Shown here: piece after piece, positions 1-40,200 of the stretch
Position numbering within the stretch: position 1 is the first letter of the stretch
Layout of the letters: each line of letters starts with the position of its first letter
NCBI GenBank assembly: GCA_017483465.1
Contig: JAFUWN010000028.1
Location: forward strand, 1 to 40,200
DNA length: 40,200 bases
DNA from: Oscillospiraceae bacterium
GTDB taxonomy: Bacteria > Bacillota > Clostridia > Oscillospirales > Ruminococcaceae
Direction of reading: 5' to 3'
Made by a program: the position numbers and the translations under genes
The notes under the pieces: generated by a model
Seen by the model: the letters and a program-made list of their open reading frames with translations, nothing else
What the model was told of the DNA's origin: nothing
Database searches by the model: none

Positions 1-218
1 TCGAAAAAGTATTTGAAGTGCTCGGAGTCGAATCAGAATTCGAGGCTATGACCGTCAGCGGATGGGTCATGGAAGTACTCGAAAAAATCCCCAGTACAGA
101 CGATACTTTCGAGAGTGACGGCTTAAAAGTCCGTGTTATGAAAATGACCGGAAAGCGTATCGAACAAGTAGAAATCATCCGTCTGACGGAAACAGAATCC
201 GATTCCGAAGAGGATTAA
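1..218 (+). CDS. C-terminal end of a CBS/CorC-HlyC family (hemolysin-like) membrane protein, partial
   Basis: The frame is open from base 3 with no start in the window, so this is the tail of a longer gene. The visible 71 residues look like the transporter-associated CorC_HlyC domain that ends TlyC/CorC (UPF0053) proteins: a VSGWVMEVL stretch, then a short acidic loop, then the strand LKVRVMKMTGKRIEQVEII. Family members are membrane proteins with a DUF21 domain and a CBS pair, linked to magnesium/cobalt handling; the hemolysin name is historical. The tail ends in a run of Asp and Glu. The next gene begins 20 bases downstream, so the two may be cotranscribed. The family call rests on the last domain only. 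Confidence 0.7.
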   Translation, partial: EKVFEVLGVESEFEAMTVSGWVMEVLEKIPSTDDTFESDGLKVRVMKMTGKRIEQVEIIRLTETESDSEED

Positions 219-238
219 CCACAGAAAGCAGGTAGGTT

Positions 239-1015
239 ATGCTTCATAAAATGAAATTATATGCTGTACCGTTTCAGGCACTGAAAGCAGGCTATAAATC
301 AATTGAACTCCGGCTGAATGACGAGAAACGTCAGAAACTTCAGATCGGTGACAGTATCGAATTTACCTGTATTGATTTCCCTGATGAGAAAATCATCAAA
401 ACAATCAAGACCCTGCATGAGTTTGAAAATTTTGAAATATTATTTCAGAAACTTCCTCTGCTCCGGTGCGGAGAAACACCGTTTTCGCTTCAGGAAGCTA
501 ATCCCGAAAAAATGTTGAATTTCTATTCTCCTGAGAAATTAGAAAAATATCATGCTCTGGGAATCGAACTCGAAGAAATTCCCTTACAAAGATTTTTAGC
601 CGGACAATCCGGAGACATTCCGGACTGTTCCGGTTATGAAACGGCTCTGAAAGAAATCCGGAACAGTCTGAAAAAAACACACTGGATGTGGTATGTATTT
701 CCGCAGATCAAAGGCCTGACTCCTGATCCGGTTACAGAATACTATGCTTTACAGAATCGCAGAGAGGCGGAAGCCTTTCTGCATCATCCGGAACTCGGCA
801 CAAATCTGCTTTCGATTACAGAAACGCTTCTGCAATCGAAAACTTCTGATCCTGTCGTGATTTTCGGAAAGACTGATGCATATAAACTGCGTTCCTGTAT
901 GACGCTGTTCAGCGAAATCGCTCCGGAATATCCTGTATTTGAACAGGCTCTTGAAAAATTCTGCCTTGGCGGAAAAGATGAAAATACAATCAGAATATTA
1001 TCTTATGAGAAATAA
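239..1015 (+). CDS. ASCH (PUA-like) domain fused to a DUF1810 domain
   Basis: Two modules are visible in 258 residues. Residues 1-120 resemble an ASCH/PUA-like fold (KLYAVPFQALKAGYKSIELR, then QIGDSIEFTC), a small beta-barrel that usually binds RNA or nucleotides. Residues about 125-258 match the DUF1810 family: HWMWYVFPQIKGL, the EAEAFLHHPELG stretch, IFGKTDAYKLRSCMTLF, and a final KFCLGGKDENT. DUF1810 normally occurs alone as a protein of about 140 residues; its biochemical role is not known to me. The ATG at 239 follows a GCAGGTAGG site; a second ATG four codons later is possible. The gene is followed at once by a strong hairpin. Domain calls are by motif; the function is unknown. Confidence 0.75.
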   Translation: MLHKMKLYAVPFQALKAGYKSIELRLNDEKRQKLQIGDSIEFTCIDFPDEKIIKTIKTLHEFENFEILFQKLPLLRCGETPFSLQEANPEKMLNFYSPEKLEKYHALGIELEEIPLQRFLAGQSGDIPDCSGYETALKEIRNSLKKTHWMWYVFPQIKGLTPDPVTEYYALQNRREAEAFLHHPELGTNLLSITETLLQSKTSDPVVIFGKTDAYKLRSCMTLFSEIAPEYPVFEQALEKFCLGGKDENTIRILSYEK

Positions 1016-1054
1016 AAACAGCTGATATGCAAAATTTATGCATATCAGCTGTTT
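1016..1054. terminator. Bidirectional terminator between convergent genes
   Basis: A 16-base perfect inverted repeat (1016-1031 and 1039-1054) with a 7-base loop starts directly after the stop of the rightward gene. The arms begin with AAA and end with TTT. It lies between two convergent genes, so it can serve both strands, although neither side has a long U tract. Confidence 0.75.
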
Positions 1055-1056
1055 GA

Positions 1057-2604
1057 TTAATAAAATCCTTCTGTGATGCCGTTTCCGGTATTCGGATGCA
1101 TGACTGACCAGATACAGTCTATCACAAATAAAATTAATAATATGATACATAAAATTTTTCGTTTTTTAGGAGAAAGCTTTTTCAGAAGATTATCTGAAAC
1201 AGGGGCAATAAAATACGTGACGGCGACTCCGGCCAATCCGAATACAGTCAGACCCTCCAGACAGACTCTGCCGTTGATATTCATAAAATATCCGGTATAA
1301 TCCCACCACCGTTTATGGGCAACCTGTTCCAGCAGCCAGGAGGTAAAATATTCCAGCGAACCGCAGATAACAAATGCACTCGCAAACAGCAGAGCAGGCT
1401 TTTTCCTGAGCGGTTTCAGAAGATAAATAATAATCAGACCGCCTGTACCATAGATCGGAAGCCAGGGGCCTGTCATTGTACCACGGTTGATAAACGAACC
1501 CTCATTGACAAGATAGAAGCAAACTTCAAACAGATAGCCGATAAATGAGAACAGGAAGAAAAATAAAACTGCTGTTTCCAGTGTATAGTCTTTTTCATAA
1601 TCTGTAGCCAGCCATCTGTGTTTTTCCAGATGCGGAGTCGGACATTCATCATCCGGATAAGCTTCTTTACCGGAATTGAAAATCAGCATATCATCACAGA
1701 GCAGACCATTTTCTATAAGAGTCATTTTCTTCTCTGTCCGGAGTGCCGCATAGAGTTCTGCAAAAATACATTCCCGGTAAGGATTCAGGAAAAACAGTGA
1801 GGACATATGAAATGTCGCACCATCCAGCAATGCAAAGGGCAGCAAAGTCAGATCAATTTTAAATGCAGTTTTCTTGTCGCCGTTCATGATCTGCTTTGAA
1901 AGTGAGAAAGCTTCTTTTGCTGTGATATTGGGATTTTCTGCTAACAGATACGGAATCATAAGATATTCGTAATATTTGATAAAACCGCCGATAATTGTCA
2001 GATTCCATAAAGTCTGCCGGACGGCTCGCAGAAGCATGACTTTTGCTGTATTGTTTGTATACCCTGTCCGGTAGACAAATAGCAGACGGTCAGGTTTGGT
2101 TTTCGGATAAGCCCGGCGTTCGAGAAAATAACGGCATCGGCCGATCAGAATCAGATTCTTGATAAAAATCCAGAAAAAAGCCATGCAGACTGTCATAGTA
2201 AAAATCGTGACCGACTCTGCAATTTTCCCGTCAAATAAGATTTTATTCAGACCGTTGAGAATCCCGAACCCTAACGAGCCGGAGGCTGTAATTTCATTGA
2301 CAATGACAGAAAAATAGCCCATTGTATATTTTTCTGCTGTAGTTTCCGCAAGCGGACTGAAATCGACAGAAACCAGATTCAGACCGCTGAGGAGTTCTTT
2401 CAGAATTTCCGCATTTGTCATATGATTTTCACGAAGCTCATGAACGGCCTGTTCACTTTCTGTAAGCATATGATTCCAGTCAGTTGCATACTGATAGCCG
2501 TCACGCAGGATAAAGCCGACTAAAAATACAATCATGACATTCAGGAAATAATGTGTTCTGAGATCTTTCCATGCAGATTGATAAAGTGTTTTTGTAGATT
2601 TCAT
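1057..2604 (-). CDS. DUF975 / putative ABC-transporter type IV (CmpB) membrane fusion protein
   Basis: A 515-residue multi-spanning membrane protein. The N-terminal part (about 1-300) has the look of DUF975 proteins: a SAWKDLRTHYF start, several hydrophobic spans and the NPYRECIFAELYAALR stretch. The C-terminal part (about 345-515) matches the putative ABC-transporter permease family PF06541 (CmpB): AVLFFFLFSFIGYLFEV, NRGTMTGPWLPIYGTGG, and WWDYTGYFMNINGRVCLEG with a final GLAGVAVTYF. The two families usually come as separate proteins; combined forms are my reading of this sequence. It is last in a leftward operon, 12 bases after the GH25 lipoprotein gene, with a GCAGGTG ribosome site. The substrate is unknown. 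Confidence 0.75.
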   Translation of the reverse strand: MKSTKTLYQSAWKDLRTHYFLNVMIVFLVGFILRDGYQYATDWNHMLTESEQAVHELRENHMTNAEILKELLSGLNLVSVDFSPLAETTAEKYTMGYFSVIVNEITASGSLGFGILNGLNKILFDGKIAESVTIFTMTVCMAFFWIFIKNLILIGRCRYFLERRAYPKTKPDRLLFVYRTGYTNNTAKVMLLRAVRQTLWNLTIIGGFIKYYEYLMIPYLLAENPNITAKEAFSLSKQIMNGDKKTAFKIDLTLLPFALLDGATFHMSSLFFLNPYRECIFAELYAALRTEKKMTLIENGLLCDDMLIFNSGKEAYPDDECPTPHLEKHRWLATDYEKDYTLETAVLFFFLFSFIGYLFEVCFYLVNEGSFINRGTMTGPWLPIYGTGGLIIIYLLKPLRKKPALLFASAFVICGSLEYFTSWLLEQVAHKRWWDYTGYFMNINGRVCLEGLTVFGLAGVAVTYFIAPVSDNLLKKLSPKKRKILCIILLILFVIDCIWSVMHPNTGNGITEGFY

Positions 2605-2616
2605 TGTTTCACCTGC

Positions 2617-3945
2617 TTATGATTCACTTTCAGCAGTTTCTGCTTCGGGATAAGTTTCATGTTCTTCGGAGAAGACATCGAAATCAGCCAGTTCATCCAG
2701 ACCGGCAACCCGTCCGGTGTTACATCTCTGCCACATGAAATAATCGCCTTTATAATCCGTCTGTTCTGTATAATGTGCGAGCCATACTGTTTCCTGCTCC
2801 GGTTTTTCCCAGATATTTTCAAGATAATATTTGCTTGCATAGAGCATGGTTTCATAGCCGTTCTGCTGCATCTGGTCTTTGAAAGCCTGATATAATATAT
2901 TCAGATCATGCAGATTGATTCCGTATTGCTGGAAATTTGTAAAATCTTCCCAGTCAAAGGCAATCGGAAAATCCAGTTTTTCCTTGCCGAGCCGTTCTGC
3001 AATCCAGTCGGCATCGGCACGAACTTGAGATTCGTCACTGTCAGCAGAATAGAAATAGACTCCGATTTTCATACCGGCTTCTTTTGCAGCATTGAAATTA
3101 TATTCAAAAAAGCTGTCCTGCTCCGGAGTGCCGGAACTTTTGCCGATACGCATCATAACAAATTCACAGCCGGCACGTTTGAGAGCATCAAAATCAACAT
3201 AGCCCTGCCAGGAAGAAATATCCACACCGGCAAAGTCATGAATCCCGGAGGCATATTGCTTCTTGAAATCGGCAAATTCGATCACTTCTCCCGAACCGGA
3301 ACCCAGAGAAGCAGGCTTTTCATCTGCCACAATCACGCTGAAACGGCATGTAGACTGATTTCCGGAATTATCCGTCAGATGAGCAGAAATCATATATGTT
3401 CCCGGAACGGAAGTATCCACATCGCCGTCATAGGTAAGTGTGACAGAAGTATCATAATTATCGCCATAGCCGATCAGATTTCTTAAATCAAATACTTCTC
3501 CGGTTTTAATCCATGCAGAAGCACCGTCATTCAGAATCAGAGGCGGAGTGGTATCTTTTACCTGATAGCTGAATATTTCTTCTCTTGTTTCCTGTCCGTA
3601 AAGATAGGGCACAGTAATTTCAAACGTTCCGATTCGGCCGGTATCGACTTTCTGCTGCGGGTCTTTGAGCGTAACATTGGAAGCCGTAACAAATTCTTCC
3701 AGTGTCATATTACTGTTGACTTCGACAGTATGCATATAATTAATAAACACGACATCGGGAGCAGGCGGCTCTGTAGGAGGTTCTGTCCAGATAAATTCCG
3801 TTTCCGGTTCGGTTTCTGGCAGAGCAGCCGTCTCTGTTTCTGTCAGTTCGAGCTGTTCTTCTTCTGGCTGAGAAGAAGTCTGTGAACTGCAGCCGGTAAG
3901 AAATATAAACAGACTTAACAATACAAATATATATTTATTTTTCAT
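2617..3945 (-). CDS. Lipoprotein with Ig-like domains and a GH25 lysozyme (muramidase) domain
   Basis: The chosen start gives MKNKYIFVLLSLFIFLTGC, a lipoprotein signal peptide with lipobox LTGC. An ATG five codons upstream (3960) overlaps the previous stop as ATGA, but a GAGG site nine bases before 3945 favours the later start. After a Glu/Thr/Pro-rich linker come one or two Ig-like strands (about residues 70-205, including GTFEITVPYLYG and PGTYMISAHLTDNSGN). The GH25 domain follows (about 235-425): GVDISSWQG with the conserved Asp, FVMMRIG, GVYFYS and the acidic FDWEDF motif. GH25 enzymes cut the glycan chain of peptidoglycan. The protein should sit on the outer face of the membrane. Its operon partners are a DUF6273 protein and a membrane protein. 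Confidence 0.88.
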   Translation of the reverse strand: MKNKYIFVLLSLFIFLTGCSSQTSSQPEEEQLELTETETAALPETEPETEFIWTEPPTEPPAPDVVFINYMHTVEVNSNMTLEEFVTASNVTLKDPQQKVDTGRIGTFEITVPYLYGQETREEIFSYQVKDTTPPLILNDGASAWIKTGEVFDLRNLIGYGDNYDTSVTLTYDGDVDTSVPGTYMISAHLTDNSGNQSTCRFSVIVADEKPASLGSGSGEVIEFADFKKQYASGIHDFAGVDISSWQGYVDFDALKRAGCEFVMMRIGKSSGTPEQDSFFEYNFNAAKEAGMKIGVYFYSADSDESQVRADADWIAERLGKEKLDFPIAFDWEDFTNFQQYGINLHDLNILYQAFKDQMQQNGYETMLYASKYYLENIWEKPEQETVWLAHYTEQTDYKGDYFMWQRCNTGRVAGLDELADFDVFSEEHETYPEAETAESES

Positions 3946-3956
3946 GAATAAAAGCC

Positions 3957-4514
3957 TCATTTCGATAATTTCAGATTTAAATACATAGCCGGCCGGATTC
4001 CCCGTTCATAATTGGCATAATGTCCGGTTCCGGAAACGGAGCCGTCCGACCAGACGATACAGAACGTATTCGGTTCGTCACCGTTGGAACGAAGCCACCA
4101 CCAGCAGTTTTTCCTTTCCTGATAAAAAGGCAGAAGATTGACAAAATCTTTCAAATCCTGACTATATCCGACAGCATTCGGCTCGGCCGGAGCAGTACGG
4201 GAAGACAGATCAGGCAGATAGGAATTTATTTCCTCTTCACTCAGTAAAAATAATTTATCCTGTGAAGCAAGATTGCCTGTGACAATTTTCTGCTGTTCTT
4301 CCGGAGAAAAAGTCAGCTGAAAAAAATCATGATTCAGCCATTTCCGGAGTGTACTCCGTTCCCAGTCTATATAAATGCAGTCTGGAAACATGCGTTTGGC
4401 ATCCAGAATATATTTGCTCAGAACGAGCATTTTTTCACGTTCCTCATGCAGTACCAGCCATTCAACAGGCTTTCCGGCATAAGTTCCGAATGTAATTGTT
4501 TGATAGTTTTTCAT
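3957..4514 (-). CDS. DUF6273 domain protein
   Basis: 185 residues without signal peptide. The hallmark is at the C-terminus: WWWLRS, then VWSDGSVSGTGHYANYERGIRPAMYLNL, the WLRSPG...GSVS...GVRPA pattern of DUF6273, a fold related to lectin-like or formylglycine-enzyme-like domains. The N-terminal part (ITFGTYAGKPVEWLVL, ERSTLRKWLN) is also typical. The function of the family is unknown. It is first in a leftward three-gene operon; its TGA overlaps an ATG of the next gene. The ribosome site is GGAGG, eight bases upstream. Confidence 0.8.
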   Translation of the reverse strand: MKNYQTITFGTYAGKPVEWLVLHEEREKMLVLSKYILDAKRMFPDCIYIDWERSTLRKWLNHDFFQLTFSPEEQQKIVTGNLASQDKLFLLSEEEINSYLPDLSSRTAPAEPNAVGYSQDLKDFVNLLPFYQERKNCWWWLRSNGDEPNTFCIVWSDGSVSGTGHYANYERGIRPAMYLNLKLSK

Positions 4515-4536
4515 TTCAAATCCTCCTGACTTATTT

Positions 4537-4565
4537 ATTATACACGAATTTTAAAAAAAATGCAA
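4537..4565 (-). promoter_or_regulatory. Promoter of the DUF6273-GH25-DUF975 operon
   Basis: Reading leftward: -35 TTGCAT (4565-4560), a 17-base spacer and -10 TATAAT (4542-4537) preceded by GTG. It lies about 25 bases before the ATG at 4514. Confidence 0.65.
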
Positions 4566-4603
4566 TAGGTTTCAGAAGGAAACTGAAAAATCTGAAAAAC
4601 TAC

Positions 4604-4632
4604 TTGACAAATTTTTAAAAATATGCTAAGAT
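4604..4632 (+). promoter_or_regulatory. Promoter of the T-box/tyrS transcript
   Basis: TTGACA at 4604-4609, a 17-base spacer, and TAAGAT at 4627-4632 with an extended TGC just before it. The T-box leader begins about 15 bases downstream. Confidence 0.75.
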
Positions 4633-4648
4633 ATAATATATCTGAAAA

Positions 4649-4895
4649 CGCTGTGAAGGAAAGAAGTAAGAAATTTCGCTGTTTACAGAGAAATGCCGGT
4701 CGGTGCAAGGCACGAAACAGAACTTTCTGAAATACATTCCGGAGCGGATTTCCTGAAAATATCTTGATTAGGGAAATACGGAGTGATGCACGTTACAGCA
4801 TTTCGAGATCAGACAGATTTTTTTCTGACTGGTAAACCGAGGTGGTACAGCGGTATTTTGTCGCCCTCTGCATTGGTATGCAGGGGGCGTTTTCT
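4649..4895 (+). promoter_or_regulatory. T-box riboswitch, tyrosine-specific, with terminator
   Basis: Stem I runs from about 4649 to 4746 (CGCT pairs with AGCG, GGAA with TTCC, AGAAA with TTTCT, CTGTTT with AAACAG). The AGTA bulge is at 4665-4668. Opposite it, in the specifier loop, is TAC at 4733-4735, a tyrosine codon followed by a purine. The T-box sequence GAGGTGGTACAGCGG is at 4839-4853. Its TGGT (4843-4846) can pair with ACCA, as expected for a tRNA with discriminator A such as tRNA-Tyr. The terminator is a 12-bp stem (4862-4873 with 4878-4889) followed by TTTT. Uncharged tRNA-Tyr should favour the antiterminator and let transcription into the small membrane gene and tyrS proceed. Confidence 0.92.
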
Positions 4896-4912
4896 GATTG
4901 AGGTGAAATCTC

Positions 4913-5191
4913 TTGAAACTTGATGCAAAATCCAGAAAAAAAGCATTGCTTTTATTAATTGTTATTATTATTTCTATGCTGATTCCTATGAAAATTACGC
5001 ACAAAGACGGCGGAACGGTCGAATATAAAGCTTTGCTCTACAGTGTCATACAATGGCATCAGATTGCTTCTCAGGACTATCATACCGGAATCATACAGGG
5101 CACAGAAATCAGAATTTTATTTTCTACTGTCTATCATAATGCTGAATTTATTCCGGATCATATCGAACATGTTCTGTCACCAGCAGAATAA
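4913..5191 (+). CDS. Small single-span membrane protein of unknown function
   Basis: 92 residues starting at TTG, eight bases after a GAGGTG ribosome site; no ATG is suitably placed upstream. A short basic N-terminus (KSRKK) precedes one hydrophobic span (about residues 11-27). The remainder, with the KDGGTVEYKALLYSVIQWH stretch, should face outside. I do not recognise a named family, though the KDGGTVEYKAL motif resembles short proteins common in Clostridia. It lies between the T-box terminator and tyrS, 36 bases before the latter, so tyrosine starvation should raise both. Confidence 0.7.
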   Translation: MKLDAKSRKKALLLLIVIIISMLIPMKITHKDGGTVEYKALLYSVIQWHQIASQDYHTGIIQGTEIRILFSTVYHNAEFIPDHIEHVLSPAE

Positions 5192-5227
5192 AATAAATTT
5201 TAAAAATCAAATGAAGGAGTAGTTATC

Positions 5228-6445
5228 ATGACTGTTTTTGAAGAACTTGAAAGAAGAGGTCTGCTCGCTCAGCTGACCGACAAAAAAGAAATTGAAGAAT
5301 TAATCAATGCCGGAAAAGCCACTTTCTATATCGGCTTCGACCCGACTGCGGATTCTCTGCATGTAGGTCATTTCATGGCTCTGTGCCTGATGAAGCGTCT
5401 CCAGATGGCCGGCAATAAGCCGATTGTTCTGCTCGGAGGCGGTACCGGTATGATCGGTGACCCGTCCGGTAAGACCGATATGAGAAAAATGCTCACCCCT
5501 GAAACCATTGCTCATAATATCGAATGTTTCAAAAAGCAGATGAGCAGATTTATTGATTTTTCTGATGATAAAGCTATTGCTGTCAATAATGCCGACTGGC
5601 TCATGAATCTGAACTATGTTGAATTATTAAGAGAAGTCGGTGCAAATTTCACTGTCAACAGAATGCTTGCCGCAGAGTGCTATAAGCAGAGATGGGAAAA
5701 AGGCCTGACATTCCTGGAATTTAACTATATGATCATGCAGAGCTATGACTTCTATAGATTATATCAGGATTATGGCTGTAATATGCAGTTCGGCGGTGAT
5801 GACCAGTGGTCCAACATGCTGGGCGGTACGGAACTGATCAGAAGAAAACTCGGTAAAGATGCCTATGCTATGACGATCACACTCCTGCTGAATTCTGAAG
5901 GCAAAAAAATGGGCAAGACGGAAAAGGGTGCTGTCTGGCTTGACCCTGAAAAAACAAGCCCTTATGAATTCTTCCAGTACTGGAGAAACGTTGCGGATGC
6001 TGATGTTATCAAATGCCTTAAAATGCTGACATTCGAGCCGATCGAAAAAATAGAGGAAATGGAACAGAATCTCGAAGGTGCAGGCTTTAACCAAGCAAAA
6101 GAACTGCTGGCTTACAGTCTGACAGAACTCGTTCACGGCAAAGAAGAAGCTGATAAGGCTCTCGAAGCAGCAAAAGCAGTTTTCAGCGGCGGCGGAAATT
6201 CTGAAAATATGCCCTCTACTGCGATTCCGGCAGAGAAACTCACAGACGGTAAAATCAATATTCTGAATCTTCTCGTAGAATGCAAGCTCGTACCGACAAA
6301 ATCTGAGGGCAGAAGAAACGTTCAGCAGGGCGGCATCAGCATCAACGGCGAAAAAATTACAGATCCGAATGCAGAAATTGTTCTTGACGGTGAAGTAATC
6401 ATCAAGAAAGGCAAAAAAGTATTTCATAAAGCAACAATTGCATAA
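5228..6445 (+). CDS. tyrS: Tyrosine--tRNA ligase
   Basis: Full-length (405 residues) class I aminoacyl-tRNA synthetase that charges tRNA-Tyr in the cytoplasm. The HIGH motif is HVGH (45-48) and the KMSKS motif is KMGKT (227-231). Tyrosine-pocket elements FYIGFDPT (33-40), QSYD (171-174) and GGDDQW (189-194) are intact. The last 75 residues form the S4 RNA-binding domain ([20 protein letters not shown], then INGEKI). The ribosome site GAAGGAG is ten bases before the ATG. It is controlled by the tyrosine T-box upstream and closed by a terminator 18 bases after the stop. Confidence 0.98.
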
Positions 6446-6462
6446 GAATTTAAAATTTTCGG

Positions 6463-6500
6463 TCAGTTCTGCACAGCCCGTGCAGAACTGATTTTTATTG
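6463..6500 (+). terminator. Rho-independent terminator of tyrS
   Basis: A 12-bp perfect stem (6463-6474 with 6480-6491), loop AGCCC, followed by TTTTTATT. Confidence 0.9.
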
Positions 6501-6580
6501 ATTTTCTTATAAATTTAAGATTATTTTAAGATTTCAATCATATAATAATAAGTCAGATAAAAAATACAGGAGGATGTTTT

Positions 6581-8851
6581 ATGCCAAATTATAAGCTGAT
6601 CAGTATTTTATGCTGTGCCGTCTGCATGATGACGACAGTATCTGCAATTCCGGTTCATACCGGAACTTTCTCTGTACTCTCTGCTCATGCCGAAGAAGTG
6701 CAGACGGAAATTACAGCCTCTTTCACAAATACTTCCGTTCAGGCCGGTGTGCCTCTGACGGTCACTCTGAATAACGCAACTGCTGAAATTACTTCTTACC
6801 GCTGGACTGTCGGCGGAAAGGAAATCAGTCAGAATTCCGCAAGCTATACCCCTACAGAAGCAGATTATGAAAAAATGATTTCTGTCACTGTGACGGCTGA
6901 CGGAAAAGACTACACCTGCTCGGCATATTGCAGTATTCTTCCGGTTGTGTATCTGCATACAGATACGGAAATCACCAGCAAGACAGAATATATTGACGGT
7001 ACCTGCACAATTCAGGGCAATGCAGAATATTCTGATGAAACTCAGCTCTATTCCGGAGCCATGCAGATTCGTGGCAGAGGCAATTATACATGGGTACATG
7101 ACAAAAAGCCCTATAAAATCAAGCTTGATACCAAAACCGATGTACTCGGCATGGGAACAAGTAAGCACTGGGTTCTGCTTGCAGAGTATATGGACCCTAC
7201 ACATCTCAGAAATGAGATCATGCCGGAGCTTTCCCGTATTGTCGATATGGAATATACTGCCGACAGCAAGGCCGTTGCTGTTGTCCTGAACGGAGAGTAT
7301 AACGGCGTTTATCATCTGAGTGAAAATGTCCGGATTGCAGATGACCGTGTGAATATCTACGACTGGGAAGAAACTGCCGAAGAGATTGCAAAAGCTCTCT
7401 ACAAAGAGAAAAAAGCCTCCGGCATGACAAAAACAGACCGTGACGATCTGGAAGATCAGCTTGTACAGAATCTGGACTGGATTACTTCCGGAGTTTTTAC
7501 ATGGAATGACAGTTCTTATCAGGTCAGCGATTATGTGCAGATTCCCGATCGTATTGACGGCGGTTATCTTCTGGAACTGGATACTTATGATGATTATCAT
7601 GTCAAGCAGATTTCCGACTTCAATACAGAGGCCGATCAGCCGATTCAGTTCAAGAGTCCGGAATATGCCGTGACTAATTCGGAATTATATAATTATGCAA
7701 AAGATTATATCCAGAGTTTTGAAAATGCGGTCAGTGCTGATGATTATTATGCAGATTATAACAATATATCAAAACATTACAGTCAGCTTTTTGATATGGA
7801 TTCTCTTGTCAAATACTGGATGATTCTGGAATTGTCTTCCAACTGTGACGGAATGCGTTACAGCAATTACATGTATAAAGATTTTGATACACTGTTCAAG
7901 ATGGGGCCGGCATGGGATTTCGACTGGACATGGAATGTAAGTTATATCGTACCTGCTGACGAATGGTGGACAGATCAGAATTATTATAACAATTCTGTCC
8001 ACTGGTACAAGAATCTTGTGAAAGACCCGTATTTTATCACCAAAGCTTATGAATTATATCAGGCTCATAAAGACGAATTCAATGCGATCAGCAAAGACGG
8101 CGGCCTATTTGATACACTTGCCGAAACATATGCTATTTCTTCAAAAGCCGATCTTGCAAAATGGCATTCTGATCAGAATTATGAATCTGAACTGGAAAAA
8201 ACAAAAGAATATATTACCCAGCGTTTCGCATGGCTCGGCCAGCAGTTCGATTCTGTAGAATCTCTTGCAGAATCGCTCGGCTATGAAGCTTCTGACAAGC
8301 TTGCTGTGGCAGAACTCTCCGGTCAGAATGGCAGTATTCTTGTAAAAGCCTCTGTTTCTGATGACTCTGCTGAAACAGTTACATTCCATATCAACGGCAT
8401 ATTCGCCGGAGAAGCTGAAATTCAAAACGGAACCGCAAGTCTGAATATCAGTTCTTCCCTGCTGAATCAGGACAGTACGGCTTTGAATACAATTCAGATC
8501 AGAATGAAAGATGCTCAGGGTAAATATCTCGCACAGGAAGCAGATTCTTCCGGATGGGGCGGCCGTGGCGGCTGGAATCCGTGGGAACCGCAGAATACTG
8601 CTTCTGAAAGAACCGTTTATTCTAATTTCAAGACTTTCTCTGCGGATGAACTCGGCGTATCTCCGGCAGTTCCGGGAGATGTCAATTGTGATGGTATTGT
8701 TAATATTTTTGATTTTGTTCTGCTGAAACAGCATTTTCTGAAATCCGGAACGCTTTCCGGACAGGGTCTGGCAAATGCCGACTGCAATGCAGACGGAACA
8801 GTTTCCCTGACGGATATTATTAAATTACAGAAATTCCTGCTGACAGTATAA
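6581..8851 (+). CDS. Secreted CotH kinase family protein with C-terminal dockerin
   Basis: 756 residues. A signal peptide (about 1-38, ending SAHA) is followed by an Ig-like region (about 47-110). The CotH domain (about 120-560) has RGRGNYTW, KKPYKIKLD, HWVLLAEYMDPTHLRNE, GVYHLSENV and the acidic GPAWDFDW near residue 445. CotH proteins are kinase-like; spore-coat CotH phosphorylates other coat proteins, and CotH-dockerin proteins occur in cellulosomal ruminococci. A further Ig-like section (about 570-655) and a Gly/Trp-rich linker lead to a type I dockerin (about 699-756) with two calcium loops beginning GDVNCDGIVN and ADCNADGTVS. The dockerin should anchor it to a cohesin. The ribosome site AGGAGG is well placed, and its own terminator follows. 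Confidence 0.92.
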   Translation: MPNYKLISILCCAVCMMTTVSAIPVHTGTFSVLSAHAEEVQTEITASFTNTSVQAGVPLTVTLNNATAEITSYRWTVGGKEISQNSASYTPTEADYEKMISVTVTADGKDYTCSAYCSILPVVYLHTDTEITSKTEYIDGTCTIQGNAEYSDETQLYSGAMQIRGRGNYTWVHDKKPYKIKLDTKTDVLGMGTSKHWVLLAEYMDPTHLRNEIMPELSRIVDMEYTADSKAVAVVLNGEYNGVYHLSENVRIADDRVNIYDWEETAEEIAKALYKEKKASGMTKTDRDDLEDQLVQNLDWITSGVFTWNDSSYQVSDYVQIPDRIDGGYLLELDTYDDYHVKQISDFNTEADQPIQFKSPEYAVTNSELYNYAKDYIQSFENAVSADDYYADYNNISKHYSQLFDMDSLVKYWMILELSSNCDGMRYSNYMYKDFDTLFKMGPAWDFDWTWNVSYIVPADEWWTDQNYYNNSVHWYKNLVKDPYFITKAYELYQAHKDEFNAISKDGGLFDTLAETYAISSKADLAKWHSDQNYESELEKTKEYITQRFAWLGQQFDSVESLAESLGYEASDKLAVAELSGQNGSILVKASVSDDSAETVTFHINGIFAGEAEIQNGTASLNISSSLLNQDSTALNTIQIRMKDAQGKYLAQEADSSGWGGRGGWNPWEPQNTASERTVYSNFKTFSADELGVSPAVPGDVNCDGIVNIFDFVLLKQHFLKSGTLSGQGLANADCNADGTVSLTDIIKLQKFLLTV

Positions 8852-8869
8852 TCTGATTCTCAAAAAAAT

Positions 8870-8898
8870 ACAGCTCCGTGTGAATCGCACGGAGCTGT
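8870..8898. terminator. Bidirectional terminator between convergent genes
   Basis: An 11-bp perfect stem (8870-8880 with 8888-8898) and 7-base loop. A-rich sequence precedes it and TTTATTTTAT follows, so it can serve the CotH gene and the leftward gene ending at 8904. Confidence 0.85.
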
Positions 8899-8903
8899 TT
8901 ATT

Positions 8904-9881
8904 TTATAATTCAAATTTTTTATTAATTATATCTTCAGGATTCTGATACCAATTTTTTTCAGCTTTATAATTGATCAGAATCATCTGGATTTCAATAGCA
9001 TGAATACTGATAGCATATTGTATCATTTCGTCCAGTTCACTGACATTTCCGATAAAATTACCGCTGTCAAGAAATATTTTTATAGTACGGACATAATTCC
9101 GTTCAATCGCTGTCCGGAATGCTTCTGAGCGATTTTCTCTCCGGATGTAGGATAATGCATTTTCTGTACTGATTTGTTCTTCCAGCATTTGCATAGCAAG
9201 TTCGCATTTGATACCGCTGTCGATCTCCGTGGAAAAATTTTTAGTTTCTATGAGAGTATGAACCGCTTCGGCAGATGCAAACCGTTTCCGGGGTATGATC
9301 AGAGAGTCTATTTCAAAAAACTTCGATGGTCTGTATTGAGCAATAAAACGTGCAGCATAAGCATTTTCTGTCAGTCTGTAACCGAAAAATTCTGTTTCAA
9401 AACCCAGGTGAAACCATGAGAAAATCTGTCTGACAATCTCGTTCAGATCATCTGAAACGTCATTTACCTCTTTTTGAAATACGGCAACTTTGTGATTAAA
9501 ATGATTCCGGATGACTGTATAGCTGTCATTACTGCTGGTATCATCAGTAATAAAAGTCAAAAATTCATGAAGCAGTTCCAGTATATCCGGCCGTATTGTC
9601 GGATTATATCTTAAAAGAGCACTGGCATTACTGTCGGAAAGCTGCTGCTGATAAATATTGTCCAGAAGCTGAACAGCATGTTCTTTATCCTGTACACCGG
9701 TTAGCCATGTTGATTTCCAGTCTTTCAGCAGTTTTAAAGTTTCGCTGAGCACATCTTCTGTAAGAACTTCTTTTTTTATTTCCGGTTCAATGGATTTTAT
9801 AAGATCTTCTAACAAGATATATCTTTCCTGTATTCCTGCTGATTTTAATTTTATAAGAATCTCTTGTGTTGTATCCTGCAT
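8904..9881 (-). CDS. Uncharacterised protein, possibly with C-terminal ankyrin-like helices
   Basis: 325 residues from the ATG at 9881, chosen because an AGGAG site lies ten bases upstream and a TGCTATAAT promoter lies just above it. The longer reading frame (to 9995) would run through that promoter and into the neighbouring gene. No signal peptide or membrane span is seen; the protein is mostly predicted helix and rich in charged residues. The last 90 residues (AFRTAIERNYVRTIKIFLDSG, then IQYAISIHAIEIQMIL) have a helix-pair pattern like degenerate ankyrin repeats. I do not recognise the family. Confidence 0.6.
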   Translation of the reverse strand: MQDTTQEILIKLKSAGIQERYILLEDLIKSIEPEIKKEVLTEDVLSETLKLLKDWKSTWLTGVQDKEHAVQLLDNIYQQQLSDSNASALLRYNPTIRPDILELLHEFLTFITDDTSSNDSYTVIRNHFNHKVAVFQKEVNDVSDDLNEIVRQIFSWFHLGFETEFFGYRLTENAYAARFIAQYRPSKFFEIDSLIIPRKRFASAEAVHTLIETKNFSTEIDSGIKCELAMQMLEEQISTENALSYIRRENRSEAFRTAIERNYVRTIKIFLDSGNFIGNVSELDEMIQYAISIHAIEIQMILINYKAEKNWYQNPEDIINKKFEL

Positions 9882-9914
9882 AATAATTCGGCTCCTGTCA
9901 TGTAATTTTATTAT

Positions 9915-9920
9915 ATTATA
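9915..9920 (-). promoter_or_regulatory. Extended -10 promoter of the leftward gene at 9881
   Basis: Reads TGCTATAAT leftward, about 34 bases before the start codon. No good -35 box is present at the usual distance (ATGCTT), so it would be an extended -10 promoter. Confidence 0.45.
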
Positions 9921-9960
9921 GCATGTCAGGCGTTTAAAAGCATGAATATTATGTAAATTT

Positions 9961-10533
9961 TTATGCGGCTGCTTCAGCATTTTCCGGAATCTCATTTCTC
10001 CGGAATACTAACTTGAATACCGTCCGGATCAGCGGCTGAATAAAAAACAACTGACTGAAAAATGCAAACGGGAAATTATAGCAGACTAATTTGAGCCAGT
10101 TCGCTAAGAGCGTGATCAGATTGAAATCCATATACTGATAAGGATAATATAAAACAGAAGCGATCAGACTCATGGCCGGACACATCAGGCCGACAGTTGC
10201 ACAGATAATAGCCGTTTCAAACAATACCGGATGAGTCGCTTTCGGATTGAATACTTTGCAGGCAAGCTTGAAAGAACAAGGGCTTCCCATAGTGATTTCA
10301 AGCGTATAGGCAAGAACGAATTCAATCAGAACAACTGCCCAGATCGGCACGGCATGACCCAGCACGGAAACACCGCCCATTGCTCTGACAGCATCGAGAA
10401 CATGCCGTTCTCCGGTCATGGATGTAAAAGTTTCACCGTTGATGACATACAGACTGTAAAACACATAGGCATGGACTGTCACAATCACAGTAAACAGAGC
10501 GAACATCATACGTTCAAATTGATTTTTAGGCAT
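9961..10533 (-). CDS. DUF2798 family membrane protein
   Basis: 190 residues with four hydrophobic spans arranged as two similar halves. Each half resembles a DUF2798 unit: MPKNQFERMMFALFTVIVTVHAYVFYSL at the start, then a loop and a second span; the second half has the CPAMSLIASVLYY pattern. The family is an uncharacterised group of inner membrane proteins of Firmicutes. The ribosome site AAAGGAG is about 11 bases upstream. A long structured leader with a U-tract (10557-10640) sits between its promoter and this site, so expression is probably controlled by attenuation. Confidence 0.82.
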   Translation of the reverse strand: MPKNQFERMMFALFTVIVTVHAYVFYSLYVINGETFTSMTGERHVLDAVRAMGGVSVLGHAVPIWAVVLIEFVLAYTLEITMGSPCSFKLACKVFNPKATHPVLFETAIICATVGLMCPAMSLIASVLYYPYQYMDFNLITLLANWLKLVCYNFPFAFFSQLFFIQPLIRTVFKLVFRRNEIPENAEAAA

Positions 10534-10556
10534 AGAAAAAAATTCTCCTTTCAGGC

Positions 10557-10640
10557 AAAAAAAGACACATGCATCCGGAAAGACTGTAATCAGGAGGCTG
10601 TCCCGTAATCAGTCTTACGCACCGGAGTACTGCATGTGTC
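10557..10640 (-). promoter_or_regulatory. Structured 5' leader / attenuator candidate upstream of the DUF2798 gene
   Basis: On the leftward transcript a 10-bp closing stem (10640-10631 with 10573-10564) encloses a 5-bp stem (10626-10622 with 10578-10574) and a 6-bp stem (10615-10610 with 10586-10581). These surround a 23-base apical loop. Seven U residues follow the closing stem (10563-10557), as in an intrinsic terminator. The loop region holds the octamer CTGATTAC twice in direct orientation. I could not match it to a riboswitch class I know. Confidence 0.6.
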
Positions 10641-10670
10641 GTTACCTTGTATATTGTTTTTTATGTTATT

Positions 10671-10699
10671 ATTATAGCATATTTTATATTTTCTGTCAA
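10671..10699 (-). promoter_or_regulatory. Consensus promoter of the DUF2798 transcript
   Basis: Leftward TTGACA (10699-10694), 17-base spacer, TATAAT (10676-10671) with extended TGC. The -35 box overlaps the stop codon of the preceding large gene. Transcription would start near 10664, some 25 bases before the structured leader. Confidence 0.85.
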
Positions 10700-13600
10700 G
10701 AGCCGGAACCGCCGGAATTTTTCAACAAATAGGCATTATGCATTTTAATAAATTCACCTTCATGAAGCGGAATTTTATCAGAATCGCTCAGAGATTTTGC
10801 CTCCAGAAGATTCAGGTATTTGTCATAGACAGCATATTGTGCCGTATCTTCTCCAAAAACGCCCTGAACAGTATATTCCCCTTCAGGGAAATCATGGCCG
10901 GCCCAGTACATACCGCCATTGCCGAACGGATCGGGCATATGACGGGTATACAGAGCATTATAGAGTGTTGCATTTTCAAAATAGACAACATCGCCGTCTT
11001 TCAGATTTACATAGCGGGATTTATAAGAATAGCCGCCGACAAGGGTTTCTCCGGTCTGATCGTATACTTCGAGCAGGAATTCATCTCCGAATGTTGTTTT
11101 CGGCTCATAGACAGCGGCATAGAGTCCGGCGGGAAGATCTTTGCCGACAGTGTATTTGCCTGCCGGATAGGATTCTTCTATGATATGACAGAATTTTGTC
11201 ATTAAATACTGTTCTTCTTCGAGGGTGACTTCTACCGTTTCTCCCTTGTTATTTTCAAGATATCCGGAAGCCAGAACAGGTTCTGCCCCGGCAGTCACAT
11301 CCTGATAGACAGCATACTGACCGGCATAATCAGCATCGGCAATAAGTGTATAAGTTCCGGCAGTAAGATGATCATGATAGACTTTGAACATACCGCTGTA
11401 AGCATAGGGGTCGAGTTCCGGAGCGGTTTCCGTGACCGGATATAAATTCGCATGGAAGAAATGGGTATACTGACCATCTTCGAGCTGAACATAGCAGTTA
11501 TTCTGATAAACATTTTCCATCAGAGGGAGCACGTCACCTAAATTTCCCTCATAAGGTCTGTCATAGACACTGAATGTAAATTCATTATAATGCGTATAGC
11601 CGTCACTGACAGCGATATACAGTCCTGCCGGAATATCCTCACCGACATGGTAATTACCGCCGGAAACACCGGAATACTGACCGGGAAAATTCTGATATAA
11701 TTCATGCGGCATTTTGATTTTCTGTTCTGTATTCTGCTCCTGATCTGTCGTTTCAGCCGGATATAAATACGCCCATGAAAAACTGATATACTGTCCTTCT
11801 TTCAGCTCTACATCATAGCGGGTATCCTGCCAGCCTCCGGCGATTGTGGGTGTATCCTCGGCTTCCACATAAGGCTGGTCATAGATGCCGAAATAGAAAC
11901 TTGTTTCGGGATTATCCCGGCTCGGTACAGCGGTATACCGTCCGGCTGGAATATCTTTGCCGATTTCGTAATCACCGGAGACATAATAGCTTCCCGGAAC
12001 ATCCAGATCAACAAGATATTTCTGAAGATCTTTCAGAGCAGAATTATTTAAAATTTCCTCTTCGGGATATAATTTTGAGTGTGAAAAACTCAGATACTGT
12101 CCGTCAGAAATCTGGACATAATAATAATCTTTCTGCCATCCTCCGGCGATTTCAGGCGTATTTTCAGATTCCACATATGGTTCATTGTATACACCGAAAT
12201 AGAAATCGCCTCTGGTATAGTCATTTGCGACAGCAAGATATTTTCCGGCCGGAATATCTTTGCCGACTTCATAATCACCGCCTTCATAAAAGCTCTGATA
12301 TGCAGAAGAACCTCCCGGAGCTTTTCCGGTTCTGTAGGCTTCTGTTTCGGTGACTTCCGGAGGAAAGAAGATAGTTTCGGCAATTTCCTCAATCATAGAC
12401 TGTTCCGAATCAGAAGACTCCGGAACCGCAGGGGCATTGAGAACTTTTCCGATCAGGAAGGCTCCGGCGAGAAAAATGCCTGCTCCGGCAGCGAGTGCCA
12501 AAGCCATAAAGAAAGCGGACTGCTCTGTTTTTTGAGTTTCAGGTTCAGGGTTGAATTCTTCTGATGAAAATTCCAGTTCGATCAGTTTGACTTCTCCCGT
12601 ACCGGAATAAACAAGATATAACGGAAAAGTGCCGTTTAGTTCCGGCAGAACAGCAGAAGCCTCCGTCCAGGTATCATGCGGACTGACGGGAATCTGTGCA
12701 AGCAGCTGATTCTGAGAAATATCCGTAAAAATCTGAAAACTTCCCTCTCCTGTTGCCTGATACAGAATTTTCAGTTTCTGATTTTTCTGATTTTCTTCAA
12801 ATCTGAAATATTTATAGCCAAGAAGTGTATGATCAGAAATTTCAGCAATAAATCTGTTATTATTTTCATGTGTGACATGAGGGAAATGATCTTCGTATCT
12901 TGAATTTGAACCGTGCGGCATGTGACCGTCAGTGATATTGCAGGCGATCACAGCCGGATAAGCTCCGGATGCTGTCAGGGGGCCGCCGTTGAGTCCGCAG
13001 GAAGTAATTTCCACCTGCGGAATACTGCCATCCGGCAGAATCTGAATCGCTTCGGCACAGGCCTGACGGCTGTAGTCAGATTTATGAGTTAATCTGTGAT
13101 AGAATACATACCATTGATTCTGAATCTGAATAATACTGCCGTGAGTCGTACCAGTCATATTGAGGCGGTCTTCTGATTTTCTGCCCTGATAGCCGATATC
13201 GCCGTTAGATACGATTGTACCGCCGAATTCAAAATCTTTATCCGGAGACTCGCTGACGGCATAGCATAACTCATGATTCTGCTGAGAGGAATAAATAAAA
13301 TAATATTTTCTGCCGACTTTTCTCATAGAAGCGGCTTCAAAAAACGGATGTTCTTCAAAGCTTGTATTCTTGACAGCATACGGAATAATATGCTTAGGCG
13401 GTTCTTTGACCGTGAGCATATCATCTTCGAGAACGCACACAGAAGGTCCCATAACGCTTTCAGGCGTATTTAAAATTTCTTCTTCGGATTTGCCGAACAT
13501 TTCGCATTCATGACGGATCAGATCAGCATTTTTCCGGAAATCAGGCTGTTCCTCACTGGGATACTGTGTACCATAATACAGTCTGATCACACCGTTATCG

Positions 13601-14052
13601 TTCATAACGGCAGGGTCGAAACAGACATAAGTTTTCATAGGCGAGCCGTCCGGATTTTTCACAATGCCTAAATACTGATACTGTCCGGCAGGGGTATCGC
13701 AGACGGCCACGCTGATCGGCCCATGATAGCCGCCGGTTCCGAATTTTCCGGATAAGCAGTAATATAAATAATATCTGCCGTCATTGCCCTGGACAACATC
13801 CGGAGCATACATATAAGGCCGTTCCGGACTGTAGAGCGGGTCTTGTCTGGCATGATAGATAATACCCTCATATTTCCAGTTTTTCAGATCATAGACAGAT
13901 GCCGAATAGACTGCATAATCCAGCATACAGAACGTGTCGCCGCCTTCTTTGTCATGTGAGCCGAACAGATAGACCCGGTTATTGAAAACATGGGGTTCGC
14001 CGTCTGGAATATATTCATATAACGGCAAAAACGGATTAAATACCTGATTCAT
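10696..14052 (-). CDS. GH43-like glycosidase domain, CBM6-like domain, one membrane span and six extracytoplasmic-type repeats
   Basis: 1118 residues from the ATG at 14052, supported by CAGGAG eight bases upstream. No signal peptide. Residues 1-380 form a GH43-type five-bladed propeller start (YEYIPDGEPHVFNNRVYLFGSHD, YAPDVVQGNDGRYYLYYCLS, CFDPAVM, FFEAASMRKVGRKYYFIYSS); GH43 enzymes act on arabinose- or xylose-containing polysaccharides. About 400-500 resembles a CBM6 domain. One hydrophobic span follows at about 513-538. From about 585 to the end are six related repeats of about 65-75 residues, typified by GDYEVGKDIPAGKY, then FGVYNEPYV, then DGQYLSFSHSKLYP; repeats 4 and 6 are the most divergent. 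Which side of the membrane the enzyme faces is unclear. It ends an operon with a membrane protein and a 24-residue peptide. Confidence 0.8.
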   Translation of the reverse strand: MNQVFNPFLPLYEYIPDGEPHVFNNRVYLFGSHDKEGGDTFCMLDYAVYSASVYDLKNWKYEGIIYHARQDPLYSPERPYMYAPDVVQGNDGRYYLYYCLSGKFGTGGYHGPISVAVCDTPAGQYQYLGIVKNPDGSPMKTYVCFDPAVMNDNGVIRLYYGTQYPSEEQPDFRKNADLIRHECEMFGKSEEEILNTPESVMGPSVCVLEDDMLTVKEPPKHIIPYAVKNTSFEEHPFFEAASMRKVGRKYYFIYSSQQNHELCYAVSESPDKDFEFGGTIVSNGDIGYQGRKSEDRLNMTGTTHGSIIQIQNQWYVFYHRLTHKSDYSRQACAEAIQILPDGSIPQVEITSCGLNGGPLTASGAYPAVIACNITDGHMPHGSNSRYEDHFPHVTHENNNRFIAEISDHTLLGYKYFRFEENQKNQKLKILYQATGEGSFQIFTDISQNQLLAQIPVSPHDTWTEASAVLPELNGTFPLYLVYSGTGEVKLIELEFSSEEFNPEPETQKTEQSAFFMALALAAGAGIFLAGAFLIGKVLNAPAVPESSDSEQSMIEEIAETIFFPPEVTETEAYRTGKAPGGSSAYQSFYEGGDYEVGKDIPAGKYLAVANDYTRGDFYFGVYNEPYVESENTPEIAGGWQKDYYYVQISDGQYLSFSHSKLYPEEEILNNSALKDLQKYLVDLDVPGSYYVSGDYEIGKDIPAGRYTAVPSRDNPETSFYFGIYDQPYVEAEDTPTIAGGWQDTRYDVELKEGQYISFSWAYLYPAETTDQEQNTEQKIKMPHELYQNFPGQYSGVSGGNYHVGEDIPAGLYIAVSDGYTHYNEFTFSVYDRPYEGNLGDVLPLMENVYQNNCYVQLEDGQYTHFFHANLYPVTETAPELDPYAYSGMFKVYHDHLTAGTYTLIADADYAGQYAVYQDVTAGAEPVLASGYLENNKGETVEVTLEEEQYLMTKFCHIIEESYPAGKYTVGKDLPAGLYAAVYEPKTTFGDEFLLEVYDQTGETLVGGYSYKSRYVNLKDGDVVYFENATLYNALYTRHMPDPFGNGGMYWAGHDFPEGEYTVQGVFGEDTAQYAVYDKYLNLLEAKSLSDSDKIPLHEGEFIKMHNAYLLKNSGGSGS

Positions 14053-14080
14053 AACATTCACTCCTGTCATAAAATTAATT

Positions 14081-14155
14081 TTATTTATTTTTGGGAACTG
14101 CAAAAGCAATTATAATAATAATCAAGATAATAATCATTAATAATGATATACTCAT
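14081..14155 (-). CDS. 24-residue hydrophobic membrane peptide
   Basis: A small frame whose ATG overlaps the TGA of the upstream gene as ATGA, with AAAGGA eight bases before it inside that gene. It encodes MSISLLMIIILIIIIIAFAV followed by PKNK: one hydrophobic segment of about 18 residues and a basic tail. It ends 29 bases before the start of the GH43 fusion gene. The coupled start, ribosome site and clean membrane-peptide composition support it. I know no homologue, and such a short frame could still be chance. Confidence 0.55.
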   Translation of the reverse strand: MSISLLMIIILIIIIIAFAVPKNK

Positions 14156-14658
14156 AAATTTTTCCTTTCTTCTTTTGCAAAGTTGATAAACAGCATAGGA
14201 ATACTGTTCAGAAAAACGCCTCCGAACCAGAACAGCAGAATACTTTTCAGAATCTGTTTCCAGATTTCGCCGTGAAAATAACAGACTGCCGTCAGAATCA
14301 CACCGGTCAGAAGCAGGACATACCAGAGATAATTCACATACTCCAGAAAACGGAATGCTTTTTCTTTATGAATCGCCGTCACAAGCAGTCCTAGAATACT
14401 GTTGCTGAGCATAGCCGCACCGTTCCATGTACACAGGATGCCAAACAGCAGAAAGATAAAAAAGACAAAATGCTCCAGAATCCATCGCATCAGTTCCAGT
14501 ACCCCCAGAAAACCAAACATCATCATTTGTGTATTAAGGAACATTCCGCCCTGCATGTCCACAACCGCACGCAGACACCAGAGGCCGAACCCTCCGGCAA
14601 GCAGTCCCAGCGGCAGACAGAGCAGACTGAACAGTTTCAGATTGATTTTTAATTTCAT
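14152..14658 (-). CDS. Uncharacterised four-span membrane protein
   Basis: 168 residues with four hydrophobic segments at roughly 9-30, 60-80, 109-128 and 138-158. An amphipathic stretch with HKEKAFRFLEYVNYLWY lies between the second and third. No family is recognised. The ribosome site CAGGAGAG is well placed. It is first in the leftward operon leading into the 24-residue peptide and the GH43 fusion; no clear promoter with two good boxes is visible upstream. Confidence 0.7.
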   Translation of the reverse strand: MKLKINLKLFSLLCLPLGLLAGGFGLWCLRAVVDMQGGMFLNTQMMMFGFLGVLELMRWILEHFVFFIFLLFGILCTWNGAAMLSNSILGLLVTAIHKEKAFRFLEYVNYLWYVLLLTGVILTAVCYFHGEIWKQILKSILLFWFGGVFLNSIPMLFINFAKEERKNL

Positions 14659-14761
14659 AAATTTCTCTCCTGTCAGTTAGTGATAATTTTTTCAGAAATG
14701 TTACAAAAAATTCTGTTATTTATGATACGTTTCAGGAATATCAAATTTATGGGATTTTTTG

Positions 14762-14793
14762 AAAAAAATCCGCTCCTGAATTTTCAGGAGCGG
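14762..14793 (-). terminator. Terminator of the FHA-SEDS-PBP operon
   Basis: Leftward: a 10-bp stem (14793-14784 with 14779-14770), loop AAAT, then seven U residues (14768-14762). It lies ten bases past the stop of the PBP gene. Confidence 0.9.
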
Positions 14794-14802
14794 TTTGAAT
14801 TT

Positions 14803-16182
14803 TTATTCTCCGGATGTATGCAGACTTTCATACAGATTCTGCAATAACACTCTTGTAATATCCGAAGTAGTAACCTCGCCTTTTTTTCTGTCATCAATTT
14901 CGATGCAGAACGCAACCGGGAAATTGATATCATCGACAAAGCCGACAAGAAGGGAATTTTCTTTCTCACCGTTTTCGACCTGTGCCGTACCGGATTTGAC
15001 TCCGACATCCGTACCGGATAATAAACCGGAATAATTGTTTCTGCCGTTTTCGAGCATGATTTCACGCATATGACTTGCAGAAGTTTCAGAGAACATTTGC
15101 GTACTGTAAGAAGTCCGGGCTTGTGAAACCGGATTGCCGCTGACGGTTGTCGCATAGCTGATCAGATACGGATCAGTTGCAATTCCGGTCTGATTGGCAA
15201 TCGCACTCTGCCAGACCATCAGCTGCAAGGGGCTGACAAGCGTTTCACCCTGTCCCATACAGCCCCACTGGGTATTGAAATCTGTTTTATCTGCGAGAGT
15301 GGTCGAAGCTGTGAAAGCAGAAATGCCGTTTACATCAAGATATTTCTGACTGCCGTTTTTATTCACCAGATACCCCATTTTCTCATAAGTTTTCTGAATA
15401 TCATACAGCGGCAGACCGGCATCTTCGACAAGCTGTGCAAAGAACGGATTGCAGCTGTTGGCAAAGGCTTCTGAAATATTCTGTGTGCCGTGTCCTTCAG
15501 AGAGATGGCATTTAATATCCTTGCCGCTGAGATTAGTATAGACTCCGGAACAGTCATAGCTTTTGAAAATCAGATTATCATAGCCCATAGATTCCAGAGC
15601 AGCGAGCGTTGTGGAAATTTTCTGTGTCGAGCCGGGAACTGTCGGATAGAAGACTTTACATAATAAACTGCCGCTTTCGAGGGAATCCAGATCAGAATAA
15701 TGATTTAAAATATTCACACTCGGCTTGCTGAGGCAGATATAAATTTCTCCTGTGAGATAGTTATAAGCTGCGGCACAGCCGTTTTTAGAGCCGAATGCAT
15801 CATAGACTTTCCGGTTGACTTTATGATCAAGAGAAGTATAAATTGCCGCCTGACTGTCTTCCTGTTCCCCGAGCATAAAGCTGAAATTGGCAAGCATTCC
15901 CATGTTCTGAGCAACAAGAGTATTATTCATCTGACGGGAATCATCACCGATCAGATTGCCGATATCAATAAAATAATCATTGCCGTAGATCTGGGCATCA
16001 GCATCAGGATCAAATAATACATCGCCGTTCCGGTCGTAGACATTGCCAAGCGAGATTTTAGAAGCATTGGAGATATAGAATCCTGCTTCTGACTGGAGTT
16101 TATAGATCAGAAAGGCAAATGCTGCCAGAAAGACAAGAAGCAGGAAGGTAATCAGTTTCTGTACACGCCGGATGCTTTTCAT
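14803..16182 (-). CDS. Penicillin-binding protein (class B-like transpeptidase)
   Basis: 459 residues with an N-terminal membrane anchor (about 10-27) and an extracytoplasmic transpeptidase. The three active-site motifs are intact: STQK (S185 nucleophile, K188), SCN (243-245) and KSGT (396-399). The N-terminal part includes NVYDRNGDVLFD, as in FtsI/PBP2/PbpA proteins; the whole is short compared with the 600-700 residues of typical class B PBPs. Role: cross-linking peptidoglycan stem peptides. Its ATG overlaps the stop of the upstream SEDS gene by four bases, so the pair is translationally coupled, as expected for a SEDS-PBP polymerase complex. Confidence 0.9.
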   Translation of the reverse strand: MKSIRRVQKLITFLLLVFLAAFAFLIYKLQSEAGFYISNASKISLGNVYDRNGDVLFDPDADAQIYGNDYFIDIGNLIGDDSRQMNNTLVAQNMGMLANFSFMLGEQEDSQAAIYTSLDHKVNRKVYDAFGSKNGCAAAYNYLTGEIYICLSKPSVNILNHYSDLDSLESGSLLCKVFYPTVPGSTQKISTTLAALESMGYDNLIFKSYDCSGVYTNLSGKDIKCHLSEGHGTQNISEAFANSCNPFFAQLVEDAGLPLYDIQKTYEKMGYLVNKNGSQKYLDVNGISAFTASTTLADKTDFNTQWGCMGQGETLVSPLQLMVWQSAIANQTGIATDPYLISYATTVSGNPVSQARTSYSTQMFSETSASHMREIMLENGRNNYSGLLSGTDVGVKSGTAQVENGEKENSLLVGFVDDINFPVAFCIEIDDRKKGEVTTSDITRVLLQNLYESLHTSGE

Positions 16183-17498
16183 GAATTTGCCCTCCTTTGT
16201 TTCTGAGCAGATTTTGCAGATTTCTGTTTCTGCTTCTGTTTCTTGCGTTTCATGACTTCATGCTGGAATAACGGCGACTGTCCGGCTTTTAACATGCCGA
16301 CTAAGAATCCGCAGGACATCATAGAACTGCCGCCTGTGGATAAAAACGGAAGTGTGACACCGGTAAACGGAATCAGGTTGCAGGAACCGAAGATATTCAA
16401 TGACATCTGCATTAAAAATGCCGCTGTCACGCCGGCTGTCATCATGGCATGATAGTAATTCTTAGGCGGATTCATCAGAACAGTCATGAGCATGATCAGA
16501 ATCAGCAGAACCGTCAGAGAAGCATATAACAAGCCCCATTCTTCGCAGATTGTTGCAAAGACAATATCAGAATCATGAGCAAAGATTTTATACAGTGAGC
16601 CGTTTCCTGCTCCGACACCGAGCCAGCCGCCTTTTGCGATGCCGATCAGGGCTTCGCATTGCTGATAGCCGTCACCGTAGCGGTCAGCCCAGATATCGAC
16701 ATGCAGACGTTTCTGCACATATTCGGGAGCGAACATCCATGCGGCGATCAGAATTCCGACTCCGGCAACACAGGCGATTGCAACAGCCCGTTTGGAAATT
16801 TTCGCTTTCGGATAGCAGAACCGGCAGAATAAGGCACATAAGAAAATCATTCCGAATGTCGGCAGACTGCCCAGATCGTGACACCACCACTGCAAAGCGA
16901 AGATACACAGGGCAGCAATACAGAGAATCAGCGAATCTTTCGAGAGATAGAAAAAGCCGATTTTTAGTTTTTCATGCAGTTCGACAATCGAAGCCGCACA
17001 GACCAGAATAAAACAAGGCTTGATGAATTCCGAAGGCTGAATGGAAAAACTGCCGAGGGTAATCCATTTTTTCTGGTTATCCGTGAAAAAGATAATAGAG
17101 ATAAATAATAATATGATTAATAAATAGATATATTTTTTATGTTTCCGGATTTTTTCATGATTTCTTGTCAGTAAAAATCCGGCTTCACAGGCGGCCAGAC
17201 ACATCACACAGGAAATCAGATGCTTGACAGACAAGCCGATACCGCCGAAACAGGACTGAAAAATCAGACTGATATTCAGAATGCCCAATAACATGAAATC
17301 CAGTGTATAGGTCATCTGTTTATAAGAAAGCGTAATTAATAAATAAATAATATCCAGTCCGATCACGGCTCCGGTCAGTTTGAGAAAATCCAGCGGAGCT
17401 ACGACACTGCCCCGGATAAATACCAGTCCGAGCATAGAAAGATGTGTCAGAAATAATAAAGTAACCGCACCCGAATAGGATAATTTGTTTTGATACAT
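16179..17498 (-). CDS. FtsW/RodA/SpoVE (SEDS) family peptidoglycan glycosyltransferase
   Basis: 439 residues with about ten membrane spans. The SEDS signature appears in the C-terminal half: GWLGVGAGNG, then HDSDIVFATICEEWG (the conserved Asp loop and EE), and near the end PFTGVTLPFLSTGGSSM. SEDS proteins polymerise lipid II into glycan strands together with a class B PBP, which is encoded next with a four-base overlap. The extreme C-terminus is very basic (KRKKQKQKQKSAKSAQKQRR). The ribosome site is AAGGGGGG. The FHA gene stops 11 bases upstream. The order FHA-SEDS-PBP recalls the actinobacterial fha-rodA-pbpA cluster; whether this one serves elongation, division or sporulation cannot be told here. 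Confidence 0.93.
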   Translation of the reverse strand: MYQNKLSYSGAVTLLFLTHLSMLGLVFIRGSVVAPLDFLKLTGAVIGLDIIYLLITLSYKQMTYTLDFMLLGILNISLIFQSCFGGIGLSVKHLISCVMCLAACEAGFLLTRNHEKIRKHKKYIYLLIILLFISIIFFTDNQKKWITLGSFSIQPSEFIKPCFILVCAASIVELHEKLKIGFFYLSKDSLILCIAALCIFALQWWCHDLGSLPTFGMIFLCALFCRFCYPKAKISKRAVAIACVAGVGILIAAWMFAPEYVQKRLHVDIWADRYGDGYQQCEALIGIAKGGWLGVGAGNGSLYKIFAHDSDIVFATICEEWGLLYASLTVLLILIMLMTVLMNPPKNYYHAMMTAGVTAAFLMQMSLNIFGSCNLIPFTGVTLPFLSTGGSSMMSCGFLVGMLKAGQSPLFQHEVMKRKKQKQKQKSAKSAQKQRRANS

Positions 17499-17509
17499 AA
17501 AATCCCCCC

Positions 17510-17989
17510 TTATTCTTCATCCTGTTCAGAAACAGGCCGTCTGACAAGATATAATTTCGACGAGCCGAGCCGGATGCAGTCCCCGGCAGCAAGCCGTTTC
17601 TGTTTGACTTTCTGATCATTTACAAATGTACCGCTTCTGGAATTCAAATCCGTAATAGTCCATACCCCTCCGGTGACAGTCATCACAGCATGATATCTTG
17701 AAACTGACGGGTCTTTCAGCTGCAAATCTGCCGAACTGTGCCGGCCGAGCAGAATTTCATCTGCTTCCAGCAGATAATGATATTCTTTCTGTTCCGATCG
17801 TCTGCGGAGTTCCAGACCGGCACTGACTTTCAGCCAGCGTTTCTGACATAACCTGCTTTCTCTCCTTGCGGCGAGAATAATCGCAATCGCAAACAAGTCC
17901 AGAATCACAACTGCCGCCGCACTCAGCACCAGATCAGGAATCTGAAACGATGACAGCATTTTCCAGAAGTCAGATATTATTTCCTGCAT
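17510..17989 (-). CDS. Membrane-anchored FHA domain protein
   Basis: 159 residues. One membrane span (about 18-42) is followed by a basic linker (RRESRLCQKRW). A forkhead-associated domain occupies about 70-150: ILLGRHSSADLQLKDPSVSRYHAVM and WTITDLNSRSGTFVND, with the GR, SRYH and NxSxxGTFVN signatures all present. FHA domains bind phosphothreonine, so this probably links a Ser/Thr kinase to the SEDS-PBP pair downstream. It is the first gene of the operon. Confidence 0.9.
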   Translation of the reverse strand: MQEIISDFWKMLSSFQIPDLVLSAAAVVILDLFAIAIILAARRESRLCQKRWLKVSAGLELRRRSEQKEYHYLLEADEILLGRHSSADLQLKDPSVSRYHAVMTVTGGVWTITDLNSRSGTFVNDQKVKQKRLAAGDCIRLGSSKLYLVRRPVSEQDEE

Positions 17990-18027
17990 ATTGCTTTCCC
18001 TTCTTTCTGAAAATAGAGTTTATAGAT

Positions 18028-18056
18028 ATTATAATACTTTTTTCTGAAAACTGCAA
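18028..18056 (-). promoter_or_regulatory. Promoter of the FHA-SEDS-PBP operon
   Basis: Leftward TTGCAG (18056-18051), 17-base spacer, TATAAT (18033-18028). It is about 40 bases before the FHA start and is divergent from the hpf promoter. Confidence 0.65.
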
Positions 18057-18103
18057 CTGTCTTTTTCCGGCTTTGATTTTTTTGATAAAATTTTAAAAAA
18101 GAC

Positions 18104-18132
18104 TTGACTTTTTTTATAAATTATGCTATAAT
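18104..18132 (+). promoter_or_regulatory. Promoter of hpf
   Basis: TTGACT (18104-18109), 17-base spacer, TATAAT (18127-18132) with extended TGC. The 5' leader of about 70 bases contains a small hairpin (CACGGA 18150-18155 with TCCGTG 18175-18180) just upstream of the AAAGGAGG ribosome site. Confidence 0.8.
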
Positions 18133-18211
18133 AAAAACAGACGTAAAGCCACGGACAATTTTATGACAGCTGTTTCCGTGTGAATTCAGATCCGTCAAAG
18201 GAGGAATTATT

Positions 18212-18733
18212 TTGAATATTACAGTTAACGCAAAAAAAATGCAGGTATCCCAGGCATTCACTGAACATGCCCAGAAACGTCTTGATGCAAAACTTGACAA
18301 GTTTTTCGGTGACGAGGCAGATGCTAAAATTATGCTGACAGAACAGAAAAATCAGATCGTTCTGGAACTCACTGTCCGCTATAATCAAATGCTCTATCGT
18401 GCAGAACAGACTGCTGTCGATAAGAACGATGCACTTGATGCGGCAATTGATAAGATCATCCGTCAGATTCGTCGCAATAAGACCAAAATTGAAAAGCGTC
18501 TGAAAGAAAGTGCTTTCAAGCAGGAATTTGAAGACGTTGTGGAAGAAGCAGATATCAGTGTCATCCGTTACAAGAAATTTGATATGCGTCCGATGACACC
18601 GGAAGAAGCCATTCTCCAGATGAATATGCTCGGTCATAATTTCTTTATGTTCAAGAATGCCGCTGACGGTAATGTGAATGTAGTCTATCAGCGTGCCGAT
18701 GAAGGCTATGCTGTATTACAGCCCGGAGAATAA
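18212..18733 (+). CDS. hpf: Ribosome hibernation promoting factor, long form
   Basis: 173 residues, the usual length of long-form HPF in Firmicutes. The N-terminal S30AE domain (about 1-95: NITVNAKKMQVSQAFTEHAQKRLDAKLDKFF) binds the 30S decoding site. The C-terminal domain (about 118-172: VIRYKKFDMRPMTPEEAILQMNMLGHNFFMF) dimerises and pairs ribosomes into 100S particles. Translation starts at TTG, eight bases after AAAGGAGG; no ATG is available nearby. It has its own promoter and terminator and is divergent from the cell wall operon. Confidence 0.95.
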   Translation: MNITVNAKKMQVSQAFTEHAQKRLDAKLDKFFGDEADAKIMLTEQKNQIVLELTVRYNQMLYRAEQTAVDKNDALDAAIDKIIRQIRRNKTKIEKRLKESAFKQEFEDVVEEADISVIRYKKFDMRPMTPEEAILQMNMLGHNFFMFKNAADGNVNVVYQRADEGYAVLQPGE

Positions 18734-18754
18734 TCAGAATAAAATTCTGAAAAA

Positions 18755-18790
18755 ACAGCAGAGTTCTGTCAGGAACTCTGCTGTTGTTCG
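18755..18790 (+). terminator. Terminator of hpf
   Basis: A 12-bp perfect stem (18755-18766 with 18773-18784), loop TGTCAG, followed by a weak T tract (TGTTCG). Some readthrough into the deformylase gene is possible. Confidence 0.7.
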
Positions 18791-18817
18791 TGCTGAAATC
18801 CGGAAAGGAGGGCAGAT

Positions 18818-19231
18818 ATGATAAAAGAAATTGTAAAAGATCCGGTGTTTCTGGCTCAGAAGTCCGAACCTGCCGTAAAAGAAGACAAACAGGTGATTCA
18901 GGATTTATATGACACGCTCAAAGCCAACCGGGAACGCTGTGTCGGTATGGCGGCTAATATGATCGGTGTCAGAAAAACGATTCTTGCGGCTGTTCTGAAC
19001 AGGAAAATACAGATTATGATCAATCCGGAGATTGTCTCGCATTCTGTACAGGCTTATCAGACAGAAGAAGGCTGTCTTTCTCTGAACGGTACGAGAAAAA
19101 CAGAACGCTTTCAGAAAATTACAGTCGTCTGGCTGGATGAGAATTTCAAAAAGAAAAAGGGCGTTTTCAAAGATTTTGAAGCTCAGATTATTCAGCATGA
19201 AATGAATCATTTCGAGGGAATTATTATTTAA
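18818..19231 (+). CDS. Peptide deformylase family protein with altered motif I
   Basis: 137 residues. Motif II is EGCLS (84-88) with the metal-ligand Cys86; motif III is HEMNH (127-131) with both His ligands and Glu128, but Asn in place of the usual Asp. Motif I reads GMAANM (43-48) where active enzymes have GLAAxQ, so the catalytic Gln is replaced by Met48. Deformylases remove the N-formyl group from nascent proteins in the cytoplasm. Short paralogues of this kind are common in Clostridia beside a canonical copy. Activity here is uncertain because of the motif I change. The GGAGG ribosome site is well placed; the CE4 gene follows 14 bases later. Confidence 0.85.
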   Translation: MIKEIVKDPVFLAQKSEPAVKEDKQVIQDLYDTLKANRERCVGMAANMIGVRKTILAAVLNRKIQIMINPEIVSHSVQAYQTEEGCLSLNGTRKTERFQKITVVWLDENFKKKKGVFKDFEAQIIQHEMNHFEGIII

Positions 19232-19245
19232 CAGGAGGATTTTTT

Positions 19246-20502
19246 ATGAGATGTATGAAACCGATTAAAAAGCTGATTTCCGGAGTCGTTTCGGCTGTGA
19301 TGCTGTTATCCGGAATTTACGCATTTCCGGCTGATGCCGCACAGGAACAGGAAACTAAACTGATTGCCCTGACATTTGATGACGGGCCTAATACCACTAC
19401 GACAAACGAAGTGCTTGATCTTCTGGAAGAATATGATGCCAAAGCTTCTTTCTTCCTGATCGGTGTGAATATCAATGAAGAAAGTGCGGTATCCGTCAAG
19501 AGAGCCTATGACATGGGCTGTGAAATTGACAATCACTCGAAAACACATTCGTATATGTCCGATATGTCTGCCGAAGAATTACAGGCTGAAATCAGCTATG
19601 TTGATGATTATGTCTATGAAATCACCGGAGAACATACGAAATTTTTCCGTCCGCCTTTTATCGCTGTCAGCGATTCTATGTATGATGCGATTGATCTGCC
19701 GTTTATCTGCGGTATCGGCTGTGAGGACTTCATGGACAGCGTAACCGCCGAACAGCGGGCAGAAACTGTCATCTCCAGTGCAAAAGACGGTGTGATTATC
19801 CTGATGCACGATGCCGCCGGAAATTCCCAGACTGTCGAAGCTCTGAAAACCATTCTGCCGGAGCTGAAATCGCAGGGCTATGAATTTGTCACACTTACGG
19901 AATTATTTGCACGTCAGGGCGAAACACCGAAATCCCATCTGCTTTACAGTCAGGTAGCAAAATACCCGTGTTCTGATTACGAGCTATTCCAGAAGCTTTC
20001 TGATGATACTGCTCAGGAGAATATTGCTCTGGATAAGGAAGTTTTAAAATCACTGGGCGATAATTATGCGATTGAAGTGGATTACTCCGGAACGGATGTT
20101 CCGCCTGTTGTTGCACTTCAGAAATGGTCAGGAGACCCGCCCGTCTGGAAAGCCATACAGCCTTTTTATTCCAACGGGGACAAAGCTTGTTTCTTAGCTT
20201 CGGATATTCTTCCGGCTCTCGAAGAACTTGCCATGACTTATGATGACCTGGATGCCATCCGGATTTCACCGTATGGAAATACCATCGCTCTGACCAATGC
20301 CAAGATTTTAACAAAGTCTGCCGGAGAAACGCTTTCAGGTGATGTGAATCTTGATGGTGAATTCAATACTGTTGATATCATCGCATTGGTAAAATGGCTG
20401 CACCACAGCGAGCCACTCGCCAATTGGAAAGCTGCCGACCTGAATCATGATCAGCAGCTGAATATCTATGATTTTATTTTAATGAAAAAGCAATTGCTCT
20501 AA
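19246..20502 (+). CDS. Secreted polysaccharide deacetylase (CE4) with C-terminal dockerin
   Basis: 418 residues with a signal peptide (about 1-32). The NodB/CE4 domain (about 38-235) has TFDDGP (43-48; Asp46 a metal ligand), NHSKTH (96-101; His97 and His101), FRPPF near 137 and LMHD near 187. CE4 enzymes remove N- or O-acetyl groups from peptidoglycan, chitin or xylan. A middle region (about 260-355) of unclear type is followed by a dockerin (about 362-418): GDVNLDGEFNTVDIIALVKWL, then ADLNHDQQLNIYDFILMKKQL. The dockerin suggests a plant polysaccharide such as acetylated xylan and attachment to a cellulosome. Its stop overlaps the stop of the convergent amidotransferase gene by four bases. 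Confidence 0.92.
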   Translation: MRCMKPIKKLISGVVSAVMLLSGIYAFPADAAQEQETKLIALTFDDGPNTTTTNEVLDLLEEYDAKASFFLIGVNINEESAVSVKRAYDMGCEIDNHSKTHSYMSDMSAEELQAEISYVDDYVYEITGEHTKFFRPPFIAVSDSMYDAIDLPFICGIGCEDFMDSVTAEQRAETVISSAKDGVIILMHDAAGNSQTVEALKTILPELKSQGYEFVTLTELFARQGETPKSHLLYSQVAKYPCSDYELFQKLSDDTAQENIALDKEVLKSLGDNYAIEVDYSGTDVPPVVALQKWSGDPPVWKAIQPFYSNGDKACFLASDILPALEELAMTYDDLDAIRISPYGNTIALTNAKILTKSAGETLSGDVNLDGEFNTVDIIALVKWLHHSEPLANWKAADLNHDQQLNIYDFILMKKQLL

Positions 20503-21260
20503 ATATTCATCGCATCCATAACGGCGATATAATCCAGAGTCGGAACATAAATTCCCTTATGTCTCTCCCCTCTCCAGATTTCAGAGCCGTTCCGGAAAGC
20601 GATTACCTGAGCCATCGGAAACGGAATCCATTCGCCCTCGGAGAGCGGCTGCGTGGAGAATGCAAATCCGTGATCAAGTCTCCGGTAACTGAGCGTATTT
20701 TTCAGATTTTTATGCACATACAGAATATCGCCGTCATAGATCATGAGATTTAGTTTATTTCTCGGAGCAATGGCGGCGACAAATTTACTGACAGTTTCGC
20801 ATCTGTCCTGATCAGAGAGCTTTCCACGGCTGACACTGTCATTGACGGCATCGAGCAGAGCTAAAAACAATCGTTCGGAATCCGTATCGCCGGACTGTTT
20901 CTTGAAATATTGAAAATTAATTTTTCCTGACCAGATCGTACCGTTATGAATCAGCGTCCAGACTCTGCCGGAATGGTCTGTGCCGGAATACGGATGACAG
21001 TTTTCTGCGCGGACTTCTCCTACCGTTGCAAAGCGGATATGTGCAAGCAGCATTTTCTGATCAGGCAGAGTTTTCAACAGCTTCCGAAGCTGTGTACTGT
21101 CACAGGCTCTGACGGGTTCTTTGAAAATCTGTCTCTGATAATTCTGCTCGTACATGATGCCCCATCCGTGCGGATGGTATATGCTGTGGGAATAGAAATC
21201 TTTCAGCCATTCTGCCGGATTTACAGGCACGGCAGAGGAAATGCCGAAAAGTTCGCACAT
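20499..21260 (-). CDS. Class II glutamine amidotransferase (YafJ/EgtC-like)
   Basis: 253 residues. The start at 21260 is chosen because it places Cys at position 2 (MCELFGISS), the N-terminal nucleophile, and because AAAGGAGG is nine bases upstream; the ATG three codons earlier touches that site. Class II signatures: HGWGIMY, HIRFATVG, HPYSG and LIHNGTIW. These Ntn-hydrolases cleave glutamine or other gamma-glutamyl amides. It lies 39 bases after the gamma-glutamylcysteine ligase gene in one operon. EgtC, a related enzyme, removes the gamma-glutamyl group in ergothioneine synthesis, so a gamma-glutamyl compound is a likely substrate. The physiological role is not shown. Confidence 0.88.
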   Translation of the reverse strand: MCELFGISSAVPVNPAEWLKDFYSHSIYHPHGWGIMYEQNYQRQIFKEPVRACDSTQLRKLLKTLPDQKMLLAHIRFATVGEVRAENCHPYSGTDHSGRVWTLIHNGTIWSGKINFQYFKKQSGDTDSERLFLALLDAVNDSVSRGKLSDQDRCETVSKFVAAIAPRNKLNLMIYDGDILYVHKNLKNTLSYRRLDHGFAFSTQPLSEGEWIPFPMAQVIAFRNGSEIWRGERHKGIYVPTLDYIAVMDAMNI

Positions 21261-21299
21261 GGAAAACATCCTCCTTTATAAATATAATCAATTTATAAT

Positions 21300-22448
21300 T
21301 TAATAGAAATCTTCGCTGCGGATTTGTTCGCAGTAGCGCTGCTGATTCAGTTTCTGTTTCTGATATTCTATGACAGACAGAGCCTCGGAGTGATCAGAAA
21401 AACAGACCTGCATATCTGCAAGAATCCGGCGGGTATTTTCAATCAGACTCTGATCCGGATGATACAGAGCGGCATTCTGATGATTTTTCACAGCCTGTTC
21501 CTGCTGTCCGGGCGTGAGATTGATTTTTTCCTGACGGGCTAAATATAAAATCAGCAGATGGGCAAAATACAGATCATTGCGGTTCACACCCAGCGGACAG
21601 AGCGGATTTAAATCAAACATTCTTAATTCGATATGATCAACCCCGTTTTTCACCAGAGCTTCGAGTGAATTTTCTCCTCTGGGTTTGAGCCGAATGGGAA
21701 GATATAATTCACTGACGGAGAATAACAGGCCTTTTCTGATATATTCCTGAATGCCCTCTCCGAATGTATGCAGATTTGTATAATCCAGCACCGGAACAAA
21801 CTGATTCCAGTAGCCTCTTTCACTGTTCCGGGGAGAAGCATATTTCAGATCAGCAGCACCGGAAAGGCCGTCACCGTCCAGAGATTTGTCATAGACCGGG
21901 CTTGCGGCCGTCAGAAGTACCAGCATATAGCTGTGTACAAATAACTGCTGATATAAATTCAGATAAAGCTGATCTCTGAAATTTTCAAAAGATTCCTGAT
22001 TTTTTTCTTCCTGCTGCCATTGCCGGAGCAGTTCTTCCGGAAAGGAAAAATTGAAATGTACACCGGAAAATAACATCAATCGCTTGCCATAGCGTTTTTC
22101 GAGAGCCTCCCGATAGAACTGTTTGGAAGACTGTTCACCGCTGAATTTTGCAATCGGAATTTCCTGTTCTGAACGGAAATGCGGCGGATTGCTGTAAAGC
22201 CAGATATGTTCCCCCTGTTCAGCGAGAATTTTTTCAGCCCTCTGATGAAGTCCTCCCAGAGAAGCAATCACTTCGTCAATGCTGTGACAGACAGGCGTAA
22301 TCAATTCAAGCTGATTTTCACAGAAATCTCTTGTGATATTACTGTCATCTCCGAACGGATGCGGAGTCTGTGCGAGATGATTTTCTGCATCCACACGCAG
22401 AGTTTCCCGCTCCAGACCAAAGCCGCCGCTGTACTGTAAATTTTTCAT
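21300..22448 (-). CDS. gshA: Glutamate--cysteine ligase
   Basis: 382 residues. The N-terminus GGFGLERETLRVDAENHLAQTPHP is the signature of the GshA/GshAB N-terminal family, with the metal-binding Glu pair. Further matches are CENQLELITPV, HIWLYSNPP, FSGVHFNFSFPEELL, TAASPVYDKS and IELRMFDLNPLCPLGV. The enzyme joins glutamate through its gamma-carboxyl to cysteine using ATP. It is shorter than E. coli GshA (518 residues) and has no ATP-grasp GshB half, so the product may stay as gamma-glutamylcysteine or be used otherwise. The ribosome site is AAGGTGA, and a consensus promoter lies upstream. Confidence 0.9.
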   Translation of the reverse strand: MKNLQYSGGFGLERETLRVDAENHLAQTPHPFGDDSNITRDFCENQLELITPVCHSIDEVIASLGGLHQRAEKILAEQGEHIWLYSNPPHFRSEQEIPIAKFSGEQSSKQFYREALEKRYGKRLMLFSGVHFNFSFPEELLRQWQQEEKNQESFENFRDQLYLNLYQQLFVHSYMLVLLTAASPVYDKSLDGDGLSGAADLKYASPRNSERGYWNQFVPVLDYTNLHTFGEGIQEYIRKGLLFSVSELYLPIRLKPRGENSLEALVKNGVDHIELRMFDLNPLCPLGVNRNDLYFAHLLILYLARQEKINLTPGQQEQAVKNHQNAALYHPDQSLIENTRRILADMQVCFSDHSEALSVIEYQKQKLNQQRYCEQIRSEDFY

Positions 22449-22529
22449 AAACTGTCACCTTCCGCAAAAAGATTTCTAATATATAAATTGCATTTAACCT
22501 ATCTGAATGATCAGATATTCTTTCTTATT

Positions 22530-22558
22530 ATTATAGCGTATTGTTTGGGAAATGTCAA
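22530..22558 (-). promoter_or_regulatory. Promoter of the gshA-amidotransferase operon
   Basis: Leftward TTGACA (22558-22553), 17-base spacer, TATAAT (22535-22530). About 80 bases before the gshA start. The region between it and the rightward promoter at 22678 shows only AT-rich sequence. Confidence 0.8.
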
Positions 22559-22677
22559 TATGCTGAAAAGATATATTTCTTAGCATTAGTTATAGGAAAA
22601 AACTATAATTATAATATCATGACACTGTAAAAATATATTTCTGTTTTGAATTTTCTGTATAAAATTCATGAAAAATA

Positions 22678-22706
22678 TTGCAAATCAGAAAGATTTGTGA
22701 TATAAT
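22678..22706 (+). promoter_or_regulatory. Promoter of the GT4-GH13 operon
   Basis: TTGCAA (22678-22683), 17-base spacer, TATAAT (22701-22706). The expected start point near 22713 leaves a leader of about 28 bases before the ATG at 22741. Confidence 0.75.
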
Positions 22707-22740
22707 AATACTATATTGCATGAGAGGAGAAAAATTTTTC

Positions 22741-24219
22741 ATGAAAATATGCCTGCTGAATGATACGTTTCCGCCGATTATTGACGGCGTTGCTACGGTA
22801 ATGACAAATTATGCCGATCTTATGACGGCTTCGGGAGCAAAAGTTATGGTTGGTACACCCAGATATCCGGATGCGGATTATTCCGGCTATCCGTACCGGG
22901 TTGTTCCCTACCGGAGTTTTGATATTTCAGAAATCGCCGAAGGCTATCGGGCCGGTTATCCGCTTTCGGTGTCTTCGTTCAGTGAGATGAAGAAATTCAG
23001 TCCGGATGTGATTCATGTCCATTGTCCGGCAGTTTCCGCCGTAGTCGGCAGAATCATCCGGAATGAGACCAATGCACCGATTGTTTTTACGTATCATACA
23101 AAATATGATGTCGATATTGCACGGGCTGTCAAGTCAGAACATCTTCAGAAAGAAGTCATCAAAGCCATGATTGCGAATATCTCCGCAAGTGATGAAGTCT
23201 GGACAGTCAGCCACGGAGCCGGAGAAAGTTTGAAAGCTCTGGGCTATGAAGGTGATATCCGGGTTGTCTCCAACGGAGTGGATTTCGCCAAAGGCCGTGC
23301 AGATGAAAAATTAATTGCCGAAGCCGTCAAGGGTTTCGATCTGCCGGAATCTGTTCCGATGTTCCTGTTTGTCGGCAGAATCATGAAATATAAAGGCCTG
23401 CCCTTGATTCTGGAAGCCATGCAGAGGCTCTCTGATCAGAATCTTGATTACAGAATGGTCTTTGTCGGCACGGGTGCGGATGCTCCGGAGTTACAGCAGA
23501 TTGTCCGTGAAGCCGGCATTACTCTGGATATTCGTCAGGAAAACGGAGAAATTCTCACAGAATCCGGAACAAAATCCGGAAGAATTATTTTCACGGGGCC
23601 TGTTTATGACAGAAATCTGCTTCGTGCGTGGAATACCCGTGCAGATATCTTTGTTTTTCCGTCTGTTTATGATACAAACGGAATCGTCGTCAGGGAAGCC
23701 GCCGCCTGCGGACTCGCAAGCGTGCTGATTTCCGGTTCCTGTGCTGCCGAGGGCATCACACACGGCCGGAACGGATGGCTTGTAGAAGAATCCGGAGAAT
23801 CCATCGCCGCTTTATTAACAGAAATTTCACAGAATCCGGAGCATATGCATCAGACCGGTCAGAACGCAATGGATGAAATTTATATCTCCTGGAATGAAAG
23901 TGTACAGAATGCTCTTGACAGGTATCAGGTAATCTTAGAAATGAAACATGCCGGAACACTCAAACCCAGAAGAAACGGAAAATCTGATAAATTCCTGAAT
24001 GCCACTGCAGAAGTCATGGATGCTCTCTGGCATATCTACCGAAGACCCAAAGAGCATATACAGGAACATTTAGAGGGTATGCAGGAAAATTTTTCTGAAG
24101 TGAAAGATTCAATTCATAATAATATTTCTGAATTTCATCAGAATGTCAGAGACAAAAAAGAAGAATTCAAAGAGGAGCTGAAAGAAGGATGGAACAAACT
24201 GAATGGTTCAGGGAATTAA
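22741..24219 (+). CDS. Glycosyltransferase family 4 with C-terminal coiled coil
   Basis: 492 residues from the ATG at 22741. An upstream in-frame TTG (22678) is the -35 box of the promoter and cannot be the start. The N-terminal Rossmann half has MKICLLNDTFPPIIDGVATV, HVHCPAVSAVVGR and TYHTKYD. The C-terminal half has RVVSNGVD, LFVGRIMKYKGL and FPSVYDTNGIVVREAAACG, the GT4 nucleotide-sugar site, with Asp where the first Glu of the EX7E motif usually stands. The pattern resembles glycolipid or polysaccharide alpha-glucosyltransferases. Residues about 410-492 are charged, probably coiled-coil (EHIQEHLEGMQENFSEVKDS). The gene overlaps the following GH13 gene by 31 bases. Confidence 0.88.
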   Translation: MKICLLNDTFPPIIDGVATVMTNYADLMTASGAKVMVGTPRYPDADYSGYPYRVVPYRSFDISEIAEGYRAGYPLSVSSFSEMKKFSPDVIHVHCPAVSAVVGRIIRNETNAPIVFTYHTKYDVDIARAVKSEHLQKEVIKAMIANISASDEVWTVSHGAGESLKALGYEGDIRVVSNGVDFAKGRADEKLIAEAVKGFDLPESVPMFLFVGRIMKYKGLPLILEAMQRLSDQNLDYRMVFVGTGADAPELQQIVREAGITLDIRQENGEILTESGTKSGRIIFTGPVYDRNLLRAWNTRADIFVFPSVYDTNGIVVREAAACGLASVLISGSCAAEGITHGRNGWLVEESGESIAALLTEISQNPEHMHQTGQNAMDEIYISWNESVQNALDRYQVILEMKHAGTLKPRRNGKSDKFLNATAEVMDALWHIYRRPKEHIQEHLEGMQENFSEVKDSIHNNISEFHQNVRDKKEEFKEELKEGWNKLNGSGN

Positions 24220-25832
24220 GCTTTTATCAGATCTGGACAAGAAGCTTCTGTGACGGCAATCATGACGGCATCGGCGATTTGTACGGCGTTTATGAGAAAC
24301 TGGAATATGTGAAGTCTCTCGGTGTGGACGGCATCTGGTTTTCTCCTTTGTATCCGTCCCCGAATGCCGATTATGGCTATGATATTTCGGATTACAGAAA
24401 TATTCATCCGGATTTCGGCGATCTGGAGCAGTTCCGGAAAGTACTCAAAAAAGCACATGCTCTCGGTCTGAAAGTGATTATGGATTTAGTCGTCAATCAT
24501 ACTTCGGATGAGCATTTCTGGTTTCAGGAAAGCCGGAAAAGCCGGGATAATCCCTATAGTGAATATTATATCTGGCGTAACAAGCCCAATAACTGGGATT
24601 CGCTCTTCGAGGGAAAAGCATGGGAATATGAGCCTATGAGAGAGCAGTATTATCTGCATCTGTTTTCCAAAAAACAGCCTGATCTGAATATGGATAATCC
24701 GAAAGTCCGTGAAGAAGTAAAAAATATTATGAAATTCTGGCTGGATATGGGTGTAGATGGTTTCCGGGAAGATGTCATCAATTTTATTTCCAAGCGTGAG
24801 GGTCTGCCGGATGGTCTGCCGTTCGTACCGATGGCAAACGGAATTATGCATTATAAAGACGGGCCTCATATTCATGAGTATATGACAGAATTCAGACAGG
24901 TGGCAAAAGCATACAATGCTGTCCAGATCGGAGAAGGTCCTATGACAACGGTACAGTCTGCCATGCAGTATCTGTCCGGCGAGAAAAAATCTCTGGATAT
25001 GATGATTTCTTTTGATCATATGCTGGCTGACTGTTTTTTAATAGAATATCTGCAAAGGCCGTTTAAATTAACAAAATACAAATCGGCTCTGTCGAAATGG
25101 CAGAATACGCTTGCCGGAAAAGCCTGGAATGTCCTGTATCTTGAAAATCATGATCATCCCAGAATTATCAGCCGTTACGGAAATGAAAATTTCTGGAAAG
25201 AAAGCGGAAAATGCCTGGCTGTCAGCTATCTGTTCTTACAGGGAACACCTTTTATCTATCAGGGACAGGAAATCGGCATGACGAATATCAAGCTTTCTTC
25301 GATCGAGAAATATAAAGATATTGCAAGTCAGAATAATTTTCATCGTCTGCTGACATTCGAGCCGGAATTGAAACGACTCCGCAGAGTCCATGCTTCCAGC
25401 CGTGATTCTGCCCGTACTCCTATGCAGTGGAATCATGAGAATTATGCCGGCTTTTCAGATGTTTCCCCCTGGTTCTATGTCAACCCGAATTATACTTTCA
25501 TCAATGCAGAAGACGAAGACAAAAACCCTGACAGCATTTTGAATTTCTACCGGAAATGCCTGTCTGTCAGAAAGCACAGCAAAACTCTGCTGTACGGCAC
25601 ATATCAGGAATTCTTTCCGCATGATGAATCTGTCTATATGTACGAGCGTGTTTACGAAAATATTGCTTATCTGATCATCTGTTCTTTTTCAGAAAAGCAT
25701 ACAGAAATCCGGCTTCCGGAAAAATATCAGAACCAGAAATTCCAGTCGGTTCTCTGCAATTATCCGATGCGTGATTCTGCCGTATTCCGCCCCTACGAAG
25801 CCAGAGTCTACCGGACTATTCTGCAATCATAA
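24189..25832 (+). CDS. GH13 alpha-glucosidase (oligo-1,6-glucosidase type)
   Basis: 547 residues, no signal peptide, so cytoplasmic. The (beta/alpha)8 start SFYQIWTRSFCDGNHDGIGDL and the regions of GH13 are complete: MDLVVNHTSDEH (region I), GFREDVINF with nucleophile Asp195 (region II), IGEGPM with acid Glu249 (region III), LENHDHPR with Asp322 (region IV). The QPDLNMDNP loop is typical of alpha-1,6- and alpha-1,4-glucosidases acting on short oligosaccharides. The start overlaps the GT4 gene by 31 bases, with AGGAG inside that gene. The pairing with a glucosyltransferase suggests linked synthesis and turnover of an alpha-glucan or glucoside; this is inference. Confidence 0.92.
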   Translation: MEQTEWFRELSFYQIWTRSFCDGNHDGIGDLYGVYEKLEYVKSLGVDGIWFSPLYPSPNADYGYDISDYRNIHPDFGDLEQFRKVLKKAHALGLKVIMDLVVNHTSDEHFWFQESRKSRDNPYSEYYIWRNKPNNWDSLFEGKAWEYEPMREQYYLHLFSKKQPDLNMDNPKVREEVKNIMKFWLDMGVDGFREDVINFISKREGLPDGLPFVPMANGIMHYKDGPHIHEYMTEFRQVAKAYNAVQIGEGPMTTVQSAMQYLSGEKKSLDMMISFDHMLADCFLIEYLQRPFKLTKYKSALSKWQNTLAGKAWNVLYLENHDHPRIISRYGNENFWKESGKCLAVSYLFLQGTPFIYQGQEIGMTNIKLSSIEKYKDIASQNNFHRLLTFEPELKRLRRVHASSRDSARTPMQWNHENYAGFSDVSPWFYVNPNYTFINAEDEDKNPDSILNFYRKCLSVRKHSKTLLYGTYQEFFPHDESVYMYERVYENIAYLIICSFSEKHTEIRLPEKYQNQKFQSVLCNYPMRDSAVFRPYEARVYRTILQS

Positions 25833-25883
25833 AAATTTCTGCTTTATATTTTAAAAAATTTTAAAAAAATTTGAAAAAAACAC

Positions 25884-25912
25884 TTGCAAAATAAATTCCG
25901 ATCGTGTATAAT
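25884..25912 (+). promoter_or_regulatory. Promoter of the YdbC/PC4-like gene
   Basis: TTGCAA (25884-25889), 17-base spacer, TATAAT (25907-25912). A GTG at 25904 in frame with the gene lies within this promoter and is not the start. Confidence 0.75.
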
Positions 25913-25963
25913 ATAGTTACGGGTCTGAATCCCCAATCCGCTCAAAAGAAAGAGGTATGTACC

Positions 25964-26200
25964 ATGGCAGAATTAACATTTAAAATTACAGAACATCTCG
26001 GTGATCTCGGTGATAACGGCAGAGGCTGGACAAAAGAACTGAACCTCGTCAGCTGGAATGACCGTGATCCGAAATATGATCTCCGTGACTGGTCTCCTGA
26101 TCACAGCCGTATGGGAAAAGGTGTCACTCTCACCGCCGATGAACTTGTCAAACTCAAGGAAATCATTGAAACTCTGAATCTTGACAGCTTTGAAGAATAA
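25964..26200 (+). CDS. YdbC-like PC4/p15 family single-stranded nucleic acid binding protein
   Basis: 78 residues from the ATG at 25964, with AGAGGT seven bases upstream. The sequence MAELTFKITEHLGDLGDNGRGWTKEL, then LNLVSWNDRDPKYDLRDWSPDH and MGKGVTLTADEL, follows the YdbC pattern of Firmicutes, a bacterial homologue of the eukaryotic coactivator PC4. Family members dimerise and bind single-stranded DNA or RNA with little sequence preference. Its role in this host is not shown. smpB begins 47 bases downstream with no terminator between them. Confidence 0.9.
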   Translation: MAELTFKITEHLGDLGDNGRGWTKELNLVSWNDRDPKYDLRDWSPDHSRMGKGVTLTADELVKLKEIIETLNLDSFEE

Positions 26201-26247
26201 TTTCCTATTTTTTGCATACTATTAATCCGAAAGCAAGGTGAATTCAC

Positions 26248-26712
26248 ATGCGTACCAAAGGCACAAAACTCATCACAGAAAACCGTCAGGCAAGACATGA
26301 ATATTTTATTCTGGAAAGTTTTGAAGCCGGTATTGAACTCACCGGCACAGAAGTAAAATCCATCCGTCAGGGCAGTGTTAATCTCAAAGACAGTTGGTGC
26401 AGTATTGAGAACGGTGAAATCTTCATCAAGCAGATGCACATCTCCCCTTATGAGAAAGGCAATATTTTCAATCGTGATCCGCTGCGTGTCCGCCGTCTGC
26501 TGATGCATAAATCTGAAATTCTCAGATTATTCGGCAAAATCAAACAGGATGGCCTGACTCTTGTGCCGCTTTCGTTATACTTTAAAGATTCCCGTGTGAA
26601 AGTTCAGCTCGGACTCTGCAAAGGCAAAAAGCTCTACGATAAACGTGCGGATGCCGCCAAACGTGATGCCAAGCGTACAATCGACAGAGCTTTGAAAGAA
26701 AAAAATTACTGA
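26248..26712 (+). CDS. smpB: SsrA-binding protein SmpB
   Basis: 154 residues, the usual length. The OB-fold core ([51 protein letters not shown]) and the basic C-terminal tail ([19 protein letters not shown]) are all present. SmpB binds the tRNA-like part of tmRNA and brings it to stalled ribosomes. It lies directly upstream of ssrA. The ribosome site is AAGGTGA. Confidence 0.98.
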
Positions 26713-26752
26713 TTTTTTTCTGAATTGTAACTGAATTTTCATTAAAGTTCAC

Positions 26753-26781
26753 TTGACTTTTTTGAAAATTCAGGTTATAAT
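26753..26781 (+). promoter_or_regulatory. Promoter of ssrA
   Basis: TTGACT (26753-26758), 17-base spacer, TATAAT (26776-26781), about 16 bases before the mature 5' end of tmRNA. Confidence 0.8.
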
Positions 26782-26797
26782 AATAACTACCTTACAT

Positions 26798-27201
26798 GGG
26801 GGCGTACCGGTTTCGACGGGGATTTTGCACCATGATAAGCGGGCAGAGGCGCTGCATCCTCTTTAAAAGCGGCACGTTTAAATATAAACGCTAAAAACAA
26901 TATCTCTGTTTCCTACAACAAGAACGCAGTAGCTATCGCTGCTTAAGTTCTGTTGTTTTAAACAGCCTGCGGCTGAGTCCGCAGGTGTCCTCTGTCAGAG
27001 TACCACGGCTTTCAGTTGGGCATCGATGAGTGGTGAACGTTCCGGCGGCCTGTTCACACCGCAGGAATGTATTTGAACTACTTTTACAGACAGCTTGTTT
27101 ATCGGCGGTCTGTGAAGGGAATCTTAAAAGATAAACTACGCCCGTAGAAAGTTGTGGGAATAGGTTTTCGGACAGGAGTTCAATTCTCCTCGCCTCCACC
27201 A
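26798..27201 (+). ncRNA. ssrA: Transfer-messenger RNA (tmRNA)
   Basis: The 5' end GGGGGCGTACCGGTTTCGAC and the 3' end CGCCTCC-ACCA form a 7-bp acceptor stem (26798-26804 with 27191-27197; one G-T pair). A T-arm with GTTCAATTC is present near the 3' end. The tag frame can be read from GCT at 26890 to TAA at 26944: AKNNISVSYNKNAVAIAA, 18 residues ending in the expected Ala-Ala degron, with Ile where Leu is usual. It rescues stalled ribosomes together with SmpB. Confidence 0.97.
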
Positions 27202-27232
27202 ATCGAAAATGCGTAATCTGAAAGGTTACGAG

Positions 27233-27276
27233 AATCCCAAGAATGCGTAATTTTACGTTTTCTTGGGATTTTTTTA
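27233..27276 (+). terminator. Terminator downstream of ssrA
   Basis: An 11-bp outer stem (27233-27243 with 27260-27270) extended inside by CGTAA/TTACG, followed by TTTTTTT. Confidence 0.85.
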
Positions 27277-27400
27277 GTGTCGATTTTTTACGGGTTCGAT
27301 ACGGAAAACAGCCTGAGAAAAGATAATTGACAGGAAAAATCCGGAACACTCTCTACTGAAAAAATATGTGGAAAATGAGGAATCGAATTCTTCCTGTACA

Positions 27401-27439
27401 AAGGCAGAACAGCAAAAAACAAGCTGTTCTGCCTTTTTT
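27401..27439. terminator. Strong hairpin at the left edge of the accessory element
   Basis: A 13-bp perfect stem (27401-27413 with 27423-27435), loop AAAAAACAA, followed on the + strand by TTTT. It begins two bases past the stop of the leftward RHH gene, which it may terminate, but the T tract favours + strand transcription although no + strand gene lies between it and ssrA. Confidence 0.7.
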
Positions 27440-27441
27440 AG

Positions 27442-27624
27442 TCAGTTTTCCTGTTTCTCCCTGTCAGGCTGGTTCAGATGTTCCATAGCATACTCACAGC
27501 ACTGGATTACAAGCTGATTGAACGAAATATCATGCTCTGTGGCAAGCCGTTCCAGTTTTTCGATTAGAGCATCCGGCATACGGATAGTCTTGTTTGATGC
27601 AGTAGGCTTTCTTATTTCAAACAT
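27442..27624 (-). CDS. Ribbon-helix-helix (Arc/CopG-like) DNA-binding protein
   Basis: 60 residues. The RHH core is visible: strand NKTIRMPDALIEKLERLAT, turn HDISFNQLVIQCCEYAMEHL. Proteins of this fold bind operators as dimers and often regulate their own divergent promoters. Its gene is divergent from the RiPP operon, with about 150 bases between the two start codons, making it a candidate regulator. The ribosome site AGAGGTGG is clear. It could also be an antitoxin, but no toxin gene accompanies it. Confidence 0.8.
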   Translation of the reverse strand: MFEIRKPTASNKTIRMPDALIEKLERLATEHDISFNQLVIQCCEYAMEHLNQPDREKQEN

Positions 27625-27713
27625 TTTTTCACCACCTCTTTGTGAATTCTTTACTAATATTGTAACTTAAATTTGTGCAATATAATAGAATCAAAATAAT
27701 ATTTAAAAAATAC

Positions 27714-27742
27714 TTGCAATTTTACTTGTAATATGCTATAAT
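27714..27742 (+). promoter_or_regulatory. Promoter of the CxP peptide operon
   Basis: TTGCAA (27714-27719), 17-base spacer, TATAAT (27737-27742) with extended TGC. The first peptide gene starts about 25 bases after the expected start point. Confidence 0.8.
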
Positions 27743-27773
27743 AAATATGTAAAAGAAATGGGGGGTAAATTTC

Positions 27774-28037
27774 ATGTTAGAAATGGAATGCTTAACAGAA
27801 GGTAACTCTGAAATCGATACTTCGTCCTGTACTCCTGATTATAGGGGATGTTTTCCAGAAGATTATAGAGAACGTGGTGGATGTATGCCTTATTCTTTAC
27901 CAGGTAGTGTTAATTTCATAGATGTAGTAGAAAACACTCTGTATGAAATTGAAGAAACAAAAGAATTAGTGCAGGATTTTGTTGACCTTGCCAAAGATGT
28001 CGCAAGCCTGAATTGCTTGCCGGAAGCCTTTGAATGA
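27774..28037 (+). CDS. RiPP precursor candidate 1, four Cys-x-Pro motifs, long helical insert
   Basis: 87 residues. The N-terminus MLEMECLT is shared with the next two genes. After it come C19-T-P-D, C26-F-P-E and C37-M-P-Y. A stretch of about 40 acidic, heptad-like residues follows (FIDVVENTLYEIEETKELV, then QDFVDLAKDVA), and a final C81-L-P-E lies near the C-terminus. The only other Cys is C6 in the shared leader. The ribosome site is GGGGGT, nine bases before the ATG. I do not recognise a named precursor family. The shared leader, the repeated CxP pattern and the radical SAM gene downstream support a modified peptide. The long insert could give this member a carrier or partner role. Confidence 0.75.
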   Translation: MLEMECLTEGNSEIDTSSCTPDYRGCFPEDYRERGGCMPYSLPGSVNFIDVVENTLYEIEETKELVQDFVDLAKDVASLNCLPEAFE

Positions 28038-28060
28038 GAATGCAGAAGGAGGTGTTAGAA

Positions 28061-28192
28061 ATGCTGGAAATGGAATGCTTAACAGTAAACAATACTGAAG
28101 TTGCTGTGATGTGCGACCCTGACCCTGGATGTCCCCCAGATTATCCTGAGTCATGCGCTCCTGATTGGGCTTGCTTGCCTACCGATATCTAA
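28061..28192 (+). CDS. RiPP precursor candidate 2, four Cys-x-Pro motifs
   Basis: 43 residues, starting 23 bases after the first precursor gene, with AAGGAGGTG seven bases upstream. The leader MLEMECLT is identical to that of precursor 1. The rest contains C18-D-P-D, C24-P-P-D, C32-A-P-D and C38-L-P-T, so every Cys after the leader is followed by x-Pro and three of four by Asp at the third position. The core is acidic with no Lys or Arg at all. Such a compact Cys/Pro/Asp peptide is typical of a modified natural product precursor and unlike an ordinary protein. Confidence 0.78.
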   Translation: MLEMECLTVNNTEVAVMCDPDPGCPPDYPESCAPDWACLPTDI

Positions 28193-28249
28193 TGTGGAGA
28201 ATTTTTACAGTTTGTATCCTAAAATCAACATATTTAGGAGGTGAGAAAA

Positions 28250-28375
28250 ATGTTGGAACTGGAATGCTTAACAGATGAACTTTTTTTAAATATTTCAGAA
28301 TTTGAATGTGGTCCATCTTGTTTTCCAGATAATGCGTGTGTGCCAGAAAACCGCTGGTGTGGTCCTACACAATAA
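28250..28375 (+). CDS. RiPP precursor candidate 3, four Cys-x-Pro motifs
   Basis: 41 residues with leader MLELECLT and a TTTAGGAGGTG ribosome site. The core has C20-G-P-S, C24-F-P-D, C30-V-P-E and C37-G-P-T. As in the other two, exactly four CxP motifs follow the leader, though only two have an acidic third residue. Spacing between the cysteines (4, 6 and 7 residues) differs from precursor 2 (6, 8 and 6). It is the last peptide gene before an intercistronic hairpin and the radical SAM gene. Confidence 0.78.
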   Translation: MLELECLTDELFLNISEFECGPSCFPDNACVPENRWCGPTQ

Positions 28376-28409
28376 TTAAAAGAGCAAAATACTTAATCAA
28401 AATGAAAAA

Positions 28410-28443
28410 ACGCGGCGATATTATTATAATAATCGCCGTGCGT
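28410..28443 (+). repeat. Intercistronic hairpin between precursor genes and radical SAM gene
   Basis: CGGCGAT (28413-28419) pairs with ATCGCCG (28432-28438), with a further ACG/CGT pair outside a two-base bulge and an AT-rich interior. There is no U tract, so it looks more like an RNA-processing or stability element than a full terminator. Confidence 0.6.
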
Positions 28444-28460
28444 GCTTATAAGGAGAAGCT

Positions 28461-29678
28461 ATGCCAAATTATCGTTTTTGTGATAATGTGTATCTTGTAA
28501 GAGGATATAAAAAAGCCTGTATCTACGATTTAGAACATAAAAAGCTGTACCACATCAGCAAGGAAATGGCAGATTTCATAGAAGATTGTGTCTGTGAGAA
28601 AAAAGAAATCTTTGTCAGACAAGAAATCAATGCAATCAAATCTCTGGAAGAAAATCAGATACTGTGCGGCGGCAGATATACTAAGTCTGCAATGCCTGAT
28701 ATAATGGAACTGAAAAAATCAGTTAGAATTCAGTTTGCATGGATAGAAGTCTGTAACTCTTGCAATCTTCGGTGTATACATTGCTATAATGAATCATCCT
28801 CAGAGTGCCATACATTTATGTCTTTGGAAGATTTTAAGAAAATTTGCGATGAGTTGATAGCTTATGGAGTAGAAAGTATACAGTTCATAGGCGGTGAACC
28901 TCTCTGTAATAAAGAACTTCGTCAGATGATGGAGTATGCTTCCGGAAAATTCAAAATGATAGAAGTTTTCACAAATGGAACTATGATAGATAAAACATGG
29001 TGTGAATTTTTTAAAGAACATCATATCCGTACCGCTTTATCAGTCTATTCCTACATACCGGAAGAACATGAAAAAGTAACTAATTTAGAAGGTTCTCATA
29101 AAAAAACAATGCAAGCAATAGAAATGCTGAAAAATTTTGAAATTCCCTACCGAGTTGCTACAACACATATGAAGGGCATAGAAATCGGTGAAGAAAATAC
29201 AAAGTTGTTTCACATCAATCCGAATAAAGATGTTATCAGAATGGCAGGACGAGGAAATATCGGCTTGCTTTCTCCTGATTTGATTAAGAAAAAACTAATC
29301 ACAAAGAATACTTTTTCAAGACCTCTCAATCCGGATGCTGTGAAAAAGGCTGTCAGCGGTCATCAGTGCTTTGCAAGCAAAATCTATATTTCTGCTGATT
29401 TGGAAGTATATCCTTGTGTAATGGAACGAAGGCTCTCACATGGGAACTTAAAAAATGCTACACTGGAAAATATTTTAAGTTCAGAAATCTTGTCTTTTAA
29501 CAAAGATAAAATAAAAGAATGCAGTGAATGTGAGTTCAGATATGCTTGTTACGACTGCCGACCGGATTCTTTAACGGAAGATATACAGGAGAAACCTTAC
29601 TACTGCACATATAACGTGCGTAATGGTTTCTGGAAAAATGCGGATGATGTTGTACAAACAATACTGAATTCCAAATAA
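28461..29678 (+). CDS. Radical SAM/SPASM peptide maturase with N-terminal PqqD-like region
   Basis: 405 residues. The first 85 (VYLVRGYKKACIYDLEHKKLYHISKEMADFIEDCV) look like a PqqD-type RRE that would hold a leader peptide. The radical SAM cluster motif is C101-NLR-C105-IH-C108, followed by FIGGEPL near 142. The C-terminal SPASM region has C303, C319, C354, C357, C363 and C366, with a further Cys near 382, enough for two auxiliary 4Fe-4S clusters. Enzymes of this layout install thioether or carbon links on RiPP precursors (sactipeptides, ranthipeptides, SCIFF). The AAGGAG site is well placed. The three upstream Cys-x-Pro peptides are the evident substrates. No transporter or leader peptidase gene is next to it. 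Confidence 0.88.
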   Translation: MPNYRFCDNVYLVRGYKKACIYDLEHKKLYHISKEMADFIEDCVCEKKEIFVRQEINAIKSLEENQILCGGRYTKSAMPDIMELKKSVRIQFAWIEVCNSCNLRCIHCYNESSSECHTFMSLEDFKKICDELIAYGVESIQFIGGEPLCNKELRQMMEYASGKFKMIEVFTNGTMIDKTWCEFFKEHHIRTALSVYSYIPEEHEKVTNLEGSHKKTMQAIEMLKNFEIPYRVATTHMKGIEIGEENTKLFHINPNKDVIRMAGRGNIGLLSPDLIKKKLITKNTFSRPLNPDAVKKAVSGHQCFASKIYISADLEVYPCVMERRLSHGNLKNATLENILSSEILSFNKDKIKECSECEFRYACYDCRPDSLTEDIQEKPYYCTYNVRNGFWKNADDVVQTILNSK

Positions 29679-29709
29679 AGATATTTTTACGCAATAGGAG
29701 GATAAGTGT

Positions 29710-30135
29710 ATGCGTTTTTCTGGAGATGTTTTAATTATTGACCCTGCTGAAGTAATACCTGACTATGATTATGACTCGTTTGATGAGGAAGATATGGAGA
29801 AATTAGGCTATAGCCAAGCAATTTTTGTTGAATTAAACGGGAATTACCCATTTGTTGTAGGTTTACAGGATGTTGGTGGTGATACAGAATGTATTTATAC
29901 AAGTTCTAAAGTTCTTTGTTTTGTATATTTGGATGAAGCAGAAGAATATTGCTCGTACCTTTCACGTTATGATGAGGATGAAAATGAAGATGCTAATTTT
30001 ACTATCGGAGATGACTGCATTATTTTAAGAAATTTTTCAGGAGAAATTGATTCAGATGGTACAACATTTGGAAAGTTAGGGAATGAATACATTAACCTTG
30101 GAGTTTTAGAAAACTCAGAAGATGATGAAGAGTAA
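29710..30135 (+). CDS. Very acidic protein of unknown function in the RiPP operon
   Basis: 141 residues starting 31 bases after the maturase gene, with TAGGAGGA upstream. It has no signal peptide or span. Composition is strongly acidic (DYDYDSFDEEDMEKL; RYDEDENEDANF; a final NSEDDEE). The beginning MRFSGDVLIIDPAEVI resembles the strand-rich start of short proteins found in phages and mobile elements, but I cannot name a family. Position suggests a role linked to the peptides, such as immunity, partner or substrate carrier; this is inference only. Confidence 0.65.
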   Translation: MRFSGDVLIIDPAEVIPDYDYDSFDEEDMEKLGYSQAIFVELNGNYPFVVGLQDVGGDTECIYTSSKVLCFVYLDEAEEYCSYLSRYDEDENEDANFTIGDDCIILRNFSGEIDSDGTTFGKLGNEYINLGVLENSEDDEE

Positions 30136-30180
30136 TTTGGGTTCTGTATTCTCTCTTTGTGCTACTGTGCTTGTGAGAAA

Positions 30181-30294
30181 ATGAGAAGTATTTCTGGACA
30201 TGCTTTATTTTGGACAGTAACAGGATTGTGTACCAATCAAAACTACGTATCTGTAACAAATTTCAAAACCGAATGTATATTATTATTCCGATAA
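30181..30294 (+). CDS. Possible 37-residue leader peptide before the amidoligase attenuator
   Basis: An ATG frame of 37 codons (begins MRSISGHALFWTVTGLC) whose stop codon lies within the 5' arm of the terminator at 30286. The ribosome site (TGAGA) is poor. It is listed because a short frame ending inside a terminator stem is the layout of a translation-controlled attenuator; chance is quite possible. Confidence 0.25.
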   Translation: MRSISGHALFWTVTGLCTNQNYVSVTNFKTECILLFR

Positions 30295-30325
30295 GACACT
30301 TCCAGTCTTATCGGAATTTTTTGTT
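30286..30325 (+). terminator. Terminator/attenuator directly upstream of the amidoligase gene
   Basis: A 12-bp perfect stem (30286-30297 with 30305-30316), loop ACTTCCA, followed by TTTTTTGTTTT. The ribosome site of the next gene (AGGAGG) begins just after the T tract, with no room for a promoter. Either it ends the RiPP transcript with some readthrough, or it is a regulated attenuator for the amidoligase operon. Confidence 0.85.
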
Positions 30326-30341
30326 TTAGGAGGTTTTTGAA

Positions 30342-31436
30342 ATGGAAGAAGAAACAAGATACTGCGACTATTGCGGACATGAACTGGAGGAGTACGAAGG
30401 TACATGGGTTGGAGATGACCTGCTTTGTGATGAATGCTGTGATGACCATACCATTACCTGCGACCGTTGTGGAGAAGTTGTCTGGACTCAGGATAGTGTT
30501 GATGATGACCATACTTTTCTGTGCAGAAGCTGTTTTACTAACTATTATGAACGCTGTGAATGCTGCGGAACGATTATGCACAATGACTTTGTAAATTGGA
30601 GACATGACCTGCCCTACTGTGAATCATGCTTTGATGAATTTCGGGATGAAATCGAGGAGTACAGTTACAGGCCGAACGTATGTTTCTTAGGTGAAGGAAA
30701 ACTTTACATGGGTGTAGAACTGGAAGTAGATGAAGGCGGTAAGGATGATGAAAATGCAAGAATCCTGAAGGAAATTGTTAATTTCAGGAAGGAGCATATC
30801 TACATCAAAGCAGATGGTTCTTTGGATGATGGCTTTGAGATTGTAAGTCATCCCATGACTTTGCAGTATCATCAGGAAGAAATGAACTGGGAAGATGTTC
30901 TGAAAGAAGCTATTAGCATGGGGTATCGTTCACATCAGACTTCTACTTGTGGACTTCATGTGCATGTGAATCGTGATGCATTTGGCTCAAATCAGGCAGA
31001 GCAGGAAGAAGTCATTGCTAAGATTCTTTACTTCGTTGAAGCAAACTGGAATGAACTGTTTCGCTTTAGCAGAAGAAGTCATTACAACATGGACAGATGG
31101 GCGGCAAGATATGGCTTTGAGAAAACAGGCAGAAAAATTCTTGAAAAAGCGAAAAGCGGCTATACCAGCAGATATGTCGCTGTGAATTTGAAAAATTATT
31201 ACACCATTGAATTTCGACTTTTTAGAGGGACTTTAAAGTACAACACTTTCATAGCTACATTGCAGATGGTGCAAAAAATCTGTGATGTAGCTTTTTCTAT
31301 GTCCCAAGAAGATTTAGAAAATCTTTCATGGTCTGAATTCGTAGCTAAAATTGAATCTCCGGAATTGATTCAGTATCTGAAAGAAAGACGGCTGTACATC
31401 AATGAAGCAGTTACAATTGAGGAGGGCGAAGAATAA
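30342..31436 (+). CDS. Putative amidoligase with N-terminal zinc-binding cysteine clusters
   Basis: 364 residues. Residues 1-105 carry a series of CxxC pairs (C8/C11, CDECC, CDRCG, CRSC, CECCG, CESC), which look like tandem LIM/zinc-ribbon fingers. The remainder matches the Amidoligase_2 family: GVELEVD (124-130), KADGSLDDGFEIVSHP (156-171), CGLHVHVNR (203-211) and TIEFRLFRGTL. Family members are glutamine-synthetase-fold ATP-dependent carboxylate-amine ligases, predicted by comparative genomics (Iyer, Aravind and colleagues) to modify peptides or proteins, often in phages and mobile elements. Its stop overlaps the start of a class II glutamine amidotransferase by one base, so the two probably act together. 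The substrate is unknown. Confidence 0.85.
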   Translation: MEEETRYCDYCGHELEEYEGTWVGDDLLCDECCDDHTITCDRCGEVVWTQDSVDDDHTFLCRSCFTNYYERCECCGTIMHNDFVNWRHDLPYCESCFDEFRDEIEEYSYRPNVCFLGEGKLYMGVELEVDEGGKDDENARILKEIVNFRKEHIYIKADGSLDDGFEIVSHPMTLQYHQEEMNWEDVLKEAISMGYRSHQTSTCGLHVHVNRDAFGSNQAEQEEVIAKILYFVEANWNELFRFSRRSHYNMDRWAARYGFEKTGRKILEKAKSGYTSRYVAVNLKNYYTIEFRLFRGTLKYNTFIATLQMVQKICDVAFSMSQEDLENLSWSEFVAKIESPELIQYLKERRLYINEAVTIEEGEE

Positions 31437-32377
31437 TGTGTGCAATATTTGGATTTCTGGACTATGGGAAGAAAATTTCTTACAAAATGCTTGTGAAGTT
31501 ATTAAAGGCTCTTTCAATTGCTGCCAAATCTCGTGGAACGGATGCTACAGGAATCAGCTATGTGCGTGATAATGATATAGTAATCTTCAAGAAGCCTGTT
31601 CCGGCGCATGAGTTACAGCTTTACTTCCCGAAGAACACGACAACGCTTATAGGTCATACACGCTTTGCCACTCAGGGCAGTGAACAGCAGAACTACAACA
31701 ATCATCCGTTTGCCGGACAGGCAGGAGCGCAAAGTTTCAGCCTTGCTCACAACGGCGTACTGCACAACGACAAAGCCTTACGGTATTCCCATTCTCTGCC
31801 CGATACGAAAATTGAAACGGATTCCTATATTGCCGTGCAGTTGCTGGAACAGAATCAGGAAGTCAGCTTGCAGACCGTGAAAACAATGGCTGAAACTGTA
31901 CAGGGTTCATTCACATTCTCGGTTCTGCGTGACGATGATACATTATTCCTTGTCAAAGGCAGTAATCCGCTGACAATCTGGCATTTTCCTGACCTTGGGC
32001 TGTATGTGTACGCATCTACAGAAGAAATCCTGCTGAACGCTGTCCGGACTGCAAAGATTCAGGAAAACTTCAGAAAGGTAAAAATGCCGTCTGAAACTAT
32101 CCTGCAAATTTCACCGGACGGCAGTACTTCTTCAATCGGCTTTGATATTTCAGAGGGATATTTTTCAAAATATCAATGGCGTTTCTACGATTGGCTGGAA
32201 GAGGAAGAATCGGAAGAAGATTTCATGTTGTCGGATGAGGATGACAGTCTTGAAGATGATATTACTCTTCTGATGTACTGGGGTTATTCTTCAAGGGAAA
32301 TTGACGAACTGCTGACAGATACCGAACTCTTTGAAGAAACCGTGCAGGAAATCCGGCGAATGGAAACAACGTTCTGA
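31436..32377 (+). CDS. Class II glutamine amidotransferase partner of the amidoligase
   Basis: 313 residues beginning MCAIFGFLDYG, with the nucleophile Cys at position 2. Further class II features are SRGTDATGISY, HTRFATQG, NNHPF and LAHNGVLHN. The N-terminal 215 residues form the Ntn-hydrolase domain. The tail is acidic (EEEESEEDFMLSDEDDS) and ends in a helical segment. It should release ammonia from glutamine, or hydrolyse a gamma-glutamyl bond. The start codon shares a base with the amidoligase stop (TAATG), so translation is coupled. Not closely similar in sequence to the chromosomal amidotransferase at 20499. Confidence 0.88.
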   Translation: MCAIFGFLDYGKKISYKMLVKLLKALSIAAKSRGTDATGISYVRDNDIVIFKKPVPAHELQLYFPKNTTTLIGHTRFATQGSEQQNYNNHPFAGQAGAQSFSLAHNGVLHNDKALRYSHSLPDTKIETDSYIAVQLLEQNQEVSLQTVKTMAETVQGSFTFSVLRDDDTLFLVKGSNPLTIWHFPDLGLYVYASTEEILLNAVRTAKIQENFRKVKMPSETILQISPDGSTSSIGFDISEGYFSKYQWRFYDWLEEEESEEDFMLSDEDDSLEDDITLLMYWGYSSREIDELLTDTELFEETVQEIRRMETTF

Positions 32378-32392
32378 AAGGAGGGAAAATAC

Positions 32393-32482
32393 ATGAAATT
32401 TATTCTTATGATAGCTGTTGGTATACAAGCGAAAGCCGTTGCCGGAATTGCAAGAACGCTTGGACTTTTGTTCAGAAAGTAA
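32393..32482 (+). CDS. 29-residue cationic amphipathic peptide
   Basis: ATG seven bases after a strong AAAGGAGGG site, 15 bases past the amidotransferase stop. It encodes MKFILMIAVGIQAKAVAGIA followed by RTLGLLFRK: hydrophobic with four basic and no acidic residues, and Gly/Ala spacing that could form an amphipathic helix. A stable hairpin follows. No homologue is known to me. Confidence 0.5.
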   Translation: MKFILMIAVGIQAKAVAGIARTLGLLFRK

Positions 32483-32490
32483 GAAACACA

Positions 32491-32514
32491 GGGGCTGTTC
32501 CAGTTTACAGCCCC
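32491..32514 (+). repeat. Intercistronic GC-rich hairpin
   Basis: GGGGCTGT (32491-32498) pairs with ACAGCCCC (32507-32514) across an 8-base loop. Only a short T tract follows, so termination would be partial at most. Confidence 0.6.
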
Positions 32515-32539
32515 GAAATTTAATTCAGGAGGAAAACAT

Positions 32540-33091
32540 ATGAAAACCGAAACCACAACCATTAAAAGTAAAGCACTGTTCAGTGATGACAGAACACACA
32601 GACTCTTACTCCGCAAAGAATGGGACAAGACAAAGAAAACTGCTATGATAATCATGATAAATCCGAGTGCTGCCGACACGCTCAATTGTGATTTAACAAC
32701 AATGCTGGTAATCAACAATCTGAATGAGATGGGGTTCGGATGTGTCAATATTGCCAATCTGTACAGTAAAATCATGAATAAGCTGTCACTCCGGTTCAAC
32801 TCGGATGAAGATTTGCTCCACGAGGAAAATGATACAGTCATTCAGCAGTATGCGGCTATGAGTGATGCTGTTATTATTGCATGGGGAACTGCCGGAAATA
32901 CCAGTCAGCGTGTCCGTGACTGCAAGGATGAACTTCTGGAAGTCCTTGAACCGTATGCTAACAAACTTTACCAGATTGGCGAAAAAGGCTATCATCCGCT
33001 GACACCTGCCATCCGTGCCAACTGGAAACTCGAACCCTATAACATCAATTTGGAGGTAGAAGAAAATGATGAAGATACTGAATCTGAATGA
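32540..33091 (+). CDS. DUF1643 family protein
   Basis: 183 residues. The DUF1643 pattern is clear: LLLRKEWDKTKKTAMIIMINPSAADTLNCDLTT, then GFGCVNIANLYSKI, then AIIAWGTAG-like AVIIAWGTAGNTSQR. The biochemical role is unknown. DUF1643 genes are found on mobile elements and are among the conserved genes beside ccr recombinases in staphylococcal SCC elements. An AGGAGG site precedes the ATG, and it overlaps the next gene by 26 bases. Confidence 0.88.
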   Translation: MKTETTTIKSKALFSDDRTHRLLLRKEWDKTKKTAMIIMINPSAADTLNCDLTTMLVINNLNEMGFGCVNIANLYSKIMNKLSLRFNSDEDLLHEENDTVIQQYAAMSDAVIIAWGTAGNTSQRVRDCKDELLEVLEPYANKLYQIGEKGYHPLTPAIRANWKLEPYNINLEVEENDEDTESE

Positions 33092-33359
33092 AATTCAGAA
33101 TATCCCCTATCCGGCTCTGAAAAGCCATATCTCAGAGAAAGTGCAGAACTGGAAGAACGAATATGGAATTGAAAGCCTTGACGAAATCGGCTGTTTCGTG
33201 ATTTTGGATGCAGATGAGAAAGGATTCTTTGCTGAATCCGAAATGGAATTTACAGAAATTCTGCACCTTGAAAATAAAACCTATCTGCATGGAGTCAGAA
33301 TGCTCGGTGACTGCTACGGTGAAGATACTTTCTTTCCGGTTGAAAGAGTGAGAAAATGA
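33066..33359 (+). CDS. Small acidic protein of unknown function
   Basis: 97 residues. Its start lies inside the end of the DUF1643 gene, eight bases after GGAGGT, and its TGA overlaps the ATG of the recombinase gene. The tight overlaps on both sides argue that it is real and coupled. Sequence is acidic (ESLDEIGCFVILDADEKGFFAESEMEF) with no span or signal. No family is recognised. Confidence 0.7.
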   Translation: MMKILNLNEIQNIPYPALKSHISEKVQNWKNEYGIESLDEIGCFVILDADEKGFFAESEMEFTEILHLENKTYLHGVRMLGDCYGEDTFFPVERVRK

Positions 33360-34915
33360 GTATCATCATTCCGAGAGTGGCTCTGTATGCGAGATTCAGT
33401 TCCGACAATCAAAGAACTGAATCCATAGATGCACAGGTCAGAGCCATGAAGAAATATTGCCAAGACCAGCACTGGCAAATTGTGGAAACTTATGTTGATG
33501 AAGCACGCTCCGCAACAACTGACCGCAGACCAAACTTTCAGCAGATGATAGCCGACAGTGCAAAAGGAATCTTCGACATAGTGCTTGTGCATAAACTTGA
33601 CAGGTTTTCAAGAAATCGCTATGATTCAGCAATCTACAAATCTAAGCTGAAAAAGAACCGTGTCAGAATTGCAAGTGTTCTTGAAAGAATAGACGATAGC
33701 CCTGAATCAGTTATGATGGAAGCAATGCTTGAAGGCATGGCAGAGTATTACAGTCGCAATCTGAGCCGTGAAGTCATGAAAGGCATGAATGAGACAGCAC
33801 TCCAGTGTAAACACACTGGGGGCTGTCCGCCGTTAGGCTATGACCTTGACAAAAACAAATATCTGATAATCAACAAGCATGAAGCTGAAGCAGTCAGAAC
33901 CATATTTGAAATGTTCGATAAAGGTTGTGGCTATACTGCTATCATCAACTATCTGAATGATAATGGCTATGCTCCCAAGCGTGGCGGAATATTTGGTAAA
34001 AATAGTCTGTGCAGTATTCTTTCCAACGAAAAATATACAGGCGTTTTCGTTTTTAACAAATCTGTTTCAAAAGACAGCGAAGGCAAGCGAAACGGACACA
34101 GACAGAAATCATCAGACCAAATAATCCGCATTGAGAACGGTTGTCCGGCAATCATCAGCAAGGAACTTTTTCAGAGAGTGCAAAAACGGAAGAAAAAGAA
34201 CAAACAGAATACAGGACAGTATCACAGCAAGGAATTTTACATGATGACCGGAAAAGTGTTCTGCGGTGTTTGCGGTAAGAGAATTCAGGGAAATGTCAGA
34301 TATTGTGGCAGAAGCAAACTCCGGCTTGCTACTTACCGCTGTGATACACTCCGGAAATTCTGTAATAACAAGGAAAACAACAAAGACTATCTGGATGTGT
34401 ACATTGTGGAACTGCTGAAAGAAAAAATATTCAACAGCAAAGCTCTTCATAAGAGAATTGAGGCAATAAATACCTATATTCAGCAGTATAATGCAGAATA
34501 TGATACAATGTTTGAAGCAATCCAGACAGAATTTGACAGTGTGAATGAAAGTCTTTCCAACATCACGATTGCAGTCGAAAAAGGCGTTATTACTCAGCCA
34601 TTGATTGAAAGAGCTGAAGAACTGGAACAAAAAAGAAATGAATTGCAAATAAAGCTGTTTGCTTTGAAGCGTTTCAATCTTTTAGAGTATAAAGAATGTT
34701 CCCATCTGATAGCAGATTTCAGAAATATGCCAAGAAACACACAGGAATTCAGAACATTTGTGCAGACTTATATCGAAAAAATTGTGACATATCCATATCA
34801 TCTGGAAATTACGATAAATACAGGCTTTGGAATCACAGACGAACTGAATGAAACCATTACTATCAGACGGGGTGAACTCTATGCTCTGTTTGAATCGAAA
34901 ACGAAGGAGGGCTAA
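33356..34915 (+). CDS. Large serine recombinase 1
   Basis: 519 residues. The resolvase domain begins VALYARFSSDNQ with catalytic Ser15 and has VHKLDRFSRNRYD. The recombinase domain (about 160-270) includes GGCPPLGYDLD and NEKYTGVFVFNKSV. A zinc ribbon (CGVCGKRIQGN, with C and C pair about 30 residues on) and a coiled-coil region (QTEFDSVNESLSNI; RAEELEQKRNEL) follow. Such enzymes integrate and excise elements between short att sites. It is the size and layout of Ccr and TnpX proteins. The DUF960 gene starts three bases after its stop. Confidence 0.95.
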   Translation: MSIIIPRVALYARFSSDNQRTESIDAQVRAMKKYCQDQHWQIVETYVDEARSATTDRRPNFQQMIADSAKGIFDIVLVHKLDRFSRNRYDSAIYKSKLKKNRVRIASVLERIDDSPESVMMEAMLEGMAEYYSRNLSREVMKGMNETALQCKHTGGCPPLGYDLDKNKYLIINKHEAEAVRTIFEMFDKGCGYTAIINYLNDNGYAPKRGGIFGKNSLCSILSNEKYTGVFVFNKSVSKDSEGKRNGHRQKSSDQIIRIENGCPAIISKELFQRVQKRKKKNKQNTGQYHSKEFYMMTGKVFCGVCGKRIQGNVRYCGRSKLRLATYRCDTLRKFCNNKENNKDYLDVYIVELLKEKIFNSKALHKRIEAINTYIQQYNAEYDTMFEAIQTEFDSVNESLSNITIAVEKGVITQPLIERAEELEQKRNELQIKLFALKRFNLLEYKECSHLIADFRNMPRNTQEFRTFVQTYIEKIVTYPYHLEITINTGFGITDELNETITIRRGELYALFESKTKEG

Positions 34916-34917
34916 TC

Positions 34918-35211
34918 ATGTTTGAACCCAATAAACCAAGATACCTCACAAGAGGTGTAGATAATACAATCCCACTGGACGTACAGCTATGCATGTGGAA
35001 TATTATTGATAGGCTCGCAGACCCCAGAGATTACCTGCAAGTATTTCATTTAAGTGTTTCAGGAGAAGTACAGGTTATTCGCCACACATCAGAGCAACCT
35101 GTAGTTGATAAGACATATACTATGATAACTTTTGCACGACCTGTTACAGCTAAGGTATATGTGATAGATTCGGCGGAATACTGTACCATGTTACTTGCGG
35201 AAGAATACTAA
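34918..35211 (+). CDS. DUF960 family protein
   Basis: 97 residues matching DUF960: RYLTRGVDNTIPLDVQLCMWNIIDRL, DYLQVFHLSVSGEVQVIRHTSEQP, then TYTMITFARPVTAKVYVIDS. Function unknown. DUF960 genes are part of the conserved set beside ccr recombinases in SCC elements, and it directly follows a recombinase here too, with GAAGGAGG upstream. Confidence 0.9.
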   Translation: MFEPNKPRYLTRGVDNTIPLDVQLCMWNIIDRLADPRDYLQVFHLSVSGEVQVIRHTSEQPVVDKTYTMITFARPVTAKVYVIDSAEYCTMLLAEEY

Positions 35212-35220
35212 AATGAATGA

Positions 35221-35259
35221 AGAAACTGTCGTGATATTTGTTGCGGCAGTTTCTTTTTT
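35221..35259 (+). terminator. Terminator after the DUF960 gene
   Basis: AGAAACTG (35221-35228) pairs with CAGTTTCT (35247-35254), with GCC-type weak pairing inside, followed by TTTTT. It closes the DUF1643-recombinase-DUF960 unit. Confidence 0.75.
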
Positions 35260-35428
35260 CTGCTATTTTAGTGAGAAATGCAGAAAATATTTTTTCTTCT
35301 TTGTAGGTTCACTTGGTACTGGGAATGGTATGCAACGAGAAGTGATTATTCTTTAGGTTTAGAATCTTTCTTTTTTACAGAAATATGTAGAAACTGAGAA
35401 TTTCCTTTAAGCGAGACTTGACGTGAGA

Positions 35429-35505
35429 ACATTCAGCCGACCTGCAACATTCAAAAGAGTATCTAAGAAGCAATCTCCTGCTGTTATAAACGGTCGGCTG
35501 AATGT
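35429..35505. repeat. 14-bp perfect inverted repeat with 49-base centre, upstream of the DUF927 gene
   Basis: ACATTCAGCCGACC (35429-35442) and GGTCGGCTGAATGT (35492-35505) are perfect reverse complements. AACATTCA is repeated once more inside (35447). It lies in the roughly 370-base gene-free stretch from 35260 to the DUF927 operon, which otherwise holds a possible TATAAT at 35541. Possible roles: origin or helicase-loading site, recombinase site, or RNA element. Confidence 0.7.
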
Positions 35506-35587
35506 CGAACGACAATCGAGCGATTAAAAGTTTGTGTTTGTATAATATATACATTTTTGTTGAAAATAATTTATAAAGGATTACATC

Positions 35588-35785
35588 TTGATTTCTGTAA
35601 AATTTTGTGATAAAATAAATATGCTGGATGATTATCACTATTCCAGCGTGTCAGAAGCATATTCGCCGGATGAAGGTGTAGTAACCCTGTGTAAGCCCCA
35701 AAAACTTGCAGAGGGGTTCATTATCCCCTGTTGGAGAAACAGAATTAAAATCCGTGTGGAGAGTCTTCTGAAACATGCATCTTGA
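35588..35785 (+). CDS. Doubtful 65-residue frame in the DUF927 leader
   Basis: A TTG-started frame with AAAGGA eight bases upstream and a TATAAT at 35541 in front. The sequence (begins MISVKFCDKINMLDDYHYSS) shows no domain. The DNA beneath contains a hairpin (AGGGG/CCCCT near 35712-35730), so this may be an RNA leader rather than a gene. Confidence 0.25.
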   Translation: MISVKFCDKINMLDDYHYSSVSEAYSPDEGVVTLCKPQKLAEGFIIPCWRNRIKIRVESLLKHAS

Positions 35786-35840
35786 AAATTTAATATATTG
35801 GTAAGTAAAAAGTGCAGCTGATGAAAGGAAGGAAAAAATT

Positions 35841-37922
35841 ATGATTAAAAAAAGTTCCAATGCAAATGGCGAAAGAAGCAGACTCAGAAGAAATCATGGA
35901 ATAGGCAGAATGAATACAGAGCCTGAACATCTTGAAACAGATGGCAGTACGGCAATGCAGTCTAAATTAGAGGTGTTGAATACCGATAGCACGGACAGCA
36001 TGAGTGCGACAGAAAAAAATGCGGCTCCGGTAACTGGATTAAACTGTAGAGTTCTGGACTTTCAAACGCATTCTCCTGAAAATGCTCCAAACGACAAAGC
36101 TGACGAAACAATAGTTCCGGAAGAGCAGAATCTGCCTGAAATTCTGGATATACCAGAAGAAACAGAGTGTTCTGTGGACAAAGTGACGATATTGCCCGTT
36201 AAAATCCCAGTGTATGGAGTTCTTGAGCTTACAGAAGAAAGTCTGGATTTTGCCAAGAAGATTGGTAGAAAATCTCTTCGCAAAGGCAAATCTGACCTTA
36301 AAAAGTGCATCATAGTAAAATATTCCAACGGCTTTGGAATACTGAAATATAAAGGTGATACTCCTATTTTAGACTGGACTATGCAGAGAATCGACATTCT
36401 GAAAAAAGTCAAGGCGAAAAATGGAAGAACATTTCTGGACATCCTTGTAATGGATGACCTGAGTACAAAGCAGATAAGAGTACCTTCCAGCATATTCCTT
36501 GAAAAAAATCTTTCAAAACTGATGCAGTACAATGTTGCATTAAATGAAAATTACAGCTTCAGCATGTCGGTTTACTTTCAGAAGCTAATTGAAACCATCC
36601 CTATGGAAGATGCAAGTCAGAAACTCGGCATCATCACAGGCGATTCTCCTGCTGACCTGAAATTTAATGCCTATGCAATTCCAGACGGCTTTGAGTGGAA
36701 TACAGAGTATTCAGATTTTTCAGAGTACCTTGAAGATTTCAACGAACTGATAAAGCCAAGTCCTGCTTTGCAATATCTGGTAGCAACATCCATGTCGTCT
36801 GTGATTCTGACAACGCTGAAAGCAAAATACAATATTGACCTGCACTCTTATTGTATGAACATCATAGGGGCTTCCAGTACGGGCAAGACCATCAGCAGCA
36901 GATTCTGTGCGGCTCTGTGGACGAATCCGCTTTCGGATAAAATCTTCTCTGCAATGCTTGCTACAAGCAATGCGGCATTAAAGCACTTAGACGGTCGCTA
37001 TGGTGTGCCGACATTTCTGGATGAAGCATCCATCTTAGGCGGTGTTTCTCCTACTGAATACGGCTACAGCGTTTACGAAGAAAGAGAGAAGAAAAGACTC
37101 AACAGCGATTGTAGCGAAAAGGAAAGCGGCACATGGTCTACCATTGTCATCATGTCCAGTGAACAGCATTTTCATTGCAACAGCAAAATTCAGAATGGTG
37201 GTATGGCTGTCAGAATTCACTCGATAGAGAACCTTGAATTCACAACTGACAAAGACCATGCTGATGCTCTGGAAGAGTTCATAAGAAATAACTACGGCGT
37301 GATTGGTCATGAATTTACAAATGCTCTGTTCGACAAGAAAAAATATTCAAATCTGGACGAACTGTATGAAGAAGCAAAAGAATCCATGAGAGAGTATGTC
37401 GCTGACAGCATGAACGGATTCACGGAGAGACTATTGCAGACTTATGCGGTGACGTATCTGACGGCAACGCTTCTGAAAAAATTAGGGTTGGCAATTCAGC
37501 CCTCTGCCGTTGCAAAAATCATGGCAGAGCATAATAAAATGGTCGGAAGTGAGCAGAACCTTGCTTTGAATGCTCAGAGAGCCATCATCTCTTATGTGAT
37601 GAGAAACCCCATGAAATCTGGAATTCGCAAAGTAACCAATGCAACAGGCGACAGAATTTTCAAAATTATCATTGAAGAAAGTCTGACAAAAGAAATTCTG
37701 GAACACGCAGGATTCACAGACCTGAAAGTGACTCTCAAAGAAATGGCGAAATCAGAAATGTTAATTCGTCAGCAGAAAGGTCGTCTGAAATCCAAGCTTT
37801 CCATAGATGGCAATATCGGTTATTGCTATCAGTTCGATATGACAGATTTTATCAAAGATGCTGAAATCTGTCAAGTATCATCAAATACTTCTGATGACAT
37901 GGATGAATATGTCATTGACTGA
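35841..37922 (+). CDS. DUF927 family P-loop ATPase (Cch-like helicase)
   Basis: 693 residues. A low-complexity N-terminal region (about 1-120) is followed by a mixed domain and then the DUF927 core. The core has Walker A GASSTGKT near 343-350 and a Walker B-like VPTFLDEAS near 390. Further on, TWSTIVIMSSEQHF is a sensor-type stretch and GGMAVRIHSIE is typical of the family. The last 120 residues (RDRIFKI-like region, LKEMAKSEMLIRQQKGRLKSKL) resemble a winged helix. SCC elements encode DUF927 proteins (Cch) with MCM-like helicase activity, suggesting the excised element replicates. The GAAGGAAGG site is well placed, and a strong hairpin follows the stop. Confidence 0.88.
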   Translation: MIKKSSNANGERSRLRRNHGIGRMNTEPEHLETDGSTAMQSKLEVLNTDSTDSMSATEKNAAPVTGLNCRVLDFQTHSPENAPNDKADETIVPEEQNLPEILDIPEETECSVDKVTILPVKIPVYGVLELTEESLDFAKKIGRKSLRKGKSDLKKCIIVKYSNGFGILKYKGDTPILDWTMQRIDILKKVKAKNGRTFLDILVMDDLSTKQIRVPSSIFLEKNLSKLMQYNVALNENYSFSMSVYFQKLIETIPMEDASQKLGIITGDSPADLKFNAYAIPDGFEWNTEYSDFSEYLEDFNELIKPSPALQYLVATSMSSVILTTLKAKYNIDLHSYCMNIIGASSTGKTISSRFCAALWTNPLSDKIFSAMLATSNAALKHLDGRYGVPTFLDEASILGGVSPTEYGYSVYEEREKKRLNSDCSEKESGTWSTIVIMSSEQHFHCNSKIQNGGMAVRIHSIENLEFTTDKDHADALEEFIRNNYGVIGHEFTNALFDKKKYSNLDELYEEAKESMREYVADSMNGFTERLLQTYAVTYLTATLLKKLGLAIQPSAVAKIMAEHNKMVGSEQNLALNAQRAIISYVMRNPMKSGIRKVTNATGDRIFKIIIEESLTKEILEHAGFTDLKVTLKEMAKSEMLIRQQKGRLKSKLSIDGNIGYCYQFDMTDFIKDAEICQVSSNTSDDMDEYVID

Positions 37923-37932
37923 TTTTTTGGAA

Positions 37933-37960
37933 CACTCCGGAGTCTCAGGACTTCGGAGTG
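37933..37960 (+). repeat. Intercistronic hairpin after the DUF927 gene
   Basis: CACTCCGGAGTC (37933-37944) pairs with GACTTCGGAGTG (37949-37960) across TCAG, extended outside by GGAA/TTCC. No T tract follows, so it is more likely a processing or stability element. Confidence 0.6.
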
Positions 37961-37993
37961 CATTCCGAAACTTGCTAAAGAAAGGACTTGCAA

Positions 37994-38188
37994 ATGCTAA
38001 TAAAGAATGTTACAATCACAAGAAACAGCATCAGTAAAGATAGCTGTTTCACTCAGGACTTCAAATACAAGGATGCTGTTGTAAATAATAAGCAGAACCC
38101 TACTTCTGATAGCATTATCATAAACCTGAGTCTTGTACTTCTGGATATGTTTCTGGAAATGCAGTCAGAACAGACGGAGAAAGTGTGA
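37994..38188 (+). CDS. Small protein of unknown function between DUF927 and recombinase 2
   Basis: 64 residues from the ATG at 37994, seven bases after AAAGGA; a TTG two codons earlier is less likely. It begins MLIKNVTITRNSISKDSCFT and ends in a helix (INLSLVLLDMFLEMQSEQTE). The stop overlaps the GTG start of the recombinase gene, so it is translationally coupled. Small unnamed genes also lie between cch and ccr in SCC elements, but I see no sequence match to claim. Confidence 0.6.
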   Translation: MLIKNVTITRNSISKDSCFTQDFKYKDAVVNNKQNPTSDSIIINLSLVLLDMFLEMQSEQTEKV

Positions 38189-40002
38189 TAAATATGGGGC
38201 ATAAAAAATCACTTTCGGCGATTGCTTATACGAGAGTTTCAAGTGAAAAACAGGTTGATAACTACTCTCTGGATTTTCAGGAAGATTTCTGTTCCAGTTA
38301 CGCCAAAGCGAATAACATGGAACTGAAAAAAATATTTCGTGAGGAAGGTCATACTGGCACAAATACAAACAGACCTGCTTATCAGGAAATGAGACAGTAT
38401 CTGAAAGAAAACCATGTGGATGTGGTACTGGTGCATCATCTTGATCGTCTACATCGGGATGAAACAAATACCTTTAACGACCTCAGATACTTCCGTCAGA
38501 ATCATATCAGGCTTTTAGCAATTGCTGACGGCATAGATTCAGATGATGAAATGGCAAGTCTGGTAATCGCTGTAAAAGCAGCATTAGCAGCAGATTTTTC
38601 TCGTAATCTTGCCAAAGAAACCAGAAAAGGACTCATAGAAGGTGCAAAAGAAGGCAGACACATGGGAGGTAAACCGCCATATGGATTTAAAGTGAATCAT
38701 GATACCGGATTTCTGGAAATAGACGAAACAACTGCTCCGGCAGTCAGACAAATGTTTCAGCTTTACGCCGAAAGCTTTACTACAGGACAAATCTGTGACT
38801 GGCTGAAACAGCATCACTATAAGACCAGAAGTGGCAATGATTTTACTGCTTCTGCATTAAATTCCATTTTCCATAACGAAAAATATAAGGGCTGCTACAC
38901 TTGGGATAAAGCAGTTCCCAAAGACAGCGAGGGGCATCGCAACAGTCATAAACAGAAAGAAGAATATATCAGAATTGAGGGTGGATGCCCTGCTGTTGTC
39001 CCTCCTGAACTGTTTGAAAAAGTGCAGGAGAAACTAAAAGAAAACAGTTTGAAAGCAAGTCGCAACAAAGCCAAAAGATACTACCCGTTAAACGGACGTA
39101 TCTTCTGTGGTGAGTGTCGTCAGCGTATGACTGGAAATGTCCAGTACAGCGGAAAATCTAAATACTACCAATATCGCTGTTCTTCCGGATGCGGAAATAA
39201 ACCTGTTCGTGCTGAATATCTTGAAAATTATGTGCTGAATGTGGTAAAGGAATGTCTGTTTTCAGAGACAAATGCAAATCACATTCTGGAATCTTTGAAT
39301 CAGCTTTCTATAGACCATAAGCATGAGACAGATGCACAGTATCAACAGCTCATGACGAAGAAAGCTGGTCTGGAAACAGCACAGAATAACCTTCTGAATG
39401 CTTTGGAGTCCGGCAAAGGCACTTCGGCTATCCAGAAACGCCTTGAACGTCTGTGTACGGAATCAGAACAGATAGAAATCAAATTGACAAATATTAACAG
39501 AACTCATCATCAGTTCACAGAAGAAGACCTCAACAGACTAAAACAGAAATTTGAGACATATCTGATGACACATGACACCGTGAACACGAAAAGGCTTCTG
39601 GACTGCACCATTCAGAAAATAGATATTGGTGCAAATGAAATACAGCTTGATTTTGCTGATAGTATTAGCATCAGCAGTGAAACAAAGAAAAAACTAAAAG
39701 GAGATTCGATTATGAATACAAAGACTATCAAAAATGAAAAGAATGTGACTCTTAATGCTTTTCTTCTCGGACTGAGAGATGGAGAATCCAAAAACGAACT
39801 GATTTTGCACTTGGCAATCAGACCATATCATGAATGCAACTACTCCTCCACCTGTGACTTAGCTTTGAGTATGGAATCTGTAAGCCAACTCTTGATGAAA
39901 AAAGAAATCGAATTATGGGAACTGATAGGCTGTAAAATGGACTTGACAGTAAAGTGGAACGGTGAACAGATAACACAGGTTCTTGACCTCAATGTAGCAT
40001 AG
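38185..40002 (+). CDS. Large serine recombinase 2 with C-terminal extension
   Basis: 605 residues from a GTG that overlaps the previous stop; an ATG at 38194 is an alternative. The resolvase domain starts AIAYTRVSSEKQ (catalytic Ser19) and has VHHLDRLHRDETN. The recombinase domain has GGKPPYGFKVN and NEKYKGCYTWDKAV. The stretch AVPKDSEGHRN, then RIEGGCPAVVPPELFEKVQ, closely parallels recombinase 1. A zinc ribbon (CGECRQRMTGN, YRCSSGCGN) and a coiled coil follow. The last 96 residues, from Met at 39712, form an extra domain not usual in this family and may also be made separately. It lies nearest the right edge of the element and ends at a terminator. Confidence 0.93.
   Translation: MINMGHKKSLSAIAYTRVSSEKQVDNYSLDFQEDFCSSYAKANNMELKKIFREEGHTGTNTNRPAYQEMRQYLKENHVDVVLVHHLDRLHRDETNTFNDLRYFRQNHIRLLAIADGIDSDDEMASLVIAVKAALAADFSRNLAKETRKGLIEGAKEGRHMGGKPPYGFKVNHDTGFLEIDETTAPAVRQMFQLYAESFTTGQICDWLKQHHYKTRSGNDFTASALNSIFHNEKYKGCYTWDKAVPKDSEGHRNSHKQKEEYIRIEGGCPAVVPPELFEKVQEKLKENSLKASRNKAKRYYPLNGRIFCGECRQRMTGNVQYSGKSKYYQYRCSSGCGNKPVRAEYLENYVLNVVKECLFSETNANHILESLNQLSIDHKHETDAQYQQLMTKKAGLETAQNNLLNALESGKGTSAIQKRLERLCTESEQIEIKLTNINRTHHQFTEEDLNRLKQKFETYLMTHDTVNTKRLLDCTIQKIDIGANEIQLDFADSISISSETKKKLKGDSIMNTKTIKNEKNVTLNAFLLGLRDGESKNELILHLAIRPYHECNYSSTCDLALSMESVSQLLMKKEIELWELIGCKMDLTVKWNGEQITQVLDLNVA
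39712..40002 (+). CDS. Possible independently translated C-terminal domain of recombinase 2
   Basis: Within the recombinase frame, AAAAGGAG (39696-39703) stands eight bases before ATG at 39712. This would give a 96-residue protein (begins MNTKTIKNEKNVTLNAFLLG). The region has the strand-rich look of a small separate domain (NELILHLAIRPYHEC; KMDLTVKWNGEQITQVLDL). Either it is an in-frame nested gene or a formerly separate gene fused to the recombinase. Confidence 0.4.
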   Translation: MNTKTIKNEKNVTLNAFLLGLRDGESKNELILHLAIRPYHECNYSSTCDLALSMESVSQLLMKKEIELWELIGCKMDLTVKWNGEQITQVLDLNVA

Positions 40003-40012
40003 GAATCAATCT

Positions 40013-40047
40013 ACAGGGCAGTTATAGCAGTATAGCTGCCCTGTTTT
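40013..40047 (+). terminator. Terminator of recombinase 2
   Basis: ACAGGGCAG (40013-40021) pairs with CTGCCCTGT (40036-40044) around an AT-rich loop, followed by TTT. Confidence 0.8.
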
Positions 40048-40092
40048 ATGTCAAAAAATCGTAAGCGTAAAATAAAATGCGTCCCAGATAGC

Positions 40093-40121
40093 AAAAAATC
40101 TCGCCGAATCATACGGCGAGA
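40093..40121 (-). terminator. Terminator of the leftward gene at the right edge
   Basis: Leftward TCTCGCCG (40121-40114) pairs with CGGCGAGA (40106-40099), loop TATGATT, followed by six U residues (40098-40093). It begins two bases past the stop of the partial gene. Confidence 0.85.
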
Positions 40122-40123
40122 GA

Positions 40124-40200
40124 TTAGGATTCATTCCAGGGCAGAAGAATAGTTCCGGGAGGATGAGAAAACAAGTCAATCAGATATTTTTCGGCATCCA
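40124..40200 (-). CDS. C-terminal end of an unidentified leftward gene, partial
   Basis: The reverse strand is open from the window edge to TAA at 40126-40124 and reads DAEKYLIDLFSHPPGTILLP followed by WNES. A strong terminator follows directly, which supports a real gene end. Too little is visible to name a family. It may belong to the chromosome beyond the element. Confidence 0.55.
   Translation of the reverse strand, partial: DAEKYLIDLFSHPPGTILLPWNES

Follow-up and report, generated by a model that had tools for sequence, protein, structure and literature searches.

A candidate radical SAM-SPASM RiPP system directed at Cys-x-Pro peptides in an Oscillospiraceae genome

The window (the whole 40,200-nucleotide stretch of DNA analysed here) very probably encodes a radical SAM (rSAM) RiPP system in which an enzyme modifies adjoining peptides rich in Cys-x-Pro (CxP), judging from sequence comparison across its relatives. 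Short precursor peptides and one enzyme with a predicted RiPP recognition element (RRE), a radical SAM domain and a SPASM domain would make up a two-part RiPP system acting on C-x-P cysteines. A modification confined to the C-x-P triplet is likely. The system and the triplet-local chemistry, claimed jointly, are still somewhat likely on balance; a rival that ends in formylglycine shares both, so the probabilities given to these readings overlap. The RRE-rSAM-SPASM kind of RiPP is already known, and it is the precursor rule and the enzyme family that look new. A search of the open literature found no description of a CxP-rSAM family, with subscription papers, where much rSAM work sits, mostly outside that search.

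Precursor genes and enzyme

The open reading frames bear out the original prediction of three consecutive small genes with a common MLE(M/L)ECLT start. Four cysteines follow the eight-residue leader in each peptide, and all 12 stand in C-x-P. Asp or Glu lies behind Pro in 3, 3 and 2 of these motifs, or 8/12 in total, again as first described.

27774..28037, + strand: precursor peptide 1, 87 aa; leader MLEMECLT; 4/4 core Cys in CxP; long acidic tail
28061..28192, + strand: precursor peptide 2, 43 aa; leader MLEMECLT; 4/4 CxP; ribosome-binding site AGGAGGTG at 28047
28250..28375, + strand: precursor peptide 3, 41 aa; leader MLELECLT; 4/4 CxP; AGGAGGTG at 28236
28461..29678, + strand: radical SAM/SPASM maturase, 405 aa; predicted RRE at about residues 1-72; radical SAM from about residue 90; SPASM with 7 invariant Cys

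Precursors 2 and 3 are counted from their MLEMECLT and MLELECLT starts, the mechanical ORFs beginning at 28034 and 28241. A repeat search supports the chosen starts: AGGAGGTG precedes genes 2 and 3, and a G-run precedes gene 1. The start regions of the three precursors form a three-copy repeat family (repeat D2). In an NCBIfam scan at E up to 1, the precursors matched 0 families; in the Pfam scan only precursor 1 has rows, two in number and both far below cut-off.

The 405-residue enzyme carries both radical SAM and SPASM cysteines, as first described. Pfam assigns Radical_SAM (73.9 bits; cut-off 29.5), Fer4_12 (28.7; cut-off 22) and SPASM (23.4; cut-off 21.5). The CxxxCxxC motif comprises C101, C105 and C108, and the SPASM cysteines (C303, C319, C354, C357, C363, C366 and C382) are invariant in an alignment of 10 family members. 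The PqqD-like N-terminus of the original prediction holds at the level of fold but not of sequence family: Pfam PqqD has no match in the enzyme and sequence-only evidence for an RRE is weak or negative, whereas the N-terminal domain, modelled separately (mean pLDDT 73.8), best matches leader-bound RRE structures. That model predicts an RRE-like fold for the start of the enzyme. The broad features of an rSAM/SPASM RiPP maturase are present, namely both domains over Pfam cut-off, a predicted N-terminal RRE and a small adjoining precursor with leader and repeated core. The RiPP-type reading of the cluster is thus supported by the maturase, its predicted leader-binding domain and the recurring CxP motif.

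The enzyme belongs to no curated family among the best 25 of the 64 NCBIfam models that it matched, none of which it scores over cut-off, in agreement with the earlier remark that no described family was known. Below cut-off lie the sactipeptide models AlbA (NF012164, 79.6 versus 850 bits), StsB (NF045574, 74.6 versus 625) and SkfB (TIGR04403, 61.3 versus 300), the anSME model TIGR03942 (63.5 versus 349.45), the PapB model NF047865 (55.5 versus 340, far below), TIGR04064 (53.3 versus 518.7) and the CcpM model TIGR04068 (53.8 versus 500), whose alignment over residues 16-225 reaches into the N-terminal domain. The best-scoring PDB sequence is SkfB, at 90.9 bits against 55.4 for anSME. Fold comparison of the predicted enzyme structure puts anSME in the top row, the full-length model being too poor for reading the active site.

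Several known systems resemble parts of this arrangement. Sactipeptide maturases such as SkfB and AlbA likewise join rSAM and SPASM domains to a Cys-containing substrate, and AlbA has seven SPASM cysteines, as the window enzyme does (PMC5682303); their models nevertheless score far below cut-off, and the substrates of the window family are defined by CxP. CcpM is also an rSAM maturase of a Cys-rich peptide, from which the window enzyme is separated by its low score. To our knowledge, the CxP rule is not part of the CcpM family.

A rare enzyme family and its neighbouring peptides

Ten complete members, the window and nine other loci, make up the enzyme family at 32-55% identity. A scan of genome contigs returned 18 loci, five of them close: Ruminococcus flavefaciens (L031, 55% identity), Treponema sp. 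(L032, 49%), an uncultured bacterium (L034, 43%), Eubacteriales (L033, 41%) and Clostridiales (L035, 39%). The other 13 are partial matches at 19-32%. Genomes of the class added G152 (L049/L052), G124 (L050/L053) and G157 (L051/L054), genomes of the phylum added G589 (L056/L059), and genomes of the family added a cut-off enzyme copy in G1022 (L069/L070). Since L033/L035 and L053/L054 are close pairs, independent lineages are fewer than loci.

The enzyme is rare at every rank searched. With the window's own genome counted each time, it was matched in 4/391 genomes of the class at E 1e-40, 4/398 of the phylum at 1e-35 (two being the low-scoring L057 and L058) and 2/297 of the family at 1e-40. 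Some rSAM match occurs in 85 of 100 relatives of the window genome, its own included, the best outside that genome reaching 31% identity (E 1e-20). In the order of G589 (20 genomes) and that of G152 (22 genomes), no genome matched apart from these two. Protein scans of viral contigs found no relatives, and plasmids and phages gave only remote rSAM matches, at 22-32% identity among the matches listed (15/134 and 8/8 records).

Two further candidates for membership, both low-scoring against the family profile, were rejected and kept among 51 control loci: L057/L060 (197 bits), which has no ORF of at least 25 aa with two CxP, and L058/L061 (123 bits, match over 66-343). L061 itself holds a distant rSAM gene (4439-5644, - strand), a separate PqqD gene over the Pfam cut-off (6750-7115, -) and a 41-aa ORF with 2/2 Cys in CxP (7185-7310, -), possibly a second CxP system.

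Enzyme homologues without CxP neighbours were named at the outset as evidence that would count against the cluster. A CxP-rich peptide adjoins the enzyme at 9/10 complete family loci; the remaining one, L034, has only a weak candidate precursor, with 1 CxP among 3 Cys. Core cysteines in CxP number 3/4 and 3/3 in the two L031 precursors, 6/6 in L032, 9/9 in L033, 8/8 in L035 (cut by the contig end), 7/7 in L052, 28/29 in L053, and 9/9 and 7/7 in L059. Pooled over 13 family precursors, omitting L054 (partly masked) and L070 (found later), 93/97 core cysteines are CxP, compared with a mean of 22.5 and a maximum of 35 in 2000 composition-preserving shuffles. A pairing rule that asks for an ORF of 25-200 aa with at least three CxP and at least 60% of its Cys in CxP is passed by 8/9 complete-enzyme loci outside the window versus 0/51 other rSAM loci. 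The window passes by pooled count with one leader Cys per peptide, which makes 9/10. The control loci total 257,529 bases at about 5 kb each, shorter per locus than the nine family loci (85,493 bases), and include two places held twice (L057/L060 and L058/L061), four anSME loci and L069, a truncated family member with a downstream 25-aa candidate bearing one CxP.

Individual neighbourhoods vary. The L053 precursor (7606-8091, - strand) has 28 CxP in CPPSQCRP repeats and by its length looks more like a repeat protein than a typical small RiPP. L070 encodes a peptide beginning MDLELLT (2007-2093) with a single CSP near its end, downstream of both the truncated family enzyme and what by eye is another rSAM-like gene; it is perhaps a minimal precursor. 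In L034, a 645-aa ORF (6227-8164) directly follows the family enzyme; by eye it begins like an acetyltransferase, and one half resembles a radical SAM protein.

Leaders differ more than cores. By eye, most precursors have LExLT-like starts (LEMECLT, FELELMT, LELLN, QLDCLT, LELLT, IEKLT and NIEKMT, with LELV in L034). The L033 precursor instead has a long leader matching the Nif11 model TIGR03798 over cut-off (43.2 bits), the L035 leader is long and similar by eye, and that of L053 is acidic. The L033 leader recalls precursors with Nif11 leaders and their rSAM maturases (TIGR03798, TIGR04064), unlike the window leaders, which are not Nif11, and the window enzyme, which is far below the TIGR04064 cut-off. 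That one enzyme family pairs a constant CxP core with different leaders is the strongest sign that CxP may be the chemical target of the family.

Genomic setting of the cassette

Together with a 141-aa protein, the three precursors and the enzyme have the appearance of a replaceable cassette, because both flanks align with the congener G008 (locus L079) while nothing in window 27748-30315 does. The left alignment covers smpB-ssrA (82.6%) and a HicB-like gene with intergenic DNA to 27747 (73.9%); the right covers an amidoligase gene and the start of an amidotransferase gene (30316-31851, 73.6%) and a DUF1643 gene (79.5%). G008 has a 146-aa ORF at the cassette place, with no DNA match in the window. 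The comparison rests on one congener: L080 and L081 align only in smpB-ssrA, and L081 is the end of its contig.

27714..27742, + strand: sigma-70-type promoter-like site, TTGCAA-17-TATAAT with TG before the second hexamer; 10/12 matches; in DNA common to the congener without the cassette
28411..28440, + strand: RNA hairpin between precursors and enzyme; no U-run behind
29710..30135, + strand: 141-aa acidic protein, cassette-specific; no family; not listed in the original prediction
30285..30317, + strand: intrinsic-terminator-like hairpin with T-run; right edge of cassette

The promoter-like site and the terminator-like hairpin flank the gene set, and all these signals are read with their background frequencies. 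Promoter-like sites in the region number 8 against 11.3 expected from shuffles, so that 27714-27742 alone proves nothing, and terminator-like sites number 2 against 1.1 expected. The stretch 28376-28460 folds at -17.5 kcal/mol (z -2.1; 8/200 shuffles fold as well), and its hairpin is a possible processing or attenuation point.

The 141-aa protein matches no family and has no DNA match in G008. Among 100 genomes it is matched in full only in its own, with one more match at E 4.6e-4. It was rejected as a general partner of the enzyme family, ten other loci having no counterpart (best E 0.24); a self-protection role is speculation. An ssrA-integrated element was also considered as the source of the cassette and dropped, because the ssrA 3' end has no second copy in the window, smpB-ssrA is conserved in 35/41 genomes searched (its longer alignments stop near 27238-27276), and in the one congener that allowed comparison it is 27748-30315 that lacks a counterpart. 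To the right, Amidoligase_2, class II glutamine amidotransferase and DUF1643 genes (30342-33091) keep the same order in G008, which lacks the RiPP cassette. Nearby are two large serine recombinase genes, at 33356-34915 (by Pfam) and 38185-40002 (by eye), 70% alike over 84 nt.

Candidate chemistry at the C-x-P triplet

Nothing but CxP is constant in the family cores. Over 89 core cysteines (L035 left out as a near-duplicate), Pro stands at +2 in 85/89, the +1 position takes 17 residue types, Asp or Glu is found at +3 in 23/89 and Arg at +4 in 1/89. Because the spacing between CxP motifs runs from 3 to 72 and only Pro at +2 is fixed, the change probably falls within the triplet. The N-terminal RRE would bind the leader, of LExLT type in most precursors, and a 5'-deoxyadenosyl radical would abstract a hydrogen inside C-x-P. 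In the leading reading, the Cys sulfur would then join a carbon of X (i+1; a six-membered ring if C-alpha) or of Pro (i+2; nine-membered if C-alpha), the ring sizes being our own count. A small-ring thioether would be repeated at each CxP motif, two electrons leaving via the SPASM clusters.

Such a thioether within the triplet is a substantial possibility that stops short of being probable. Its more specific form, with Pro itself as acceptor two residues on from Cys, is tentative; strings of nine-membered Cys-x-Pro rings would account both for conservation that stops at C-x-P and for a precursor with CAP as its last residues. Among sactipeptides, enteropeptin is known to have six-membered rings and suisactin nine-membered ones, the acceptor in the suisactin model peptide lying two residues before the Cys, not after it (PMC12395415).

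Oxidation of the cysteine alone is a serious rival, because anSME, an rSAM-SPASM enzyme, reads Cys-x-Pro as (C/S)XPXR (PMC8746622) and abstracts the C-beta hydrogen (PMC5682303). Loss of that hydrogen from a CxP cysteine would lead to formylglycine, or to a thioaldehyde reacting further, and requires no acceptor residue, which explains why none is conserved. This outcome is nonetheless unlikely, since the enzyme misses the anSME cut-off, SkfB outscores anSME by sequence and the window family has an extra N-terminal domain. The Asp next to the Aux I Cys of anSME acts as a base. In both aligned anSMEs this Asp directly follows the auxiliary-cluster Cys, whereas all 10 family sequences have Val or Ile there. 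Because that Asp is replaced, the +4 Arg is missing from the substrates and one SPASM Cys is missing (seven, not eight), the thioether is favoured as the more probable of the two. We know of no formylglycine RiPP.

It is also doubtful that the thioethers reach acceptors outside the triplet at varying positions, as in sactipeptides, with Pro merely shaping or marking the donor Cys. In sactipeptides S is bonded to an alpha carbon, in ranthipeptides to a non-alpha carbon. Sactipeptide acceptors are diverse, and SkfB is the PDB entry closest in sequence, yet the wide motif spacing comes with no conserved acceptor position, and the single-motif candidate of L070, whose enzyme is truncated by the start of the contig, offers few acceptor places.

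The original prediction of a ranthipeptide-like thioether from Cys to Asp or Glu across CxP(D/E) has lost most of its ground and is improbable. It drew on the acidic residues behind Pro in the window and on PapB, which forms Cys-Asp and Cys-Glu links (PMC11002830). Across the family, only 22/93 CxP motifs are followed by Asp or Glu, with 0/28 in L053, 0/3 in each L031 peptide and 1/9 in L033. The L053 precursor ends in NCAP-stop and the L070 candidate in CSPA-stop, leaving no acidic acceptor behind. The analogy with freyrasin and PapB is therefore weak, a judgement that the low PapB model score shares; unlike the substrates of ranthipeptide maturases (PapB for freyrasin, CteB for thermocellin), those of the window family have no conserved Asp/Glu acceptor at fixed spacing.

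A metal-binding or structural role for unmodified peptides, with the enzyme acting elsewhere, is very improbable: L053 does resemble a low-complexity Cys-Pro repeat protein and the family loci have no exporter or protease in common, but the peptides recur beside an enzyme bearing a predicted RRE and carry short leaders with a common motif.

The CxP-directed system offers a testable enzyme-substrate rule, an RRE-rSAM-SPASM enzyme with CxP peptides, that no curated model among the best 25 of 64 names. A core motif that stays constant while the leader type changes suggests that leader recognition is separable from core chemistry, and precursors ranging from 1 motif (a candidate) to 28 form a ready substrate series. 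If the modification is local to the triplet, the peptide toolbox would gain a compact way of modifying Cys, be it a thioether to Pro or X or an anaerobic route to several aldehydes per peptide. If Pro is the acceptor, the family would make a radical crosslink to Pro that depends neither on X nor on any residue behind Pro.
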